Below, piece by piece: positions 1 through 64,000 of a stretch of 64,000 nucleotides of DNA. The position numbers and the translations under genes are program-made. Origin of the DNA: Betaproteobacteria bacterium (GTDB lineage: Bacteria > Pseudomonadota > Gammaproteobacteria > Burkholderiales > SG8-39); assembly GCA_029883975.1 (NCBI GenBank), contig JAOUIL010000003.1, positions 1 to 64,000 on the forward strand. Direction: 5' to 3'. Within the stretch, counting starts at the first letter, position 1, and each line of letters starts with the position of its first letter. The notes under the pieces were generated by a model. The model was not told where the DNA came from, ran no database searches, and saw nothing but the letters and a program-made list of their open reading frames with translations.

Positions 1-1
1 G

Positions 2-199
2 ATCAGCGCGCGCAAGCTGCAGGCTAGGGTCGGAAAGACAATGCAGGTGCTGGTCGACGCACCGGGCGTCGGCCGCTGCGCTGCGGACGCGCCCGAGATC
101 GACGGCACGGTGCGCTTTCGCGGCGGCAAGGCGGGAGAATTCAGGAACGTCGTGATCGAGCGCGCGAGCGCCCACGACCTACACGGGAGACTGGCATGA
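2..199 (+). CDS. rimO: RimO C-terminal end (ribosomal protein S12 methylthiotransferase), partial
   Basis: The window opens inside this gene, which is not in the ORF track. Frame 2 reads 65 codons to a TGA and contains GKTMQVLVD and ADAPEIDGTVRF, followed by EHDLWG-like AHDLHG. This is the TRAM domain that ends RimO, the radical-SAM enzyme that methylthiolates an aspartate of ribosomal protein S12. The radical-SAM part lies upstream of the window. The stop overlaps the next start (ATGA), so it is translationally coupled to the thiolase gene. The call rests on recognising the C-terminal motif only; the related MiaB is less likely because of the DAPEIDG sequence. Confidence 0.8.
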   Translation: MSARKLQARVGKTMQVLVDAPGVGRCAADAPEIDGTVRFRGGKAGEFRNVVIERASAHDLHGRLA

Positions 200-1380
200 G
201 CACGAGAGAAGTGGTGGTGGTGGGTGGTGCGCGCACCGCGATCGGCGACTACGGCGGCGCGCTCAAGGACTGCGCGCCGACGAAGCTGGGCTCGATCGCC
301 ATCAAGGAGGCGCTCGCGCGCGCCAAGGTCGATCCGGCGGGCGTCGGGCACGTGGTGATGGGCAGCGTCATCCACGGCGAGGCGCGCGACATGTACCTGT
401 CGCGCGTCGCCGCGCTCGACGCGGGGTTGCCGGTGGGCACGCCCTGCCTGACGGTCAACCGGCTGTGCGGCTCGGGATTGCAGGCGATCGTCTCGGCGGC
501 GCAGCACATCCTGCTCGGCGACACCGACACGGTGGTGGGCGGCGGGGCGGAGAGCATGAGCCGCGCGGCCTATTTCCTGCCGGCGGGCCGCTGGGGCCAG
601 AGGATGGGCGACGCGGCCGTGGTGGACGCGATGACCGCCGCGCTGCACGACCCCTTCGGCCACGGCCACATGGGCGTCACCGCGGAGAACATCGCCGCGA
701 AGTACGGTTTCACCCGCGAGCAGCAGGACGCCTTCGCGCTCGAATCGCACCGGCGCGCGGCGAGCGCGCTGGACAAGGGCCACTTCAAGAGCCAGATCGT
801 GCCGGTCGAGGTGAAGTCGAAGAAGGGCGTCGAGCAGTACGCGCTCGACGAGCACGTGCGTCCGGGCGCGAAGGCCGAGGACTTCGCCAAGCTGAAGACG
901 GTGTTCAAGAAGGACGGCACCGTCACCGCGGGCAATGCCTCGGGCATCAACGACGCGGGCGCCGCCATCGTCATGATGGAAGCGGGCGCGGCGGCGAAGA
1001 AGGGCGCGAAGCCGATGGCGCGCCTCGTGGCGTATGCGCATGCGGGGGTCGAGCCGCAGGTCATGGGCCTCGGGCCCATTCCGGCGGTGAAGAAGGTCTT
1101 CGAGAAGTCCGGTCTCAAGCCCGCCGACATGGACGTGGTGGAATCGAACGAGGCCTTCGCCGTGCAGGCGATGGCGGTGACCAAGGACCTCGGCCTGGAT
1201 CCGGCGAAGGTCAATCCCAACGGCGGCGCGGTCGCGCTCGGCCACCCGATCGGCGCCACCGGCGCGATCCTCACCGTGAAAGCGTTGTACGAGCTCGAGC
1301 GCACGCAGAAGCGCTACGCGCTGGTGACCATGTGCATCGGCGGCGGACAGGGGATTGCGGCGATCTTCGAGAGGGTCTGA
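196..1380 (+). CDS. bktB: Acetyl-CoA acetyltransferase / beta-ketothiolase (BktB type)
   Basis: A 394-residue thiolase of the usual family length. The acylated nucleophile is Cys91 in NRLCGSGLQ, the histidine is in GHPIGATGA, and the second cysteine is in MCIGGGQG near the C-terminus. The sequence closely follows Cupriavidus-type BktB, which condenses or cleaves acyl-CoAs in polyhydroxyalkanoate synthesis and fatty-acid degradation. The ATG overlaps the rimO stop by four bases, so the start is fixed by coupling. The exact chain-length preference cannot be read from sequence. Alternative name: generic acetyl-CoA C-acetyltransferase (phaA/atoB). Confidence 0.9.
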   Translation: MSTREVVVVGGARTAIGDYGGALKDCAPTKLGSIAIKEALARAKVDPAGVGHVVMGSVIHGEARDMYLSRVAALDAGLPVGTPCLTVNRLCGSGLQAIVSAAQHILLGDTDTVVGGGAESMSRAAYFLPAGRWGQRMGDAAVVDAMTAALHDPFGHGHMGVTAENIAAKYGFTREQQDAFALESHRRAASALDKGHFKSQIVPVEVKSKKGVEQYALDEHVRPGAKAEDFAKLKTVFKKDGTVTAGNASGINDAGAAIVMMEAGAAAKKGAKPMARLVAYAHAGVEPQVMGLGPIPAVKKVFEKSGLKPADMDVVESNEAFAVQAMAVTKDLGLDPAKVNPNGGAVALGHPIGATGAILTVKALYELERTQKRYALVTMCIGGGQGIAAIFERV

Positions 1381-1428
1381 GCAGGCGACGTCGCATGCGG
1401 TACCGCGACGTCTTTGCAGTTAAATCGA

Positions 1429-1475
1429 TCTCCTGTTTTTCGGCCGGAAGATTCACCCGGCCGAAAAACAGGAGA
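1429..1475. repeat. 19-bp perfect inverted repeat between bktB and rssA-like gene
   Basis: The arms TCTCCTGTTTTTCGGCCGG (1429-1447) and its exact complement (1457-1475) flank a 9-base spacer. The stem would be very stable. It is not a textbook intrinsic terminator, because on either strand the U-run comes before the GC stem and an A-run follows it. It probably still ends or attenuates transcription out of rimO-bktB, or is a small mobile palindrome. A smaller hairpin (GACGC-GTAA-GCGTC, 1500-1515) follows just before the next gene. Confidence 0.7.
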
Positions 1476-1531
1476 CCATAGAGAACCGGTCGTAGGCTCC
1501 GACGCGTAAGCGTCGCCTGCGCCCTGCGGTC

Positions 1532-2428
1532 ATGTCGAACCCACGCAAACCGATCATCGGCCTCGCCCTCGGCGCCGGCGGCGCGCGTGGCTGGGCGCAC
1601 CTCGGCGTGATCCGCGCGCTCGGCGACGCGGGCATCCGCGCCGACGTCGTGTGCGGCACGTCCATGGGCTCGCTGGTCGGCGCGGCCTACGCCGCGGGCG
1701 AGGTCGAGCGCCTCGAGGACTGGGCGCTGTCGCTCGGCTGGCGCGAGGTGTTCGGCCTGATGGACTTCACCTGGCGCGGCGGGCTGATCCGCGGCAAGAA
1801 GCTGTTCGAGTTCATGCGCTTGCGCTTCGGGTTGCAGGACATCGCCGCGCTGCCCATGCCCTACGGCGCGGTGGCCACCGAGCTCGACACGGGGCGCGAG
1901 GTCTGGCTGCGCGAGGGTCACGTGCTCGACGCGGTGCGCGCCTCGATCGCCATCCCCGGCGTGTTCGCGCCGGTGCTGCGCGACGGCGAGCTGCTGGTGG
2001 ACGGCGGCCTGGTCAATCCCGTGCCGGTATCGATGTGCCGCGCGCTCGGCGCCGACCTGGTCATCGCGGTGGACCTCGGCTGGGCGAAGCTCGGCCACTA
2101 CCGCGAGCGCGAGCGCGGCCGGCCGGCGCAGCGCGACGACGGCAGGCCCGCGTGGCTGGAGCGGTTCCTTCCGACGCGCGCCGGCAGCGCCGCGGGCACG
2201 GATGCGGGCATGCCCTCGCCGCTCGGCGTGTTCTTCACCAGCTTCGACATCATGCAGGTGCGCGTCGCCCGCAGCCGGCTCGCCGGCGACCCGGCCGACG
2301 TGCTGATCACGCCCATCCTGCCGGACTTCGCCATGATGGATTTCGACCGGGCGCGCGAGGCGATCGACGAGGGGCGCGCGGCGACCGAGCGGGCACGGCC
2401 GGTGCTCGAGCACTTGCTGGGCAGCTGA
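1532..2428 (+). CDS. rssA: Patatin-like phospholipase, RssA family
   Basis: A 298-residue cytosolic serine hydrolase. The oxyanion-hole motif GAGGARGWAHLG is near residue 12, the nucleophile elbow GTSMGS follows, and the catalytic aspartate lies in DGGLVNPVP. This arrangement is the Ser-Asp dyad of patatins, and the short bacterial form matches E. coli RssA. Its natural lipid substrate is unknown. The ATG has no clear Shine-Dalgarno and follows a hairpin. The next gene begins on the base after the stop, so the two are probably one transcript. Confidence 0.82.
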   Translation: MSNPRKPIIGLALGAGGARGWAHLGVIRALGDAGIRADVVCGTSMGSLVGAAYAAGEVERLEDWALSLGWREVFGLMDFTWRGGLIRGKKLFEFMRLRFGLQDIAALPMPYGAVATELDTGREVWLREGHVLDAVRASIAIPGVFAPVLRDGELLVDGGLVNPVPVSMCRALGADLVIAVDLGWAKLGHYRERERGRPAQRDDGRPAWLERFLPTRAGSAAGTDAGMPSPLGVFFTSFDIMQVRVARSRLAGDPADVLITPILPDFAMMDFDRAREAIDEGRAATERARPVLEHLLGS

Positions 2429-3175
2429 ATGCAGCGCCGCGAGGAAGACGCGTTCGTCTGGCCGCGCGTGAAGCTGCTCGCGCCCGGCGCGTTGCGCCGC
2501 TGGTTCGCCGCGGGCTGGGCCGATCTCGCCGCGGCGCCGGGGCCGAGCCTGTTCTACGGCGCGACGCTCGCGCTGATGGGATTCCTGCTCACGCAGCACT
2601 TCGGCGGCGCGGTCGGCATCGCGCTCACCACCGGCTTCCTGCTGGTGGGGCCGTTCGTCGCCATCGGCCTGTACGAGCTCAGCCGCCGGCGCGAGCGCCA
2701 CGAGCCGGCGCGCCTCGCGCCGTCGCTCGTCGCCTGGAGGGCGAATCTTCCGGCGATCGGCTTCTATGCGCTCGTGCTCACGCTGATGCTCGCGGCCTGG
2801 ATCCGCGTCTCGGTCGTGGTCGTGGCGCTGTTCTTTCCCGGGGGACGCATCGACTGGGCCGCGCCCGACACCTGGGCGTTCGCCGCCGCCTACGCGGCGG
2901 CGGGCGGCGCGCTCGCGCTGTTCGTGTTCGCCACGTCGTCGCTGTCGCTGCCGCTGCTGCTCGACCGTCGCGACATGGACACCATCACCGCGGCGATCGT
3001 CAGCTTCAACGCGCTGCGCGCGAACTTCGCGACCATGCTCGTCTGGGCCGCGTGCATCGTCGCGCTCACGGCGGCCGGCTTCGCGACGTACTACGTGGGC
3101 CTGGTCGTCGCGCTGCCGCTCATCGGCCACATGACCTGGCACGCGTACCGCGAGTCGGTCGCGCCGCACGGCTGA
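2429..3175 (+). CDS. DUF2189 integral membrane protein
   Basis: A 248-residue protein with about six hydrophobic segments. The N-terminal RWFAAGWADL followed by PGPSLFYG is the recognisable start of the DUF2189 family, common in Proteobacteria. No function is established. It begins immediately after the stop of the RssA-like gene, which suggests co-expression. No signal peptide or catalytic motif is visible. Confidence 0.72.
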   Translation: MQRREEDAFVWPRVKLLAPGALRRWFAAGWADLAAAPGPSLFYGATLALMGFLLTQHFGGAVGIALTTGFLLVGPFVAIGLYELSRRRERHEPARLAPSLVAWRANLPAIGFYALVLTLMLAAWIRVSVVVVALFFPGGRIDWAAPDTWAFAAAYAAAGGALALFVFATSSLSLPLLLDRRDMDTITAAIVSFNALRANFATMLVWAACIVALTAAGFATYYVGLVVALPLIGHMTWHAYRESVAPHG

Positions 3176-3176
3176 G

Positions 3177-4022
3177 TCATGCGCGCAGCGCCACCAGCCC
3201 TGCCAGCACGACGAGCGTCGCGCCCACGCGGCGCGCGGTGAACGGCTCGCGGAGAAACAGCGCGCCGAGCACGGCGGCGAAGACCACCGACGTCTCGCGC
3301 AGCGCGGCGACGAGCGCGACCGGCGCCTGCGTCATCGCCCAGAGCGCGGTGCCGTAGGCGAGGACGGCGCCGGCGCCGCCCACGAACGTCAGGCGCCAGC
3401 GGCGCAGCAGGTGGCGCGGGGCGTCCAGCCCGCGCTGCAGGCAGCCCAGCGCGAGCATCACGCACCCGTTGGCGACGAAGAACCACAGGGCGTAGGCGAC
3501 CGGCGCGCCCGAGACGCGCGCGCCCTTGGCGTCGATCAGCGTGTAGGCGGCGATGACGCAGGCGTTGGCGAGCGCGAAGGCGAGCGACTTGCGCGTCGCC
3601 GCCGGGTCGGGCGCGCGGTGCGTCGCGAAGGCGAGGATGCCCGCGCTGATCAGCAGCACGCCCGCGGTCTGCGCCCACGGCAGCACCTCGCCGAACGCGA
3701 CGACGCCCGCAACCGCGACGAGGAGCGGGCCGCCGCCGCGCATGACGGGGTAGGTGAACGACAGGTCGCCCCACCGGTACGCGCCGGCGAGCAGCTGGAA
3801 GTAGGCGATGTGCACCACGGCGGAGGCCGCGAGCCACGGCCAGGAGGCGCTCCCGGGCAGCCCTGCGAAAGGCGCGACGGCGAGCGCCACGGCGCCGCTG
3901 CCCACGGCAATGCCGATCGAATCCAGCTGCTTGTCCGCGCCCGACTTCAGGTACGCGTTCCAGCCGGCATGCAGCAGCGCGGCGCCGAGCACGGCGAGCG
4001 CGACGGGGAGGGAGATTTCCAC
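3177..4022 (-). CDS. EamA/DMT-family transporter
   Basis: A 281-residue protein with two repeated five-helix halves, as in the drug/metabolite transporter superfamily. The second half ends in REPFTARRVGATLVVLAGL, typical of an EamA C-terminus. The substrate cannot be inferred. The start is a GTG with a poor Shine-Dalgarno, placed at the very edge of the dispersed palindromic element (4021-4088), so the element may have displaced the original leader. The gene is convergent with the DUF2189 gene, one base apart. Confidence 0.75.
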   Translation of the reverse strand: MEISLPVALAVLGAALLHAGWNAYLKSGADKQLDSIGIAVGSGAVALAVAPFAGLPGSASWPWLAASAVVHIAYFQLLAGAYRWGDLSFTYPVMRGGGPLLVAVAGVVAFGEVLPWAQTAGVLLISAGILAFATHRAPDPAATRKSLAFALANACVIAAYTLIDAKGARVSGAPVAYALWFFVANGCVMLALGCLQRGLDAPRHLLRRWRLTFVGGAGAVLAYGTALWAMTQAPVALVAALRETSVVFAAVLGALFLREPFTARRVGATLVVLAGLVALRA

Positions 4023-4088
4023 TACTCAAATAGGGACAGTCCCCATTTAGCTCTCGCGCCGCTTGGCTAAACGGGGACAGTCCCTATT
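4021..4088. repeat. Dispersed palindromic (REP-like) element, copy 1
   Basis: Imperfect 22-base inverted repeats AATAGGGACAGTCCCCATTT (4029-4050) and its near-complement (4067-4088) differ at two positions and flank a 16-base spacer. Each arm is itself built on GGGACAGTCCC. A related element occurs at 37,032-37,121, and both share the left extension CTACTCAAATAGGGACAG. The right arm overlaps and supplies the TAG stop of lysS. From general knowledge such GGGGACAGTCCC palindromes are common in beta/gamma-proteobacteria and are often linked to REP-type transposases. No transposase is visible here. Confidence 0.75.
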
Positions 4089-5553
4089 CCGGCCTCATGT
4101 GGGGAAACAGGATCACGTCCCTGATGGATGCGCTGTCGGTGAGCAGCATCACCAGGCGGTCGACGCCGAGGCCCGCGCCCGCGGTCGGCGGCAGACCGAC
4201 CTCGAGCGCGCGGATGTAGTCGGCATCGTAGTACATGGCCTCCTGGTCGCCCGACTCCTTCTTCGCCGCCTGCTCGCGAAAGCGCTCGGCCTGGTCCTCG
4301 GGATCGTTCAGCTCGGAAAAGCCGTTGGCGATCTCCTTGGTGTCGACGAACAGCTCGAAGCGATCGGTCAGGCCCGGATCGGCGTCCTTGCGCCGCGCGA
4401 GCGGCGACACCTCGGCCGGGAAATCGAGCACGAAGGTGGGCGCGACCAGGTGCTTCTCCGCCACCGTCTCGAACAGCATGAGCTGCAGCGAGCCCCAGCC
4501 CTGGTCGGCCTTGTGCTCTACCCCGAGCTCGGTGAGCTTGCGGGACAGGAACGCGCGGTCGCGCAGGTCGCCCGCGATGCCCTGCCGGCGGATGGCCTCG
4601 GGGATCGGCAGGCGTGCGAAGGGCTGGCCGAAATCGATCGCATTGCCCTGGTAGGTCACCTTGTCCGCGCCGCGCGCGGCCCGGGCCGCATTGCGCACCA
4701 GCGTCTCGGTGAGCTCGACCATGTACTCGAAGTCGCGGTACGCGCAGTACCACTCGAGCATCGTGAACTCGGGATTGTGCTTGGTGGAGATGCCCTCGTT
4801 CCTGAAGTTGCGGTTGATCTCGAACACGCGCTCCATGCCGCCCACCACCAGGCGCTTCAGGTACAGCTCGGGCGCAATCCTCAGGTACAGATCCATGCCG
4901 AGCGCGTTGTGGTGCGTGCGGAACGGCCGCGCCACCGCGCCGCCGGGGATCGGCTGCATCATCGGCGTCTCGACCTCGAGGTAGCCCTCGGCGACCAGCG
5001 TCTCGCGCAGCGACTGCACGATCCTCGAGCGCGCGGCGAACACCTCGCGCACCTCGGGGTTCACCACCAGGTCGACGTAGCGCTGGCGGTAGCGCATCTC
5101 CTGGTCGGTGAGGCCGTGGAACTTCTCGGGCAGCGGCCGCAGCGCCTTGACCAGCAGCCGCAGCGTCCTGGCGTTGACCGTCAGCTCGCCCTTGTTGGTC
5201 TTGAACAGCGTGCCTTCCACGCCGACGATGTCGCCGAGGTCCCAGTGCTTGAAGGCCTCGTGCGCGGCCTCGCCGGCGACGTCGTTGGCCACGTACACCT
5301 GCAGGCGCCCGGTCGAGTCCTGCAGCGTGGCGAAGCTCGCCTTGCCCATGACGCGCTTGAGCATCATGCGTCCGGCGATCCTGACCTTGGCGCCCTCCTT
5401 CTCCAGCGCCGCCTTGTCCAGGCCGCCGTAGCGCTGCGCCAGCTGCGCGGCGTGGTGCGCGGGCCGCCAGTCGTTGGGGAAGGACTGCCCCTGCGCGCGC
5501 AGCGCCTTCAGCTTCGCCCTGCGCTCTTCGACGAGCTTGTTGTCTTCTTCCAT
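4084..5553 (-). CDS. lysS: Lysyl-tRNA synthetase, class II
   Basis: A 489-residue class II synthetase. The N-terminal OB-fold anticodon-binding domain ([19 protein letters not shown]) precedes the catalytic core, with class II motif 2 ([18 protein letters not shown]) and motif 3 ([13 protein letters not shown]). It charges tRNA-Lys with lysine in the cytoplasm. The ORF track extends too far; the true start is the ATG giving [12 protein letters not shown]. It sits 14 bases after prfB, the usual prfB-lysS order. The stop codon TAG lies in the palindromic repeat. Confidence 0.96.
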
Positions 5554-5567
5554 GCCCGCGGTTCTCC

Positions 5568-6672
5568 CTATACGCCCCGCTTCAGGCTCGCCTCGATGAA
5601 ATCGTCGAGGTCGCCGTCGAGCACCGCCTGCGTGGCGCCTTTCTCGACGCCGGTGCGCAGGTCCTTGATGCGCGACTGGTCCAGCACGTAGCTGCGGATC
5701 TGGTGGCCCCAGCCGATGTCGGTCTTCGACTCCTCCAGCTTTTGCCGCTCGGCCTCGCGCTTGCGCATCTCCAGCTCGAAGAGCTTGGACTTCAGCATCG
5801 CCAGGGCCTCGGCGCGGTTCCTGTGCTGCGAGCGGTCGTTCTGGCATTGGACGACGATGCCGCTGGGGATGTGCGTCATGCGGATCGCCGAGTCGGTCTT
5901 GTTCACGTGCTGCCCGCCGGCGCCCGAGGCGCGGTAGGTGTCGACGCGGATGTCGGCCGGGTTGAGCTCGATTGCCACCGTCTCGTCCACTTCCGGATAG
6001 ACGAACACGCTCGCGAACGAGGTGTGCCGCCGCGCGTTGGCGTCGAACGGCGACTTCCTGACCAGCCGGTGCACGCCGGTCTCGGTGCGCAGCGTGCCGT
6101 AGGCGTAGTCGCCGCTGATCTTCAGCGAGGCGCTCTTGATGCCCGCCACTTCGCCCTCGGTCTGCTCGAGCACCTCCACCGCGTAGCCCTTGCGGTCGCA
6201 GAACTTGAGGTACATGCGCTCCAGCATCGAGGCCCAGTCCTGCGCCTCGGTGCCGCCCGAGCCCGCCTGGATGTCCATGAAGCAGCTGTTGGGGTCGAGC
6301 GGGTTGTTGAACATGCGCTGGAACTCGAGCTGCGCGACCTGCTTTTCCAGCCCCTGCACGTCGGCCTCGACGCCGAGGAGGGTGGCGTCGTCGTTCTCCG
6401 CCTTCGCCATGCCGAACAGCTCGCCCGAGTCGGCGAGTCCCGTGGCGATGGCGTCGAGCGTGGCGACGGTGCCTTCGAGGGACTTCTTCTCGCGCCCGAG
6501 CTCCTGGGCGCGCTTCTGGTCGGACCAGACGGCAGGGTCCTCGAGCTGCTGGTTGACCTCTATGAGGCGCGCCTGCTTGCCCTCGAAGTCAAAGGTACCT
6601 CCTCAGCTCCGCAGACCGTTTGTTCAGATCTTCGAGCTTGGCGGCGAGGGCGTTGAGGCGTTCGGCTTCCAT
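5568..6672 (-). CDS. prfB: Peptide chain release factor 2 (programmed +1 frameshift)
   Basis: RF2 terminates translation at UGA and UAA. Reading starts at ATG 6672 ([16 protein letters not shown]), runs 27 codons to CTT-TGA-C, shifts +1 and continues as [13 protein letters not shown] to a stop at 5568, giving about 367 residues. The SPF-type anticodon motif ([10 protein letters not shown]) and the catalytic GGQ ([14 protein letters not shown]) are present. The ORF track shows only the second part, from an internal Met. No Shine-Dalgarno precedes the ATG, and a perfect TATAAT lies 10 bases upstream, so the mRNA may be leaderless. It is followed by lysS. Confidence 0.96.
6589..6606 (-). promoter_or_regulatory. 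prfB: prfB +1 programmed frameshift site
   Basis: On the minus strand the sequence is CTGAGGAGGTACCTTTGAC. An AGGAGG internal Shine-Dalgarno lies just before the slippery CTT, followed by the in-frame UGA and C, the classic poor-termination context. When RF2 is scarce the ribosome slips to read GAC and makes RF2. This is the known autoregulatory circuit, here with all elements intact. Confidence 0.93.
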
Positions 6673-6682
6673 GAGGGGGCGG

Positions 6683-6688
6683 ATTATA
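6683..6688 (-). promoter_or_regulatory. -10 element of the prfB-lysS promoter
   Basis: A perfect TATAAT on the minus strand, ten bases upstream of the prfB ATG and within the 43-base gap after the methyltransferase stop. Transcription would begin 1-5 bases before the ATG. No good -35 at 16-18 bases is visible. Confidence 0.55.
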
Positions 6689-6715
6689 CCGGGTGGCGCC
6701 CCGTCACCCCCAGGT

Positions 6716-7516
6716 TCAGCCCGCTTGCGCCTCGACGATCAGCCCCTGCGCGTGCCCGCGGTAGGGGTTGCCTCCTCGGCTGGCGAGCATGGCAGCGACT
6801 TTGCCGATGACCAGCTCGAGCGCCACGCCTCTCTTCTCGATGAGCATAGAGCGCGGCGTGCCGCGGATCTGGCCGGTGGCGATGCGCTGCGGATCGGCCC
6901 CAGCGAAGGGGATGCGCCGGGTCTCGATGCGCACGTGTCGAAAATCCGCGCCCGCGAGCAGCTGCCGCAGCAGCGCAGGATCGTGCATCTCGTACGGGAT
7001 CCTGAACCGCATCTCCGCATCCCCAGCGAACATGGCCTCGATGACTTCGGCGCCTGCCAGGGCGTGCGGATTCTCCTCGACGCGATCCCAGACGCTGAGC
7101 AGCAGGATGCCTCCCCGCACGAGAACGCGCCGCGCCTCCCTGAGCATCGCCTCGCGGTCCGGCACGAACATGATGCCGAAGCCGCACACCAGCGCGCCGA
7201 AGGCGCCGTCCGGGAAGGGGAGCTGAAGCGCGTCGGCTTCCCGCCATTCGATGCCGCTGTGCTGGCCAAGCTGCGCTTTCGCGTAGTCCAGCATTCCCGC
7301 GCTCAGGTCGGTGGCCGTGAGTCGTAACTCGGGGTCGAGGCGCTCGCGCAGCCTTCGGGTCACCAGCCCGGTGCCGCAGGCGACCTCGAGAACGTCTCCG
7401 GGCGGGCGCGGCGGCAGGCGCCGCGCGAGTTCCGCGGCGAAGGGGTCGAACTGGATCGGCCCCAGGTACTGGTCGTAGTACTGCTGGCCGGAGAACGTTG
7501 CGTATGCGCTGGCCAT
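6716..7516 (-). CDS. Class I SAM-dependent methyltransferase
   Basis: A 266-residue protein. The AdoMet-binding motif I is VLEVACGTGLVTRRL near residue 42, followed by the acidic motif II (TATDLSAGMLDYAK) and ADALQLPFPDGAF. This is the methyltransf_11/UbiE-like pattern. The substrate is unknown; the best guess is a small molecule or lipid. The start MASAYATFSGQQYYDQYLGP follows a good AAGGAG. The long ORF track entry is a readthrough upstream. It is transcribed toward prfB but is probably a separate unit. Confidence 0.8.
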   Translation of the reverse strand: MASAYATFSGQQYYDQYLGPIQFDPFAAELARRLPPRPPGDVLEVACGTGLVTRRLRERLDPELRLTATDLSAGMLDYAKAQLGQHSGIEWREADALQLPFPDGAFGALVCGFGIMFVPDREAMLREARRVLVRGGILLLSVWDRVEENPHALAGAEVIEAMFAGDAEMRFRIPYEMHDPALLRQLLAGADFRHVRIETRRIPFAGADPQRIATGQIRGTPRSMLIEKRGVALELVIGKVAAMLASRGGNPYRGHAQGLIVEAQAG

Positions 7517-7675
7517 TGTGCTCCTTGGCTGCGTTGCCGCCGGCTTGGAGTTGGCCGGGTCACCTGCCGCCAGCCTGCGCGGCGGGGGGTGCGGGAAGGA
7601 CAGTCTACTGCGCTGCGGGCCATGAGCGCCGCGACTGCGAATCTGCCCGCGCCGCGAGGCCCCGGGCAGGTGAAA

Positions 7676-8533
7676 ATGCCGCCGATGACCCCGACCCTGC
7701 GCGGCGTCCTGTGGATGGGCGGCGCGGTGCTGTCCTTCTCCGCCATGGCGGTCGCCGCGCGCGAGCTGCTCGCGCACATGGGCGCGTTCCAGGTGCTGTT
7801 CGTGCGCAGCGTCATCATGCTGGCGATCGTGCTGCTGGTGATCGCGCAGGCGAGCGACGCGGTCACCAGCACGCGCCGCTTGCCGCTGCACCTGCTGAGG
7901 AACGTCATCCACTTCGCCGGGCAGTACTGCTGGGTGTTCGCCATCGGCGCGCTGCCGCTCGCCACGGTGTTCGCCATCGAGTTCACGATGCCGGTGTGGA
8001 CGGCGATCCTCGCGGCGCTGCTGCTGAAGGAGCGCCTGTCGCGGCCGCGCGTCGTCATGCTCGCGCTCGGCCTGGCGGGCGTGCTGATCATCCTGCGCCC
8101 CGGGTTCGCCTTCTTCCACCCGGCGGCGCTGGTGGCGCTCGCGGCGTCGCTGTTCTACGCCGGCAACATGATCGCCACCAAGCGCCTGTCGTCCACCGAC
8201 ACGCCGCTCGCCATCCTGTTCTGGATGTCGGTGGTGCAGACGCCGCTCGCGCTGGCGACCGCGCTGCCGCAGTGGGTGGCGCCGCCGCCCTCGAGCCTGC
8301 CGTGGATGGCGGTGATGGGCGTGGGCAGCTACACGGCGCACTACTGCATGACGCGCGCCTTCAAGCTCGCCGACGCCACCATCGTGGTGCCGATCGACTT
8401 CACGCGGCTGCCGCTGATCGCGGTGGTCGGCGCGCTCTTCTACCGCGAGCCGGTCGACGCGCTGATCTTCGTCGGCGCGGCGGTGATCTTCGCCGGGACC
8501 TACTACTGCCTGAGCCGGGAGCGGCGCGCCTAG
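7676..8533 (+). CDS. EamA/DMT-family transporter (RhaT/YdcZ-like permease)
   Basis: A protein of about 285 residues with ten predicted helices in two EamA repeats (VLWMGGAVLSFSAMAVAARELL; FIGAAVIFAGTYYCL-like end). The start chosen is the ATG preceded by CAGGTGAAA (MPPMTPTLRG), which matches the usual N-terminus. Upstream in-frame starts at 7622 (ATG) and 7589 (GTG) exist but lack a ribosome-binding site. The substrate is unknown. Its TAG stop overlaps the TAG of the convergent gene (CTAG). Confidence 0.75.
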   Translation: MPPMTPTLRGVLWMGGAVLSFSAMAVAARELLAHMGAFQVLFVRSVIMLAIVLLVIAQASDAVTSTRRLPLHLLRNVIHFAGQYCWVFAIGALPLATVFAIEFTMPVWTAILAALLLKERLSRPRVVMLALGLAGVLIILRPGFAFFHPAALVALAASLFYAGNMIATKRLSSTDTPLAILFWMSVVQTPLALATALPQWVAPPPSSLPWMAVMGVGSYTAHYCMTRAFKLADATIVVPIDFTRLPLIAVVGALFYREPVDALIFVGAAVIFAGTYYCLSRERRA

Positions 8534-9045
8534 CGTCCCCCGGCCTGCGCGGCCACGCCGTCGTTGTCGACGCCCCGTTCCAACTGGTCGAGGCGGAAGG
8601 GCGCGCAGCGGCTCTCCCCGCCGTACGTGTCGGCCGCGCACAGCTCGATGCGCGTCTCGCCCCCGTTCTCCTCGATGCGCGCCGCGCTCAGCACCGGCAG
8701 CCGCTCGCAGTTGTCGCCGACGTGCACGCGCGACAGGACCAGCTTGCCGTCGCGCAGCAGGCTGACGATCGTGTCGGGGAAGGGCTCGCAGCGGCCGGAG
8801 TCGTACTCGATCAGGTCGACGAGCATCGTCCAGTGGGCGCCGTTGACGCGGCACTGCTGGAAGCCCCGGTCGCCGCTGAGGAGCAGCAGCTCGCGCTCGG
8901 TCACCTGCGCGACGGGCGGCCGGAACATCTCGAGGACCAGGCGCTTGCCCTCGGCGTCGCAGTCCCAGCGGATCATCGGGTCGTCGGTCGGCTCGGCGCC
9001 CGCGGCAGGCAGGGCGAGGAGGAAGGCGAGGAGCGCGGCGTTCAT
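8530..9045 (-). CDS. Hypothetical secreted protein
   Basis: A 171-residue protein with a short signal peptide (MNAALLAFLLALPAAGA) and a mature part with several cysteines. No family is recognised. It lies four bases after the stop of the 9050-10168 gene on the same strand and is probably its operon partner. A periplasmic location is inferred from the signal peptide alone. Confidence 0.65.
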   Translation of the reverse strand: MNAALLAFLLALPAAGAEPTDDPMIRWDCDAEGKRLVLEMFRPPVAQVTERELLLLSGDRGFQQCRVNGAHWTMLVDLIEYDSGRCEPFPDTIVSLLRDGKLVLSRVHVGDNCERLPVLSAARIEENGGETRIELCAADTYGGESRCAPFRLDQLERGVDNDGVAAQAGGR

Positions 9046-9049
9046 TGCG

Positions 9050-10168
9050 TCACGGCTTGTAGTAGAGCGCGTTGAGCACCGCGTTGGTGACCCTGACGTC
9101 GGACAGCGCCTCGTCGGAAACGCGCTGCAGCATGCGCGAGCGGATGCGCGTCAGCTCGGCAATGAGATAGTCCTTCGGCAGGCCGGAGGCGAGAATGGAC
9201 TGCGGCCGGGTCCTTTCGTCGCTGCCATAGGTGCGGTACATGGCCTCCAGCCTCTGCTTCAGCTCGGCATCGGTGAGCGGGCCGCTGTCGGGAAACCTCG
9301 TGAACTGCTCGCGCAGCGACTCGTAGGTCGTTGCCTCGATCGGGCGCCGCACCCTGGCGTAGTACTCCTGCGTCCTGGCGTCGAAGTCCCGGATCGGCGC
9401 CGCGAGCAGCGCGGCGCGGCCGGCCGGGCCGCCCGCGGTCATCATGAAGGCCGTGGCCCGGGTGAACGCGCCGTAGTCGCGGCTTGCCAGCATCGCCGCG
9501 TTCACCTCGGGAACGCTTTCCGGCGAGCCGATCCAGACGAGGACCTCGATGATCCTCTGCACGGCCGCCCGGTCGGTGAGCTGGGTCCTGAGGTGGCGCT
9601 CCGCCCCCTCGCCGTAGGCACCATAGACAAAGACGCAGACCAGGGTCTCGTCCAGCGTGAGCGCGTGCTGCGGCACGACGGCGGTAACCGTGCCGCGCAG
9701 AAAGTGCCTGTCCAGGTAGGCGAGCGTGCGCGCGTCGCGGTCCGGGGCTACCGCGTGCGCATAATTGAAGAACTGCTGGCTGTTCCAGCGCACGATCTCG
9801 GCGTAGCCGTCCACCGCAAAGAAGGCCTGCCGGCCCAGCTCCTTGTCCGCGGGCGCGTCCTGCAGCCGGATGAAATAGCCGATGTCGAGCAGCACCAGCG
9901 GGTTCGGGCGCGGCTGGCGCATCTCCGCGGACAGTTCCTTGCGCAGGATCGGCAGCACCTCGGTCTTGTTGGCGCGGAAGAACTTCCAGGCGTCGTCCAT
10001 CTGCTTGTTGTAGCGGTCCGTGTCCGCGACGGCGCCTTCGGCGCGGATGGCGCGCAGGACCTCGAGCCATTTCAGCGTTTCTTCCTCGACAGTGGCGGCG
10101 TGCGCCGCGCTCGCGCCGAGGATGATTAGGAGGGCGGCGAGGGCGCTGCGCAGGGCCGTGGTCGTCAG
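9050..10168 (-). CDS. Hypothetical secreted protein, apparent CTG start
   Basis: A 372-residue protein if read from the CTG that overlaps the upstream TGA (CTGA). It then begins TTTALRSALAALLIILGASAAHA, a convincing signal peptide. There is no ATG, GTG or TTG between the far-upstream ATG at 10318, which would bury the signal peptide behind 50 residues inside the previous gene, and the mature domain. The rest is mostly helical with no recognised motif. It is coupled to the zinc-ribbon gene. Function unknown; the start is inferred. Confidence 0.65.
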   Translation of the reverse strand: MTTTALRSALAALLIILGASAAHAATVEEETLKWLEVLRAIRAEGAVADTDRYNKQMDDAWKFFRANKTEVLPILRKELSAEMRQPRPNPLVLLDIGYFIRLQDAPADKELGRQAFFAVDGYAEIVRWNSQQFFNYAHAVAPDRDARTLAYLDRHFLRGTVTAVVPQHALTLDETLVCVFVYGAYGEGAERHLRTQLTDRAAVQRIIEVLVWIGSPESVPEVNAAMLASRDYGAFTRATAFMMTAGGPAGRAALLAAPIRDFDARTQEYYARVRRPIEATTYESLREQFTRFPDSGPLTDAELKQRLEAMYRTYGSDERTRPQSILASGLPKDYLIAELTRIRSRMLQRVSDEALSDVRVTNAVLNALYYKP

Positions 10169-10752
10169 GCGGCGATGCCCTTGATCCTCGACAGCAGCGC
10201 CGTGGCCTCGGCATGGCGTGGCCCCGACGCGTCGGCGAGCAGGGGCCTCAGCAGGGCGCGCAGCTGCGGGAGCGCCTTCGGCGTGAAGACGGAGGATTCC
10301 AAGAGTTGCAGTGCGCATTTCACCAGCTCCAGCGTGTCGGCTTCGCTGCGGTCGGCGCGTGCCAGGAGCGCATCATACTGGCGATGCAGGGTGCGCAGCT
10401 TCCGCTCGTCCTTGCGGCAGGGCGGGCATTCGAGGCAGTCGGCCTCGAGCGGGAAGGCGAGCGCCTCGTACCAGTGCTTCTGCTCCTCGGCGAAGAACAG
10501 GAACGGGCGGCCGCACTTGCGGCAGGCGCGCTTCGCGTCGTAGTAGTGCGTTACCGGGATCGTCGCCGGCCGCCGGCGCGGAAGGTCCGCCGCGATGGCG
10601 GTGCCCGGCACGCGCACGCCGGGACCCGAGTGCCAGTGGAGGAACACCTTGCCGTCGGGCGTGCTTTCGACGTCGAGGCCGGAGCGCCGCGGGCCCTTGC
10701 CGAAGCGCGGGTGCTCGACGTAGCTCGCGAATGGGCCGGCGGGAAGCTTCAG
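10165..10752 (-). CDS. Zinc-ribbon domain protein, apparent CTG start
   Basis: A protein of about 195 residues. The zinc ribbon is CRKCGRPFLFFAEEQKHWYE followed by CLECPPC (cysteines near 77, 80, 106, 109 and 112), matching the probable zinc-ribbon family (zf-trcl type). A helical C-terminal tail follows. The only start consistent with the upstream GST stop is CTG in CTGA; no ATG, GTG or TTG lies nearby in frame. The ORF track's 385-residue version runs back through the GST gene in another frame and is not believable. The role may be nucleic-acid or protein binding. Confidence 0.65.
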   Translation of the reverse strand: MKLPAGPFASYVEHPRFGKGPRRSGLDVESTPDGKVFLHWHSGPGVRVPGTAIAADLPRRRPATIPVTHYYDAKRACRKCGRPFLFFAEEQKHWYEALAFPLEADCLECPPCRKDERKLRTLHRQYDALLARADRSEADTLELVKCALQLLESSVFTPKALPQLRALLRPLLADASGPRHAEATALLSRIKGIAA

Positions 10753-11381
10753 CGTGCGGCCTGTACGCCGGGGCCCACCGGCGGATACTTCCGGAATGCC
10801 AGCAGCGATTCCATGCGTTGCGAAAGCCGGACCAGGAGCGGGTGCTTGTCTGCCGGAACGACCTTGCTCAGTTCGGATTGCGTGAACTGCCAGGCGACGG
10901 CAGCGGCGATGCTGGCATGGGTCACTCCGGCGAAGATCGAGCCGCGCTCGCCGATCTCCCGCTCCAACCCGGCGTATGCCGCCAACAGCTGACCGCGCAC
11001 CCGCGCTAGCCAGGGCGCGTAGCGCGCGGATGCGGGCCGCAGGTTCACTTCGTAGACCATCTGGACGCTCTTCTCGCAGGCGGCGAGCGCCAGGCTTGCC
11101 GCGCGGAATGCATGCTGCAGATCCACCGGGTCCGGGGGCCAGAGGGAGCGGCCGCCCGTCTTCGTCGCCTCGACCAGTTGCAGGATCAGGCTGGAGTCCA
11201 TGACGACTTCCCCGTCGTCGCAGATCAATGTCGGGGCTTTGACGACCGGGTTGACGCTCCGGAACTTCTCGAAGGTGCTGAAGACGGAAATCGCCTCGTG
11301 CTCGAAGGGAACGCCGAGGCATTCGAGAGCGACTGCCACTCGGCGCACGTACGGCGAGTCGAGCATGCCGATGAGCTTCAT
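10749..11381 (-). CDS. Glutathione S-transferase family protein
   Basis: A 210-residue protein with an N-terminal thioredoxin-like fold beginning MKLIGMLDSPYVRRVAVALE, where the SPYVRR stretch carries the glutathione-contact serine. VKAPTLICDDGEVVMDSSLI is the G-site cis-proline and glutamate/serine region. The C-terminal helical domain follows. The start at 11381 has a strong AGGAAGG. The longer ORF start at 11441 lies upstream without support. Substrate unknown. Confidence 0.85.
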   Translation of the reverse strand: MKLIGMLDSPYVRRVAVALECLGVPFEHEAISVFSTFEKFRSVNPVVKAPTLICDDGEVVMDSSLILQLVEATKTGGRSLWPPDPVDLQHAFRAASLALAACEKSVQMVYEVNLRPASARYAPWLARVRGQLLAAYAGLEREIGERGSIFAGVTHASIAAAVAWQFTQSELSKVVPADKHPLLVRLSQRMESLLAFRKYPPVGPGVQAAR

Positions 11382-11463
11382 GGTGACCTTCCTCGGCCTG
11401 CCTACGCTGCGCCGCACCCTCGCGCGCCGAGGCAGCGGCAATGATCAGACCGCATGGGACAGG

Positions 11464-12204
11464 TCAGCCGCCTGCGATCGCCTGCCGCGCGGCCGAAGCC
11501 CAACGTTCCTCTTCCTCGATCGACGACGCGAAGCGCTTTGCGTGCTTGACCACGTCGTTGAACATCTCCATCGCGGCCTCGTGCTTGCCGAGGCGCAGAA
11601 GGAAGCTGCCATAGCGGTAGCGTGCCTCGAGCCCGACGAAGACTGGCGCAAGCTCGCGATACGCGGCCAGAGCGGCGTCGGTTTGCCCCTGGCCCTCCAG
11701 TACCCTGGCCTCCAGCAGCCGGGCTTCCAGCGGCCGGAACTTCGGTGCGTCGGACTTGAGCCGCGCGATGGCGGCGCCGGCCTTTCCCCAGTCGCTGGCC
11801 TCAATGCTCGCGCTTGCGAGCCCAAAGAGAATCGCGCCGTCGGATGCGTACGCGCCGGCGAGACAGCTCTCGTACAGCCTCATGGCTTCCAGGTACATCT
11901 GGTGATTCATGCACTCCGCGGCGAGCGCGAGCTTGTTGTCAAGGCTGCCGCAGATCTCCAGCTCCTCGGCCCGCTTCTTGAGGTCGGCGTCGGGCTGCAG
12001 AGCGCGCGCGAGGGCACGTGCGGCCTTGTTGGCGCTGCGCTGCTCGCGCGACCCGGGAAACACCTCCACAAAGTAGTAGATGATGCAGCCGGCCACAGGG
12101 AAGGCCATGATGACGAAGACCCACCAATAGGGCCGCCCGGTCTTCAGGGCGTGATATGCGAAGCAGAACTGGATGAAAAGAACGACCGCGCCAATGATCG
12201 GCAT
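11464..12204 (-). CDS. Membrane-anchored TPR protein with PLDc_N-like N-terminus
   Basis: A 246-residue protein. Two N-terminal hydrophobic helices (MPIIGAVVLFIQFCFAYHAL; YWWVFVIMAFPVAGCIIYYF) resemble the PLDc_N membrane module. They are followed by alpha-helical repeats of TPR type (ALAAECMNHQMYLEAMRLYE; ARVLEGQGQTDAALAAYREL). It is probably an inner-membrane scaffold with a cytosolic TPR domain. The function is unknown. It is separated by about 80 bases from the downstream GST gene, in which nothing else is seen. Confidence 0.7.
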   Translation of the reverse strand: MPIIGAVVLFIQFCFAYHALKTGRPYWWVFVIMAFPVAGCIIYYFVEVFPGSREQRSANKAARALARALQPDADLKKRAEELEICGSLDNKLALAAECMNHQMYLEAMRLYESCLAGAYASDGAILFGLASASIEASDWGKAGAAIARLKSDAPKFRPLEARLLEARVLEGQGQTDAALAAYRELAPVFVGLEARYRYGSFLLRLGKHEAAMEMFNDVVKHAKRFASSIEEEERWASAARQAIAGG

Positions 12205-12410
12205 CTTTCTTCCTCCCTGGCCCTACATTCCGCGCCTGCAGCTCTCCACGTGATCCAGCCGCAGATGAGGCGAGCTCCATGCTACGCATAAGAATGCCCG
12301 GAATGCCCGAAACCTGCACATGCCGGGAGGCGCCCGGACATGGATTAACAGATCTGGACGCCTCGCGAACAGGGAAAATTCCGCGCGGCCGCCAAACGGT
12401 ACCCCCACGC

Positions 12411-13037
12411 TCACGCGCGGAACAGGTGCAGCGCTTCCTCCCGGTCGATGAGCCAGGGGATGTACTTACCGGCCACGATCCAGCCCAGGCCAAACGCGCC
12501 GAGCGCAATTGCTTCGGCCCAGTAGGTCACGCGGAGCGCTTTCAGGGTCTCCGGCGGCAGCGCGAAGTTGGCGACGAGCGCAGCCAGCATGCACGCGACC
12601 ATGATCAGGCCGCAGACGAAGTAGATCTTGCTGCGCCGGCCCTTCTTCCCGGGCATGCCCTTGGTCTTCATGCGGAAGTAGACGAAGCAGAAGTAGGCGA
12701 GGATGGAGAAGAGCACCCCCGCCGCGACGTAGTGGGTCACAGATACGGCGGTCGTCGGGCAGGTGTCGCATGCCGTAGGCAAGAGCGCCACGGCGATTGC
12801 CGCGACGGACGCGGTCTTGCTCCAGCGGCTCTCCGCCGGCGCATGGCCGTTGTAGGCCCACAGGAGCGCGGCGACGACGAACAGCAGGCCGACGAAGAAG
12901 TCGCGGCTCTCGGTATGGTAGGAAGCGCTGATGGACGACAGGGCCGTCGTGGAGATCGCGCTCACCACGATGGGGAGCGCCACGGCGATGATGCCCATCA
13001 GCAGGCGCAGCGCGCGGTAGTCGAAGACCGGTGTCAT
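12411..13037 (-). CDS. Hypothetical multi-pass membrane protein
   Basis: A 208-residue protein with about five or six hydrophobic segments and no recognised family. The segment DTCPTTAVSVTHYVAAGVLFSIL contains two close cysteines. The start MTPVFDYRALRLLMG at 13037 follows GGGAGGGCGG and is preferred over the ORF-track start. The 206-base gap downstream (12205-12410) shows only short tandem GAATGCCCG-type repeats. It marks the last host gene before the cassette array. Confidence 0.6.
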   Translation of the reverse strand: MTPVFDYRALRLLMGIIAVALPIVVSAISTTALSSISASYHTESRDFFVGLLFVVAALLWAYNGHAPAESRWSKTASVAAIAVALLPTACDTCPTTAVSVTHYVAAGVLFSILAYFCFVYFRMKTKGMPGKKGRRSKIYFVCGLIMVACMLAALVANFALPPETLKALRVTYWAEAIALGAFGLGWIVAGKYIPWLIDREEALHLFRA

Positions 13038-13369
13038 GACCGCCCTCCCCTCGACAGGCCGCAACGCGGCTAGCATGCGCCCGAACGCACGCGCTTGCGC
13101 GTGCCGTCAGGCCGTCACGGAATATCAGATAACCAGATATCTCGGCGGGCGCTATATGAGCCACCGCGCACCCCCCAGCCACGCCGCGCGGAAACTCGGA
13201 CGTCAGCGGCAGGCAGCCAGGGTCGGCGGGTTCTGGCCTGAGCACGGGTGATCGACTTGGTCCGCGTAATTCCCGGACCGGTTCAGGCCATTTGCAGCCT
13301 GCGCAGCGCGTAGACGGCCATCGTGCCGGCAATTGGACTCTTCTCAAGTGTGAGTTCGAGGTGTCCACT
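13038..13369. other. Intergenic region with AT-rich dyad, distal edge of cassette array
   Basis: No credible gene is visible. An AT-rich patch at about 13125-13160 contains AGATATCT and related inverted half-sites (ATATCAGATAACCAGATATC) in otherwise GC-rich DNA. It could be the promoter/operator of the membrane gene starting at 13037. No attC site was found here, although the last cassette should end in one, so the array's distal end may be eroded. The 71-residue plus-strand ORF (13036-13251) has no coding character. Confidence 0.4.
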
Positions 13370-13852
13370 TTATCGAATGAGGTTCCCCGTCCGCACCACT
13401 GCCAGGCTATGCTCGTTCCGATCCCACCTCTGGTCCGCAATCGAGTTGTTCATTCGACCCAGAACTTCGGGATGCCGTCTTCCACCGTGAAACCAAAAAA
13501 GCATGGCGCTGTTCACGTCTGTCATCACGAGCTGGTTCGGGGTCATGCGATTGCGCTGTAACCGGACGCTGGTGGTACCCGTCTCTCGCGTGAAGCACAC
13601 TTGATCCTTGCCTTTGATTTCCCACATCCGCGGCTGAGGTTGTTTTCCCGGCTCGATGAAGATTCCTTTGCCATCGGCACGATAGTGCCCGACACGGCCG
13701 GCGCTGAATTTGAACGTCTTGTTGGAGAAAAGCTCGCGAAGTTCTTGCGGATTCCTGATGTCGATCCAGTCCTTTGGACTCTGCGCCACCGCGGGCGCAC
13801 ACAGCGCGCAAGTCAAAGCGGTTGCCAGATATGTGACGCGTCTCAATTTCAT
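13370..13852 (-). CDS. Secreted hypothetical cassette protein with probable 1-nt frameshift
   Basis: The open frame gives 160 residues with signal peptide MKLRRVTYLATALTCALCAPAVA, then DWIDIRNPQELRELFSNKTF and VGHYRADGKGIFIEPG. After NSAMLF the frame becomes WFHGGRRHPEVLGR, but removing one base from the A6 run at 13495-13500 gives GFTVEDGIPKFWVE and a stop at 13450. That is a far more protein-like ending, so the last about 40 residues are probably read in the wrong frame. The cause is either a homopolymer sequencing error or real decay. The function is unknown; it is likely periplasmic. It is the last recognisable cassette gene. Confidence 0.65.
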   Translation of the reverse strand: MKLRRVTYLATALTCALCAPAVAQSPKDWIDIRNPQELRELFSNKTFKFSAGRVGHYRADGKGIFIEPGKQPQPRMWEIKGKDQVCFTRETGTTSVRLQRNRMTPNQLVMTDVNSAMLFWFHGGRRHPEVLGRMNNSIADQRWDRNEHSLAVVRTGNLIR

Positions 13853-13892
13853 GGCGTTGCCTTCCAGGGCGTTAGATTAGGAATGATCAGGA

Positions 13893-13922
13893 CTACGCCA
13901 GGGCCACAATATCGCGCGTCAT
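13893..13922 (-). CDS. Nine-codon mini-ORF with perfect Shine-Dalgarno at cassette start
   Basis: The minus strand reads AAAGGAGGTGACAC-ATG followed by codons for MTRDIVALA and TAG. The AAAGGAGGTGA (13926-13936) is the best ribosome-binding site seen in the array, with ideal spacing, yet serves only nine codons. It lies 40 bases after the cassette recombination point and 40 bases before the secreted-protein gene. By analogy with the short ORF at attI1 it may raise translation of the following gene. It could also be the relic of a longer gene. Confidence 0.45.
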   Translation of the reverse strand: MTRDIVALA

Positions 13923-13959
13923 GTGTCACCTCCTTTCGCTCGCCATCGGCAGTGAGCGA

Positions 13960-14020
13960 GCCTAACGTTCCGGTTCAGCTGCGGCGCGAAGCGCCGTCCG
14001 CTGCAACCGGTTGTTAGCTG
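13960..14020 (-). other. attC recombination site 1
   Basis: A 61-bp site running on the minus strand from AGCTAAC to GTTAGGC. The arms CTAACAACCGGTTGCAGCGGACGG and the complementary left half fold into the usual imperfect hairpin with unpaired bases. The end GAACCGGAACGTTAGGC resembles the consensus of class 1-type cassettes. The 5' core CAGCTAAC matches GTTAGCTG at the start of the same cassette (17066-17073). Confidence 0.85.
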
Positions 14021-14057
14021 TTCTGACGACCGATCAGGCTTGGATCAAGCCAACGCG

Positions 14058-15467
14058 CTATTGCAGCCGCTGCAACTGCGGCGGTGTCCACTTGCCATTC
14101 AAGGCCTCCTCTTTGGGCCAGTAGAGGCGAATAACAGGCATAAACCAGCCCTTGGGCGCCGGCAACCAGTTGGACTCTTTATCCTTACCGGGGGATTCGT
14201 TCTGGAAATACAGCGTCAACCCACCATCGGCGTCGTATTTGAACTGATCCAGCATCGTCGAATTGAGGAGGTAGCGGTTGATCGAATTATCAACCAGCAG
14301 GATCTCCGGCATGCGATACATGGTTATCGACCAGAACGCGTTCACCGGCGGCAGTTGGCCCTTTGCAAAGTGCAGCGTGTAACGTTTGCTGCCATCCAGC
14401 TTTTGTCCTTCGTTATCGAGAACCAATAACGGATAGATCGCTTCGGCGGCCGAGTTGCCATAGATGCCATTGACGGCGCCTCCCATGCGATAGAGGTAGT
14501 TGTTCTTCAGGTACTCGCGCGTGCCGAACATCTGGCCGGAAGTCACTTGTTTCGCATCGATCCGTTTCTGCAGCTGAGCAAACTCGGCCAGGGCATCGGC
14601 CATGCCTTGCTCAATGGCTTTACGCATTTCAGGCGAGAGCTTGCTCGCGTCGAAGGTCTTGCCCGCGCCAACGCCGATCCTGGCAAAGCGTGCCATCAGT
14701 TGCTTTTCGGAAGGAACCGTCGGGCAGAACTCAAGAACGAAATCCAGAACACTGAAAAACTCAGGTGACGTTCTCTGTGTTTCTGGCGTGAGCGGCTTGA
14801 TGAAATCAATGGCTGGCGCCGCTATTGGAGCGGGCTGTCCCAGAAACGCGGACAGCGGTTGTGCCTTATAGCCGGCCTGTAATTTCTTTACGTTGTCGAG
14901 GTCGGCCGGATTGAAAAGCTGCGTGCGAAAAGCGCCAAAGACAAATTCGGTCTCCGACTGGATCACCTTCTTGATGCCTTTGGGTGCCTTGCCTTTCCAG
15001 TTTGGTCCGGCAATCAGGTAGCTGCCGCCGTCGTTGCCGGTGGTCCGGCTGCCGATATAGGCAAAATTATGGGTATAGGCATCGACGAGCTGGACGGAGA
15101 AATAGCGCTTCTTGTCTATCTTCGGCACGGTGAGCACAATGGGCTCGGCGCGCAAATCCATACCGATGAAAGAGTACGGTGTGTCCGAATTGGGTGTCTG
15201 GATGGCGGTGTCCTGCGGCGTGAAGACGCGAGGAACGTTGAGCAGTTGATTCCAGGGTGCTTTGTAATTGGGGTCTTTTTTCTCATGAAAGTAGGAGTAC
15301 TGGATGCGGTAGTGGTCCACCATCGGGAAACCGTAAATGTAGGCCTCCTTGGCGATGGCGCGGGCTTCCGCGGGGGTGACGGATTGTGCAGCGTGCGCCG
15401 CCGGGAACACCCACGTGGCAAGCAACGCCATTGTGAAGGCGATGGCTTTTGCGCTTTTGGTTTTCAT
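14058..15467 (-). CDS. DUF1254/DUF1214 secreted protein (cassette)
   Basis: About 469 residues with a signal peptide (MKTKSAKAIAFTMALLATWVFPAAHA). DUF1254 follows (AYIYGFPMVDHYR; NSDTPYSFIGMDLRAEPIVLTVP), then DUF1214 at the C-terminus (NAFWSITMYRM; FQNESPGKDKESNWLPAPKG). The family is widespread and secreted but has no established biochemical role. The ATG at 15467 is chosen because the signal peptide begins there; an ATG at 15488 is also in frame. It lies six bases after the upstream homologue's stop region, so both are co-transcribed in one cassette. The stop is 38 bases before attC 1. Confidence 0.85.
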   Translation of the reverse strand: MKTKSAKAIAFTMALLATWVFPAAHAAQSVTPAEARAIAKEAYIYGFPMVDHYRIQYSYFHEKKDPNYKAPWNQLLNVPRVFTPQDTAIQTPNSDTPYSFIGMDLRAEPIVLTVPKIDKKRYFSVQLVDAYTHNFAYIGSRTTGNDGGSYLIAGPNWKGKAPKGIKKVIQSETEFVFGAFRTQLFNPADLDNVKKLQAGYKAQPLSAFLGQPAPIAAPAIDFIKPLTPETQRTSPEFFSVLDFVLEFCPTVPSEKQLMARFARIGVGAGKTFDASKLSPEMRKAIEQGMADALAEFAQLQKRIDAKQVTSGQMFGTREYLKNNYLYRMGGAVNGIYGNSAAEAIYPLLVLDNEGQKLDGSKRYTLHFAKGQLPPVNAFWSITMYRMPEILLVDNSINRYLLNSTMLDQFKYDADGGLTLYFQNESPGKDKESNWLPAPKGWFMPVIRLYWPKEEALNGKWTPPQLQRLQ

Positions 15468-15493
15468 GTCTTCTGTTTCCAATTGCATTTCGA

Positions 15494-17014
15494 TTATTTG
15501 ACCAGCTCAAAATCACCGGGCTTCCAGGTCTTGTCGAACCAGGGCTGGAGCGGGCCGTACAGACGCAATAGCACGTTCCAGCCCTTGCCGGGCACAGTCT
15601 GCACCCAGTTGGACTCGTGACCCTTCGGTGCGGTCGGGCCGAACCAGACGTCCACCGAGGAGTCGGCATTGATGACGACACCTTTTCTCTGGCTGCTGAT
15701 GCTCGGGAACTGATGGTCGGTCTGCAGCATCGAACGCGTCTGGTTGTCATAGACCACGATTGACCAGAAGTTCTTGGCCGGGATGTTGGGTGGCAGGTGA
15801 ATCTTGTAGGTCTTGCTGCCATCCAGCGGCTTGCCCTCGGAATCGGTGGTCGCCGCGGCGTACTGAGAACCGACGCCGACGATCTTCATCGCCATGGCGG
15901 GGGTGATGCCGGTGGCGTAGTAGTGGAACAGGACGCGTCCATCGAGGTTGCGAACGCCGGGTTGCTTCAGGAACTCGTAGCTGCCGCCGGCGAAACTGGT
16001 GAACCACTTCCGATCTGGGTAGTAGTAGACGCCGTCGATGCGGGGACGAAACGTAAGGGCGCGCGAAGTCGCACTGGCCACTGCCGCCGCCTCGGTGAGG
16101 ATCTTTTTCATGCGGGCATCGGGCGCGAAATTCTTGTCCTTCTCGATGCCGATGGCGGCGAGCAGGCCGAGCGTTTCCGGATTCAGCGCTTCGTTCGGTT
16201 CATACTGAACAATCGCGTTCACTTCCTCGTAGAAGTGGAAGTCGTTGGCATGAATCGTGTTGAATTCCTTGCCCGATACATTGATGAACTTCATCGGCGG
16301 CGGGTTCTTCGCATCGGAGAGCGAATAGACCTTGAAGAAGTTCTTGGTGTTGTCGAGGGACGTTTTCGTGCTGCCGTTGTCCAGGAAGCCACGATAGAAC
16401 ATCAGGTTGCCATAGGTTGGTGAGCGCATCACGACATAACCTTTCGGCACCTCACCCTTGTACCCCGGGGGCAGGAGCAGAAACTTGCCACCCTTGCCCT
16501 TATCCGGGCCAGCGTTTCCAAAGTCGCCCACATACTTGAACCAGTGGTCATCAACGATGCCGAGGACGTTCGGTGGCGTTTCGAGGACTAGCGGTCCCTT
16601 GCTGGTGTCCAGCCACGCCATGTGGTAGACGCTCTCGGTATTGGGTGTCAAGAAGAGCGACTTCGAGTCCATCAGGCGTTCCATGATGAGCAGGGTCTGG
16701 TTGTTCACCGCCCCCTGGCTGGCCCACCCAACACGGATAGCTTCAGCCGACGCACCCGGCATCGCGTTGAGAAAGGCCTCTACGCCGCGCATGAAGTCGA
16801 GGTTGTCATAGACCTTCTGCGTGGTGGCATCGTCAGGAAAACCATCGAAGAATTTCAACGTGCCGATGCGTGTCTCGACGCTGTCCGGCGTGGTGATGGC
16901 CTTGGGAATGTCCGTCGTCATCTTCATCTGCGGGGGCGCCGCCGCGAACGTGGCTGTTGCCAAGAAGAGCAGCGCGCCAAGAGTGCCGCTTACTTGGGCT
17001 GGAGTAATTTTCAT
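15494..17014 (-). CDS. DUF1254/DUF1214 secreted protein (cassette)
   Basis: 506 residues with signal peptide MKITPAQVSGTLGALLFLATATFAAA. The N-terminal DUF1254 region includes MRGVEAFLNAMPGASAEAIRVGW and FLTPNTESVYHMAWLDTSKGPLVLE, and the C-terminal DUF1214 region includes NFWSIVVYDNQTRSMLQTDHQFPS and PKGHESNWVQTVPGKGW. It is a divergent paralogue of the next gene. The start has AGAGGAAG just upstream and lies 58 bases after the cassette recombination point. The two genes make this cassette about 3.1 kb, large for an integron cassette. Base composition is clearly lower in GC than the host genes. Confidence 0.86.
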   Translation of the reverse strand: MKITPAQVSGTLGALLFLATATFAAAPPQMKMTTDIPKAITTPDSVETRIGTLKFFDGFPDDATTQKVYDNLDFMRGVEAFLNAMPGASAEAIRVGWASQGAVNNQTLLIMERLMDSKSLFLTPNTESVYHMAWLDTSKGPLVLETPPNVLGIVDDHWFKYVGDFGNAGPDKGKGGKFLLLPPGYKGEVPKGYVVMRSPTYGNLMFYRGFLDNGSTKTSLDNTKNFFKVYSLSDAKNPPPMKFINVSGKEFNTIHANDFHFYEEVNAIVQYEPNEALNPETLGLLAAIGIEKDKNFAPDARMKKILTEAAAVASATSRALTFRPRIDGVYYYPDRKWFTSFAGGSYEFLKQPGVRNLDGRVLFHYYATGITPAMAMKIVGVGSQYAAATTDSEGKPLDGSKTYKIHLPPNIPAKNFWSIVVYDNQTRSMLQTDHQFPSISSQRKGVVINADSSVDVWFGPTAPKGHESNWVQTVPGKGWNVLLRLYGPLQPWFDKTWKPGDFELVK

Positions 17015-17066
17015 GATTCGGCTTCCTCTTTGTCTATGTTTTGTGAGTTCTGCCTATGGGTAATAC

Positions 17067-17148
17067 AGCTAACGTTCCGGCTTTGCCGCGCGGTGCGCAG
17101 CGCGCAGCGCCAAGCGTAACGCGTCGGTCAACAACCGGCTGTTAGATG
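17067..17148 (-). other. attC recombination site 2
   Basis: About 82 bp from ATCTAAC to GTTAGCT on the minus strand. It contains GTTGTTGACCGACGC and GCGGCAAAGCCGGAACGTTAG, shared almost exactly with attC 4. The 5' core GTGCCATCTAAC is the complement of GTTAGATGGCAC at the start of the same cassette (17555-17566), which confirms the cassette ends. Confidence 0.87.
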
Positions 17149-17177
17149 GCACAAGGTAAAGACTCCGCATCGTTGGC

Positions 17178-17561
17178 CTATGGCATGTCCAGCCAATAGC
17201 AGAATCCAAGAAGGTACAGCAGCAAGTGAATAGCGAGAGCCGAGGCTAGAGCTACAGGCAGCAAGGCAGCAACGGCAATTCCGACGTTGTATCTTCTCGT
17301 TACCCATGTCGTGGCGCCCGCTTCTCCGAGGACGAACGCGGCAGACCAGATGCGGCAGTTATCGTGAAATGGAGTCGGAGCGCCATGGACTCCGATAGAA
17401 CTGCACGAGAACTCGTAGGCGCAAAAGGGCAAGAAGAGGGGGTTAACGACATAGATCAGAGGCCAGGCGAGCACGAGCACCGCCACAGTGAGAATAGGCG
17501 GGATTGCTGCGATGCCAATCAGCCGCAGCGCTAATTGCGCCGTGTTGATTGCCTGTGCCAT
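17178..17561 (-). CDS. Small multi-pass membrane protein (cassette)
   Basis: 127 residues with about three or four hydrophobic helices (IGIAAIPPILTVAVLVLAWPLIYVV; VGIAVAALLPVALASALAIHLLLYLL). No family is recognised. The ATG lies inside the attC core (GTTAGATGGC), a common placement for integron cassette genes, so translation depends on the upstream context or Pc transcript. There is no Shine-Dalgarno. Confidence 0.65.
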   Translation of the reverse strand: MAQAINTAQLALRLIGIAAIPPILTVAVLVLAWPLIYVVNPLFLPFCAYEFSCSSIGVHGAPTPFHDNCRIWSAAFVLGEAGATTWVTRRYNVGIAVAALLPVALASALAIHLLLYLLGFCYWLDMP

Positions 17562-17649
17562 CTAACGTGCCCGGTAACCGGTGCGTGCCCGGTAGCCTAG
17601 GCGCATGGCGGCGCGTCCGCACGCGTCCGCGTTGACCGGGGGGTTAGGT
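17560..17649 (-). other. attC recombination site 3
   Basis: A 90-bp site from ACCTAAC to GTTAGAT on the minus strand. CCCCCCGGTCAACGCGGACGCG and the GC-rich complementary half form an extended imperfect hairpin. The 5' core supplies the TAA stop of the GNAT gene. CTGCTACCTAAC mirrors GTTAGGTAGCAG at the cassette start (18078-18089). Confidence 0.85.
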
Positions 17650-18075
17650 AGCAGCCTTGTCATCGGGTATGAGTCGCTTTCCCAGGCTGACCGTTTGATC
17701 TTGTACATATCCCAGGCGCTCGTAGAACGCTAAGACGGCAGCATTCGTGGAGCGAATTTGCATGTTCAGCTTCGGACAGCCGATGGCTCTCAACATCTCT
17801 TCGACCCGGACCATAAGCGCCCGCCCTAGCCCGCGGCGCCTATACCGCTCTGCGACCGCTAGATAGTTGACCCAACCACGGTGGCCGTCGAACCCGGCCA
17901 TTACCGACGCTATCACGCCGCCATCCAGCAGACCCACCAAGAACAGCTCGGGCTGGACGGTGAGCTTTCTTTGGATGTCCTTGCGAGGATCGTTCCAGGG
18001 CCTGACTAAGTCACATTCGTTCCACAGACGAACGACCGCCGCTTCATCGGCGTCCTGGTATCTCCGGATATCCAC
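17644..18075 (-). CDS. GNAT family N-acetyltransferase (cassette)
   Basis: 143 residues. The acetyl-CoA loop is YRRRGLGRALMVRVEEML, preceded by WVNYLAVAERY and followed by LNMQIRSTNAAVLAFYERLGY, the standard GNAT motifs A and B. The short RimI-like size suggests a small-molecule or protein N-terminal acetyltransferase. Acetyltransferases are frequent integron cargo, some giving drug resistance, but nothing here indicates that substrate. The start is GTG, with the TAA stop inside attC 3. Confidence 0.85.
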   Translation of the reverse strand: MDIRRYQDADEAAVVRLWNECDLVRPWNDPRKDIQRKLTVQPELFLVGLLDGGVIASVMAGFDGHRGWVNYLAVAERYRRRGLGRALMVRVEEMLRAIGCPKLNMQIRSTNAAVLAFYERLGYVQDQTVSLGKRLIPDDKAAT

Positions 18076-18082
18076 TGCTGCT

Positions 18083-18163
18083 ACCTAACGTTCGCGTTTT
18101 GCCGCGCCGCACGGAGTGCGTAGCGCGGAGTAGTAGGCGTCGGTCAACAACGCGGTGTTAGGC
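18083..18163 (-). other. attC recombination site 4
   Basis: An 81-bp site from GCCTAAC to GTTAGGT. It shares GTTGTTGACCGACGC and GCGGCAAA with attC 2. It supplies the TAA stop of the 18158-18544 gene. CATGCGGCCTAAC matches GTTAGGCCGCATG at the start of its own cassette (18542-18554). Confidence 0.87.
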
Positions 18164-18544
18164 CGCATGTTTGGCCTGACGGAAGAGAACCCACGCAGCA
18201 ACCAATATCACCCACCCGATCAGAAAGACCGGTATGCCTATGCTCGATGTAAGCAAGACGGCGGTCAGAGAACCGCCGACGCAGATGCCACCGCCAATTG
18301 CGGATAACACATAGCTCTTGCGTAGGCGCGCGTTGCTATCGCTCGCGCGCTGTTCGCGGCGAGCTACGCTGCCGAATAGGGGCGCGATCAAGAGCGCCGC
18401 GACACCAATAGCCGCTCCTATCGCAGTAGGCACCCAAGGTGCGATCGTTTCTGAGCCTGGAAATCGAGACAGCGCGTACCCGAGCAAAGCACAGACCGCC
18501 ACTACGCTGATCATCTGTAAGACATTGGCAGTTGCGCGATTCAT
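18158..18544 (-). CDS. Small membrane protein (cassette)
   Basis: 128 residues with four hydrophobic helices (VLQMISVVAVCALLGYAL; WVPTAIGAAIGVAALLIAPLFG; SYVLSAIGGGICVGGSLTAVLL; IPVFLIGWVILVAAWVLF). No family is recognised. The start is the ATG in GTTAGGCCGCATGAATCG, ten bases after the recombination point. The upstream part of the ORF-track entry runs through attC 5 and is not coding. Confidence 0.65.
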   Translation of the reverse strand: MNRATANVLQMISVVAVCALLGYALSRFPGSETIAPWVPTAIGAAIGVAALLIAPLFGSVARREQRASDSNARLRKSYVLSAIGGGICVGGSLTAVLLTSSIGIPVFLIGWVILVAAWVLFRQAKHAA

Positions 18545-18547
18545 GCG

Positions 18548-18634
18548 GCCTAACGTCTTGGTGTGCCGCGGGCCAGTGCGAGGCCTTGATACCGCGGTGC
18601 GCTGGCGGCCCGTCGGCACCACCTAAAGTTAGCG
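18548..18634 (-). other. attC recombination site 5
   Basis: An 87-bp site from CGCTAAC to GTTAGGC on the minus strand with the expected complementary arms (GTGGTGCCGACGGGCC against GGCCCGCGGCACACC). It supplies the TAA stop of the toxin gene. Its 5' core GTGCTCGCTAAC matches GTTAGCGTGCAC at the attI-like junction with one mismatch. Confidence 0.85.
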
Positions 18635-18931
18635 AGCACGGGTACGAGGGCGCCAGTAGAAGGGGCGTCGGGAATGATGCGCGATGGCGAATATGACGAT
18701 GCCATCGGGCTCCGGGCGGTAGACCAGGGAGAATCGGAACCCCTTGACGATGACCCGGCGTGTATTGGCACGGGAAGGGGAGCCAGACTGAGGAAACGCA
18801 AGAGCGCGGGCTGCGGCCTCTTCCACAGCCGCGGTGAAGCGCTCGCCCAAGCCGGGTTGCGCTTCATTGTGATAGATGACTTCGGCGAGGAACTCTAGGC
18901 GCGCCGCGGCTATGAACCGCGCGCGCTTCAC
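18629..18931 (-). CDS. parE: RelE/ParE-family toxin (cassette)
   Basis: 100 residues. EFLAEVIYHNEAQPGLGERFTAAVEEAAARAL and the C-terminal VIVKGFRFSLVYRPEPDGIVIFAIAHHSRRPFYWRPR are typical of the ParE/RelE fold. The GTG start overlaps the antitoxin stop by four bases (GTGA), the usual antitoxin-first arrangement. The target (gyrase or mRNA) cannot be told from the sequence. Type II modules are well known as stabilisers of cassette arrays. Confidence 0.88.
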   Translation of the reverse strand: MKRARFIAAARLEFLAEVIYHNEAQPGLGERFTAAVEEAAARALAFPQSGSPSRANTRRVIVKGFRFSLVYRPEPDGIVIFAIAHHSRRPFYWRPRTRAR

Positions 18932-19158
18932 CGAGCGAGGCGTCTTGCCTCGGCAAATACGTCTTCGGCCGAGATCGTTGGCAGTTCACCGCGATCGTAT
19001 GCGGCCGCGCGCTCTTCAATCTCGCGGTCCCATGCCGCTTCGATCTCCGCAAGCGGTGGATCCTGGATGGACTCCAACAGGAGCTCCGCCAGCTGCGCAC
19101 GCTCGTCGGCCGTAAGAGATTTGGCCTGCTTTTCCAGTTCCTTAAGCGCGTTCGACAT
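18928..19158 (-). CDS. Addiction-module antitoxin (Unstab_antitox family)
   Basis: 76 residues, starting MSNALKELEKQAKSLTADERAQLAELLLESI and ending in AWDREIEERAAAYDRGELPTISAEDVFAEAR. This is the short antitoxin family paired with ParE/RelE-like toxins. A GGAGG six to eight bases before the ATG fixes the start. It is the first gene of the first cassette, closest to the attI-like site and candidate Pc promoter. Confidence 0.88.
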   Translation of the reverse strand: MSNALKELEKQAKSLTADERAQLAELLLESIQDPPLAEIEAAWDREIEERAAAYDRGELPTISAEDVFAEARRLAR

Positions 19159-19213
19159 ATCTAGGCCTCCGCGGGTCACGGTGATTCTACGCCTCCCTAC
19201 GCCTGCCCTTATC

Positions 19214-19256
19214 GTGCACGCTAACTAGTGATTAGGCGACGACCCGCCGCCCAGGA
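19214..19256 (-). other. attI-like site at proximal end of array
   Basis: On the minus strand GGGTCGTCGCCTAATCACTA is followed by GTTAGCG. This resembles the class 1 attI1 end GGGCAGTCGCCCTAAAACAAAGTTAG, recalled from memory. The following GTTAGCGTGCAC matches the 5' core of attC 5, so this is the junction where the first cassette inserted. No intI gene lies in the remaining 180 bases before the next host gene. Confidence 0.55.
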
Positions 19257-19257
19257 A

Positions 19258-19286
19258 AGTATCCATTGGTTGAAGCATGCTCCCAA
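19258..19286 (-). promoter_or_regulatory. Candidate cassette promoter Pc
   Basis: Minus strand TTGGGA, a 17-base spacer and GATACT (four of six matches to each consensus hexamer), placed just upstream of the attI-like site and directed into the cassettes. This is where Pc sits in integrons. The surrounding 19260-19400 is AT-richer than the host genes and holds no gene. Confidence 0.45.
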
Positions 19287-19408
19287 TACTAGAAGCTTGT
19301 TAATGCCGATAGGTACCCAGATCTAGGATCACAAATCTAGATACGTCGAGAAACGGCCGAGCCCGAAAGCAACCGCCACACAGCACACCCCAGCGGGGCG
19401 CCAAGCGG

Positions 19409-19621
19409 CTATTCGTCCTGCTTCGCCTTCCCGCCGCCGGCCAGGTTGCCGATGAAGTAGCGCGTCAGCGCCACCCAGAACTCCTGCCCCGAATGCCTGG
19501 CCGAGAGGGCGGAGATGTCGCCGTAGCCCTTGTGCGCGATGGTCGACAACATGAGCACGAGGACAACGACGGCGGCCTTCTGCAGTAGCCCCGGCCAGAA
19601 GCCGTCCAGAGCCGCCCTCAT
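19409..19621 (-). CDS. Small single-pass membrane protein at end of Ehr operon
   Basis: 70 residues with one hydrophobic helix (LLQKAAVVVLVLMLSTIAH) and a charged C-terminal tail. The ATG overlaps the stop of the small-subunit gene (ATGA). No homologue is recognised. Its position suggests an accessory or assembly subunit of the hydrogenase-like complex. It is the last gene before the cassette array. Confidence 0.65.
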   Translation of the reverse strand: MRAALDGFWPGLLQKAAVVVLVLMLSTIAHKGYGDISALSARHSGQEFWVALTRYFIGNLAGGGKAKQDE

Positions 19622-20124
19622 TTCATCCGCCGCGCGAGCCCCAGCACGCCGCGCAGGATGTCGATCGGCGGCGGCGGACAGCCGGGCACCGCGAAGTCCA
19701 CGGGAATGACGTTCGCTACCCGCCCGCAGCTCGCGTAGCTCTCGCCGAAGATGCCGCCGTCGCAGCCGCAATCGCCCACCGCCAGCACCAGCTTCGGATC
19801 GGGCGTCGCCTCGTAGGTGCGCTTCAGCGCCACTTCCATGTTGTGCGACACCGGGCCGGTCACCATCAGCAGGTCCGCATGGCGCGGGCTCGCGACGAAC
19901 TTGATGCCGTAGCCCTCGAGGTTGTAGTAGGGATTGTTCAGCGCGTGGATCTCGAGCTCGCAGCCGTTGCACGAGCCCGCGTCCACCTGGCGGATGCACA
20001 GCGCGCGCCCGAGGATGTGCAGGATCTCGTGGTGGATGCGCGCCACCTCGGGCAGCTTGTCGAGGTTGTAGACCGGCTCGGTGAGGATGCCGGTGCGCAG
20101 GATCTTCCAGACGATGCGCTGCAT
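19618..20124 (-). CDS. Ehr/hydrogenase-4-like small subunit (NuoB/HyfI family)
   Basis: 168 residues. SCNGCELEI (Cys52, Cys55), GDCGC (Cys119) and PGCPPPP (Cys149) keep the ligands of the proximal [4Fe-4S] cluster (N2 in complex I). It forms the peripheral arm with the large subunit and passes electrons. Because the partner lacks Ni-Fe ligands, the physiological electron donor is unknown. It overlaps the large-subunit stop as TGATG. Confidence 0.88.
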   Translation of the reverse strand: MQRIVWKILRTGILTEPVYNLDKLPEVARIHHEILHILGRALCIRQVDAGSCNGCELEIHALNNPYYNLEGYGIKFVASPRHADLLMVTGPVSHNMEVALKRTYEATPDPKLVLAVGDCGCDGGIFGESYASCGRVANVIPVDFAVPGCPPPPIDILRGVLGLARRMK

Positions 20125-21605
20125 CAGAGGTCGTGCCCGGAATAGGACAGGTTGAACGACTTGTTGATCAGCGGGAAGTCCGGGACGATGTTGTCCATCA
20201 CCGCGTGCTCGAGCGCCGGCCAGTTCTGCCAGGAGGGGTCGTGCGCGTGGCAGCGGCGGATCGCGCCGCCCTCCAGCTCCAGCGCGCAGAACACTTCGCC
20301 GCGCCAGCCTTCCACCCAGCCGGCGCCATAGGCCTCGCCCGCGGGCACCTGCAGCTCGACGCGATGCTCGCCGCGCGGCGGCTTGTCGCAGATCTCGCCG
20401 ATCAGGCGCAGCGACTCGAGCGTTTCGTCGAAGCGCACGCTGACGCGCGCGGCGACGTCGCCGTTGCGCTGCGTGGCCATGCGCACCTCGAGCGACTCGT
20501 AGGGCGCCCAGGCCTGGTCGCAGCGCAGGTCGATGGCGTGGCCGCTCGCGCGCGCGGCGAGCCCGGTGACGCCGAGGCGCGCCGCGAGCTCGGGACGCAG
20601 GCGGCCGGCACTTAGGAAGCGGTCCTGCAGGCCCGCGTGGCCGTCGAGGATGGCGCGCAGCGACTTCACTTCCTTCGCCAGGCGCTCGCCGTCCGCGCGC
20701 ATGCGCTCGAGCATCGGTGGCGCAACGTCGGCCGCCGCGCCGCCCGGCACGACGCCGTCCATCATGAAGCGGTGGCCGAAGATCTCGCGCGAAGCGCGCT
20801 GCCAATCCTCGCGCAGGCGCGAGAACTGGGTGAGGCCGAAGGCGAGGCCGGCGTCGTTGGCGAGCGCGCCGAGGTCGCCGAGGTGGTTGGCGACGCGCTC
20901 GCGCTCCAGCATGAGGCCGCGCAGCCACGCGGCGCGCGGCGGCAGCTCGACGCCGGCGGCGTCCTCCAGCGCCATGCAGTACGCCCAGGCGTGCGCCACG
21001 GTCGAGTCGCCCGAAATGCGCCCGGCGAGGCGGTGCGCCTCCAGCGGCGCGAGCTGCGTGAAGCGCTTCTCGATGCCCTTGTGCACGTAGCCCAGGCGCG
21101 CTTCGAGCCGCAGCACCTTCTCGCCGACGATGGAGAAGCGGAAGTGCCCCGGCTCGATGATGCCGGCATGCACCGGGCCTACCGGGATCTCGTGCACGCC
21201 GTCGCCCTCGACGCGCACGAACGGGTAGTCGATCACCCCGCAGTCGGCGAAAGCCTCGCGGCCACTCGCCGCGCGCGCGAGCGGCTGGTAGGCGGCCGGC
21301 CAGGCGCCGTGGTTGAGCCACGGCCTGCGGTCGGCGGCATTCTCCACCGTCAGGCCGAGGAGGTCGCCGAGCGCGCGCTGCATGCGCCCCGCGAAGTGGA
21401 AGACCGGCGCCAGGTCGGGAAACGTCGCCTCGCCCGCGAGCGGCAGTTCGGCCCACTGCAGTCCTTCGGGCGTCGCGTAGGCGGCGCACAGCACGCGCCC
21501 TTCCGCGCGCTCGGTGCCCCACAGCGCGACCAGGCGGCCGCCGCGCGCGGCGAGCGCGCGCGCGTGCGTCACCCAGGCTTCGCGGCGCAGGCGCTCGCGC
21601 TTCAT
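20124..21605 (-). CDS. Ehr-type large subunit lacking Ni-Fe cysteines (NuoCD/HyfG family)
   Basis: 493 residues: an N-terminal NuoC-like part, then a NuoD/HyfG-like part. In true [NiFe] hydrogenases the L1 motif is RxCGxC and L2 is DPCxxC. Here L1 is RISGDS (residues 196-201) and L2 is DPSWQN (456-461), so all four metal-binding cysteines are replaced. This defines the energy-converting-hydrogenase-related (Ehr) group, not a hydrogenase. The reaction is unknown; quinone or another redox cofactor may bind at the vacated site. The start overlaps the previous stop (ATGA). Confidence 0.87.
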   Translation of the reverse strand: MKRERLRREAWVTHARALAARGGRLVALWGTERAEGRVLCAAYATPEGLQWAELPLAGEATFPDLAPVFHFAGRMQRALGDLLGLTVENAADRRPWLNHGAWPAAYQPLARAASGREAFADCGVIDYPFVRVEGDGVHEIPVGPVHAGIIEPGHFRFSIVGEKVLRLEARLGYVHKGIEKRFTQLAPLEAHRLAGRISGDSTVAHAWAYCMALEDAAGVELPPRAAWLRGLMLERERVANHLGDLGALANDAGLAFGLTQFSRLREDWQRASREIFGHRFMMDGVVPGGAAADVAPPMLERMRADGERLAKEVKSLRAILDGHAGLQDRFLSAGRLRPELAARLGVTGLAARASGHAIDLRCDQAWAPYESLEVRMATQRNGDVAARVSVRFDETLESLRLIGEICDKPPRGEHRVELQVPAGEAYGAGWVEGWRGEVFCALELEGGAIRRCHAHDPSWQNWPALEHAVMDNIVPDFPLINKSFNLSYSGHDL

Positions 21606-23065
21606 CCGGCCACCATGCGCGCGGCTTCGCGGTACCAGCTCTCGAGGTACGGCGGCACGTACAGGCCGAGCACCAGCGCGATCCCCAGGTGCACGAACAC
21701 CGGCACGAGCGCGGGCTGGTGCGGCAGCGGCTTGAAGGAGGAATCGCCGAACACCATCGGCTGCACGCGCTGGAACACCGAGGCGAAGGCCACGCCCAGG
21801 CCGACGAGCAGGAACGGCGTCGCCCAGGGCTGCTCGCGCATCGCCGTGACGAGGATCAGGAACTCGCTCGCGAACACGCCGAAGGGCGGCATGCCGAGGA
21901 TCGCCAGGGAGCCGATCATCAGGCCCCAGCCGACGGTGGGGCTCGAGCGGATCAGGCCGCGGATCTCGCTCATCGTCTGCGTGCCCGCCTGCTGCGCGGC
22001 GTGGCCGACCGCGAAGAAGATGGCGGACTTGACCAGGGAATGCACCGTCATGTGCAGCAGCCCGGCGAACGTGGCCACCGCGCCGCCCACGCCGAAGGCG
22101 AAGGTGATGAGGCCCATGTGCTCGATGGACGAGTAGGCGAACATGCGCTTCACGTCGCGCTGCCGCGACAGGAAGAAGGCCGCCACCAGCACGGACAGCA
22201 GGCCGAAGAACATCATCAGCTGGCCCGCGAGCGCGGTGCCCAGGGCGCCATCGGTCAGCACCTTGCAACGCAGCACCGCGTACAGTGCGACGTTGAGCAG
22301 CAGCCCCGAGAGCACCGCGGAGACCGGCGTCGGGCCTTCGGCGTGCGCGTCGGGCAGCCAGTTGTGCACCGGCACCAGGCCCACCTTGGTGCCGTAGCCG
22401 ACGAACAGGAACGCGAACGCGAGTCCCATGATGCGTGGATCAAGGCTCGCCTTGATCGTCTCCAGCTCCGTCCAGTGCAGCGCGACCTCCGGGCCCGCGC
22501 CGGCGCGCTCGGCCGCCATGTAGAGCAGCACCGTGCCGAACAGCGCCTGCGCGATGCCCACGCCGCACAGGATGAAGTACTTCCACGCCGCCTCCAGGCT
22601 CGCCGCCGTGCGATAGACGCTCACCAGCAGCACCGTGGCGAGCGTCGCGGCCTCGGTCGCCACCCACAGGAAGCCCATGTTGTTGGTGGTGAGCGCGAGC
22701 AGCATCGTGAAGCTGAACAGCTGGTACATGCTGTGGTACAGGCGCAGGCGCCGCGGCGTCATCTTGCCGTGCGCCTGCTCGACGCGCATGTAGGGCCGCG
22801 AGAAGATCGCGGTGGTGAGCGCGACGAAGGCGGTGAGCGCCACCAGGAACACGTTCAGCGGGTCGATGAAGAACTCGCGCTGCAGCGCGAAGCGCGGGCC
22901 GGAGGCGATCACGTCGGCGGTGAGCGCCGCGGCCGCGCCGAAGGTGCCGGTGCTGAACGCGACGTTCAGCTCCGGCGCGAAGCGCCGGTGCCCGGCGAGG
23001 CCGAGCACCAGCGCGCCGGCGAGCGGCAAGCCCAGCAGGAACAGCAGCGGCTCGACGCTACTCAT
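21602..23065 (-). CDS. Antiporter-like subunit, HyfF family (NuoN/NuoM-like)
   Basis: 487 residues, hydrophobic throughout with about 14 helices. VGYGTKVGLVPVHNWLPDAHAEGPTPVSAVLSG is the signature of the Mrp/NuoLMN proton_antipo_M domain, with the conserved lysine in GTKVGL. It is a proton- or sodium-translocating membrane arm subunit. It overlaps HyfE by eight bases. Confidence 0.88.
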   Translation of the reverse strand: MSSVEPLLFLLGLPLAGALVLGLAGHRRFAPELNVAFSTGTFGAAAALTADVIASGPRFALQREFFIDPLNVFLVALTAFVALTTAIFSRPYMRVEQAHGKMTPRRLRLYHSMYQLFSFTMLLALTTNNMGFLWVATEAATLATVLLVSVYRTAASLEAAWKYFILCGVGIAQALFGTVLLYMAAERAGAGPEVALHWTELETIKASLDPRIMGLAFAFLFVGYGTKVGLVPVHNWLPDAHAEGPTPVSAVLSGLLLNVALYAVLRCKVLTDGALGTALAGQLMMFFGLLSVLVAAFFLSRQRDVKRMFAYSSIEHMGLITFAFGVGGAVATFAGLLHMTVHSLVKSAIFFAVGHAAQQAGTQTMSEIRGLIRSSPTVGWGLMIGSLAILGMPPFGVFASEFLILVTAMREQPWATPFLLVGLGVAFASVFQRVQPMVFGDSSFKPLPHQPALVPVFVHLGIALVLGLYVPPYLESWYREAARMVAG

Positions 23066-23717
23066 CCTTCAGCTTCTCCAGGTGGCGGATGTCCAGGCTG
23101 TCGAACTGCTGCCGGATCTGGAACAGGAACACGCCGAGGATCAGGATGCCGACCAGCACGTCGAGCGCGATGCCGAGCTCGACGACCATCGGCATGCCGT
23201 AGGTGGCCGCGGTCGCGGCGAAGAACAGGCCGTTCTCCAGCGCGAGGAAGCCGATCACCTGCGGCACGGCCTTGGAGCGCGTGATCATCATCATCAGCGA
23301 CAGCAGCACGCAGGCGAGCGCGATGCCCAGCGTGCCGCGCGCGACGGACGCCGACAGCTCGGAGATCGGCTGCGCCAGGTTGAAGGCGAAGATGACCAGC
23401 ACGATGCCGACGATCAGCGTGGTGGGAATGTTGATCAGCGTCTCGATGTCCCAGCGCACGTTCAGGCGGTCGATCACGCGGTGCAGCAGCCACGGAATGA
23501 GGAACACCTTGAGCGCGAGCGTCAGGCCCGCCGAGACGTACAGGTGCGGCTGGTGCGAGACGTAGCCCATCGCGGCCGTGGCGGCGACCAGCACCACGCC
23601 CTGCATCGTGTACAGGTGGATCAGCGACAGGATGCGCCGCTGCGCGAGCATGGCGAAGGCGAGCAGCAACAGCAGCGCCGCGAGCAGGTTGATGAACTGC
23701 AGCGCGAGGCCGCTCAT
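23058..23717 (-). CDS. HyfE-family membrane subunit (NuoK-like)
   Basis: 219 residues with about seven helices and a soluble C-terminal tail (RQQFDSLDIRHLEKLKDE). MITRSKAVPQVIGFLALENGLFFAA carries the glutamate of the NuoK-like motif. It is a membrane arm component of hydrogenase-4-like complexes. It starts inside the stop of the preceding gene (four-base overlap). Confidence 0.87.
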   Translation of the reverse strand: MSGLALQFINLLAALLLLLAFAMLAQRRILSLIHLYTMQGVVLVAATAAMGYVSHQPHLYVSAGLTLALKVFLIPWLLHRVIDRLNVRWDIETLINIPTTLIVGIVLVIFAFNLAQPISELSASVARGTLGIALACVLLSLMMMITRSKAVPQVIGFLALENGLFFAATAATYGMPMVVELGIALDVLVGILILGVFLFQIRQQFDSLDIRHLEKLKDE

Positions 23718-24670
23718 CGGCCGGGCGCGCCGAGCAGCAGGTTCACCAGCATGGCGATCACCGCGAGCATGAAGGCCATGCCGAGGAACTCCGGCACGCG
23801 GAAGATGCGCATCTTGGCCGACAGCGTCTCCAGCAGCGCGAGCAGGAAGCCGCCCAGCGCCAGCTTGGCGAGCAGCAGCGGCAGCGCGGCGAGCAGCGCG
23901 AGCGGCGCGTGCGCCCCGGCCACGCCCCAGGGCACGAACAGCGCGATGCCGATGCAGGCGTAGGCGAACAGCTTCAGCGCGGCCGCCCATTCCATCAGCG
24001 CGAGGTGCCGCCCCGAGTACTCGAGCACCAGCGCCTCGTGGATCATGGTCAGCTCCAGGTGCGTGGCCGGGTTGTCCACCGGCACGCGCGCGTTCTCGGC
24101 CAGCGCCACCATGACCAGCGCCACGGCCGCGAGCGCGAGGCTGGGCTGGATGCCGACCTCGCGCGCCGAGAGCGTGCGCACGATGGTGGTGAGCGAGGTC
24201 GAGTCCGAGATCAGCGCGGTGGTGAACAGCACCATCAGCAGCGCCGGCTCGGCGAGGAAGCCCACCAGCATCTCGCGGCGCGCGCCGAGCGAGCCGAAGG
24301 CGGTGCCGATGTCCATCGCGGCGAGCGACACGAACACGCGCGCCAGCGCGAACAGGCCCACCAGCGCGATCGCGTCGGCCGCGGGCGAGAGCGGCAGCTC
24401 GGTGGACAGCGTCGGCACGATGCCGCAGGCGAGCGTCATGCAGCCGAACACGAGGTACGGTGCGGCGCGAAACAGCGGCGAGGCGCGCTCGGCGAGGACC
24501 GAATCCTTGTTGAACAGCTTGTGCAGCGTGCGGTAGGGCTGCAGCAGCCCGGGGCCGCGGCGACTCTGCAGCCAGGCGCGGCACTGGTTGACCCAGCCCA
24601 GGAACAGCGGCGCGAGCGCGAGCGCCGCGAGGATCTCGAGCAGCTGCGCGGCGAAGCCGAGCGCGCTCAT
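23714..24670 (-). CDS. HyfC-family membrane subunit (NuoH-like)
   Basis: 318 residues with eight or so helices. Conserved NuoH features include QSRRGPGLLQPYRTLHKLFNKD at the N-terminus and ENARVPVDNPATHLELTMIHEA, which joins the peripheral and membrane arms near the quinone site. The C-terminus is FRVPEFLGMAFMLAVIAMLV. It overlaps its neighbours by four bases on each side. Confidence 0.9.
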   Translation of the reverse strand: MSALGFAAQLLEILAALALAPLFLGWVNQCRAWLQSRRGPGLLQPYRTLHKLFNKDSVLAERASPLFRAAPYLVFGCMTLACGIVPTLSTELPLSPAADAIALVGLFALARVFVSLAAMDIGTAFGSLGARREMLVGFLAEPALLMVLFTTALISDSTSLTTIVRTLSAREVGIQPSLALAAVALVMVALAENARVPVDNPATHLELTMIHEALVLEYSGRHLALMEWAAALKLFAYACIGIALFVPWGVAGAHAPLALLAALPLLLAKLALGGFLLALLETLSAKMRIFRVPEFLGMAFMLAVIAMLVNLLLGAPGR

Positions 24671-26685
24671 CGCGTCACCCACACCAGCAACGCGATCACG
24701 GTGGCGAAGCTGTACAGCAGGTAGATGGCGATGCGCCCCTGCTGCAGCCGGCCGACGAAGCGCGCGGTCGCCTCCACCGCGCGCGCCGCCGGCAGGTAGA
24801 GCCAGTGCCAGAAATGGTCGCCCACCTCCACTGCGTAGCGCGGGCGCGCGTCGAAGGCGGTGGGCAGCTCGCGCTGCATGCGGAACAGCGGCTCGAAGAT
24901 CTGCCGCACCGGCTGGCCGAAGCCCTCGGCGGTGTCCTGCATGCGCGCGTTCTGCCACGGGTGGCCGCAGTCCCAGGCCGGCGCGCGGCGCACGCGCCCG
25001 TGGTACAGCCGCCGCACGAGGAAGAACGCGAGCGCGAAGCTCGCCGCCACGCCCGCGAGGAAGAACAGCGGCGCGTAGCTGGCGCGCTCGATCGACACCG
25101 GCACGAGCAGCCAGTTGCCGCCGGCGAGCGTCGTCAGGCTCGCGTGCACGAGCATCGTGGTCACCGGCGCGAGCACGTCCAGGCCCTGCGCGGGCAGCAG
25201 GCCGAGCGCGACGCAGCCCGCCATCAGCCACAGCATGCCGGTGCGCTCCCAGGGCCCGGCGTCGTGCGCGCCGGCGAGCTTTTCCTCGCGGTGCTGGCCG
25301 AGGAACACCACGCCGTAGAACTTGACCATCACGTAGCCGGCGAGCGCGGCCACCAGCGCGATCAGCGCCGCCACCGCGGGCACCAGCATGTTGAGGAACG
25401 AGTTGGGCAGGTGCGGGGTAAAGAGGAAGCTCTGCAGCAGCAGCCACTCCGAGACGAAGCCGCCGAGCGGCGGCAGCCCCGCGCTCGCCAGCACGCCGAG
25501 CAGCGTCGCCCAGCCGACCCAGGGCATGACGCGCATCAGCCCGCCCAGCCGCCCGAGGCTGCGCTCGCTGGTCGCGTGCAGCACCGCGCCGGTGGCGATG
25601 AACAGCAGGCTCTTGAAGAACGCGTGGCTCGCCACGTGGTAGAGCGCCGCGGTGAGCGCGAGCGCCGCCACCGCGTCCATGCCGTAGGCGGCGAACAGCA
25701 GCGCGAGCCCGATGCCGGCGAAGATCAGCCCGATATTCTCGACCGAGGACCAGGCGAGCAGGCGCTTCATGTCGGACTGCACCGCCGCGAACACCACGCC
25801 GAACAGCGCGGTGACCAGGCCGATGGCCAGCACCAGCACGCCCCACCACCAGATCTGCGCGGGCAGCAGGTCGTAGGCGACGCGCAGGAAGCCGTACACC
25901 GCGGTCTTCAGCATCACGCCGCTCATCAGCGCCGAGACGGGCGAGGGCGCCGCCGGGTGCGCTTCCGGCAGCCACACGTGCAGCGGCACGAGGCCCGCCT
26001 TGGCGCCGAAGCCGACGAGCGCGAGCACGAACGCGATCGAGGCCCAGAAGGGCGGGAGATTCTGCAGGCGCATGTTGGCGAAGCTGTAGTCGCCGGTGTT
26101 CGCCTGCAGCACGCCGAAGCAGAGCAGGATCGCGATGGCGCCCAGGTGCGCGATCAGCAGGTACAGGTAGCCCGCGCGGCGGATCTCGGCGCTGCGGTGG
26201 TTCGCGGTGACGAGGAAGAACGAGGCGAGCGCCATCGTCTCCCACATCACCATGAAGGCGTAGGCGTCGTCGGCCAGCACCACCAGCGCCATCGCGGCGA
26301 GGAACACGTGGTACTGGAAGCACAGCAGCCCGGGAGGCGTTCCCTCCGCGCGGCGGAAATACCCGGCGGAGAACAGCGAAACGCCGGCGGCGGCGCCGCC
26401 GATCACCATCAGGAAGAGCGCGGAGAGCGCGTCCAGCCGGAAGTGGAAGGGCAGCCCGGGCAGGCCGATCGGCAGCACCGCGGTCTGCGGCGTGCCCCAC
26501 ACCGCGGGCAGCGCGACGACGACCAGCGCGATCGCCACTGCGGCGCCGGCGGGAAACAGCACGCGCGCCACGAGCACGAAGCGCTGCAGCGCGGCGAGCC
26601 CCGCCACGCCGAGCACGATCCAGGCCGCGGCGAGCGCGAGCGCCGCAGCGAGCTGCGGGGCGGCGCTTACTTGCCCTCCCGGCAC
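24667..26685 (-). CDS. HyfB-family antiporter-like subunit (NuoL-like)
   Basis: 672 residues, the first and largest membrane subunit of the cluster. GAKAGLVPLHVWLPEAHPAAPSPVSALMSG is the proton_antipo_M signature, and LLAWSSVENIGLIFAGIG follows. The start is a GTG lying 19 bases inside the upstream gene; no better start exists in frame. With HyfC, E, F, G and I homologues it forms a six-subunit complex; no HyfH-like 2[4Fe-4S] subunit and no maturation genes are present. Confidence 0.87.
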   Translation of the reverse strand: MPGGQVSAAPQLAAALALAAAWIVLGVAGLAALQRFVLVARVLFPAGAAVAIALVVVALPAVWGTPQTAVLPIGLPGLPFHFRLDALSALFLMVIGGAAAGVSLFSAGYFRRAEGTPPGLLCFQYHVFLAAMALVVLADDAYAFMVMWETMALASFFLVTANHRSAEIRRAGYLYLLIAHLGAIAILLCFGVLQANTGDYSFANMRLQNLPPFWASIAFVLALVGFGAKAGLVPLHVWLPEAHPAAPSPVSALMSGVMLKTAVYGFLRVAYDLLPAQIWWWGVLVLAIGLVTALFGVVFAAVQSDMKRLLAWSSVENIGLIFAGIGLALLFAAYGMDAVAALALTAALYHVASHAFFKSLLFIATGAVLHATSERSLGRLGGLMRVMPWVGWATLLGVLASAGLPPLGGFVSEWLLLQSFLFTPHLPNSFLNMLVPAVAALIALVAALAGYVMVKFYGVVFLGQHREEKLAGAHDAGPWERTGMLWLMAGCVALGLLPAQGLDVLAPVTTMLVHASLTTLAGGNWLLVPVSIERASYAPLFFLAGVAASFALAFFLVRRLYHGRVRRAPAWDCGHPWQNARMQDTAEGFGQPVRQIFEPLFRMQRELPTAFDARPRYAVEVGDHFWHWLYLPAARAVEATARFVGRLQQGRIAIYLLYSFATVIALLVWVTR

Positions 26686-27071
26686 TCGTGCAGCTGGCGG
26701 TACACGTGCCCGTTCCTGCCGGAGACGAACGCGTACACGAAGTCGGCGCCGCCCGCGGCGCGGCCGCGCGCGCCGTAGCGCACGAACACGCAGTCGCTCA
26801 TCATCTGCGCGTCGGCGCGGTAGTCGCCCGCGTCGCCCGAGCGCAGCAGCCGCAGCGCCACGCCGCGCTCGCCCACGCGCCGCAGCTCGAACTCCAGGTC
26901 GCGTCCCACCAGGTAGCGGCAGCCGAGGCTGCCGTCGGCCTCCAGGTCGCAGCGCGCGCCGCGCCGCGTCGCCTCGTAGGGCGGTTCGAGCGCGTCCGCG
27001 GGCGCGGCGGCGACGAGCGCCGCCGCAGCCAGCGCCCGCCTAAACGCGCCGCCCGGTGTAGTCCTCGGCAA
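26667..27071 (-). CDS. Hypothetical secreted protein
   Basis: 134 residues with signal peptide FRRALAAAALVAAAPADA. The mature part has cysteines at CDLEADGSLGCRYLVG and near the C-terminus (HECREGK), suggesting a disulfide-linked periplasmic protein. No family is recognised. It overlaps both the KTSC gene and HyfB, so it is embedded in the operon. A role with the complex is conceivable but unsupported. Confidence 0.6.
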   Translation of the reverse strand: MPRTTPGGAFRRALAAAALVAAAPADALEPPYEATRRGARCDLEADGSLGCRYLVGRDLEFELRRVGERGVALRLLRSGDAGDYRADAQMMSDCVFVRYGARGRAAGGADFVYAFVSGRNGHVYRQLHECREGK

Positions 27072-27249
27072 TCTTGTCGTCGTAGAAGGTGGTGGGGTTC
27101 GGCGCCGCCATGAAGCGCCGGTAGACCTCGGGATAGACCTTCGGGTACTGCCAGACCTGGCCGTTGGCGAGCTCCACTTCCAGCGTCTGGTTCTTCTCGT
27201 CGTAGCCGACCGCGCGGATCTTCGAGGAGTTGACGCGCTTGCGGTCCAT
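27040..27249 (-). CDS. KTSC domain protein
   Basis: 69 residues, entirely the KTSC domain: RVNSSKIRAVGYDEKNQTLEVELANGQVWQYPKVYPEVYRRFM. The domain is found at the C-terminus of some lysyl-tRNA synthetases and as stand-alone small proteins. No function is established. It is coupled to the methyltransferase by a TGATG overlap. Confidence 0.82.
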   Translation of the reverse strand: MDRKRVNSSKIRAVGYDEKNQTLEVELANGQVWQYPKVYPEVYRRFMAAPNPTTFYDDKIAEDYTGRRV

Positions 27250-28043
27250 CAGCGCACCCGCTTCGCGTTCCAGGCGCCGCCGCTGTCGACCGCGCCCTCG
27301 ATCGCCGCACCCTGCACGCGGCCGCTGTAGGTCTTGCCGGCCAGCCTGAACGACAGGCGCTCGCCGCGCAGCGCCACGTTCTCGAGCGCCACGTCCCCGC
27401 CCTTGGCGCGCGCGGTGCCGCTGACGCGGGTGATCTGCTGCTTCAGGTCGAGCGTCACCGGGCCGCCGGGCAGGCTCGCCGTCCAGCGTCCCTCGACCTT
27501 CGCCGGCACCACGTACAGGTAGATCAGCGTCGTGGTCACGCCGCTGATCTGCACCTTCTCCTCGAGGTCCATCTGCACGTACTTTTCCGGGATCCAGCCG
27601 GACAGCGGATAGTCGTGCGACAGCACGCGCGTGCCGGGGCGCAGCTCGGCGAGCAGCTTGTCGCGCAGCAGGTTCACGGTCTCGGGCAGCAGGTACAGGG
27701 TGAGCACCGTGGCGCGCGAGATGTCGGTCTTGAACAGGTCGGCCTTGACGAACTTCACGCGATCGGCGATGCCCTCGCGCTGCGCGTCGGCGTTCGCCTG
27801 GCGCACCAGCTCGTCCTTGATCTCGACGCCGAAGCCGCTCGCGCCGAACACCAGCGCCGCGGTGCGCACGATGCGCCCGTCTCCCGAGCCGAGGTCGACG
27901 AGGAAGTCCGTCGGGCCGACGTCGGCGTACTCCAGCATCTTCGACACCACGCTCTGCGGCGAGGGCACGTACGGCCCGGCGTCGACCGGCTTGTCGGCCA
28001 GCGCGGCGAGCGGCAGCAGCAGCGCGAGCGCCAGCAGCCTCAC
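27249..28043 (-). CDS. Exported class I SAM methyltransferase-like protein
   Basis: 264 residues. An N-terminal signal-like segment (MRLLALALLLPLAALA, GTG start) precedes PYVPSPQSVVSKMLEYADV and the AdoMet motif DFLVDLGSGDGRIVRTAA. The C-terminal about 80 residues look like an added beta domain. A secreted methyltransferase is odd because AdoMet is cytosolic; the signal may be a membrane anchor. The GTG overlaps the recJ stop (GTGA). Confidence 0.72.
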   Translation of the reverse strand: MRLLALALLLPLAALADKPVDAGPYVPSPQSVVSKMLEYADVGPTDFLVDLGSGDGRIVRTAALVFGASGFGVEIKDELVRQANADAQREGIADRVKFVKADLFKTDISRATVLTLYLLPETVNLLRDKLLAELRPGTRVLSHDYPLSGWIPEKYVQMDLEEKVQISGVTTTLIYLYVVPAKVEGRWTASLPGGPVTLDLKQQITRVSGTARAKGGDVALENVALRGERLSFRLAGKTYSGRVQGAAIEGAVDSGGAWNAKRVR

Positions 28044-29728
28044 GGCGCTTCCACGTGCTCGACGTTGACCTGCACCGACGGCACGCCCTGCCAGTCGTTC
28101 ACGCTCAGCCGGTAGGCGGCGCGAAAGCGGGCGGGCAGAGGGTCGAGGGCGTTGAAGCGCATGGCGTCCAGTCGCCGGCCGTCCATCACGAGCTTGAGCT
28201 TGGAGTGCTTTTCGCCGACGACGCGCTGGCTTTCGAGCGCGAATGTATCGCAGAAGAGCGGCGCCGGAAAGCCCGGGCCCCAGACGCCCGCCTCCAGCAG
28301 CTGCGCGAGGCCGAGCGAGAGCTCGGATGCGCTCAGGTTGCCGTCGGTCTCGACGGTGCGCGTCAGCGCCTCGCGCGGCATGGTCTGCTCGGCGACCTGC
28401 GCCAGCACCTCGCGGAAGCGCTCGAAGTCGGCGGCGCGCAGCGTGAGGCCCGCGGCCTGGGCGTGCCCGCCGAAGCGCGCGACGAGGCCCGGCGCGCGCT
28501 TGGCGACCAGGTCGAGGCAGTCGCGCAGGTGAAACCCCGGGATCGAGCGTCCCGAGCCGCGAATGTCGCCGCCCGCCGACGGGGCGAAGCAGAACACCGG
28601 GCGGTGCAGCCGCTCGCGCAGGCGCGCGGCGAGGATGCCCACCACGCCCTGGTGCCACGAGGGATCGTAGAAGGCGGCCGCCGCGCCCGGCGCCTCGGCG
28701 ATCGCTTCCGCCGCGGCCCTGGCCTGCTCGAGCATGCCGGCCTCGATCCTGCGGCGCTCGCGGTTGAGGCGGTCGAGCTCCAGCGCGCCGTTCGCCGCCG
28801 CGCCCGGGTCGTCGGTCACCAGGCAGGCGATGCCCAGGCTCATGTCCGCCAGGCGCCCCGCGGCATTCAGGCGCGGGCCGAGCACGAAGCCCAGGTCGAA
28901 GCCGCCGGCCTGCGCCGGCGCGCGTCCCGCGGCGCGCAGCAGCGCGTCGATCCCGGGCTGCGATTTCCCTGCGCGGACGCGCTTCAGGCCTTGCGCGACG
29001 AGGATGCGGTTGTTGGCGTCGAGCGGCACCACGTCGGCGACCGTGCCGAGCGCCACCAGGTCGGTGAGCGCGGCGAGGTTGGGCTCGGGCTTGCCGTCGA
29101 AGGCGCCGCGCCGGCGCAGCTCGGCGCGCAGCGCGAGCATCACGTAGAACATGACGCCGACGCCGGCGAGCGCCTTGGAGGCGAAGCCGCAGCCCGGCTG
29201 GTTGGGATTGACGATGCACGCCGCGCGTGGCAACTCGGCGCCGGGCAGGTGATGGTCCGTGATCAGCGTGTCGATGCCGAGCTGCCGCGCGCGCTCCACG
29301 CCCTCGACGCTCGCGATGCCGTTGTCCACCGTGATCAGCAGCTGCGGCCTGCGCCCGGCCGCGAGGTCGGCGAGCTCGGGCGTCAGGCCATAGCCCAACT
29401 CGAAGCGGTTGGGCACCAGGTAATCCACCTCGGCGCCCATCGCCGAGAGCGCGCGCATGCCGACCGCGCAGGCGGTGGCGCCGTCGGCGTCATAGTCGGC
29501 GACGATCAGCAGGCGCCTTTTCGCCGCGATGGCGTCCGCGAGCAGCGCCGCGGCCTCCTCGCAGCGCGCGAGCGAAGCCGGCGGCAGCAGCCGCCGCACG
29601 TCGTCGTCGAGCTCGGCGGCCGAGCGCACGCGCCGCGCGGCGTACACGCGCGCCAGCACCGGGTGCACGCCGGCGTTCACCAGCGCCCGGCGGTCCGCCT
29701 CGCTGAAGGCGCGCTCAACGATGCGCAT
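28040..29728 (-). CDS. recJ: Single-stranded-DNA-specific exonuclease RecJ
   Basis: 562 residues. DHH-family motifs include VADYDADGATACAVG, VDNGIASVEG and TDHHLPG, followed by the DHHA1 domain with the GGHAQAAGLTL signature. It degrades single-stranded DNA 5' to 3' in mismatch repair and RecFOR recombination. It overlaps the RpfE-like gene by 14 bases and the methyltransferase by four. Confidence 0.95.
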   Translation of the reverse strand: MRIVERAFSEADRRALVNAGVHPVLARVYAARRVRSAAELDDDVRRLLPPASLARCEEAAALLADAIAAKRRLLIVADYDADGATACAVGMRALSAMGAEVDYLVPNRFELGYGLTPELADLAAGRRPQLLITVDNGIASVEGVERARQLGIDTLITDHHLPGAELPRAACIVNPNQPGCGFASKALAGVGVMFYVMLALRAELRRRGAFDGKPEPNLAALTDLVALGTVADVVPLDANNRILVAQGLKRVRAGKSQPGIDALLRAAGRAPAQAGGFDLGFVLGPRLNAAGRLADMSLGIACLVTDDPGAAANGALELDRLNRERRRIEAGMLEQARAAAEAIAEAPGAAAAFYDPSWHQGVVGILAARLRERLHRPVFCFAPSAGGDIRGSGRSIPGFHLRDCLDLVAKRAPGLVARFGGHAQAAGLTLRAADFERFREVLAQVAEQTMPREALTRTVETDGNLSASELSLGLAQLLEAGVWGPGFPAPLFCDTFALESQRVVGEKHSKLKLVMDGRRLDAMRFNALDPLPARFRAAYRLSVNDWQGVPSVQVNVEHVEAP

Positions 29729-30605
29729 GGCTCTCGAGCGGGCGCGCGCGCCGCCAGAAGCGCCGCAGATCGTGGCGCGCGGCTTCCACGGCGAGCCCCG
29801 CCCCGGGCGCGTGCAGGGTCAGCATGCCAAGGCGGCCCGCGCGCAGCGCTTCGAGCAGCGGCGCGAACCAGGCTTCGTCCATCGCGCCCTCGAGCGCGCC
29901 GAGCTGGACGAGGTGGCGTCCTGCGCCGGGCAGCGCCGCCAGCCACTCGGCGGCCGCGCGCGGGGCCGCGTGCGATTCGATGCCGGCGGCGCGCGCCAGG
30001 CCGCGCGCGAGCGGATCGTCCGAGGCGATCGAGCGCCACGGCGCGCGCAGCGCTGCAGGCAGCTCCCCCGCGCCCCACAGCCAGACGCCGTTCGCCGCGG
30101 CCTCGCGGCCTTCGTTCGCCGGGTGGTCGTGCAGCGCCATCTGGATCTCGTTCAAGAGCGCGGGCCACGGCGCGGCGGGCATGCACTCGGCGAAATCGCG
30201 CCCCCAGACTTCCGCGGCCGGCGGCGCGTCGATCGGCGCGGGCGCGCTCGACATCGTCCACGCGTCCGGGGTCGCGGCGCGGAACTCGTGGCGCCCGGCG
30301 AAGTGGCGGTTGAGCGTCCCGACGAGCGCGTCCGCGGCCCGCGCGTCGAGCGCCGTGGCGGGCACGATCACCACCCGGTCGCGCAGCACGCGGTAGTGCA
30401 CCGGATCGGCGCGCAGCCGGAATCCCGCCTCGCCCGCGGTGAGCGCGCCCGCGGGAACCGGGTCGAGCCCGCAGGCGCGGCCGAGCCATGCCGCGGCGCC
30501 TTGCGGGTCGGCGCGCGTCGCGCGCCCGCGCGCGAGCAGCAGCTCGAGCGCCGGCAGCCGCGCCTCGGCCGCCAGCGCGCCGGCGAGCATCAGCTCGCAG
30601 TGCAT
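29715..30605 (-). CDS. RpfE-like conserved regulatory protein (COG4255 type)
   Basis: 296 residues. LRADPVHYRVLRDRVVI, ADALVGTLNRHFAG and NEIQMALHDHPANEGREAAANGVWLWGAG are characteristic of a family found next to recJ in betaproteobacteria and sometimes annotated as phosphoglycerate mutase or RpfE. No catalytic role is established. The start overlaps the end of the exonuclease gene. Confidence 0.7.
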   Translation of the reverse strand: MHCELMLAGALAAEARLPALELLLARGRATRADPQGAAAWLGRACGLDPVPAGALTAGEAGFRLRADPVHYRVLRDRVVIVPATALDARAADALVGTLNRHFAGRHEFRAATPDAWTMSSAPAPIDAPPAAEVWGRDFAECMPAAPWPALLNEIQMALHDHPANEGREAAANGVWLWGAGELPAALRAPWRSIASDDPLARGLARAAGIESHAAPRAAAEWLAALPGAGRHLVQLGALEGAMDEAWFAPLLEALRAGRLGMLTLHAPGAGLAVEAARHDLRRFWRRARPLESHAHR

Positions 30606-31978
30606 GCCAGCTCGACGATGCGCGCGCGGCGCCCGAGCAGGTGCCGCACGAGGAGCTTGTACTGGTCGAGATCGAACCTGGGGCGGCGCGCTGCCTCCAG
30701 CAGCGCGGCCACCTCGTCTTCCGACCTCGCGGTGCCGAGGTAGCACCACTGGTGCACGACGTGCAATTCGCTCGCCTCGCGCTCGCGGTCCTCCTCCAGC
30801 ACGCCGACCGGGCCGCGCCAGGGCCAGGCGGCGGTCTTCATGCCGGCGAGCGCCGCGGCGAGCCGCGCGTGGTGCGCGGCCGGTGATTCCTTCGCCGCGC
30901 ACAGGCCCGCGCAGCGCCCGATCTGGTGGCGGAAGCACGCGCCCTTCCTCGCGCGCTCGAAGCCCAGGGACTGCAGGCACAGGCCGTGCGCGTCGGCCAG
31001 GCCGCGCAGCGCCTCGAGCGCCGCGCGCTTCGAGCGGAACAGGCCGTGCACGTGCTCGAGCCCTTCGGCGCCGAAATCCCGCGCGAGGCGCAGGCGCAGG
31101 CCGTCGAAGGCGAAGCCGCACAGTTCCGTGGCGCGGCGCAGCTGCCGGTTGAACACGGGCAGCAGCTCCTTGACCAGCGCCGCCTCGCGCAGCAGCGCGC
31201 CGAGCTCGCCCGCGGTGCGCTGCCACTCGATGCGGCGCACTTCGCGCGCGAGCTGCATCTCCCTGCCCGAGCGCAGGTCGCCGGCGAAGTGCGCGAGCAC
31301 GCGCGAGCGCATGTGCTTCGACTTGCCGACGTAGAGCGGCGTGCCGCCCTCGCCGTAGAACAGGTATACGCCCGGCGCCTCGGGGATCTCGTCCACCATC
31401 GCCGGATCGAGGTGCGGCGGCAGCGACGGCTGCTTGGCCACCTGGCGCGCGGCCACCGCCATCACCTCCGCGCCGCGCTCCTCGGCGGCGAGGCGCAGGA
31501 ACTGCCAGACCGCGTCGGCGTCGCCGAGCGCGCGGTGGCGCGCGCGGCATTGCAGCCCGTGGCGCGCGATCAGGCTGTCGAGGTTGTGGCGCGCATGCTC
31601 CGGGTACAGGCGCCGCGACAGGCGCACCGTGCACAGCGTCTTCGCGCGGAAGTCGAGCCCGGCGCGCGCGAACTCTCGCTTCAGGAACCCGTAATCGAAG
31701 CGCGCGTTGTGCGCGACGAACACGCGGCCCTGCAGGCGCTCGTGCAGGTCCCCGGCGAGGCGCCCGAAGGTCGGTGCGCCCGCCACCATGTCGTTGGTGA
31801 TGCCGGTGAGCGCCTGGATGGCCGCGGGGATCGGTGTTTCCGGGTTGACGAGCGTCGACCACTCGTCGCGCACCTCGCCGCCCTCGACCTCGATGACCGC
31901 GATCTCGGTGACGCGGTCGTGCGCCGGGTGCGCGCCGGTGGTTTCCAGGTCGACGATGGCGAGGGGCGCGTCCAGCAT
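30590..31978 (-). CDS. 3'-5' exonuclease / GIY-YIG nuclease fusion protein
   Basis: 462 residues. The N-terminal DnaQ-type exonuclease domain has DLETTG, HNARFDYGFL and HRALGDADA (the DEDDh acidic residues). A UvrC/Cho-like GIY-YIG domain follows (APGVYLFYGEGGTPLYVGKS, about residue 205). The C-terminal part carries a cysteine-rich CFRHQIGRCAGLC. Probably DNA repair. It heads the thirteen-gene overlapping chain. The LysE gene ends 24 bases upstream. Confidence 0.85.
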   Translation of the reverse strand: MLDAPLAIVDLETTGAHPAHDRVTEIAVIEVEGGEVRDEWSTLVNPETPIPAAIQALTGITNDMVAGAPTFGRLAGDLHERLQGRVFVAHNARFDYGFLKREFARAGLDFRAKTLCTVRLSRRLYPEHARHNLDSLIARHGLQCRARHRALGDADAVWQFLRLAAEERGAEVMAVAARQVAKQPSLPPHLDPAMVDEIPEAPGVYLFYGEGGTPLYVGKSKHMRSRVLAHFAGDLRSGREMQLAREVRRIEWQRTAGELGALLREAALVKELLPVFNRQLRRATELCGFAFDGLRLRLARDFGAEGLEHVHGLFRSKRAALEALRGLADAHGLCLQSLGFERARKGACFRHQIGRCAGLCAAKESPAAHHARLAAALAGMKTAAWPWRGPVGVLEEDREREASELHVVHQWCYLGTARSEDEVAALLEAARRPRFDLDQYKLLVRHLLGRRARIVELACTAS

Positions 31979-32002
31979 GGATATACGTCCAGTACCGGGA
32001 CT

Positions 32003-32614
32003 CTAGCGCAAAAGCTGCGCGATCTGCCACGCCGCGAAGCCGAGGATGGTCGCGCCCGAGACGAAGTTGATGCCGCGCAGCAGGCGCGCGTCGAGCCGCG
32101 CGCGCAGGCGGCCGGCGCCGAGCGCGAGGATCAGCCACCACGACGCCGAGCCGAGGAACACCGCGAGCGTGATCGCCGCGGCGGCCGCGTAGTCCGCGCT
32201 CGCCGCGAGCCCGAGCCCGGCGAAGATGGCGGCGAAGGCGAGGATGGTGGGCGGGTTGGCGAGCGTGAGCGCGAGCGTCGAGAGGAAGGCCTGCGCGAGG
32301 CTCGCCGGCTTCTCCGGCGCGCCGTCCGCGCTCGGCTTCGCCATGAGCGTCTGCACGCCGAGCCAGACGAGGAACGCCGCGCCGGCGAGCCCGATCCAGA
32401 ACGCGTGCGCGAGCAGCACGCCCGAGATCGCGGTGAGGCCGAAGGCCGCCACCGCGCCGTAGAAGCCGTCCGCGAGCGCGATCCCCATGCCGGAGGCGAG
32501 GCCGGTCGCGGCGCCGAAGGCGAGCGTGCGGCGCAGGCACAGCACCCACATCGGGCCGACGGTCGCGGCGAGCAGGAAGCCGAAGGCGAGGCCCTTGAGA
32601 AAGAGGCCGCTCAT
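32003..32614 (-). CDS. LysE-family exporter
   Basis: 203 residues with six helices. The N-terminus MSGLFLKGLAFGFLLAATVGPMWVLCLRRTL and the central ANPPTILAFAAIFAGLGLA are LysE/RhtB family features. It probably exports an amino acid or related compound. The ATG overlaps the GST stop (ATGA). Confidence 0.82.
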   Translation of the reverse strand: MSGLFLKGLAFGFLLAATVGPMWVLCLRRTLAFGAATGLASGMGIALADGFYGAVAAFGLTAISGVLLAHAFWIGLAGAAFLVWLGVQTLMAKPSADGAPEKPASLAQAFLSTLALTLANPPTILAFAAIFAGLGLAASADYAAAAAITLAVFLGSASWWLILALGAGRLRARLDARLLRGINFVSGATILGFAAWQIAQLLR

Positions 32615-33210
32615 CCGAGCGGCACGTGGCGCGGCTCGGCGCGCACGCGCGCCAGCCACGCGTTCACCGCCGGGAAGGCTCCCAGGTCGAAGCCGCCGTC
32701 GGCGGCGCAATGCGTGTAGGCGTACAGCGCGATGTCGGCGATGGTGTAGCGGCCGGCGGCGAAGAACGGCTCCTTGCCCAGGTGCTGCTCCATCACGGCG
32801 AGCGCCTTGCGCCCGCGCTCCTGCAGGCGCGGCAGCTCGGCGCGGCGCGGCGAGTCGGGCGGCTGGTACCGGAGGATGGCGCGCGCCACCGCGATGCACG
32901 GCTCGTGGCTGTACTGCTCGAAGAACATCCACTGCAGCACGCGCGCGCGCTCCAGGCGCCCGGCGGGCAGGAGCGGCGTGCCCTCGGCGAGGTAGTGCAG
33001 GATCGCGCCCGACTCGGGCAGGAAGCCGCCGTCCGCGAGCTCGAGCGTCGGCACCTGGCCGTTCGGGTTGCGCGCGAGGAATTCCGCCGTGCGCGTCTCG
33101 CCCTTCGTCGTGCTCACCTCGATCCAGCGGTAGGGCAGCCGCAGCTGCTCCAGCGCGAGCTTCACCTTGTAGCAGTTGCCCGAATCCGCCATGCCGTACA
33201 CCGTGACCAT
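32611..33210 (-). CDS. Glutathione S-transferase family protein
   Basis: 199 residues. MVTVYGMADSGNCYKVKLALEQL has the N-terminal serine/cysteine region, NPNGQVPTLELADGGFLPESGAILHYLAEG the glutathione-binding loop, and FAAGRYTIADIALYAYTH the C-terminal domain capping box. The substrate is unknown. It is translationally coupled to the LysE gene. Confidence 0.88.
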   Translation of the reverse strand: MVTVYGMADSGNCYKVKLALEQLRLPYRWIEVSTTKGETRTAEFLARNPNGQVPTLELADGGFLPESGAILHYLAEGTPLLPAGRLERARVLQWMFFEQYSHEPCIAVARAILRYQPPDSPRRAELPRLQERGRKALAVMEQHLGKEPFFAAGRYTIADIALYAYTHCAADGGFDLGAFPAVNAWLARVRAEPRHVPLG

Positions 33211-33219
33211 TCCTGCCTC

Positions 33220-34149
33220 CTAGCGCCAGTGCCGGCGCAGCCATTGCGCCGTGGGCGCGATGTCCACCCGCTCGGCGAACGCCACCATCTCCGCAATGCG
33301 GTCCACGCAATCGAGCGGGAAGGCCTCCCCGGGCGCGAAGGCGGGCGCGAGGCGGCGGTAGCGGCCGCCGAGCAGCTGGCGGCACTGGTAGTCGGCGATG
33401 CCGACGGTGCCGTCGAACATCACGCCGAGCAGCGCCTGCGCCCATTGCGCGTAGCCCCAGTCGTGGCGCTTGCCCTTCACGTAGAGGAGCGAGCTGCCGG
33501 TGCCGAGCGAGAACAGCGCGACGTCCTTGAGCGCCACGGCGCGCCCGATGCGCGCGTCCTGGGTCTGCGCGAGCGCGCACATCGACGGGTTGTTGGCGAA
33601 CACGCCGCCGTCCACGAAGCCGTCCACGGTGGGGAAGAAGGTCGGCGCGGCGCAGGTGTACAGGCCGACTTTCCAGGCGGGCATCGCGCCGTCGCTGTCG
33701 CGGCCCGGGAAGTTGTGGAACAGCTTGGGCTTCCAGCGCCGCTTCTCCGGCCGCGGATGCTCGTTGTCCAGGTCGAAAGCGGTGATCAGCACGCGCTTGC
33801 GCAGGTCGCGCAGGCGCGCCTCGCCCAGCATGCGCTGCAGGTGGCGCTTCAGGCCGTCGCTGTGGTATTGCGCGCCGATGAGCGTGCCCATGTCCTTGAC
33901 GTTGTCGAGCCAGGAGTCGTCGAAGATGTCGCGCGAGGTGTCGTGATAGAGCGAGAGGATCTGCTCCAGGCCCACGCCCCGGGCGAGCAGCAGCGCGATC
34001 AGCGCGCCGGTCGAGGTGCCGGCGAGCAGGTCGGCGCGCTCCAGCCACCCTTCGAGCCCACGCTCGCGGCTCAGGCGGATGAGCAGCATCGCGCTGATCA
34101 GGCCGCGGATGCCGCCGCCGTCGAGCGAGAGGATGCGGAAGCGGGCCAT
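33220..34149 (-). CDS. Patatin-like phospholipase
   Basis: 309 residues. The glycine-rich DGGGIRGLISAMLL, the nucleophile GTSTGALIALLLA and the catalytic aspartate in DGGVFANNPSMCAL are all present. The DGGGIRG start resembles the larger cPLA2/CapV-type patatins more than RssA. A phage-defence role was considered, but no cyclase or partner gene is adjacent. Probable phospholipase A. Confidence 0.85.
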   Translation of the reverse strand: MARFRILSLDGGGIRGLISAMLLIRLSRERGLEGWLERADLLAGTSTGALIALLLARGVGLEQILSLYHDTSRDIFDDSWLDNVKDMGTLIGAQYHSDGLKRHLQRMLGEARLRDLRKRVLITAFDLDNEHPRPEKRRWKPKLFHNFPGRDSDGAMPAWKVGLYTCAAPTFFPTVDGFVDGGVFANNPSMCALAQTQDARIGRAVALKDVALFSLGTGSSLLYVKGKRHDWGYAQWAQALLGVMFDGTVGIADYQCRQLLGGRYRRLAPAFAPGEAFPLDCVDRIAEMVAFAERVDIAPTAQWLRRHWR

Positions 34150-34150
34150 G

Positions 34151-34621
34151 CTAGCGCACGAGCGTCACGAGGAGCTCGGCATCATACGGCAGCGTGAACG
34201 CCGCCGGCAGCGGGTGTCCCTGCGGCAGATCCAGCTCGGCGGCCGGCTTCAAGCGCACGTCGCGCACGAGCAGGCTGGCGATGCGCCATTCGGGGTCGAA
34301 CAGCGCGGTGAACTCCGGCATGCCGAGCAGCGCGCGCGTCACGTAGCCTTCCGGCGCGTCGCGCTCCTCGGGCCAGTGGCGCGACGCCGACGCCTGGCGC
34401 GCGAGCAGCGCGGAGAGCCACGGGTAGTGCGCCACGCGGCCGAAGCGCAGGCGCAAGTCGGCGCGCCGGCCGGCCTGGCGCTGCGCCGTGCGCACCGCGT
34501 CCTGCGTGGCGGCATGAGCGGGCGGGCAGGTCGCGACGAGCGCCGCGTCGCCGACGTTGCGCCACTCGACGCCGAGCGCGCACGGCGCAGCGGCGAGCGC
34601 GAGCGCGGCGAGCGCGTTCAC
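34151..34621 (-). CDS. Hypothetical secreted protein
   Basis: 156 residues with a short signal peptide (MNALAALALAAAPCALG, GTG start). Nothing is recognised in the mature part. The start overlaps the stop of the PNPOx-like gene (GTGA) and the end abuts the patatin gene, so the three form a likely operon. The function is unknown. Confidence 0.6.
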   Translation of the reverse strand: MNALAALALAAAPCALGVEWRNVGDAALVATCPPAHAATQDAVRTAQRQAGRRADLRLRFGRVAHYPWLSALLARQASASRHWPEERDAPEGYVTRALLGMPEFTALFDPEWRIASLLVRDVRLKPAAELDLPQGHPLPAAFTLPYDAELLVTLVR

Positions 34622-35079
34622 GCGCGCGACGCCGCGGCCAGCTCGGCCGCGGACAGGTTGTGGATGCGCCCGTAGCCGGCGACGAAGCGCGCGTCGCGCG
34701 GCGCGATGCGCCAGAAGGCGAAGTCGGCGAGCTCGAAGTTGACCGCCTGCGCGGGAAAGCGCGCCAGCCACGCGCGCTTGAGCGCCGCATCCTCCCCCAG
34801 TTGCGCGGCTTCGCCGCGGATGCTGACGCGCGCGAGCGTGAACGGATCCTCGCGCCCGTCGTCGGTCTCGGCGATCGACAGCGCGACGCGCGGGTCGGCG
34901 GCCATGTCCTGCGTGTGCCAGGCGAGGCGGCTGACGTGCACGTGGAAGGCGTCGAAGCCGGGCGCGGCGAGCACGAGCGTCATCGACACGAGCGGCGCGC
35001 CCTGGCGCAGCGTGCCGAGGTGCGCGAGGCGCGCGCCGCGCAGCAGCCGCGCGAGCGCGGCCGTGTCCTCGGAGTTCAT
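34618..35079 (-). CDS. Pyridoxamine 5'-phosphate oxidase-like FMN-binding protein (HugZ-like)
   Basis: 153 residues of split-barrel fold: LARLLRGARLAHLGTLRQGAPLVSMTLVLAAPG, then HVSRLAWHTQDMAADPRVALSIAE and the C-terminal RDARFVAGYGRIHNLSAAEL. This matches heme-utilisation/HugZ-like and general PNPOx families. Cofactor and substrate are not determined. A TACAAT -10 sits seven bases upstream of the ATG. Confidence 0.75.
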   Translation of the reverse strand: MNSEDTAALARLLRGARLAHLGTLRQGAPLVSMTLVLAAPGFDAFHVHVSRLAWHTQDMAADPRVALSIAETDDGREDPFTLARVSIRGEAAQLGEDAALKRAWLARFPAQAVNFELADFAFWRIAPRDARFVAGYGRIHNLSAAELAAASRA

Positions 35080-35086
35080 CGCGGCG

Positions 35087-35099
35087 ATTGTAGTATTCT
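35087..35099. promoter_or_regulatory. Overlapping divergent -10 elements
   Basis: The 29-base gap between the divergent genes holds TACAAT on the minus strand (35087-35092, seven bases from the minus ATG) and TAGTAT/TATTCT on the plus strand (35091-35099, nine to twelve bases from the plus GTG). Neither gene has a Shine-Dalgarno, so both mRNAs may be leaderless or nearly so. No -35 was identified confidently. Confidence 0.4.
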
Positions 35100-35108
35100 C
35101 GGCGTCCC

Positions 35109-36342
35109 GTGCGCTACGAGTTGCTCGTCGGCCTGCGCTACACCCGCGCCAAGCGCCGCAACCACTTCATCAGCTTCATCTCGCTCATCTCCATGGCGGG
35201 CATCGCGCTCGGCGTGGCGGCGCTGATCGTCGTGCTGTCGGTGATGAACGGCTTCCAGCACGAGCTGCGCACGCGCATCCTGTCGGTGGTCTCGCACGTG
35301 CAGCTCGGCGCGCCGAGCGGCCGGCTGGAGGACTGGAAGAGCCTGGCGGACGCGGCGCGCCAGCATCCGCGCGTGCGCGAGGCGGCGCCGTTCGTCAACG
35401 CGCAGGGCATGCTGACGCACGGCCAGGGCGTGCGCGGCGCGATCGTGCGCGGCGTGCTGCCGGAGCTGGAAGACCGCGTCGCCGACATCGGCCGGCACAT
35501 GCGCTCGGGCAGGCTCGAGGCGCTCGTGGCCGGCGAGTTCCGCATCGTGCTCGGCGGCGAGCTGGCGCGCGCGCTCGGCGCGTATCCCGGCGACAAGGTG
35601 GCGCTGATCGCGCCGCAGGGCAGCGTCACCCCGGCGGGCGTGATCCCGCGCCTGAAGCAGTTCACCGTGGCCGGCACCTTCGACATCGGCATGTACGAGT
35701 ACGACTCGGGCCTCGCGCTCGTGCATCTCAAGGACGCGCAGAAGCTCTACCAGATGGGCAGCGGCGTCTCGGGCGTGCGCCTCAAGCTCGACGACCTGTT
35801 CGCGGCGCGCGCGGTGGCGCGCGACCTGTCCGCGGCGCTCGCTCCCGAGGTGTACGCCTCGGACTGGACGCGCAGCCACGCGAACTTCTTCCGCGCGGTG
35901 GAGATCGAGAAGCGCGTCATGTTCATCATCCTGACGCTGATCGTCGCCGTCGCGGCGTTCAACATCGTCTCCACGCTGGTCATGCTGGTGACCGACAAGC
36001 AGGCCGACATCGCCATCCTCAGGACGCTGGGCGCGGCCCCGGCGAGCATCCTGCAGATCTTCGTCGTGCAGGGCGCGATGATCGGCGTGATCGGCACGCT
36101 GCTCGGCGTGGCGGGCGGCGTGCTGCTCGGCTGGAACGTGGACACCGTGGTGCCGGCGATCGAGAACACGCTCGGCTTCAAGTTCCTGTCCAAGGACGTG
36201 TACTACATCTCCGACCTGCCCTCGGACGTGCAGCTGCGCGATGTCGCCACCATCGGCCTGGTGTCGCTCGCCATGTCGTTTGTCGCCACGCTCTACCCGA
36301 GCTGGCGCGCCGCGCGCGTCAATCCGGCGGAGGCGCTGCGCT

Positions 36343-36350
<8 letters not shown>
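35109..36350 (+). CDS. lolC: Lipoprotein-releasing ABC transporter permease LolC/LolE
   Basis: 413 residues. The N-terminus [50 protein letters not shown] is diagnostic of LolC/LolE. A periplasmic domain and three C-terminal helices ([19 protein letters not shown]) follow. It extracts lipoproteins from the inner membrane. Only one permease gene is present, so this may be a single-permease (LolF-like) arrangement. GTG start; overlaps lolD by eight bases. Confidence 0.92.
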
Positions 36351-37026
<676 letters not shown>

Positions 37027-37031
37027 TACTC

Positions 37032-37121
37032 AAATAGGGACAGACCCCATTTTTCTCATCTGCGAATGATTCGCAGATGAGAAAAATGGAAAAATGGGAA
37101 AAATGGGGACTGTCCCTATTT
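37032..37121. repeat. Dispersed palindromic (REP-like) element, copy 2, nested
   Basis: The outer 21-base inverted repeats AAATAGGGACAGACCCCATT... (37032-37052) and 37101-37121 differ at one position. Inside, an independent 21-bp perfect palindrome centred on 37068 (CCATTTTTCTCATCTGCGAA... and complement, 37047-37067/37069-37089) is followed by tandem AAAAATGG units. The right end supplies the TAG of the 37116-37418 gene. The outer arms match copy 1 at 4029-4088. Confidence 0.8.
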
Positions 37122-37418
37122 AATGAGCCCGGCGGCCACGGCTTCGCCGTAGAAGCGCTCGTCGGCGAGCGCGCGCTGCAGCACGAAGCCGGGGGCCGAG
37201 CGGCGCACGGCGAAGCGCAGCGCCAGGCCGCCGAGGAAGACGAGGGCCCCGAACACCAGGGAGCCGACGAGCGCGAGCGCGACCGCCGCGCCTAACACGG
37301 GCAGCAGCACGAGCGGCAGCATGAGGCGCGCCGAGACGACCCGCGCGGCGGCGGCGCGATCCACGTGCACGCGCAGGCGTCCCTCGCGATAGGCGGCGAC
37401 GAACTCGTGGTGCGTCAC
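37116..37418 (-). CDS. Hypothetical membrane protein
   Basis: 100 residues with two hydrophobic helices (VSARLMLPLVLLPVLGAAVALALV; LVFGALVFLGGLALRF). No family is recognised. The start overlaps the DUF2062 stop (ATGA). The stop TAG comes from the repeat, so the original C-terminus may have been altered by its insertion. Confidence 0.6.
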   Translation of the reverse strand: MTHHEFVAAYREGRLRVHVDRAAAARVVSARLMLPLVLLPVLGAAVALALVGSLVFGALVFLGGLALRFAVRRSAPGFVLQRALADERFYGEAVAAGLIK

Positions 37419-37966
37419 CGGCGGCGCCGCTTCTTTGCGCGCGCGCGCCAGGCGAGCATGACGTAGGCGCGCCAGCCGAACTGCACGGCGAGGTAGCCGA
37501 GCGCGGCCAGGGTGAGCCCGAGCGCGACCAGGCCGACCGCCAGCGGCGCACCGAGCGCCACGGTCCAGTCGAACAGCCTGCCCATCGAGTCGAACAAGTT
37601 GCCCCAGTCCATCTCGAAAGGCACGATGTGCGCGCGGTCTTCTCCGCCGCCGAGCAGCAGGCTGCCGTAGCCGTAGGCGAGCAGGTAGAGCGGCACGATG
37701 GTGAAAGGATTCGTATAGAGCGTCATGAGCAGCGCCACGGGCAGGTTGCGGTGCAGCGGCACCGCTAGCACGAGCGCCGTCAGCATCTGCAGCGGCCCGG
37801 GCACCAGGCCCGAGAACAGGCCGATGGCCACCGCGCCGGCCACCGAGTCGCGGTTCAGGTGCCAGAGGTTCGGGTGATGCAGCAGCGTGCCGAACATCGC
37901 CACCAGGCGGTTCCTGCGCACCTCGGTGGCGCTCGGCACGTACTTGCGGATGAACTTGCGCGGCAT
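37415..37966 (-). CDS. DUF2062 membrane protein
   Basis: 183 residues. SVAGAVAIGLFSGLVPGPLQMLTALVLAVPLHRNLPVALLMTLYTNPFTIVPLYLLAYGYG is the DUF2062 core. The basic C-terminus RARAKKRRRR follows. The function is unknown; the family is often near competence or glycosyltransferase genes. It diverges from comEC. A likely promoter TAAAAT lies at 37997-38002, 30 bases upstream, with a CCGGCG-ATC-CGCCGG hairpin in the leader. Confidence 0.82.
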   Translation of the reverse strand: MPRKFIRKYVPSATEVRRNRLVAMFGTLLHHPNLWHLNRDSVAGAVAIGLFSGLVPGPLQMLTALVLAVPLHRNLPVALLMTLYTNPFTIVPLYLLAYGYGSLLLGGGEDRAHIVPFEMDWGNLFDSMGRLFDWTVALGAPLAVGLVALGLTLAALGYLAVQFGWRAYVMLAWRARAKKRRRR

Positions 37967-37996
37967 GTGGTCATCCGGCGGATCGCCGGCGCGTTG

Positions 37997-38002
37997 ATTT
38001 TA
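37997..38002 (-). promoter_or_regulatory. Candidate -10 for DUF2062 gene
   Basis: TAAAAT on the minus strand (five of six consensus bases), in the 37-base gap shared with divergent comEC. A CCGGCG-ATC-CGCCGG hairpin (37976-37990) lies between it and the ATG. Confidence 0.35.
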
Positions 38003-38003
38003 G

Positions 38004-40283
38004 ATGACCGCAACCGCCCTCGCGTTCGCCACCGGCGTGCTGCTGCTGCAGCAACAGGCCGCGCTGCCCGCCGTGGGCTGGCTTACCCTGCTGCCGGCCT
38101 GCGCCGCGCTCGCCGCCTGGCGGCGCGCGCTCGCCATCCCGGCGGCGCTGGCCGTCGGCTTCCTGTGGGCGGCGGGCGCGGCGCACCTGCGGTTGGCGGA
38201 CCGCATGTCCCCGGAGCTCGAAGGCGTCGATCTCGCAATCACGGGCGTCGTGTCCGGACTGCCGGCACCTCTGGAGCGCGGCGCGCGCTTCGCCTTCGAC
38301 GTCGAGCACGCGCCGGCGCGGCTGCCGCGCAGGATCCTGCTCGCCTGGTACGGCGAGGCGCCGCCGCTGCGGCCCGGCGATCGCTGGCGCCTTTCGGTCC
38401 GGCTCAAGCGCCCCCACGGTCATGCCAACCCGCATGGCTTCGATTACGAGGTTTGGCTCATGGAGCGCGGCATCGGCGCCACGGGCTACGTGCGTGACGC
38501 CCAGGGCGCGCTGCGGCTGGGCGCGCGCGACTTCCCCGGCGACCGCATCGAGCAGGCGCGCGCGGCGGTGCACGAGCGCTTCGTGCGCACGCTCGGCGAA
38601 ACGCCGGCGGCCGGCATCCTGACGGCGCTCGCGGTGGGTGAGCAGCGCGCGATCGCCAACGAGGAGTGGCGGCTGTTCGCGCGCACGGGCGTCACGCACC
38701 TGATGAGCATCTCCGGGCTGCACGTGACGCTGGTCTCGGGGCTCGTGGCCTGGCTCGCGGCGGCGCTGTGGCGCCGCGTGCCGCGCCTGGCGCTCGCCGT
38801 CCCGGCGCGCAAGGCCGGCGCGGCCGCAGCCATCGTGGCAGCGCTCGGCTACACGCTGCTCGCCGGCTTCGCGGTGCCGGCGCAGCGCACCTTCTACATG
38901 GTGAGCGTCGTGGCGCTCGCGCTGTGGTCGGGGCGCATGGCCTCACCGGCGCGCACGCTCGCCCTCGCACTCGCGGTGGTGACGGCGCTCGATCCGTGGG
39001 CGGTGCTGCAGCCGGGCTTCTGGCTGTCGTTCGGCGCGGTGGCGCTCATCTTCTACGTGTCCGCGGGCTGGAGCACCGGCGAGCCGCGCTTGTGGCAATG
39101 GGCGCGCGTGCAGTGGGCGATCACCGTGGGGCTCGCGCCCGCGGCGCTGTTTCTGTTCTCGCAGGTATCGGTGGCGGGGCCGCTGGCCAACGCGCTTGCC
39201 ATTCCGCTCGTCTCGGCGGTCCTCACGCCGCTCGCGCTCGCCGCCGCGGCCATCCCCGCGGACACGCTGCTCTACGCGGGCGAGTGGCTCGTGCATGCGC
39301 TGCTCGCCTGGCTCGAATGGTGCGCGCGCCTTCCCGGCGCGCTCTGGCAGCAGCACGTGCCGCCGCTGTGGGCGACCCTGCTCGCGCTCGCCGGCGTGGC
39401 GTGGCTGCTGCTGCCGCGCGGCTTTCCATGGCGTGCGAGCGGGCTCGCGCTGATGGGGCCGGCGCTCGTGCTGCCCGCGCCCGTGCCGGCGCCGGGCGAG
39501 GCCGCGGTCACGGTGTTCGACGTCGGGCAGGGGCTCGCGGTGCTGGTGCGCACCTCGGGCCACGCGCTGCTGTACGACGCGGGGCCGGCGTACGGGAGCG
39601 AGGCGGACAGCGGGGAGCGCGTCGTCGCGCCGGCACTGGTCGCGCTCGGCGTGCGCCGGCTCGACACGCTCGTGCTCACGCACGACGATACCGACCACAC
39701 CGGCGGCGCGCGCTCGATCCTCGAGCAGTTCGAGACCGGCGCGCTGCGCCACGCGCTGCCGGCGGAGCACGCGCTCCTCGGGCTCGCGCCCGCGGCCGCG
39801 CGCTGCGCGCGCGGCGAAGCCTGGGAGTGGGACGGCGTGCGCTTCGAGTTCCTGCACCCTGCGCCGGGGCTGAACGCGCGCCGGCGCAATGACGAGAGCT
39901 GCGTGCTGCGCATCGCGGCGGGCGGCACCGCGATGCTGCTGGCCGGCGATATCGAGCGCGGCACGGAGCGCGCGCTCGCGCGCGCCGGGCTGCAGCCCGC
40001 GACCGCGCTGCTCGTGCCGCATCACGGCAGCCGCAGCTCCTCCAGCGCCGAGCTGCTCGCCGCCGTGCAGCCGCGCGTCGCCGTGGCCGCCGCCGGCTAT
40101 CGCAACCGCTTCGGTCACCCCGCGGCGGATGTCGAGGCGCGCTACGCGCAGGCGGGAACGCGGCTGCTGCGCACCGATCGCGATGGTGCGGTGTACCTGC
40201 AGCTCGCGCCCGGCGCGCTGCAGGTGGAGTCCGAGCGCGCGCGCCGCCCGCGCTACTGGCACGCGTGCGCACCGCCGGCGTAA
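38004..40283 (+). CDS. comEC: DNA internalization competence protein ComEC/Rec2
   Basis: 759 residues. The N-terminal DUF4131/OB-like region (ITGVVSGLPAPLERGARFAFDV) precedes the competence domain (LMSISGLHVTLVSGLVAWL; VPAQRTFYMVSVVALALW) and the C-terminal metallo-beta-lactamase domain with HDDTDHTGG and PHHGSRSSSSAELL. It forms the inner-membrane channel for natural transformation. There is no Shine-Dalgarno at the ATG. The full length suggests it is functional, so transformation could have delivered foreign segments such as the cassettes. Confidence 0.93.
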   Translation: MTATALAFATGVLLLQQQAALPAVGWLTLLPACAALAAWRRALAIPAALAVGFLWAAGAAHLRLADRMSPELEGVDLAITGVVSGLPAPLERGARFAFDVEHAPARLPRRILLAWYGEAPPLRPGDRWRLSVRLKRPHGHANPHGFDYEVWLMERGIGATGYVRDAQGALRLGARDFPGDRIEQARAAVHERFVRTLGETPAAGILTALAVGEQRAIANEEWRLFARTGVTHLMSISGLHVTLVSGLVAWLAAALWRRVPRLALAVPARKAGAAAAIVAALGYTLLAGFAVPAQRTFYMVSVVALALWSGRMASPARTLALALAVVTALDPWAVLQPGFWLSFGAVALIFYVSAGWSTGEPRLWQWARVQWAITVGLAPAALFLFSQVSVAGPLANALAIPLVSAVLTPLALAAAAIPADTLLYAGEWLVHALLAWLEWCARLPGALWQQHVPPLWATLLALAGVAWLLLPRGFPWRASGLALMGPALVLPAPVPAPGEAAVTVFDVGQGLAVLVRTSGHALLYDAGPAYGSEADSGERVVAPALVALGVRRLDTLVLTHDDTDHTGGARSILEQFETGALRHALPAEHALLGLAPAAARCARGEAWEWDGVRFEFLHPAPGLNARRRNDESCVLRIAAGGTAMLLAGDIERGTERALARAGLQPATALLVPHHGSRSSSSAELLAAVQPRVAVAAAGYRNRFGHPAADVEARYAQAGTRLLRTDRDGAVYLQLAPGALQVESERARRPRYWHACAPPA

Positions 40284-40328
40284 ACTGGCCGCGCGGGATC
40301 TCCCCGCACACTCTTGGAGGAGGCGCTC

Positions 40329-40547
40329 ATGGCGAAAGGCGACAACGCGGTCTACCGGGTCACCGAGGTGATCGGCACCAGCACCAGCTCGTGGGAAGAG
40401 GCGGCCAAGAACGCGGTGAAGACCGCCGCGGGGTCGCTGCGCGACCTGCGCATCGCGGAAGTCACCAAGCTCGACGTGAAGATCGAGGACGGCAAGGTGA
40501 CCCAGTTCCGCACGCGCCTCGCGCTGTCCTTCAAGTACAGCGGCTGA
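40329..40547 (+). CDS. Dodecin (flavin-storage protein)
   Basis: 72 residues: VYRVTEVIGTSTSSWEEAAKNAVKTAAGSLRDLRIAEVTKLDVKIEDGKVTQFRTRLALSFKY is the dodecin fold. It forms dodecameric flavin-binding shells. A strong GGAGGAG precedes the ATG at 40329; the ORF-track start at 40314 includes it. Followed by the next gene at TGATG. Confidence 0.92.
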   Translation: MAKGDNAVYRVTEVIGTSTSSWEEAAKNAVKTAAGSLRDLRIAEVTKLDVKIEDGKVTQFRTRLALSFKYSG

Positions 40548-40858
40548 TGGCGTTCACGGCGATCGTGCGCGTCACCGGCGCGGCGGGGCGCTTCGAGGAT
40601 TTCCGCGAGCGCGTGCGCTGGCTCATGGTGCGCGACATCGACGCCGAGCCCTACACCGAGCACCACCGCCCCGGCGAGCTCGAGTACCGCTTCGAGCTCG
40701 CGCGGGGCATTCCGTTCCCCGCGTTCGTCGAGGCGACGCGCGACTTCGAGGAGCTGCGCGTCGAGGTCGAGTGGGAGCACGACGGCGCGCGCGGCGGCGC
40801 AGCCATCGAGGCTGGCCGCCTGGTGGACAAGTGGACCGGGGAACGGGAGCCGCGTTGA
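40547..40858 (+). CDS. Hypothetical protein coupled to dodecin
   Basis: 103 residues, acidic, no signal or hydrophobic helix. The sequence MAFTAIVRVTGAAGRFEDFRERVRWLM with RPGELEYRFELARGIPFPAFVEATRDF suggests a small alpha/beta ferredoxin-like domain. No family is recognised. It starts in the dodecin stop (TGATG) and ends in the hydrolase start (TTGA). Confidence 0.65.
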   Translation: MAFTAIVRVTGAAGRFEDFRERVRWLMVRDIDAEPYTEHHRPGELEYRFELARGIPFPAFVEATRDFEELRVEVEWEHDGARGGAAIEAGRLVDKWTGEREPR

Positions 40859-41712
40859 GCGCCGTCGCGCGACCGCGGCGCGTGCAGTGCGCCTCTCCGG
40901 CGGGGCTGCACCGCATGGCGTACCTGGAGTGGGGCGACCCGACCAATCCCGAGGTGCTCATCTGCGCGCACGGCCTGACGCGCTGCGCGCGCGACTTCGA
41001 CAACCTCGCGCGCGCGCTTTGCACCCGTTACCGCGTCGTGTGCCCGGACATGGTGGGGCGCGGCGATTCGGGGTGGCTCGCCGATCCCGTGTTCTACGCC
41101 GTGCCGCAGTACGTGGCGGACATGGTGACGCTGATCGCGCGCCTGGACGTCGAGCGCGTGCACTGGGTCGGCACATCGCTCGGCGGCCTGGTCGGCATGG
41201 CGCTCGCCGCGCAGAAGGACTCACCCGTGACGAAGCTGGCGCTGAACGAGGCGGGCGCGGTGGTGGCGCACGCCTCGCTCGAGCGCATCGGCCAGTACCT
41301 CGGCACCGACCCGAGATTTCCGAGCATCAAGGCGGCCGAGAAGGTGGTGCGCGCCGTGTCGGCGCCGTTCGGGCCACATACGGACGCCGAGTGGCGCTTC
41401 CTGACCGAAGTGGTGCTGAGGAAGAACCCGGACGGCACCTGGCGTTTCCACTACGACCCGCGCATCGCCGTGGCCTATCGCGGGCAGATCCCCGAGGGCG
41501 ACATCGTGCTGTGGGACACCTACGATGCCATTCGCTGCCCGACGCTGCTCATCCGCGGCGCGCAGTCGGACTTGCTGTCGCGGGAAACCGCCGAGGAGAT
41601 GACGCGCCGCGGGCCGCAGGCGAAGCTCGTCGAGCTGCCCGGCATCGGGCACGCGCCGACCCTGTTGCACGACGACCAGATTGCGATCGTGCGGGAGTTT
41701 CTATTCTCGTAG
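40855..41712 (+). CDS. Alpha/beta hydrolase
   Basis: 285 residues from the TTG that overlaps the previous stop (TTGA). AHGLTRCARDFDNLA is the oxyanion region, VGTSLGGLVGM the nucleophile elbow (GxSxG), RGAQSDLLS the acid region and GIGHAPTL the catalytic histidine. A small-molecule esterase or hydrolase. Its last about 30 codons are duplicated at 42783-42874, after a TIR gene. Confidence 0.85.
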   Translation: MSAVARPRRVQCASPAGLHRMAYLEWGDPTNPEVLICAHGLTRCARDFDNLARALCTRYRVVCPDMVGRGDSGWLADPVFYAVPQYVADMVTLIARLDVERVHWVGTSLGGLVGMALAAQKDSPVTKLALNEAGAVVAHASLERIGQYLGTDPRFPSIKAAEKVVRAVSAPFGPHTDAEWRFLTEVVLRKNPDGTWRFHYDPRIAVAYRGQIPEGDIVLWDTYDAIRCPTLLIRGAQSDLLSRETAEEMTRRGPQAKLVELPGIGHAPTLLHDDQIAIVREFLFS

Positions 41713-41987
41713 GTATTTCAGCGGTGGTTGCCAGCGGCAACTTGCGGCTCGCGTCGAATTGACCGCTATCGAACCTAACCGGGCATTCGCGGTGTAGATT
41801 TGCGACCGATTTGGTGTGCGGATTGCCAAAGCTGCCAACTGCGGCTTTTCTCGGAGTTGTTGTTTGCACCCAAGGATCGAAAATGACCTTGGTTGAAATT
41901 GTCGGATAGGGCGCAACGGTCCAGTAGAGTCGCTCGAGAGGAGTTGCATTTCATAGCGCCAAGGTGGTCCAGGCGGGAGGTGATGCA
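41713..41987 (+). other. Intergenic region upstream of TIR gene
   Basis: A GTTGCC-AGC-GGCAAC hairpin (41727-41741) may end hydrolase transcription. The segment to about 41800 is a diverged copy of 42875-42960 (both contain ATTGACCGCT, then GGCATTC or GGACATTC). The remainder is lower in GC than the surroundings and contains no gene. A GGGAGGTGATG Shine-Dalgarno for the TIR gene lies at its end. Confidence 0.5.
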
Positions 41988-42761
41988 ATGGCGGGGATCT
42001 TCATAAGCTACCGTCGCGACGACAGCGACGTTGCCGCCGGCCGGCTCGCTGATGACCTATCGGAAATCCTCGGACCTCACTCGATCTTCCGGGACGTCGA
42101 CAAACTGGAGCCAGGTGAGGACTTCGAGATAGCGCTGGACCATGCCCTCAGTTCCTGTGTGGTCCTTATTGCTGTGATTGGCGCGCGCTGGTCGAGCATT
42201 ACCGATGGTGGGGGGCGTCGACGCCTGGAGGATCCCAAGGATTGGGTGCGCGCAGAGATCAGCCGAGCCTTGGCGCGCGGCATTCGTGTGATACCCGTTC
42301 TGATTTCGGGAACAACTATGCCGCGCGAAGAGGAGGTTCCTGTTGATCTGAAAGCACTTCTCAAGCGTCAGGCGCTTGAGTTGGGTGATCGACACTGGAA
42401 ACAGGACATTGAGCTTCTGACACAGGCCTTGGAGAAGATCCCAGGAATCACGAAGCGGGGTCCACCACTGAGCGCAATGGCCACAGCAATGGGCAGAGTC
42501 ACCCTGGTTGGGTCAAGGCAATGGTTCGCAATCAGTCCACAGATAATAGTCTCCATTGACAATATGGAAGTGGCTCGAATGAAGCTGAGCGATCAAGTGA
42601 CCGTGGAAATCAAACCGGGCGCTCACACGATCTATGGAAAGATGCCCCTCAGCTCCTCAAAGACCACCACTTTCGATTTGGAGCCGGGCCAAACCCAGAC
42701 CTTCTCGGTGAGCATCAATCGCCTAACTGGAGGCCTGAGGATCGAACTTCTAGCGGAGTGA
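41988..42761 (+). CDS. TIR-domain protein with C-terminal beta domain
   Basis: 257 residues. The TIR domain (1-150) shows GIFISYRRDDSDVAAGRL, SIFRDVDKLEPGEDFEIAL, CVVLIAVIGARW and DPKDWVRAEISRALARGIRVIPVLISG. Glu90 in WVRAEI is the position expected for the NADase catalytic residue. The C-terminal 85 residues (IIVSIDNMEVARMKLSDQVTVEIKPGAHTIYG) look like a PEGA/DUF2846-like beta sandwich. The ATG with GGGAGGTGATGCA is preferred over the ORF-track start. Lower GC and flanking duplicated sequence suggest transfer. An NADase or signalling role is inferred only. Confidence 0.82.
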   Translation: MAGIFISYRRDDSDVAAGRLADDLSEILGPHSIFRDVDKLEPGEDFEIALDHALSSCVVLIAVIGARWSSITDGGGRRRLEDPKDWVRAEISRALARGIRVIPVLISGTTMPREEEVPVDLKALLKRQALELGDRHWKQDIELLTQALEKIPGITKRGPPLSAMATAMGRVTLVGSRQWFAISPQIIVSIDNMEVARMKLSDQVTVEIKPGAHTIYGKMPLSSSKTTTFDLEPGQTQTFSVSINRLTGGLRIELLAE

Positions 42762-42782
42762 ATCCGCGACGCGAGGAATACA

Positions 42783-42874
42783 CCAAGCAGGTGACACTGG
42801 CGGGCATCGGCCATGCGCCGACCCTGTTGCACGACGACCAGATCGCGATCGTGCGCGAGTTCCTGGTTTCGTAG
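42783..42874 (+). pseudogene. Duplicated 3' fragment of the alpha/beta hydrolase gene
   Basis: The translation TKQVTLAGIGHAPTLLHDDQIAIVREFLVS matches the hydrolase C-terminus (AKLVELPGIGHAPTLLHDDQIAIVREFLFS). A 29-base run beginning GCGCCGACCCTGTTGCACGA is identical at 41653-41681. It has no start codon and follows the TIR stop by 20 bases. Similarity continues for about 85 bases past the stop. Confidence 0.85.
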
Positions 42875-42969
42875 GCATGCCGCGGTAGTTCCTGACATCC
42901 GCCTGTCGCTGGCATGGGATTGACCGCTTGCGACCTTAGGCGGACATTCATGCCGTGGACAGGCGCCCA

Positions 42970-43776
42970 ATGCGAGGTGCGATTGTCTGGGCATGCGCAG
43001 CCGGCCTGCTGACGGTCGCCGGTTGCGCCTCTCGTCCAGCAGAGCCGCCAAAGCCGATCAATCTCTTGGCCGTGCTGCCTGCCTGGGCGCCCGTCACCGA
43101 TTCCAACCTCGGCTTCGGTTCGTCGGGACCGTCGGTCGTGGTCGTGCCGATCGTCGTGCCGTCCGGGTCGCAAGGAAGCGGGATATCGACCGGCGGCGCC
43201 GTAGCGGCAGGCGTCATTACTTCCGCAGTCATCTATGGCATGCAGGAAAGCAAGCGCAAGGGGCGCGAAGCGCTCGCCGAGGCGCTGTCGCATATCCACT
43301 TCGATGCGGCCGCGGAAGTCGACTCCAGGCTCATACCCGCACTGGAGCAGCGCCAGGTTCGTCTGGTCCGCATCACCGATCCCAACATCATCTGGGGTGT
43401 GCGCAACGGGAGATTCGACGGCCTGCCCGAGGGCGTCGACGCCATCCTCGACGTGCGCATTACCGAGTCCGGCTACTACTCTTCCACGCGGGCCGGCGGC
43501 TACTCGCCGATGCTCCTGATCACGGCGAACCTGCTTCCGCCGGTGGCCAAAGCCGAGAGCCTGGATGAATTCAGCTACTACGCGGACTTTCGGGACGGCG
43601 GCAAGGACAGGCGATGGATCACGACGCCCACGTCCATGACTTTCGCTACCGTCGAGCTGCTCAAGGCAGGTGCAGGCGACGCGCGCGCGGGCCTCTCCAC
43701 GGTGGTGGACCAGATGGTGGCGCTGATGGTCGAGGACCTGCAGCGCCATGCGCGCGGAGAGCTTCGGGTCGACTGA
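42970..43776 (+). CDS. Hypothetical lipoprotein
   Basis: 268 residues from MRGAIVWACAAGLLTVAGC, a lipoprotein signal with lipobox LTVAGC. GTG at 42955 is also in frame. The mature part has a glycine-rich segment (GSQGSGISTGGAVAAGVITSAVIYG) then a domain with VDAILDVRITESGYYSS and FSYYADFRDGGKDRRWI, which resembles lipoproteins whose products oligomerise at the outer membrane. No family is named with confidence. Confidence 0.65.
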   Translation: MRGAIVWACAAGLLTVAGCASRPAEPPKPINLLAVLPAWAPVTDSNLGFGSSGPSVVVVPIVVPSGSQGSGISTGGAVAAGVITSAVIYGMQESKRKGREALAEALSHIHFDAAAEVDSRLIPALEQRQVRLVRITDPNIIWGVRNGRFDGLPEGVDAILDVRITESGYYSSTRAGGYSPMLLITANLLPPVAKAESLDEFSYYADFRDGGKDRRWITTPTSMTFATVELLKAGAGDARAGLSTVVDQMVALMVEDLQRHARGELRVD

Positions 43777-43792
43777 GCACGCTCGTTCATCG

Positions 43793-44932
43793 TCAGCCGC
43801 GGCGATTCGCCGCGTCCCAGTGCTTCTCGAGATTCGCGATCAGCGCAGGGCTGAAATGGCACACGGCCTGCTCGCGCGCGTACACCGCCATGTAGCGCCG
43901 GAACTCGTCGAGCGGCTCCTCGCCCGAGCGCAGCGCGCGCCTGTTCCCGGCGGCGCTCACCACGCCGGAGTCCGTGAGATTGGAGATGGTGCGCGCGATC
44001 GCCGCGTCCATCCCGCCCACTGGCACGATCTCGTCGCAGATCATGCGCCCTTCGGGCGAGTCGCAGTCCAGCCGGCGGCCGGCGAGGATCGCCTGGCGCG
44101 CGATGCGCGGGCCGACGAAGCGCGGCAGCCGCAGGTTCGCCGCGCCCGGGATGATGCCTTCCTTCCTCGCCGGCAACGTCATGTAGGCATCCTGCGCGGC
44201 GAGCACGTAGTCCATGGTCAGCAGGATCTGGCAGTGCCCGCCGATGGCGAAGCTCTCCACCGCCGCCACCCAGGGCTTCTCGATGCTGTCCTCCTCGGGA
44301 TGCACGCCGGGCCGCGCGAGCCCGCGGTACAGCTTGTTGACCAGGCCGAGGTCGCGGATCAGGTACCAGAGGTAGCGGATCTTCCCCTGGTAAAGGTGCG
44401 TGAGATTGATGCCGGCGCCGAACACGCGCTTGCCCGCGTGCTTGGTGTGCGTGACCGTGTCGCCGCGCAGCAGGCAGAGCTCGCTTTGCCGATCGAGCAG
44501 CGCCACGTCGACCGCGATCTCCAGCCCGTCGAGGGTCGTCTCGTCCTCGGCATTGAGGAAGCGCGGGTTGCGCATGGTGACGACCACCGCCTTTCCCTCG
44601 CGGTGCACGCACGCCCCGGCGAGCTCGAGCGTGCCCTGCGCCTCGAATTCCTCCAGGTGCCGCGCCGAATCGGCTCGCGGCAGCAGCATGCAGTGCACGA
44701 GATGCGTGCCGCACCGAGGATCGGCGAGCACGGCGCCCAGGAAGCGCCCGTAGGCCTTCTCCAGGCCCTTCTTGTCGCGCTGCATCAACGGCGCCTCGGC
44801 CGCCAGCCCGGCGGCGCCGGGCAGCAGACCGGGCCAGCGCGCGCCGGCCCGCCGGCACAGCTCGTCCACGCGCACCGGCTGCGACAGCCCGCCGGTGAGC
44901 GCGTCGTAGGCGGCAAGCGCGTCGCGCGACAT
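43793..44932 (-). CDS. DpgC-like crotonase-fold dioxygenase
   Basis: 379 residues. RVFGAGINLTHLYQGKI, KPWVAAVESFAIGGHCQILLTMDYVLAA and LPARKEGIIPGAANLRLPRFVG closely follow DpgC, the cofactor-free (3,5-dihydroxyphenyl)acetyl-CoA 1,2-dioxygenase of glycopeptide-antibiotic producers, which has an N-terminal helical extension as here. No other dpg genes are present, so the substrate is probably another aryl-acyl-CoA. It diverges from marR-emrAB, which suggests a shared regulator. Confidence 0.78.
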   Translation of the reverse strand: MSRDALAAYDALTGGLSQPVRVDELCRRAGARWPGLLPGAAGLAAEAPLMQRDKKGLEKAYGRFLGAVLADPRCGTHLVHCMLLPRADSARHLEEFEAQGTLELAGACVHREGKAVVVTMRNPRFLNAEDETTLDGLEIAVDVALLDRQSELCLLRGDTVTHTKHAGKRVFGAGINLTHLYQGKIRYLWYLIRDLGLVNKLYRGLARPGVHPEEDSIEKPWVAAVESFAIGGHCQILLTMDYVLAAQDAYMTLPARKEGIIPGAANLRLPRFVGPRIARQAILAGRRLDCDSPEGRMICDEIVPVGGMDAAIARTISNLTDSGVVSAAGNRRALRSGEEPLDEFRRYMAVYAREQAVCHFSPALIANLEKHWDAANRRG

Positions 44933-44975
44933 GGGCCGCCAGTCTACCGCGAAGGCCGCGCCGTCTGGACATTCG

Positions 44976-45007
44976 CTGCCGAGGCAGGTAGTTTGCTGCC
45001 TGGGCAG
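44976..45007. promoter_or_regulatory. Twin palindromic operators for MarR regulator
   Basis: CTGCCGAGGCAG (44976-44987) and CTGCCTGGGCAG (44996-45007) are two 12-base CTGCCnnGGCAG palindromes with centres 20 bases apart, two helical turns. The second is extended by TTG/TCAA on its sides. They fill the divergent gap between the DpgC-like gene and marR, so a MarR dimer pair on one face of the DNA could control both. Confidence 0.6.
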
Positions 45008-45023
45008 TCAACTGGGGGTGGGC

Positions 45024-45467
45024 GTGGGCCTGTACCGGGCCGAGACCTATCGCGTCGAGGACAGCGTCGGCTGGCTGGTGACGCGCCTGCGCTCGTCGAT
45101 CTTCGCCGCGGTGGACCGCGAGCTCGCCGGCTCGGGTATCTCGGCGGCGCAGGCCGGCATCCTGCTCTACCTCGCCCATGGGCGCGGCGACCGCGTGGCC
45201 GACATCGCGCGCGACTACAGCTACGACACCGGCGCGGCCACGCGCATGGTCGCGCGCCTCGCCGCCAAGCGGCTGCTGCGCCGCGTGCCCGACGCCGAGG
45301 ACGGCCGCGTCGTGCGCCTGGAGCTCACCGCGGGCGGCCGCAAGCTCGCCGCCGAGCTGCCGGCCGTGGCCGCCAAGGTGCTCAACCAGCACCTGCGCGG
45401 CTTCACGCACGCCGAGCTCGGCCAGTTGAAGGGGCTGCTGCAACGCATGCTCGACAACCATGGCTAG
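45024..45467 (+). CDS. MarR-family transcriptional regulator
   Basis: 147 residues from a GTG following GGGGTGG. The winged helix is SAAQAGILLYLAHGRGDRVADIARDYSYDTGAATRMVARLAAKRLLRRVPDAEDGRVVRLELT, with the DxRxxxLxLT-type wing. It probably represses itself, emrAB and perhaps the divergent DpgC-like gene, released by a phenolic ligand. Other GTG starts at 45018 and an ORF-track start at 44931 are less likely. Confidence 0.85.
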   Translation: MGLYRAETYRVEDSVGWLVTRLRSSIFAAVDRELAGSGISAAQAGILLYLAHGRGDRVADIARDYSYDTGAATRMVARLAAKRLLRRVPDAEDGRVVRLELTAGGRKLAAELPAVAAKVLNQHLRGFTHAELGQLKGLLQRMLDNHG

Positions 45468-46581
45468 CCGGCGCCACGCGCTCACCGGCATGCTGCTCGT
45501 GGTGGCGGCCGCGGCCGGCGGCTGGGCCGCCTGGTGGCAGCTTTCGGGGCGCTATTACCAGAGCACCGAGAACGCCTACGCGGCGGGCAACCTCGTCGAG
45601 GTGACGCCGCAGGTGGCGGGCACCGTGATCGCCATCGGCGCCGACAACATGCAGCGCGTCGAGGTGGGGCAGATGCTGGTGCGGCTGGATCGCGCCGATG
45701 CCGAAGTGGCGCTCGCCCAGGCCGAGGCGACGCTGGCGCGCGCGGTGCGCGAGGCGCGCACGCTGTACGGCAACAACCTCGCGCTGGAGGCGAACGTGCG
45801 CGTGCGCGAGGCCGAGCTGCAGCGCGCCGAGGAGTTCCTCGCGCGCCGCGAGCCGCTCGCCCGCCAGGGGGTGGTGTCGCGCGAGGAGTGGGATACGGCG
45901 CTGACCGCGGCGGCCGCCGCGCGCGCCTCGCTCACCGCCGCGCGCGAGAACCTTGCCACCAATCGCGTGTTCACCGACAAGGTCAAGCTCGAGGAGCAGC
46001 CCTCGGTGCTGCTCGCCGCGGCGCGCGTGCGCGAGGCCTGGCTCGCGCTGCAGCGCACCGAGATCCCGGCGCCCGTGTCGGGCACCGTGGCGCGGCGCTC
46101 GGTGCAGGTCGGGCAGCGCGTCGCGCCGGGCGCGCGCCTGATGGCCGTGGTGCCGCTCGGCGACGTCTGGGTGGACGCGAACTTCAAGGAGGCGCAGCTG
46201 CGCGACATGCGCGTCGGTCAGCCGGCGCGCGTTACCGCCGACCTGTACGGCGGCACGGTCGAGTATCGCGGGCGCGTGGCGGGGCTGGCCGCGGGCACGG
46301 GCGGCGCTTTCGCGCTGCTGCCGCCGCAGAACGCCACCGGCAACTGGATCAAGGTGGTGCAGCGCGTGCCGGTGAGGATCGAGCTGGACGCGGCGCAGCT
46401 GCTGGAGCACCCGCTGCGCGTCGGTCTGTCGATGACCGTCGAGGTCGAGACGCGCGACACGAGCGGCACGCAGCTCGCGGCGCTGGCGGGCAGCGCGCCG
46501 GCATTCGCCACCGAGGCGCTCACCGTGCCGGCGGCGGAGGCGGACGCGCGCGTGCGCGCCATCATCGCTGCGCACCGGTGA
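45460..46581 (+). CDS. emrA: EmrA-like membrane fusion protein
   Basis: 373 residues. One N-terminal helix (ALTGMLLVVAAAAGGWAAWWQL), then biotinyl-lipoyl-like NLVEVTPQVAGTVIAIGADNMQRVEVGQMLVRLD, a coiled-coil and the HlyD-type GDVWVDANFKEAQLRDMRVGQPARV. It joins the inner-membrane pump EmrB to an outer-membrane channel. It overlaps marR by eight bases. Confidence 0.9.
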   Translation: MASRRHALTGMLLVVAAAAGGWAAWWQLSGRYYQSTENAYAAGNLVEVTPQVAGTVIAIGADNMQRVEVGQMLVRLDRADAEVALAQAEATLARAVREARTLYGNNLALEANVRVREAELQRAEEFLARREPLARQGVVSREEWDTALTAAAAARASLTAARENLATNRVFTDKVKLEEQPSVLLAAARVREAWLALQRTEIPAPVSGTVARRSVQVGQRVAPGARLMAVVPLGDVWVDANFKEAQLRDMRVGQPARVTADLYGGTVEYRGRVAGLAAGTGGAFALLPPQNATGNWIKVVQRVPVRIELDAAQLLEHPLRVGLSMTVEVETRDTSGTQLAALAGSAPAFATEALTVPAAEADARVRAIIAAHR

Positions 46582-48164
46582 GCTCCACGGCGCGCGCCGT
46601 CGTACCGGGGTCGCCCGCCGCCGGGCCGGCGCCGCTCGCCGGCGCCGAGCGCCTGGTCGGCGCGTTCATGATCGCCGTGGCCACCTTCATGGTGGTGCTG
46701 GACATCACCATCGCCAACGTCTCGGTGGCCACCATCTCCGGCGACCTGGGCGTGAGCGCCACGCAGGGCACCTGGATCGTCACTTCCTATGCCGCGGCGC
46801 AGGCCATCGCCATGCCGCTCACCGGCTGGCTGACGCGGCGCTTCGGCCAGGTGCGCCTCATCGTCTGGTCGGTGCTGCTGTTCACCGCCACCTCGCTGCT
46901 TTGCGGGCTCGCCGAGAGCCTCGAGACGCTGGTCGTGTTCCGCGTGGCGCAGGGCCTGGTGGCCGGGCCGATGGTGCCCGTGTCGCAGTCGCTGCTGCTC
47001 GCCACCTTCGGCCCGGGGGGCGCGGGCCTGGCGCTGTCGGTCTGGTCGATGACGGCGACGCTCGCGCCGATCAGCGGGCCGATCATCGGCGGCTGGATCA
47101 CCGAGGAGATCGCCTGGCCGTGGATCTTCTACATCAACGTGCCGGTGGGCGTGCTGTGCGCCAGCCTGATCTGGCTCATCTACCGCGAGCGCGAGACGCC
47201 GCGGCAGCGCGTGCCGGTGGACGTGGTGGGGCTCGCGCTGCTCGCCGTGTGGGTCGGCGCGCTGCAGATCCTGCTCGACAAGGGCAAGGAGCTCGACTGG
47301 TTCGCCTCGCCGGTGATCGTCGCGCTCGCCTGCGTCAGCGTCGCGGGCTTCGCCTTCTTCCTGGTGTGGGAGCTGCTCGACAACCCGCACCCGATCGTCG
47401 ACCTGCAGCTGCTGCGCGACCGCGACTTCTGGACCGGCACCACGGCGCTCTCGGTCGGCTATGCGGTGTTCTTCGGCGCCATCGTCGTGCTGCCGCTGTG
47501 GCTGCAGCAGTACATGGGCTACCCGCAGATCTGGGCCGGGCTGATGATGATGCCCTTCGGCCTGCTCGCCCTGGTGCTCGCGCCGATCGTCGGGCGCACG
47601 CTGCACGTGATCGATCCGCGCCTGATGGCGAGCGCGGGCTTCCTCGTCTTCGCGCTGGTGTCCTTCATGCGCTCCGAGTTCAACCTCGAGGCCGACTGGA
47701 TGACCATCGCGCTGCCGATGTTCATCCAGGGCGCGGCCAACGTGATGTTCTTCCTGCCGCTCACCGGCCTCGCGCTGCGCGGCATGACGCCGGAGAAGAT
47801 GCCGGGCGCCACCGGGCTGCAGAACTTCCTGCGCTACATGGGCGGCGCGGTCGGCGCCTCGCTCGCCATCACGCTGTGGGACGACCGCGCCAAGCTGCAC
47901 CGCGCGCAGCTCGCCGAGCACCTGGTGGGCGGCGAGCCGCAGACCGAGGCCGCGCTCGAGGCGCTGCGCGCGCAGGGCCTGTCGCCGGTCCAGGCGCTGG
48001 CGCAGCTCGACCAGACGCTGGATGCGCAGGCGCGCATGCTTTCCACCGTCGATCTGTTCTGGCTGTCGGGCGTGCTGTTCGTCGCCCTCACGGTGCTGGT
48101 GTGGCTCGCGAACGCGCCAGGCCCGGCTGCTAGGATGCAGCCTCGAACCGGGAGCCACGAATGA
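46578..48164 (+). CDS. emrB: EmrB-like MFS multidrug efflux transporter (DHA2 family)
   Basis: 528 residues with 14 predicted helices. MVVLDITIANVSVATISGDLGVSATQGTWIVTSYAAAQAIAMPLTGWLTRRFG is the DHA2/EmrB opening. The GTG start overlaps the emrA stop (GTGA). With EmrA it exports hydrophobic acids or phenolics; an outer-membrane partner is not in the window. Confidence 0.92.
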   Translation: MSSTARAVVPGSPAAGPAPLAGAERLVGAFMIAVATFMVVLDITIANVSVATISGDLGVSATQGTWIVTSYAAAQAIAMPLTGWLTRRFGQVRLIVWSVLLFTATSLLCGLAESLETLVVFRVAQGLVAGPMVPVSQSLLLATFGPGGAGLALSVWSMTATLAPISGPIIGGWITEEIAWPWIFYINVPVGVLCASLIWLIYRERETPRQRVPVDVVGLALLAVWVGALQILLDKGKELDWFASPVIVALACVSVAGFAFFLVWELLDNPHPIVDLQLLRDRDFWTGTTALSVGYAVFFGAIVVLPLWLQQYMGYPQIWAGLMMMPFGLLALVLAPIVGRTLHVIDPRLMASAGFLVFALVSFMRSEFNLEADWMTIALPMFIQGAANVMFFLPLTGLALRGMTPEKMPGATGLQNFLRYMGGAVGASLAITLWDDRAKLHRAQLAEHLVGGEPQTEAALEALRAQGLSPVQALAQLDQTLDAQARMLSTVDLFWLSGVLFVALTVLVWLANAPGPAARMQPRTGSHE

Positions 48165-48802
48165 AGGACTTCACCCCCACCCCCCGCACGAGGATCAAGC
48201 GCCTGCCCAAGCGCGCGCGCTACGACCGCGACACCGTGTATTCGATTCTGGATGCCGGCTTCGTCTGCCACCTCGGCTACGTGATCGACAAGCATCCCTT
48301 TGTGACGCCCACGGCCTACTGGCGCGAGGGGGATGCCGTGTACTGGCACGGTTCGTCGAAGAGCCGCATGCTGCTCGCGCTGGAGAAGAACCCGAACGTG
48401 TGCCTGACGGTGACGCACTTCGACGGCCTGGTGGTGGCGCGCTCGGGCTTCCACATGTCGGTCAACTACCGCTCGGCAATGATCTTCGGCAAGCCGTACA
48501 AGGTGAGCGATCCCGAAGAGAAGCTCGCGAAGATGGAGAAGTTCGTCGAGCGGCTCTATCCCGGGCACTGGAACAACCTGCGGCCCGTGCACAAGCAGGA
48601 GCTGAAGGCGATGAGCGTGTTCGGCCTGCACCTCGAGGAAGCGGTGGCCAAGGTGCGCACCGGCGGCCCGATCGACGAGCCGGAGGACTACCGGCTGCCC
48701 ATCTGGGCGGGCGTGGTGCCGGTGCAGCAGGTGCTGGGCGCGCCACAGGATGACGGGCGGCTCGCGCCCGGCACTTCCGCCGCGCCGAAGGTGACGCTCT
48801 AG
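48161..48802 (+). CDS. Pyridoxamine 5'-phosphate oxidase-like flavoprotein
   Basis: 213 residues. RYDRDTVYSILDAGFVCHLGYVIDKHPFVTPTAYWREGDAVYWHGSSKSRMLLALE is the pyridox_ox_2 split-barrel flavin-binding start. It overlaps emrB by four bases (ATGA), so it belongs to the marR-emrAB operon. Function unknown; a role in modifying the exported compound is possible. Confidence 0.78.
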   Translation: MKDFTPTPRTRIKRLPKRARYDRDTVYSILDAGFVCHLGYVIDKHPFVTPTAYWREGDAVYWHGSSKSRMLLALEKNPNVCLTVTHFDGLVVARSGFHMSVNYRSAMIFGKPYKVSDPEEKLAKMEKFVERLYPGHWNNLRPVHKQELKAMSVFGLHLEEAVAKVRTGGPIDEPEDYRLPIWAGVVPVQQVLGAPQDDGRLAPGTSAAPKVTL

Positions 48803-49254
48803 AGGATTCCGGCGGCGAGGCCGGCGGCCATCGCCGCGCCGAGCTGTTCGCAGGCGGCGAGCTGCTCCGGCTTCAGGTCCTTCACGACGACGATCGGCTC
48901 GCGGATCTTCTTCAGGCGCAACCCGGTGACGATGCGCTCGACGGACGTCACGGCGCCGCTGCCGTCCTGGCCCGCGCCGACGAACAGCGCCCAGGGCCTG
49001 CCCTCGAGCTTGCCTTCGCAGGCGTAGAAGATGCGCTCGAGGAAGTCCTTCATCATCCCCGACATGTAGCCGAAGTTCTCCGGCGTGCCGAGGATCAATC
49101 CGTCGGCGGCGAGCACGTCCTGCGGACCGGCGTCCGCGCAGCGCTTCACGACGACGCGCACGCCCTCCTCGGCGCGCGCGCCGCGCTCCACGGCCTCGGA
49201 CATCTGCGCGGTCTTCACGCCGCCGGTGTGGTAGACGATGAGGAGCGTCTTCAC
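48799..49254 (-). CDS. Flavodoxin-like / NAD(P)H oxidoreductase-type protein
   Basis: 151 residues. TLLIVYHTGGVKTAQMSEAVERGARAEEGV is the FMN phosphate loop of a flavodoxin-like fold, with GTPENFGYMSGMMKDFLERIFYACEGKLEGRPWALFVGAGQDG the isoalloxazine loop. Likely a small flavin reductase. The GTG start overlaps the mtfA stop (GTGA). It is convergent with the PNPOx-like gene. Confidence 0.8.
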   Translation of the reverse strand: MKTLLIVYHTGGVKTAQMSEAVERGARAEEGVRVVVKRCADAGPQDVLAADGLILGTPENFGYMSGMMKDFLERIFYACEGKLEGRPWALFVGAGQDGSGAVTSVERIVTGLRLKKIREPIVVVKDLKPEQLAACEQLGAAMAAGLAAGIL

Positions 49255-50009
49255 GTCGAATTCCTGGTCGCCGGGTCCTGGCGGTAGTACCGCTTCAGCT
49301 GCTCGTAGACGTCGGGATAGCGCCGCCGGGTCTCCGCCCCGTCGGTGAAGAACTTCTCGCTGAGGACGGCGAAGAACTCGCTGGCGTGCTGCGCCGCGTA
49401 CGGATCGAGCCAGGTGTCCCTGCCGCGATCGACGGCGTCGCAGAATCCCTCGTAGGCGATGCGAAACGCCGCCGTCCACGCGCGCCGGTCCATGCCCGAG
49501 TGCAGCGGCGGCAGGCCGTCGGCCGCGCCGTTCGCCATGTCGAGCTTGTGCGCGAACTCGTGGATGACGACGTTCATGTCCGGCGCATGGGCCGCCGCGT
49601 CCCAGGACAGCACCACCGGGCCGCCCTGCCAGGACTCGCCGGCGCGCTCGTCGTCGAACTCGTGCACCACGCCGCCCTCGTCGGTTTCCTTCACGCGCAC
49701 CCTGAACTCTCCGGGATACACCACGATCTCGCTCCATTCGTCGTAGCGATCGAGCCCCAGGTGCAGCACCGGCAGCGCCGCCTGCACGGCGATCGACAGC
49801 CGCATGGCGTCGTCGAGCTGCAGGCCGTGCGCGCCGGAGAACTCCTTCTCCACCAGCAGCAGCAGCGCGAGCGCGCGCAGCCGCTCGAGCTCGTCGCGTC
49901 GCAGGCCGCGCAGGAAGGGCAGCGGCTGCGTCACCGAGCGCCACAGTTCCTCGTCGATGCGGTGGTGCGCCAGCAGGCGCCGCCGCCGCCAGTTCTTCAG
50001 CCAACCCAT
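49251..50009 (-). CDS. mtfA: MtfA-like zinc peptidase
   Basis: 252 residues. VVIHEFAHKLDMANGAADGLPPLHSGM carries the HExxH zinc motif and the MtfA-typical context; HASEFFAVLSEKFFTDG supplies the third ligand glutamate region. In E. coli MtfA binds the glucose repressor Mlc and has aminopeptidase activity. The start MGWLKNWRRRRLLAHHRI at 50009 is preferred; the ORF track runs into relA. It diverges from relA across 16 bases. Confidence 0.9.
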   Translation of the reverse strand: MGWLKNWRRRRLLAHHRIDEELWRSVTQPLPFLRGLRRDELERLRALALLLLVEKEFSGAHGLQLDDAMRLSIAVQAALPVLHLGLDRYDEWSEIVVYPGEFRVRVKETDEGGVVHEFDDERAGESWQGGPVVLSWDAAAHAPDMNVVIHEFAHKLDMANGAADGLPPLHSGMDRRAWTAAFRIAYEGFCDAVDRGRDTWLDPYAAQHASEFFAVLSEKFFTDGAETRRRYPDVYEQLKRYYRQDPATRNST

Positions 50010-50014
50010 CCGAT

Positions 50015-50020
50015 TACAAT
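50015..50020 (+). promoter_or_regulatory. Candidate -10 for relA (leaderless)
   Basis: TACAAT in the 16-base gap between mtfA and relA, five bases before the relA ATG. Transcription from it would begin at or just inside the start codon. No Shine-Dalgarno precedes the ATG. The -35 would lie inside the mtfA coding sequence and is not recognisable. Confidence 0.4.
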
Positions 50021-50025
50021 ACCGC

Positions 50026-52032
50026 ATGGTCTCGGTCGTGCAGTTGCATCCGCAGGGCGCCGCCGCCGCGCTCGAGGCCCTCGCGGAAGGCCTCGGCGGC
50101 GAGGAGCGCGCGCTCGTCGGCCGCGCTCTCGAGTTCGCCGAATCCCTGTACGCGGGCCACGAGCTGTCCACCGGCGAGCCGGTGTGGCCGCACGCGCTCG
50201 GCCTGGGCGCCAGCCTTGCCGGGATCGGCGTCGACCCGGCGGCGCGCGCGGCCGGCGTGCTGTTCGCGGCGCCCAAGTACCTCGCGCACGGCGACGCGCT
50301 CGCCGCGCGCTTGGGCGCCGAGGTCGCCGGCCTGGCTGCCGGCGTGGAGAAGCTCTACCAGCTGCGCGTGCTGACGCGCGCTACCGCCGCGCAGCAGACT
50401 GAAATCCTGCGCAAGATGGTGCTCGGCATGGTGGAGGACGTGCGCGTGGTGCTCATCCGCCTGGCGAGCCGCACGCAGACGCTGCGCTGGTTCGCCAAGC
50501 GCGCCTCGCCCGAGCGCGAGGCCTACGCGCGCGAGACGCTCGACATCTACGCGCCGCTCGCCAACCGCCTGGGCGTCTGGCAGCTGAAGTGGGAGCTGGA
50601 GGACCTGTCATTCCGCTTCCTCGAGCCCGAGGTCTACAAGCGCATCGCCAGGATGCTCGACGAGCGCCGGCAGGAGCGCGAGCACTACATCGCCGAGGCG
50701 ATCGCCGCGCTGCGGCGCGAGCTGGCCGCCGCGGGCGTGCCCGGCGAGGTGAGCGGCCGTCCCAAGCACATCTACTCCATCTGCAACAAGATGCGCCTGA
50801 AGGGCCTGGGCTTCGAGCAGCTGCACGACATCCGCGCGCTGCGCGTCATCGTGCCCGAGGTCAAGGACTGCTACGCCGCGCTCGGCGTGGCGCACAACCT
50901 CTGGCGCCCGATCGAGCGCGAGTTCGACGACTACATCTCGCGGCCGAAGGACAACCTGTACCAGTCGCTGCACACCGCGGTGCTCGGGCCGGGCGGCAAG
51001 ACGCTGGAGGTGCAGATCCGCACCGAGGGGATGCACCGCCACGCGGAGCTCGGCGTCGCCGCGCACTGGCGCTACAAGGAAGCGGGGCGCGCGACGCGCG
51101 CCGACACCGCGTTCGACGACAAGGTAGCCTGGCTGCGGCAGCTGCTCGCCTGGCGCGACGAGGTGGCCGACCGCGGCACGCGCGCCGAGGCGGCGCGGCG
51201 CGCCTCCTTCGACGACACCATCTACGCAGTGACGCCGCAGGGCAAGGTCGTGGACCTGCCCGCGGGCGCCACGCCGGTCGATTTCGCCTATGCGCTGCAC
51301 ACCGATCTCGGCCACCGCTGCCGCGGCGCCAAGGTGGACGGGCGCATCGTGCCGCTCGACACGCCGTTGAAGAGCGGCCAGCGCGTCGAGATCACGGTGG
51401 CGAAGACGGGCGGGCCGTCGCGCGACTGGCTCAATCCCGAGCGCGGATTCCTCAAGTCGAGCCGCGCGCGCGCCAAGGTGCGGCACTGGTTCAACCTGCA
51501 GGAGGGCGGGCGCGAGCCGGCGCCGGCGCCGCGGCCCAGGCTCGTGCCGGCCCCGGCGCCCGCGGCGCCGAAGAAGCGCAAGACAGGCGCCGGCGGCCGC
51601 GGCGTGCTGGTGGTGGGCATGGACCGGCTGCTCACGCAGATGGCCAAGTGCTGCAAGCCGGTGCCGCCCGACCCGATCCGCGGCTTCGTCACGCGCGGGC
51701 GCGGCGTGTCCATCCACCGCGCCGACTGCCCGAGCCTGGCGCGCCTGGCGCAGGCCGATGCCGCGCGCGTGCTGGAGGCGCAATGGGGCGAGGGCGTGGG
51801 CGCCTACGGCGTGGACCTGGTGGTGACGGCGAGCGACCGGCCGGGGCTGCTGCGCGACGTGGGGGATGCGCTCGCGCGCGAGCACATCAACGTCACCGCG
51901 GTGCGCACGCAGAGCCGCGAGGACCTGGCCTTCATGCGCTTTGCCTTCGAGGTGACCGACCTCTCGCAACTGCGGCGCGCGATCGGCGCGGTGCGCGAGG
52001 TGCACGGCGTCATCCGCGTGGCGCGGGGCTGA
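50026..52032 (+). CDS. relA: GTP pyrophosphokinase RelA (monofunctional)
   Basis: 668 residues. The pseudo-HD hydrolase domain (HALGLGASLAGIGVDPAARAAGVLFAAPKYL) lacks the catalytic HD. The synthetase domain has GRPKHIYSICNKMRLKG and EFDDYI (299-304), the EXDD form found in monofunctional RelA. TGS (VTPQGKVVDLPAGATPVDFAYALHTDLGH) and ACT (VTASDRPGLLRDVGDALAREHINVTAVRT) follow. It makes (p)ppGpp when ribosomes stall on uncharged tRNA. Confidence 0.95.
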   Translation: MVSVVQLHPQGAAAALEALAEGLGGEERALVGRALEFAESLYAGHELSTGEPVWPHALGLGASLAGIGVDPAARAAGVLFAAPKYLAHGDALAARLGAEVAGLAAGVEKLYQLRVLTRATAAQQTEILRKMVLGMVEDVRVVLIRLASRTQTLRWFAKRASPEREAYARETLDIYAPLANRLGVWQLKWELEDLSFRFLEPEVYKRIARMLDERRQEREHYIAEAIAALRRELAAAGVPGEVSGRPKHIYSICNKMRLKGLGFEQLHDIRALRVIVPEVKDCYAALGVAHNLWRPIEREFDDYISRPKDNLYQSLHTAVLGPGGKTLEVQIRTEGMHRHAELGVAAHWRYKEAGRATRADTAFDDKVAWLRQLLAWRDEVADRGTRAEAARRASFDDTIYAVTPQGKVVDLPAGATPVDFAYALHTDLGHRCRGAKVDGRIVPLDTPLKSGQRVEITVAKTGGPSRDWLNPERGFLKSSRARAKVRHWFNLQEGGREPAPAPRPRLVPAPAPAAPKKRKTGAGGRGVLVVGMDRLLTQMAKCCKPVPPDPIRGFVTRGRGVSIHRADCPSLARLAQADAARVLEAQWGEGVGAYGVDLVVTASDRPGLLRDVGDALAREHINVTAVRTQSREDLAFMRFAFEVTDLSQLRRAIGAVREVHGVIRVARG

Positions 52033-52060
52033 CGCGGAAAGGTTGCTCGCCGCCTCGGGG

Positions 52061-52438
52061 CTAGAGTCGGGGCGCGAGCACGAGCAGCCACGCGGCGGTC
52101 GCAGCGGCCAGCGCGAGCATGACCGCCGCGCTGCCGTAATCCTTGGCGCGCATGGACAGCTCATGGTGCTCGTGCGAGACGCGATCCACCACGGCTTCGA
52201 CTGCCGAATTCAGCAGCTCGACGATCAGCACCATCACGATGCTGCCCGCGAGAAGCACCTGCTCGATGCTGTCCTCGCCGAGCCACAAACCGACGGGCAC
52301 GAGGATGAACGCCGCCAATACTTCGAGCCTGAATGCTTCCTCGTGCCGGAAGGCGGCAGCCAAGCCTTGCGCAGAGTATCGGGTCGCGGCCATCAGGCGC
52401 CGCACCCCAGTGGCGCGTTTTGGCGGCGAAGCCGTCAA
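52061..52438 (-). CDS. dgkA: Diacylglycerol kinase
   Basis: 125 residues from the TTG overlapping the ppk1 stop (TTGA). RYSAQGLAAAFRHEEAFRLEVLAAFILV and VELLNSAVEAVVDRVSHEHHELSMRAKDYGSAAVMLALA are the DgkA active-site and helix signatures. It recycles diacylglycerol to phosphatidate in the inner membrane. The internal ATG at 52393 would leave only 110 residues, shorter than usual. Downstream of ppk1. Confidence 0.88.
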   Translation of the reverse strand: MTASPPKRATGVRRLMAATRYSAQGLAAAFRHEEAFRLEVLAAFILVPVGLWLGEDSIEQVLLAGSIVMVLIVELLNSAVEAVVDRVSHEHHELSMRAKDYGSAAVMLALAAATAAWLLVLAPRL

Positions 52439-54516
52439 GAAGGCGTCCCCAGCGTGAACAACAGCTCCTCCTGCGCCGACCTCGGCCGCCCGCGCCGCGG
52501 CCGCAGGCGCGTGTAGACGCCGTCCGCGTCCATGGTCCAGGCCTGGCAGTTGTCGTCGAGATAGGCCTGCAGGCCCTCGCGGATCACGCGCCGCTTGAGC
52601 GCCGGGTCGAGCACCGGGAAGCACAGCTCGATGCGGCGGAAGAAGTTGCGGCCCATCCAGTCGGCGCTCGCCAGGTAGACGTCCTCGGCGCCGCCGGCGA
52701 GGAAGAAGAACACGCGCGTATGCTCGAGGAAGCGGCCGATGATCGAGCGCACGCGGATGTTCTCGGACAATCCGGCGATGCCCGGGCGCAGCGCGCAAAC
52801 GCCGCGCACGATCAGGTCGACCTTCACGCCGGCCTGCGAGGCGAGGTACAGCTCGTCGATCACCTGCGGGTCGAGCAGCGCGTTCATCTTGGCGATGATG
52901 CGCGCCGCCCGTCCCTCGCGCGCGTTGCGCGCCTCGGCGCGGATGGCCTCGACGATGCGCTTGTGCAGCGTGAACGGCGACTGCCAGACGTGCCGCAGCT
53001 TGCCCGCGCGCCCGAGGCCGGTGAGCTGCTTGAAGACCTCGGCGACGTCGGCGCACAGCTCCTCGTTGGCCGTCAGCAGGCCGAAGTCGGTGTAGAAGCG
53101 CGCGGTGCGCGGATGATAGTTGCCGGTCGCGACGTGCGCGTAGCGGCGCAGCACCTTGCCGCTTTCCGTGTCTTCGCGGCGCACGATCAGCGCCATCTTG
53201 GCGTGCGTCTTGTGCCCGACCACGCCGTAGACGACGTGCGCGCCCACTTCTTCCAGGCGCGCCGCCCAGTTGAGGTTGGCTTCCTCGTCGAAGCGCGCCA
53301 TCAGCTCCACCACGACGGTCACCTCCTTGCCGCGGCGCGCGGCGTCGATCAGGATCTCCATCAGCTCCGAGTCGGTGCCGGTGCGGTAGACGGTCTGCTT
53401 GATGGCGATGACGTCCGCATCGAGCGCCGTGGTGCGGATGAAGTCGATGACCGGCGCGAAGGACTGGAAGGGGTGGTGCAGCAGCACATCCTGCTTCTTC
53501 AGCACGTCGAACAGGTCGCTGCGCGCCTCGAGCGGCGCGGGCAGCCCGGGCTGGAACAGCGGGTACTTGAGGTCCGGGCGCTCGACCTGCTCGGGCACCT
53601 CGCGCAGGCGGTACAGGTTCACCGGGCCTTCGACGCGGTAGAGATCGGCCTCCGTGAGCCCGAACTGCTGCAGCAGGAACTCGATCATCGCCGGCGAGCA
53701 GTTGTCGGCCACCTCCAGGCGCACCGCATTGCCGAAATGCCGGTGCAGCAGCTCGCCCTTGAGCGCGGTGTGCAGGTTCTTGATCTCCTCCTCGTCCACG
53801 AACAGGTCGGAGTTGCGCGTGACGCGGAACTGGTAGCAGCCGAGCACCTTCATGCCGGCGAACAGCTCCTCGAGGTGCGCGTGCAGGATCGAGGACAGGA
53901 AGACGAAGGCGAACTGCGCGCCGGCGATCTCGCGCGGCAGGCGGATGACGCGCGGCAGCGCGCGCGGCGCCTGCACGATGGCGGCGCGCGAGCTGCGCCC
54001 GAACGCGTCGCGCCCGACCAGCTCGACGACGAGGTTCAGGCTCTTGTTGAGCACCTTGGGGAACGGGTGCGCCGGGTCGAGGCCGATGGGCGTCAGCACC
54101 GGCAGCAGCTCGCGGAAGAAGTAGTCGCGGATCCACTGGCGCTGCGCCGGCGACCATTCCTCGCGCCGCGGGAAGACCACGCCGGCCTCGGCGAGCGCGG
54201 GCAGCAGCACCGTGTTCAGCAGCCGGTACTGGTCGGCGACCAGCGCGTGCGACTCGCGCCCGACGGCGTCGAGCACCTCGACCGGGCCCTTGCCGTCCGG
54301 CCCGGGCTCGGGCAGGTTCAGCTCGATCTGCTCCTTCAGGCCGGCGACGCGGATCTCGAAGAACTCGTCCAGGTTGGACGAGACGATGGTGAGGAAGCGC
54401 AGCCGCTCGAGCAGCGGCACCGATTCGTCGGCGGCCTGCGCCAGCACGCGCCGGTTGAACGCCAGGATGCCGAGCTCCCGGTTCAGGAAATGCGCGGTGG
54501 GCAGGTCTCTCTTCAT
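52435..54516 (-). CDS. ppk1: Polyphosphate kinase 1
   Basis: 693 residues, full length. FLNRELGILAFNRRVLAQAADESVPLLERLRFLTIVSSNLDEFFEIR opens the N domain; HHPFQSFAPVIDFIRTTALDADVIAIKQTVYRTG and MALIVRREDTESGKVLRRYAHVATGNYHPRTARFYTDFGLLTAN (with the autophosphorylated histidine) are the C1/C2 catalytic signatures. It makes polyphosphate from ATP. It diverges from ppx. Confidence 0.96.
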   Translation of the reverse strand: MKRDLPTAHFLNRELGILAFNRRVLAQAADESVPLLERLRFLTIVSSNLDEFFEIRVAGLKEQIELNLPEPGPDGKGPVEVLDAVGRESHALVADQYRLLNTVLLPALAEAGVVFPRREEWSPAQRQWIRDYFFRELLPVLTPIGLDPAHPFPKVLNKSLNLVVELVGRDAFGRSSRAAIVQAPRALPRVIRLPREIAGAQFAFVFLSSILHAHLEELFAGMKVLGCYQFRVTRNSDLFVDEEEIKNLHTALKGELLHRHFGNAVRLEVADNCSPAMIEFLLQQFGLTEADLYRVEGPVNLYRLREVPEQVERPDLKYPLFQPGLPAPLEARSDLFDVLKKQDVLLHHPFQSFAPVIDFIRTTALDADVIAIKQTVYRTGTDSELMEILIDAARRGKEVTVVVELMARFDEEANLNWAARLEEVGAHVVYGVVGHKTHAKMALIVRREDTESGKVLRRYAHVATGNYHPRTARFYTDFGLLTANEELCADVAEVFKQLTGLGRAGKLRHVWQSPFTLHKRIVEAIRAEARNAREGRAARIIAKMNALLDPQVIDELYLASQAGVKVDLIVRGVCALRPGIAGLSENIRVRSIIGRFLEHTRVFFFLAGGAEDVYLASADWMGRNFFRRIELCFPVLDPALKRRVIREGLQAYLDDNCQAWTMDADGVYTRLRPRRGRPRSAQEELLFTLGTPS

Positions 54517-54638
54517 GGCGGTCGGCCGCGGCGGCGCGGCCCGGGGCCACGAATTCTACGCTTGCCCTGTGACGCCAGGATGACGGCGCGGTGGCGCCAC
54601 GAGCAAGAAAGGCCCGGCCGGGCTATCCTGCGGCCCGC

Positions 54639-56156
54639 ATGGCGCGCCAGGAAACACTCGCGGCAGTAGACCTCGGCTCCAACAGCTTCCACCTGCAGAT
54701 CGGCCGGGTGGTCGACGGCCAGATCTACCCGCTGGACAGCCTGCGCGAGGTGGTGCGCATCGGCGCCGGGCTGACGGCCGACAAGCGCATCGACCGCGCG
54801 ACCCAGGCGGGTGCCCTGGAGGTGCTGCGCCGCTTCGGCGAGCGGCTACGCGGCTTCCCGCGGCAATCGGTGCGCGCGGTGGGCACCAATACGCTGCGCG
54901 TGGCGAAGAACGCGCCGCAGTTCCTGCGCGAGGCGCGCCAGGAGCTCGGCTTCCCCATCGAGGTGATCGCCGGTCGCGAGGAGGCGCGCCTCATCTACCT
55001 CGGCGTTGCCCATTCGATGCCCCCGGCGCAGCACAAGCGCCTGGTGATCGACGTCGGCGGCGGTTCTACCGAGTTCGTCATCGGCGCCGGCTTCGAGCCG
55101 CAGCTCACCGAGTCGCTGTACATGGGCTGCGTGAGCTACAGCCTGAAGTACTTCCCGGAGGGGCGCATCGACAAGTCGCGCTTCAAGGCCGCGGAGCTCG
55201 CCGCGCGCCAGGAGCTCGCCGGCATCGCGCTTGCCTATCGCGGGCTCGGCTGGCAGGAAGCGGTCGGCTCCTCGGGCACGGCGCGCTCGATCGAGACCAT
55301 CCTGCGCGAGAACGGCTTCACGGCGCAGGGCATCACGCGCGAGGGCGTCGAGCGCCTGCGCGGCCTGCTGGTCAAGCACGAGCGCGCCGACCCCGATCGC
55401 ATCGCCGGGCTGCGCGCCAATCGCGCCCCGGTGCTGCCCGGCGGGCTTGCCATCCTGAGTGCGGTGCTGGACGAGCTGGGCGTCGAGGAAATGGCGGTGT
55501 CCGACGGCGCCCTGCGCCACGGGGTGCTGTACGACCTGCTGGGCCGCGTGCAGCATCGCGACATGCGCGCCGCGACCGTGGCGCAATTCGGCCGTCGCTA
55601 CCACGTGGACGCCCCGCAGGCCGAACGCGTGCGGCGCCTCGCGCTCGCCATCTACGACGCGCTCTTTCCGGGCCGCGAGCGCGAGGACGATGCCGACCGG
55701 CAGCTGCTGGAATGGGCCGCGCAGCTGGCGGAGGTCGGGCTGTCGATCGAGCACGCGCAATACCACAAGCATTCGGCGTACGTGCTGCAGAACGCCGACA
55801 TGCCGGGCTTCTCGCGCATGGAGCAGCAGCGCCTCGCGCGCGTCGTGCTCGCGCACCGCGGAAAGCTGCGCAAGATGCAGGATGCCGGACTGGAAGGCGC
55901 CGACTGGCCGCTCGTGTTCGCGCTGCGGCTAGCGTCGCTCATCCTGCGCCGGCGCAGCGACGTCAAGCTGCCGCTGCTGCGCGTCGCAGGCGACCAGGGC
56001 GGCTTCGAGATCGAGCTGGCGCAGTCCTGGCTCGACGACAACCCGCTGTCCGCCGCGGCCCTGGAGGACGAGGCCGGCCACTGGAAGTCGGTGGGCATGA
56101 AACTCACCGTCAGCGGCCTTTCGGACAAGAAGGTGTCGGTGCTGGCGCGCGGCTAG
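54639..56156 (+). CDS. ppx: Exopolyphosphatase (Ppx/GppA family)
   Basis: 505 residues from MARQETLAAVDLGSNSFHLQIGRV, with the ASKHA phosphate loops AAVDLGSNSFHLQI and VIDVGGGSTEFVIG, and a C-terminal HD-like domain (HAQYHKHSAYVLQNADM). It degrades polyphosphate or converts pppGpp. Opposed to ppk1 across a short gap, as in many betaproteobacteria. The ORF-track start is 48 bases too early. Confidence 0.93.
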   Translation: MARQETLAAVDLGSNSFHLQIGRVVDGQIYPLDSLREVVRIGAGLTADKRIDRATQAGALEVLRRFGERLRGFPRQSVRAVGTNTLRVAKNAPQFLREARQELGFPIEVIAGREEARLIYLGVAHSMPPAQHKRLVIDVGGGSTEFVIGAGFEPQLTESLYMGCVSYSLKYFPEGRIDKSRFKAAELAARQELAGIALAYRGLGWQEAVGSSGTARSIETILRENGFTAQGITREGVERLRGLLVKHERADPDRIAGLRANRAPVLPGGLAILSAVLDELGVEEMAVSDGALRHGVLYDLLGRVQHRDMRAATVAQFGRRYHVDAPQAERVRRLALAIYDALFPGREREDDADRQLLEWAAQLAEVGLSIEHAQYHKHSAYVLQNADMPGFSRMEQQRLARVVLAHRGKLRKMQDAGLEGADWPLVFALRLASLILRRRSDVKLPLLRVAGDQGGFEIELAQSWLDDNPLSAAALEDEAGHWKSVGMKLTVSGLSDKKVSVLARG

Positions 56157-56605
56157 AGCAGGTCCGGCGCGGCGACGGCGCGCACCACCACCTGCGCCTC
56201 GTCGTCGCGCACGCGTTTGGTGACCCACCACAGCCCGCCCTTCTTCACGGTCCAGGGCGCCTCCGCGCCGGAGACCAGGAAGGCCGCGGCGCGCCCGAGG
56301 TCCGGCTGGTGGCCGACTACCACCACGGCGTTGCGCCGCTGCGGCCATTCGGCCGCCGTGAGAATGTCGCGCACGCGCGCGCCGGGGGCGAGCTCGGGCA
56401 GCGTCCGGCACGGCACGCCCAGCGCCCGCGCGGTTTCCTGGGCGCGCCGCGCCGGGCTGGCCAGCACGAGGAACTTCGCCGGCAGGCGCTGCAGCAGCCA
56501 GGCGGCCATGCGCTCGGCATGCTTGCGGCCCTTGGGCGTGAGTCGCCGCTCGAGGTCGGGACCGCCGTCCTCGGCTTCGGCGTGTCGCCAGAGAATCAGG
56601 TCCAT
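56153..56605 (-). CDS. sixA: Phosphohistidine phosphatase SixA
   Basis: 150 residues: LILWRHAEAE (the RHG-type catalytic histidine), LASPARRAQETARAL and VVVGHQPDLGRAAAFL. Family size matches SixA. It removes phosphate from histidine-phosphorylated proteins such as HPt domains. It is convergent with ppx, the stops overlapping by four bases. Confidence 0.88.
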   Translation of the reverse strand: MDLILWRHAEAEDGGPDLERRLTPKGRKHAERMAAWLLQRLPAKFLVLASPARRAQETARALGVPCRTLPELAPGARVRDILTAAEWPQRRNAVVVVGHQPDLGRAAAFLVSGAEAPWTVKKGGLWWVTKRVRDDEAQVVVRAVAAPDLL

Positions 56606-56661
56606 GACTGATGGTCGATGCTTTCCCGGGCGATATTGTTCCGCCCAGATGACGCTTCAGT

Positions 56662-56667
56662 TAAAAT
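56662..56667 (+). promoter_or_regulatory. Candidate -10 for tRNA-Val/thrS transcript
   Basis: TAAAAT lies 17 bases upstream of the tRNA 5' end. A TTGTTC at 56636-56641 is 20 bases further up, a poor spacing. No other promoter was found before thrS, so the tRNA and downstream translation genes may share this start. Confidence 0.4.
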
Positions 56668-56684
56668 CCGCTCCTCGTTCCATC

Positions 56685-56761
56685 AGGCGCGTAGCTCAGC
56701 TGGTTAGAGCACTACCTTGACATGGTAGGGGTCGTTGGTTCGAGTCCAATCGCGCCTACCA
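56685..56761 (+). tRNA. tRNA-Val (anticodon GAC)
   Basis: The acceptor stem AGGCGCG pairs with CGCGCCT (7 bp), followed by A-CCA, encoded. The D-arm is GTAGCTCAGCTGGTTAGAGCAC, the anticodon stem CTACC/GGTAG with loop TTGACAT (anticodon GAC, reads GUC), and the T-arm is GTTGGTTCGAGTCCAATC. The thrS start codon lies only five bases past the CCA end. Confidence 0.94.
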
Positions 56762-56766
56762 TTACT

Positions 56767-58668
56767 TTGCCGAACATCACGCTTCCCGACGGCTCGGTGA
56801 GATCCTACCCGGGCCCGGTTTCCGTCGCCGAGGTGGCGCAGTCCATCGGCGCCGGCCTCGCGCGCGCGGCCCTCGCGGGCAAGGTCGACGGCCGGCTGGT
56901 CGACACCGACCATCGCATCACGAGCGACGCGCGGCTCGCCATCGTCACCGACAAGGACCCGGAGGGTCTCGAGATCCTCCGCCATTCGACCGCGCACCTG
57001 CTGGCGCACGCCGTGAAGGAGCTTTTTCCCGAGGCGCAGGTCACCATCGGGCCGGTCATCGAGAACGGCTTCTATTACGACTTCTCCTACAAGCGCCCGT
57101 TCACGCCCGAGGACCTCGCGGGGATCGAGAAGCGCATGGCCGAGATCGCCAAGCGCGACCTGGCCGTGCACCGGCGCGAGTTGCCGCGCGACGAGGCGGT
57201 GAAGTTCTTCCGCGACCAGGGCGAGGTCTACAAGGCGGAGATCATCGCCTCGATCCCGGAGAAGGAGACCATCTCGCTCTATGGCCAGGGCGACTGGGTG
57301 GACTTGTGCCGCGGCCCGCACGTCCCCTCCACCGGCAAGCTCAAGGTGTTCAAGCTGATGCGCGTCGCCGGCGCCTACTGGCGCGGCGACTCGAAGAACG
57401 AGATGCTGCAGCGTATCTACGGCACGGCCTGGGCGAAGAAGGAGGATCAGGACGCCTACCTGAAGATGCTGGAGGAAGCCGAGAAGCGCGACCACCGGCG
57501 CCTGGGGACGCAGCTCGATCTCTACCACATGCAGGACGAGGCCCCCGGAATGGTGTTCTGGCATGCCAAGGGCTGGACGCTGTGGCAGCAGGTGGAGCAG
57601 TACATGCGGCGCGTGTACCGAGACAACGGCTACCGGGAGGTGCGCGGGCCGCAGATCCTCGACAAGAGCATCTGGGAAAAGACCGGCCACTGGGAGAACT
57701 ACCGTGAGCACATGTTCACCACGGCCTCCGAGAACCGCGACTACGCGGTGAAACCGATGAACTGCCCGGGCCACATCCAGATCTACAACAAGGGCGTGCG
57801 CAGCTATCGCGACCTGCCGTACCGGCTGGGCGAGTTCGGCGCCTGCCACCGCAACGAGCCCTCGGGCGCGCTGCACGGCCTGATGCGCGTGCGCGGCTTC
57901 ACGCAGGACGACGGCCACGTCTTCTGCACCGAGGACCAGGTGCTCGAGGAATGCGTCACGTACACCGCGCTGCTGCAGGAGGTCTATGCGCGATTCGGCT
58001 TCACCGACATCATCTACAAGGTGGCGACGCGGCCCGCGAAGCGCATCGGCGACGACGCGGCCTGGGACAGGGCCGAGCGCGCGCTGATCGAGTCGCTGCA
58101 GCGCTCGGACGTGAAGTTCGAGATCTCCCCGGGCGAGGGCGCCTTCTACGGGCCGAAGATCGAGTATTCCCTCAAGGACGCGATCGGCCGCGTCTGGCAG
58201 TGCGGCACGATGCAGGTGGATTTCTTCATGCCGGCGCGCCTGGGCGCGGAGTACGTGGGCGAGGACAACGCGCGCCACGTCCCGGTGATGCTCCACCGCG
58301 CCATCATCGGCTCGCTCGAGCGCTTCCTCGGCATCCTGATCGAGCATTTCGCGGGGGCCTTCCCGCCGTGGCTTGCGCCCGAGCAGGTGGTGGTCATGAA
58401 CATCTCCGAGCACCAGGCGGATTACGCCAAAGCGGTGGCGCAGCGGCTGCGCGAAGCGGGTTTTCGCGCCGTCGAAGATTTGCGAAACGAGAAAATTTCT
58501 TATAAGATTCGCGAACATAGCTTGCAGAAGCTCCCCTACCAGCTGGTGGTGGGAGACAAGGAAAAGCAGGCTGGAACGGTGGCCGTGCGCACGCGCGGCG
58601 GTGAAGATCTCGGCGCCATGGCGCTGGATGCCTTCATCGCACGCCTCCGCAACGAGGCGAGCGCGTAA
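56767..58668 (+). CDS. thrS: Threonyl-tRNA synthetase
   Basis: 633 residues from the TTG giving (M)[27 protein letters not shown], the standard ThrRS N-terminus. The TGS domain, the editing domain ([19 protein letters not shown]), the class II core ([32 protein letters not shown]) and the anticodon domain follow. The ORF-track start lies inside the tRNA and is wrong. No Shine-Dalgarno exists apart from tRNA sequence, so processing of the tRNA would leave an almost leaderless mRNA. Confidence 0.94.
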
Positions 58669-58711
58669 GCAGCACGGCCGGTTTTTTTGACGAGCAGAGG
58701 AGCTGTCACCC

Positions 58712-59305
58712 ATCGCACTCGAGAGATCGCAGCGCATCAACGGAGAGATCAACGCACCGCAGGTGCGGCTGGTCGGTGAGCAGGGGGAGCAGCTCGGCAT
58801 CGTGGCTGTGGCCGAGGCCCTGCGCATGGCGGAAGAGAAGAACGTGGACCTGGTGGAGATCGCGCCCATGGCGCAGCCGCCGGTCTGCAAGCTGATGGAC
58901 TACGGCAAGTTCCGCTACCGCGAGCAGAAGAAGGCGCACGAGGCGAAGCTCAAGCAGAAGCAGATCCAGGTCAAGGAGATCAAGTTCCGCCCCGGAACCG
59001 ACGAGGGCGACTACAAGATCAAGCTCAACAAGCTGATCCAGTTCCTGGAGGATGGCGACAAGGCGAAGGTGACGTTGCGGTTCCGCGGGCGGGAGATGGC
59101 GCATCAGGAATTCGGCGTGCGCCTGCTCGAGCGGGTGAAGGCCGATTTGGAGCCGGTCGGGATCGTCGAGCAGTTTCCGAAGCTCGAAGGCCGGCAGATG
59201 GTGATGGTGCTGGCGCCCAAGAAGAAGGGCCTGCCGCCCAAGGCGAAGCCGAAGGAAGCGAAGCAGAAGAAGGAAGCGAGTCCGAAACCCGCCGCAGCGA
59301 CCTAG
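58712..59305 (+). CDS. infC: Translation initiation factor IF-3 (ATC start)
   Basis: 197 residues read from ATC 58712: (M)[30 protein letters not shown], the expected IF-3 N-terminus. AGGAG lies nine bases upstream. The ORF track starts 17 codons late at GTG 58763. Rare ATT/ATC starts in infC are the known basis of its autoregulation by IF-3 start-codon proofreading. The C-terminal domain ([42 protein letters not shown]) is intact, with a Lys-rich tail. Confidence 0.93.
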
Positions 59306-59397
59306 CGGTCGTCGCGGCTACACAAGTGATGTCCGCGGCTTCAAGCGCCCGCCCGGCGGGCCGCCCGGCGTCAGGCTAAAAGAGAAGGAGCAGTACC

Positions 59398-59598
59398 GTG
59401 CCCAAGGTGAAGTCGAAGAAGTCCGCCGCCAAGCGCTTCAAGATCCGCTCGTCCGGCAGCATCAAGCGCTCGCAGGCCTACATGCGCCACATCCTCACCA
59501 AGAAGTCCACGAAGCGGAAGCGCCATCTGCGCGGCACCACCGAGGTGCACGCCAGCAACAAGCGGGCAGTGCGCGCCATGCTGCCCTACGCTTCGTAA
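59398..59598 (+). CDS. rpmI: 50S ribosomal protein L35
   Basis: 66 residues, [37 protein letters not shown], the L35 family sequence. GTG start with GAAGGAG upstream. The 92-base leader after infC contains GC-rich inverted sequences (CCGCCCGGCGGGC) that could be the L20 translational-control region. It is 10 bases before rplT. Confidence 0.95.
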
Positions 59599-59608
59599 GG
59601 AGCGCGCC

Positions 59609-59968
59609 ATGCCAAGAGTCAAGCGTGGGGTGACGGCGCGCGCGCGCCACAAGAAGGTCCTGAAGCAGGCCAAGGGCTTCCGCGGCCGCCGCGGCAACGT
59701 CTACCGCGTCGCCAAGCAGGCGGTGATGAAAGCGGGGCAGTACGCCTACCGCGACCGGCGCAACCGCAAGCGCACCTTCCGCGCGCTGTGGATCGCGCGC
59801 ATCAACGCCGCCGTGCGCGAGCTCGGCATGAGCTACTCGGCGTTCATGGCCGGCCTGAAGCGCGCCAACATCGAGATCGACCGCAAGGTGCTCGCCGACC
59901 TGGCGGTGGCCGACAAGCCGGCCTTCGCCAAGATCGCCGGCCAGGTGAAGGCCAGCCTCGCTCACTGA
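59609..59968 (+). CDS. rplT: 50S ribosomal protein L20
   Basis: 119 residues, [68 protein letters not shown], typical L20. It binds 23S rRNA early in 50S assembly and in other bacteria represses its own operon. The start has AAGGAG. Confidence 0.96.
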
Positions 59969-59990
59969 CCCCGTCGCGGACGCCGCGGGG

Positions 59991-61007
59991 ATGGAACAGC
60001 TCGAGCGCATCGTCGAGCGCGCGCATGCCGCGTTCCAGGCGGCCGGCGATCCGGCCGCCCTGGAGAACGCCAAGGCGCGCTTCCTGGGCAAGTCCGGAGA
60101 GCTGACCGCACAGCTCAAGAGCCTGGGCGCGCTCGCGCCGGAGGAGCGGCGCAGTGCCGGCGCGCGCATCAACGCGGCCAAGGAGCAGATCGAGCGCGCC
60201 CTGGACGCGCGCCGCGCGCAGCTCGCGGACTCCCGGCTGCAGGCGCGCCTCGCCGAGGAGGCGATCGACGTGACCCTGCCGGCGCGCGGCCGCGGGCGCG
60301 GCGGCGTGCATCCGATCACGCGCACCTGGCAGAGGGTCGAGGCGATCTTCGGCTCGATCGGCTTCGATATCGCCGACGGCCCGGAGATCGAGAGCGACTG
60401 GTACAACTTCACCGCGCTCAACAATCCGGAGAACCACCCGGCGCGCTCGATGCAGGATACGTTCTACGTGGACCTGAAGGACGCGCAGGGCCTGCCGGCG
60501 CTGCTGCGCACGCACACCAGCCCGATGCAGGTGCGCTACGCGCGCATGCACCGGCCGCCGATCAAGGTGATCGCGCCGGGGCGCACCTACCGCGTCGACT
60601 CGGACGCGACGCACTCGCCCATGTTCCACCAGGTCGAAGGCCTGTGGATCGACGAGGACGTGAGCTTCGCCGACCTGAAGGGCGTGTACACGGATTTCCT
60701 GCACCGCTTCTTCGAGACCGACGCGCTGCAGGTGCGCTTCCGGCCTTCGTACTTCCCGTTCACCGAGCCTTCGGCCGAGATCGACATGCAGTTCGGCAGC
60801 GGGCCGCTGCGCGGGCGCTGGCTGGAGATTTCCGGGGCGGGCCAGGTGCACCCGAGCGTGGTGCGCAACTTCGGGCTCGATCCCGAGCGCTGCATCGGCT
60901 TCGCGTTCGGCTCGGGTCTGGAGCGGCTCACCATGCTGCGCTACGGCATCGACGACCTGCGCCTGTTCTTCGACGGCGACTTGCGCTTCCTGCGGCAGTT
61001 CGCATGA
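59991..61007 (+). CDS. pheS: Phenylalanyl-tRNA synthetase alpha subunit
   Basis: 338 residues. N-terminal coiled coil, then the class II core: [54 protein letters not shown] and motif 3 [25 protein letters not shown]. Heterotetramer with PheT. The stop overlaps pheT (ATGA). Confidence 0.96.
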
Positions 61008-63385
61008 TCGTCCCGGAACACTGGCTGCGCAGCTTCTGCGATCCGTCGCTGACGACGGAGAAGCTCGCGCACCTGCTTACCATGTCCGGTCTCGAGGTGG
61101 AATCGATCGCGGCGGCGGCGCCGGCGTTTCGTGGCGTGGTCGTGGGCGAGATCCTCGAGGTCGCGCGCCACCCGAACGCCGACAAGCTCACGCTATGCAC
61201 GGTGCGCGCGGGCAGGGAGCGCCTGCGCGTGGTGTGCGGCGCGCCCAACGTGCGCAAGGGGATGAAGGTACCCGTGGCGAGGGTGGGCGCTGAGTTGCCG
61301 GGCATGAGCGTGAGCGCGGCGAGCGTGCGCGGGGTGGAGAGCCTCGGCATGCTGTGCTCCGCGCGCGAGCTCGGTCTCTCGGAGGACCACACGGGACTGC
61401 TGGAGTTGCCCGCCTCGGCCAGGCCCGGGACGGACGTGCGCAAGCTGCTCGAGCTGGACGAGCGCATCCTCACGCTCAAGCTCACGCCCAATCGCGCCGA
61501 CTGCCTGTCGATGCTCGGCGTGGCGCGCGAGGTTTCGGCGCTCACCGGCACGGCGCTCCGCCTGCCCGCGCTCAAGCCCGTGCGCGCGCAGAGCCACGCC
61601 CGGCATGCGGTGCGCATCACGCACCCGCAGGGCTGCGGACGCTTCGCTGGCCGCGTGCTCCGCAACGTGAATGCCGCTGCGCCGACGCCGGAATGGATGC
61701 GCCGGCGCCTGGAGCGCGCGGGCCAGCGCTCGATCTCGGCGCTGGTCGACGTCACCAACTACGTCATGCTCGAGCTCGGCCGCCCGCTGCACGTGTACGA
61801 CCTGGACAAGCTCTCCGGGCCGATCGACGTGCGCTGGGGCCGCCCGGGCGAGAAGGTCCTGCTGCTGAACGGCCAGGAAGTCGCGCTCGACGACTCGGTG
61901 CTGTGCATCACCGATGACTCCGGCCCGATCGGCCTCGCGGGCATCATGGGCGGGGAATCGACCAAGGCGGAGCCAAGCTCGCGCCACATCTTCCTCGAGT
62001 CGGCCTTCTTCTTCCCCGAGGCGGTCGCCGGGCGCGCGCGGCGCTACAACTTCACCAGCGACGCCGCGCACCGCTTCGAGCGCGGCGTCGACTTCGGCAA
62101 CAACGTCGAGGGCATCGAGCGCGCCACGCGGCTCATCCTCGACATCTGCGGCGGCGATCCGGGGCCGACGGTCGACCAGGTCAGGCGCCTGCCGCGACGC
62201 AAGCCGGTGCGCATGCGCGTGACGCGGGCGCAGAAGGTGATCGGCATGCCGGTCTCCGAGAAGGAGATGGCGCAGGCGTTCGCCCGCCTGCGGCTGCCCG
62301 CGCGCCGCGCGAAGGGCGCTTTCAGCGTCACGCCCCCCTCGTATCGCTTCGACCTGCAGATCGAGGAGGACCTGATCGAGGAGGTCGCGCGCCTGCACGG
62401 CTTCGATCGCATTCCCGCGCATCCGCCGCGCGCGCGCGCCGTCATGGCGGCCGTGCCCGAGGCACGGCGCTCGCTGCATGCGCTGCGCGAGCGCCTCGCG
62501 GCCTGCGACTTCCAGGAGGTCGTGAACTTCAGCTTCGTCGAGCCGGCGTGGGAAAGCGACTTGTGCGGCGGGCCCGACCCCATCCGGCTGCTCAACCCGA
62601 TCGCCAGCCAGCAGTCGGTGATGCGTACGTCGCTGCTCGGCGGGCTGATCGCCAACGTGCGCTACAACCTGGCGCGCAAGCTCGAGCGCGTCCGCGTGTT
62701 CGAGGTCGGGCGCGTGTACCTGCGTGACAGCGGGCAGCCGGATGCCCCGCTCGAGGTCGGGGGTGTGCGCCAACCCGTGCGCATTGCGGCAGCCGCCTTC
62801 GGGCCGGCCTGGGAGGATCAGTGGGGCATGCCGGGCCGGCCGGTTGACCTGTTCGACCTCAAGGCGGACCTCGACGCGCTGGCCGCGCCGCTCAAGCTGC
62901 GCTACGAGGCGGCCGAGCATCCGGCCCTGCACCCCGGCAGGTCGGCTCGAGTGCACCTGGGGGACCAGGCGATCGGCTGGATCGGCGAGCTGCACCCCCG
63001 ATGGCAGCAAAAGTACGAGCTTCCCCAGAGCGTTGCGATGTTCGAGGCCGAAGCCGCTGCATTGCAGCAATGTCCACTGCCGGCCCCCAGGGTACCTTCC
63101 AAGTACCCGCCGGCGGCGCGCGACATCGCTTTGTTAGTGAATACTGACATCACGGCAGATGCGCTTCTGGCTGTGGCCATGGCGGAAATGCCGATCATCG
63201 TGCAGAGCATCCGACTATTTGATTTGTACCAGGGTTCGAACCTCCCCGCGGGGAAAAAAAGCCTTGCTTTCCGGGTAGTTATGCAAGATACTGAACGAAC
63301 CCTCACGGATGCGGAGGCCGACTCGGCGCGAGATGCGCTGGTCGCGCTGTGGGGCCGTCGTTTCGGTGCGACACCCCGCGTATAA
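61004..63385 (+). CDS. pheT: Phenylalanyl-tRNA synthetase beta subunit
   Basis: 793 residues from [37 protein letters not shown], with the tRNA-binding domain ([20 protein letters not shown]), B3/B4 editing, B5 and the C-terminal anticodon-binding FDX-ACB domain ([18 protein letters not shown]). The ORF-track start is upstream in pheS. Confidence 0.96.
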
Positions 63386-63407
63386 ATAAAGAAATCAGGG
63401 AGTTGTG

Positions 63408-63725
63408 ATGACTTTGACCAAGGCCGAACTGGCCGACCTTCTATTCGAGAAGGTCGGACTGAACAAGCGCGAGGCCAAGGACATGGTCGAAGCCTTCTTC
63501 GAGGAGATTCGCGGCGCCTTGGAGCGGGGGGAGAGCGTCAAGCTTTCCGGGTTCGGCAACTTCCAGCTTCGCGACAAGCCGCAGCGTCCGGGCCGCAATC
63601 CCAAGACCGGCGAGGAGATCCCCATCAGCGCCCGCCGCGTGGTCACCTTTCACGCCAGCCAGAAGCTGAAGGCGATGGTGGAGAAGGCGCGCCATGGAAA
63701 GCCGCAGCCCCAGCAAGAAAGCTGA
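63408..63725 (+). CDS. ihfA: Integration host factor alpha subunit
   Basis: 105 residues: [88 protein letters not shown], the IhfA pattern with the conserved DNA-intercalating proline in GRNPKTGE. The ATG after GGGAGTTGTG is preferred over the upstream GTG. Overlaps the MerR gene by 32 bases. Confidence 0.94.
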
Positions 63726-64000
63726 CCTTCCGCCGATACCGGCGAAGCGCTACTTCACCATCGGTGAGGTGAGCGAGCTGTGCGGCGTGAAGCCCCACGT
63801 GCTGCGCTACTGGGAACAGGAGTTCACGCAGCTCAAGCCGGTCAAGCGGCGCGGCAACCGGCGCTACTATCAGCACCACGAGGTGCTGCTCATCCGCCGC
63901 ATCCGCGAGCTGCTGTACGAGGAAGGATTCACGATCAGCGGCGCGCGCAATCGCCTGGACAATGCGGCCCTGGGCGGCGAGGAGCGCGCCGCGCCGGCGC
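63694..64000 (+). CDS. MerR-family transcriptional regulator, truncated by window end
   Basis: About 102 residues visible from ATG 63694 inside ihf[69 protein letters not shown] is the winged-helix MerR DNA-binding domain. MerR next to ihfA is the usual order in betaproteobacteria. The dimerisation and effector part lies beyond the window. The ORF track does not list it. Confidence 0.9.

Follow-up and report, generated by a model that had tools for sequence, protein, structure and literature searches.

The nine-codon open reading frame (mini-ORF) on the minus strand at 13936-13893 of the window (the whole 64,000-nt stretch of DNA that was analysed) is best explained as the remnant of a separate integron cassette that became fused to the next cassette gene, which is itself decaying, a reading to which a rough probability of 0.55 is given. 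The mini-ORF follows an attC site and a strong Shine-Dalgarno (SD) sequence, and an attC R''-type box and a second SD separate it from a downstream gene that is frameshifted at its 3' end, is followed by a degenerate attC and has homologues that do not keep the mini-ORF. From this arrangement we infer the fusion, and transcription, translation and any coupling of the two ORFs are treated conditionally throughout. The initial annotation had offered translational enhancement, attenuation or a decayed gene as explanations, and the last is the best supported of the three because an R''-type box lies between the two ORFs and because the neighbouring gene and its attC have decayed as well. The site is otherwise ordinary, and is mildly interesting as a tiny fused-cassette relic.

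The reading frame itself was correctly described as a strong SD, nine codons and a stop: the minus strand reads AAAGGAGGTGACAC ATG ACG CGC GAT ATT GTG GCC CTG GCG TAG, with a near-perfect SD region at 13923-13936, AAAGGAGGTGACAC-ATG at 13936-13920, the frame MTRDIVALA plus TAG at 13893-13922 and the stop codon at 13895-13893. The distance from this stop to the main ATG at 13852, given earlier as about 40 bases, measures 40 nt. The duplex energy of the mini-ORF SD with the anti-SD is -12.9 kcal/mol, ranking first among the 1448 ATGs of the window, whereas that of the main ATG is -5.5, ranking approximately 219th. The SD was also said to be the best ribosome-binding site of the array, and it is the best among the array gene starts that were checked, the runner-up being the start of a RelB-like gene at -9.5. 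The sequence AAAGGAGGTGANNNATG, with up to two mismatches allowed, has one match in the 64 kb against 0.05 expected; the pattern AAAGGAGGTGAN{2,7}ATG has a single match in the 3.44-Mb genome, with none for the reversed control pattern, and AAAGGAGGTGA-N2-7-ATG likewise occurs once in the 3.44 Mb. When the upstream region was dinucleotide-shuffled 1000 times, no shuffle produced an ATG mini-ORF with an equally good SD. Because the SD is rare in both window and genome, ranks first in energy and is not reproduced by shuffling, it is very probably a real ribosome-binding site, present or recent, from which ribosomes may initiate. Nine-codon open frames are common and there is no promoter-like site in reach, which would suit an SD-like string that stands before an ATG by chance and was never used; against the low expectation per window, the single occurrence per genome and the shuffles, however, this is very unlikely.

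The mini-ORF lies at the end of an array (13370-18634, minus strand) with five attC sites, identified by box scanning at 18634-18548, 18163-18083, 17649-17560, 17147-17067 and 14019-13960. Array block GC is 54-64%, lower than the 69% of the window. DNA folding gave paired ends in all five sites; two of the folds stand out clearly from shuffles (z -3.9 and -3.3), the other three less so. The last clean attC, at 13960-14019 (R'' AGCTAAC, R' GTTAGGC), folds at -21.2 kcal/mol with a z-score of -3.9, and its R' box begins a leader of approximately 112 nt in which the mini-ORF directly follows. No integrase gene adjoins the array. The genome does encode an integron integrase (TIGR02249, 490 bits) elsewhere, at one end of a different contig (locus L006, 801-1898, minus strand, contig C153), which contains neither its attI nor the first cassettes. 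At the upstream end of the array, 19158-18640 on the minus strand encodes a RelB-like and ParE-like pair that, judged by eye, has the appearance of a toxin-antitoxin type cassette. The two adjoining DUF1254/DUF1214 genes at 17014-14058 (minus strand) have no attC between them and are possibly another fused pair.

Between the mini-ORF and the main gene, at 13871-13877 on the minus strand, lies the sequence ATCTAAC, which conforms to the R''-type box of an attC (RYYYAAC) and is also the R'' box of attC 17147-17067. The minus strand of the 64 kb has four RYCTAAC sequences, of which three are attC R'' boxes and the fourth is the box at 13877-13871; the other 57.8 kb have none. The shorter CTAAC occurs eight times on that strand, in the five attC sites, in the 13877-13871 box and at two other positions, and is missing from 5.1 kb of coding sequence in the array. 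RYCTAAC appears in 2.1% of mononucleotide shuffles of the leader, a frequency that was calculated only once the box had come to attention. From the mini-ORF stop to ATCTAAC there are 15 nt; in other parts of the array, R'' boxes follow their gene stops by 0-39 nt, a comparable spacing. By eye, homology to the ribosome-binding region of the main gene family starts right after the box. The box is therefore read as a remnant of the attC of the first cassette, a suggestive reading given that it comprises 7 bp only.

The main ORF (13370-13852, minus strand) encodes a small protein of 160 aa of exported type with no match in Pfam or NCBIfam. Its start at 13852 is taken to be correct because an alignment shows that the window protein has the complete family N-terminus. 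A ribosome-binding region at 13853-13868 carries GGAAGG 9 nt before the ATG, at the same position as the SDs of homologues, and in homologues L009-L012 this region aligns with the window, by eye, to approximately -20 from the main ATG. Searching the genome contigs with the single sequence found no homologues, whereas an alignment query found five loci. One relative, in a genome of the same genus, shares 47% identity over residues 4-117; further relatives are present in metagenome-assembled genomes (MAGs) labelled Deltaproteobacteria, Syntrophaceae and Desulfobacterales, and another in a genome from the class of the Syntrophaceae MAG. Other Pseudomonadota gave weak partial matches, no homologues were found in plasmids, phages or viral contigs, and Rfam returned only one sub-threshold match, taken as chance. 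Boxes resembling those of an attC downstream of the homologous gene at L011 paired weakly and were not counted.

The homologues do not keep a leader ORF, and the mini-ORF is not supported as a conserved leader of the main gene's family. No such ORF is present upstream of L004 or L010, and this absence, together with the start of the leader at an R' box, supports fusion. L009 has a 10-codon ORF at -66 that shares the frame of its gene; the related copy in genome G1205 does not keep the stop, and the matching frame there runs open into the gene. A leader ORF conserved at -66/-70, suggested by SD-like short frames in L009 and L012, was therefore rejected: the L012 frame starts with TTG, and that of L009 is in frame and lacks its stop in G1205. 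The sequence GGGCGTTATTGTTGTCAAA is common to L009 (1187-1256, plus strand) and L035 (G1205), upstream of the homologous gene, and holds the 10-codon ORF in one copy and the open in-frame extension in the other. A longer leader frame in the window, in a different phase from the mini-ORF and ending in the ATGA of the main start, is open, but by our own estimate is not rare at such length, and was also discarded.

Comparison with the family raises the possibility that the mini-ORF and its SD are a duplicated or displaced family start, with MTRDIVALA being a broken copy of the N-terminus MTSRNI... The peptide does score against family N-termini better than most shuffles, with only 10 of 500 reaching its score, and the SDs of homologues, which read GGGGAGGTGAAGCC-ATG, resemble that of the mini-ORF. 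Such a resemblance, however, is expected of any strong SD, the similarity at the DNA level is not beyond that of shuffles, and the main ORF already has a complete family N-terminus, making a duplicated start improbable.

The description of the downstream ORF as the main cassette gene holds only in part: an ORF is indeed present downstream, but it lies beyond the last clean attC, lacks an intact attC itself and is frameshifted at its 3' end relative to its homologues. The protein is family-like to approximately residue 117 and then out of frame, with a T6 run at 13495-13500 (minus strand) at or near a +1 frameshift; the family tail FTVEDGIPKF is encoded in the other frame, which runs to a TGA at 13452-13450, and the family stop TAG reads TGG in the window, so that the stop is lost. 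The frameshift at the T6 run may be real decay or an assembly error. Beyond it, at 13329-13410, the cassette ends in a degenerate attC-like region in which DNA folding found no attC-like fold remaining. Within this region, a 63-nt stretch at 13391-13329 on the minus strand (GGAACCTCATTCGATAAAGTGGACACCTCGA...) recurs at three other places in the genome, on other contigs (L023, L024 and L025), where each copy is preceded by one half of an attC (CTAACAACGCGTTGTTGACCGACGC in L023, with small differences in L024 and L025). The corresponding half attC is degraded in the window (CTGGCAGTGG...), its box CTAAC having become CTGGC. The 63-nt stretch may be a recurring array end or the scar of a small element. 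Because the tail is out of frame and the half attC is degraded and has lost its fold, the terminal cassette, judged from its sequence, is decaying at its 3' end, with a frameshift, a lost stop and a degenerate attC.

In a fused-cassette history, what survives of the older cassette would be its 5' boundary, the strong ribosome-binding site, nine codons and, from its attC, the first (R'') box, with the remaining attC and probably most of the gene lost; its intact form would begin TTAGGCTCGCTCACTGCC...AAAGGAGGTGACACATGACG. These remains would now form the leader of the 160-aa cassette gene, whose own 3' end is decaying. Consistent with this history, the first part starts at the preceding core site, the R' box GTTAGGC of attC 14019-13960, and is separated from the second ORF by the 7-bp ATCTAAC, a suggestive attC remnant. 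The first part does not contain a gene; only nine codons are left, and the locus is therefore named a fused-cassette relic and not an intact fused pair. Two further observations count against this history. The SD is perfect and shows no erosion, which fits either a recent fusion or continuing use, and no full-length match to the leader that could represent the intact cassette was found in 98 genomes of the family or in plasmids. Short likenesses of the leader to 26 nt within a gene of genome G018 and to 32 nt in Burkholderia cenocepacia were not accompanied by a matching leader and were taken as chance.

If the relic is transcribed, ribosomes would load at the strong SD, translate nine codons and stop, and at most termination-reinitiation across the 40 nt would feed the main gene. 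The same steps underlie the enhancer reading, in which the strong SD recruits ribosomes for the main gene in the manner of ORF-11, a possible but unlikely explanation of why the mini-ORF is there. The strongest SD of the window precedes a main gene whose own SD is weak (-12.9 against -5.5), and the short ORF, with its canonical translation initiation region (TIR), lies 40 nt from the cassette gene, a distance that falls in the range of 2-62 bp given for ORF-11 (PMC8876359). Because attC hairpins hinder the translation of downstream cassettes (PMC8876359), a new entry point for ribosomes beyond an attC could also be helpful. However, the main gene possesses its own SD at the family position, homologues manage without a leader ORF, the 3' end of the gene is frameshifted, and a scan for sigma-70-like sites found none in 13000-14500. 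The mini-ORF also lies after an attC inside the array and not in an attI over the recombination point, where ORF-11-type frames are located. Because the 40-nt gap falls in the reported range, help of the ORF-11 type is possible as a present by-product of the relic, which is compatible with a fused-cassette origin, rather than as a conserved device.

Attenuation fared worse. In this alternative, the main start would stay sequestered in a hairpin unless a ribosome stalled within the mini-ORF, as at cmlA, whose leader peptide has the same length of 9 aa (PMC8876359), and one predicted fold does pair the mini-ORF with the main start region. The z-score of the fold, however, is -0.43, and occlusion of the main start does not exceed that in shuffles (accessibility 0.45 against a shuffle mean of 0.47). 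A ribosome placed at the mini-ORF stop changes the accessibility of the main start by -0.04, with 243 of 300 shuffles performing equally well or better, so freeing the mini-ORF does not expose the main start, as it would if a hairpin over the downstream SD and start were opened by the ribosome. Neither conservation nor covariation could be demonstrated for the fold, the scan of 13000-14500, which covered sigma-70-like sites only, gave no promoter of its own in the 5' UTR, and the main gene has no resistance-type match. Attenuation is accordingly the least probable of the explanations considered, and is highly improbable.

A fused-cassette origin would mean that a cassette can erode to little beyond its ribosome-binding site and still precede another gene, and such erosion is how new integron leaders might arise. 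Where an array contains a mini-ORF with a strong SD, the pair may then be a fusion scar and not a regulator, and a lone attC box between two ORFs would serve as a quick check for such a scar. It is unlikely that the nine-codon ORF has been kept as a cassette-borne leader, derived from a cassette worn to its ribosome-binding site, that sets the translation of the terminal gene. If true, it would be a new, cassette-internal counterpart of ORF-11, and would imply that cassettes can be reduced to portable translation starters.

With five attC sites over 4.7 kb and no adjoining integrase gene, the array resembles those of the CALIN type; unlike these, the genome also possesses a TIGR02249 integrase gene on another contig, and on this assembly the two may or may not once have formed a single integron. 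The cmlA leader shares with the mini-ORF a nine-codon ORF, a strong SD and a long cassette 5' UTR, but at the site described here a hairpin covering the downstream start is not supported, no promoter-like site was found and no resistance gene was recognised downstream. ORF-11 (and also ORF-17 and ORF-18) at attI1 of class 1 integrons is similarly a short ORF with a strong TIR of its own shortly upstream of a cassette gene. ORF-11, however, is part of attI1 and terminates at the core site of the inserted cassette, whereas the mini-ORF lies inside the array after an attC, and the gene downstream of the mini-ORF has its own SD. Fused cassettes with a truncated attC have been described (PMC8876359), and in the fusion of the blaGES-1 and aacA4 cassettes the attC is reduced to a 6-bp 1L core site (PMC4670013). 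The present case differs from blaGES-1/aacA4 in that its first part consists of nine codons only and its second gene and attC are decaying. The two are alike in that two cassette parts are joined, the first attC is cut to its first core box, and the first TIR may be coupled to translation downstream.

Follow-up and report, generated by a model that had tools for sequence, protein, structure and literature searches.

The window analysed here, that is, the whole stretch of 64,000 nucleotides, carries an attI-like element followed by an array of gene cassettes, with the end of an Ehr/NuoB-type operon lying upstream of the element (Table 1). The core of the element ends in GTTAGCG at 19,225-19,219 of the minus strand, and the cassette array begins directly after it on the same strand. 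An earlier sequence-only reading had placed an attI-like site at the head of the array, which holds true, since the core is present and is followed by cassettes and attC sites; the site does lie in the interval assigned to it (19,214-19,286), but the conserved unit is longer and extends over 19,219-19,344.

Table 1. Features of the attI-like element and of the cassette array, in window positions.
Feature	Position	Strand	Basis
Ehr/NuoB-type operon end, upstream of the element	19,618-20,130	minus, same strand as element	
attI-like element (repeat-rich leader plus core), copy of a dispersed family	19,219-19,344	minus	profile and model searches
Short hairpin directly ahead of the core, GGGCGGCGGGTCGTCGCC	19,234-19,254	minus	comparison of close copies
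Core with inverted boxes, GTCGCCTAATCACTAGTTAGCG	19,240-19,219	minus	sequence reading, attI matrix
Presumed crossover in GTT	19,225-19,223	minus	paralogous and orthologous copies
Cassette 1, addiction-module antitoxin (Unstab_antitox) and ParE-type toxin	18,554-19,224	minus	
Antitoxin ORF, PF09720 / TIGR02574	18,928-19,179	minus	
ParE_toxin ORF, PF05016	18,629-18,928	minus	
attC 1, R'' off consensus	18,634-18,548	minus	by eye
Cassette 2 ORF, no confident family	18,158-18,550	minus	
attC 2, score 34.3	18,163-18,083	minus	
Cassette 3 ORF, GNAT acetyltransferase (NF002959)	17,644-18,075	minus	
attC 3, score 29.4	17,649-17,560	minus	
Cassette 4 ORF, no family	17,178-17,561	minus	
attC 4, score 28.6	17,147-17,067	minus	
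Cassette 5, two DUF1254/DUF1214 proteins (15,494-17,014 and 14,058-15,488)	14,058-17,014	minus	
attC 5, score 31.3	14,019-13,960	minus	
ORF beyond the last recognised attC	13,373-13,852	minus	

Five cassettes bounded by attC sites follow the core; four of these sites were scored and the fifth was read by eye. The score is a home-made one, calculated from the boxes and arms, and the four scored sites of the window reach 28-34, as compared with a control maximum of 20.8 in 257 kb. Across the array, the G+C content falls from about 0.70 to 0.55-0.61. At about 3 kb, cassette 5 is unusually long; two distinct DUF1254/DUF1214 proteins are encoded between attC 4 and attC 5. Containing at least two attC sites and no adjacent integrase, the array belongs to the CALINs; of the components of a complete integron, an attI-type site is represented by the core at the sequence level only, and an intI gene adjacent to it is missing from the window. 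The claim that no integrase gene accompanies the site was borne out, as the translated search for intI remnants proposed in the same reading returned no fragment in 19,200-19,700, where the best tblastn match has an E-value of 5.7.

An intact IntI is encoded elsewhere in the same genome (contig C153, 19,833-20,777; TIGR02249, 490 bits, full length). The genome has thus not lost its integrase, and the window array may be served by this enzyme in trans. A LexA-like palindrome (ACTGTATATCTATACAGT) is located upstream of the C153 intI gene. Because the contig (G000:C153, L003) ends 190 bases from the intI start, the attI site and array belonging to this gene are unassembled; the DNA upstream of it does not convincingly resemble the window element.

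Judged on its own sequence, the window site is only mildly unusual: a matrix built from 21 intI-linked attI cores of the same family ranks its core above 96.6% of background GTTR sites, a value at which the resemblance of a single sequence would not have sufficed. As indicated by the comparison with other copies, it is conservation, and not the core sequence itself, which lifts the site above chance. A profile whose training set left out every copy from the genus of the window, in order to exclude circularity, recovered the window element as the sole match in the 64 kb (E = 4.8e-8) and yielded no match in the reversed window. The comparison with intI-linked attI sites of relatives, which the earlier reading had suggested, gave a divided answer: the core does resemble the 21 family cores, but the leader preceding it is absent from every intI-linked attI examined in the family. 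The short hairpin at 19,234-19,254 varies with compensation among the three closest copies. A single conserved RNA fold for the entire element family was considered and rejected, because convincing hairpins are seen in the three closest copies and are not kept across 17 copies, and no family-wide fold is claimed; searching Rfam with the array and with the G040 copy gave no genuine match.

The element is about 125 bp in length and consists of a leader of about 105 nt, composed of palindromic repeats, which usually ends in an attI-type core; the core consensus among the copies is [C]TAATCAT..GTTRGRC. The first matches to the window site came from congeners and lay at other loci, namely after ribE in G040 (79% identity) and in G041:C348 (72%), and the same element is also found after ribE in G041. 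A sequence model based on three copies detected the element in 15 of 98 family genomes, and a model based on 17 copies in 28 of the 98, which cover 10 of 26 genera and contain about 55 copies, with a maximum of five in one genome. It is almost absent from some 390 other genomes of the order, G226 being the only clear case, with three loci, and an exact pattern run against 85,462 species genomes matched solely contigs of this group, all of them from metagenome-assembled Betaproteobacteria. Nearly all element-bearing genomes are draft metagenome assemblies. The copies occupy unrelated chromosomal loci, often just past the stop codon of a host gene; some are truncated, and a clean core is wanting in others (GGATAG in G041:C324, AGTCA in G023:C61, AGTCGG in G060). 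No IntI was found in the examined element flanks, the one exception being a distantly related XerC-like recombinase (33% identity) encoded downstream of G066:C131. Two copies from different genera, L140 (G066:C131) and L211 (G073:C56), are followed directly after GTT by near-identical DNA beginning with GTTGAACTAAACCGCTTCGCGGTGG..., which in G066 runs into a tyrosine recombinase gene; this shared DNA looks like one mobile element targeting the core. The ribE-linked copy in G040 (C50; L067:4919-5812) is followed by a single cassette encoding a 297-aa protein, SIR2-like by eye, and a degenerate attC-like end is seen after this cassette.

A Pc-like promoter pointing into the array, TTGGGA-17-GATACT, had also been postulated. 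It exists as written but shares 8 of its 12 positions with the consensus, a chance level: shuffled versions of the element reach 7.65 of 12 on average. A stricter promoter scan of the window element found none, and neither the TTGGGA nor the GATACT hexamer is conserved in other copies. A Pc promoter reading into the cassettes is thus not apparent in the window, which leaves room for promoters of other types. The motif TTGCWT-17-TASSAT occurs in about half of 42 copies tested, as compared with 3 matches in a 224-kb set that itself includes some element copies; it may represent a promoter or merely reflect the conserved repeats of the leader.

Several features point to insertion of cassettes at the GTT of the core. 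Related copies align up to the core and lose identity exactly at GTT in the pairs G226:C10/C38, G226:C10/C35, G058:C17/G070:C85, and G050:C3/C64, while the pair G023:C75/C61 diverges at GT; the pairs compared are copies within one genome or orthologous loci in two genomes. An attC site with a score of at least 24.5 is present within 1.6 kb downstream of 17 of 46 copies, but in only 6 of 274 control blocks (p = 1.4e-11). Under the same test, 11 of 15 intI-linked arrays score positive, so that sites without a recognisable attC in 1.6 kb amount to 29 of 46 copies versus 4 of 15 intI-linked arrays; the proportion with attC is thus lower than in intact integrons, and many of the copies may have decayed or may hold other DNA. 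The G+C content is lower downstream than upstream in nearly all copies (0.50-0.65 versus 0.60-0.70), and the contig ends no more than 2 kb past the core in 12 of 23 cases, as compared with 1 of 23 on the upstream side, a breakage also seen in intI contigs. The element cores are separated from background GTTR sites by their likeness to intI-linked attI sites of the family with an AUC of 0.95, a value owed partly to the shared GTTRRRY box. Finally, IntI is encoded in 21 of 28 genomes with the element and in 33 of 70 without it (p = 0.014), a co-occurrence that fits service in trans; the fairly complete genomes G041, G065, and G031 contain elements and gave no IntI match.

Many elements are preceded at a distance of 5-35 bp by a gene for a 115-aa protein, designated Y (METRxTLRPGQxGTRKLVxRYGERLVCVRYLYD...LGAVWRPxQKLWE...RVV). 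At 14 of 17 Y loci of the family this gene directly precedes an element, as judged for 12 loci by the model (element within 90 bp) and for G046:C54 and G070:C116 by sequence reading; the contig of the latter breaks inside the element. Some solo copies still have a stump of Y upstream (G226:C38, G039:C1, G051:C33), with G039 belonging to the genus of the window. In the pairs G226:C10/C38 and G050:C3/C64 the similarity takes in the 3' end of Y, suggesting joint copying of Y and the element in at least some cases. A profile search across the class, covering 369 genomes, identified Y in 9 of them. In five of these, distant genomes that include AT-rich ones in which the leader can no longer be aligned, a GTT core lies 104-120 nt past the Y stop codon (e.g., GTCTAATACACTGTTAGGC in G526); an attC site is found further on in three of the five (G555, G526, G815). 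The order Y, leader, GTT core, cassette, and attC thus recurs in other families of the class, and no IntI was found in the examined flanks of Y units. In the complete genome G607 (L258), a gene resembling ISL3-type transposases by eye lies downstream of Y, near the expected core.

Searches with Y recovered no family in Pfam, NCBIfam, or PHROG, plasmids, phages, and viral contigs were likewise without a match, and no solved relative was found for the whole protein, including its well-predicted N-terminal half. The predicted structure has good local confidence (pLDDT 89) and a pTM of 0.44. Its C-terminal half shows a weak sequence likeness to DUF5710 (PF18974), seen in 6 of 16 members with a best E-value of 0.013, below the Pfam cut-off, and a likeness of the predicted fold to the same domain (Foldseek probability up to 0.99, E = 0.097). 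One match to Arm-DNA-bind_5 (E = 0.057) is regarded as a lead only. The window copy has a leader and core homologous to those of the Y-linked units and is also recovered by a profile derived from Y-adjacent copies only (E = 2.6e-4). No Y gene lies directly upstream of it or elsewhere in its genome (G000), and no Y remnant was found at 19,200-19,700; the window copy is a solo element without Y. When the Ehr locus was compared in relatives in search of an empty site, Ehr was not flanked there by the neighbours that the window has on the array side.

Taken together, these comparisons make it probable that the unit at the head of the window array is a copy of a dispersed orphan attI-like acceptor, which would receive its cassettes from an IntI acting in trans, possibly assisted by Y. 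An integrase expressed from another locus of the genome (in the present case on contig C153) would insert circular cassettes at GTT; the repeats of the leader would be putative protein-binding sites, perhaps for Y, and Y itself a putative accessory or specificity factor, with the window representing a solo copy that lacks it. A more far-reaching proposal, which we put forward tentatively and with somewhat less than even confidence, is that Y, leader, and core form a distinct cassette-capture platform, an integron-like 'satellite' with a dedicated non-integrase protein. Y might then mark or activate the site for an IntI from elsewhere, while solo copies might spread acceptor sites and seed CALINs.

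The sequence-only reading had favoured an ordinary CALIN, a complete integron whose integrase was deleted and whose attI, promoter, and cassettes stayed behind. The array is indeed headed by an attI-type core without intI, and CALINs are held to be degraded integrons in published opinion (PMC9024848). Nevertheless, such a deletion appears very unlikely, because the same unit of about 125 bp occurs at dozens of unrelated loci, none of them beside intI or a fragment of it, because its leader is missing from the intI-linked attI sites of the family, because no piece of intI is left at the locus, and because the usual upstream partner is Y rather than intI. Of the two options left by the statement that intI 'has been lost or never was here', the second fits the data, while the first is at odds with the recurrence of the element at these intI-less loci.

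The array might also have arisen by IntI acting in trans on a secondary chromosomal site of the attG type, the leader being merely a repeat of the host in which a GTT is present by chance. Insertion at attG is established according to the account of Loot et al. (2024) cited in PMC12444791, IntI is encoded in the genome, and repeats of this kind are often located past stop codons, as is the case in the window. We regard this origin as unlikely, since the target is one element conserved over its entire length and with an attI-like core, and not a loose, scattered consensus or a degenerate site diverging from attI and attC; moreover, it is repeatedly occupied and linked to Y in several families. 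The discrete, dispersed palindromic repeats, with several copies per genome in solo and Y-linked form, would equally suit the end of a MITE- or REP-like mobile element whose cargo resembles cassettes by chance and whose GTT core is incidental. Taken as the full explanation this is quite unlikely, given that attC sites occur at cassette distance downstream far above the control, that the DNA from GTT onward differs between copies, and that Y1 transposases do not track the element. A Y1/REP transposase, present in 62 of 98 genomes with a distribution that does not follow the element, was accordingly dropped as a candidate for its dispersal. Dispersal and acceptor function are compatible, however, and the mobile-element reading may be correct in part.

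Earlier work has described CALINs (arrays without an integrase), cassette insertion at attG, and displaced attI fragments (PMC9024848, PMC12444791, PMC12901181); the open-access literature searched contained neither a dispersed intI-less attI-like element nor a Y-like protein beside one. The orphan acceptor proposed here shares the inverted L and R boxes, the GTTRRRY core, and the position at the head of an array with attI1 and the intI-linked attI sites of the family, but differs from them in lying away from intI, in its long conserved repeat leader, and in its several copies per genome. The attI sequences known as delta-attI are also found away from intI, yet they are attI fragments at the 3' ends of cassettes within integrons of classes 1 and 2, unlike the element (PMC12901181). 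IntegronFinder no longer searches for attI by default, as such sites are poorly described outside class 1 (PMC9024848), which would explain why elements of this type have gone unnoticed. Accessory proteins for attI x attC insertion have been proposed for IntIA of Vibrio cholerae (PMC8946536), and Y would be a concrete candidate for such a role with integron integrases. In the available account of attG (Loot et al., 2024), cassettes are likewise inserted into the chromosome away from the integron platform, but the sites described there are far removed in sequence from classical att sites and occur widely as single sites, whereas the element constitutes one homologous family with an attI-type core. 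As in other CALINs, the window contains an attC array without an adjacent integrase, on which an IntI from elsewhere may act in trans (PMC12444791). However, CALINs are defined by attC alone, whereas the array of the window is headed by a conserved, dispersed attI-like element which in the family is often accompanied by Y. CALINs are usually viewed as degraded integrons or as random insertions; if the present reading is correct, a dispersed attI-like acceptor would add a third, testable origin, and one integrase could serve several cassette-loading sites per genome.
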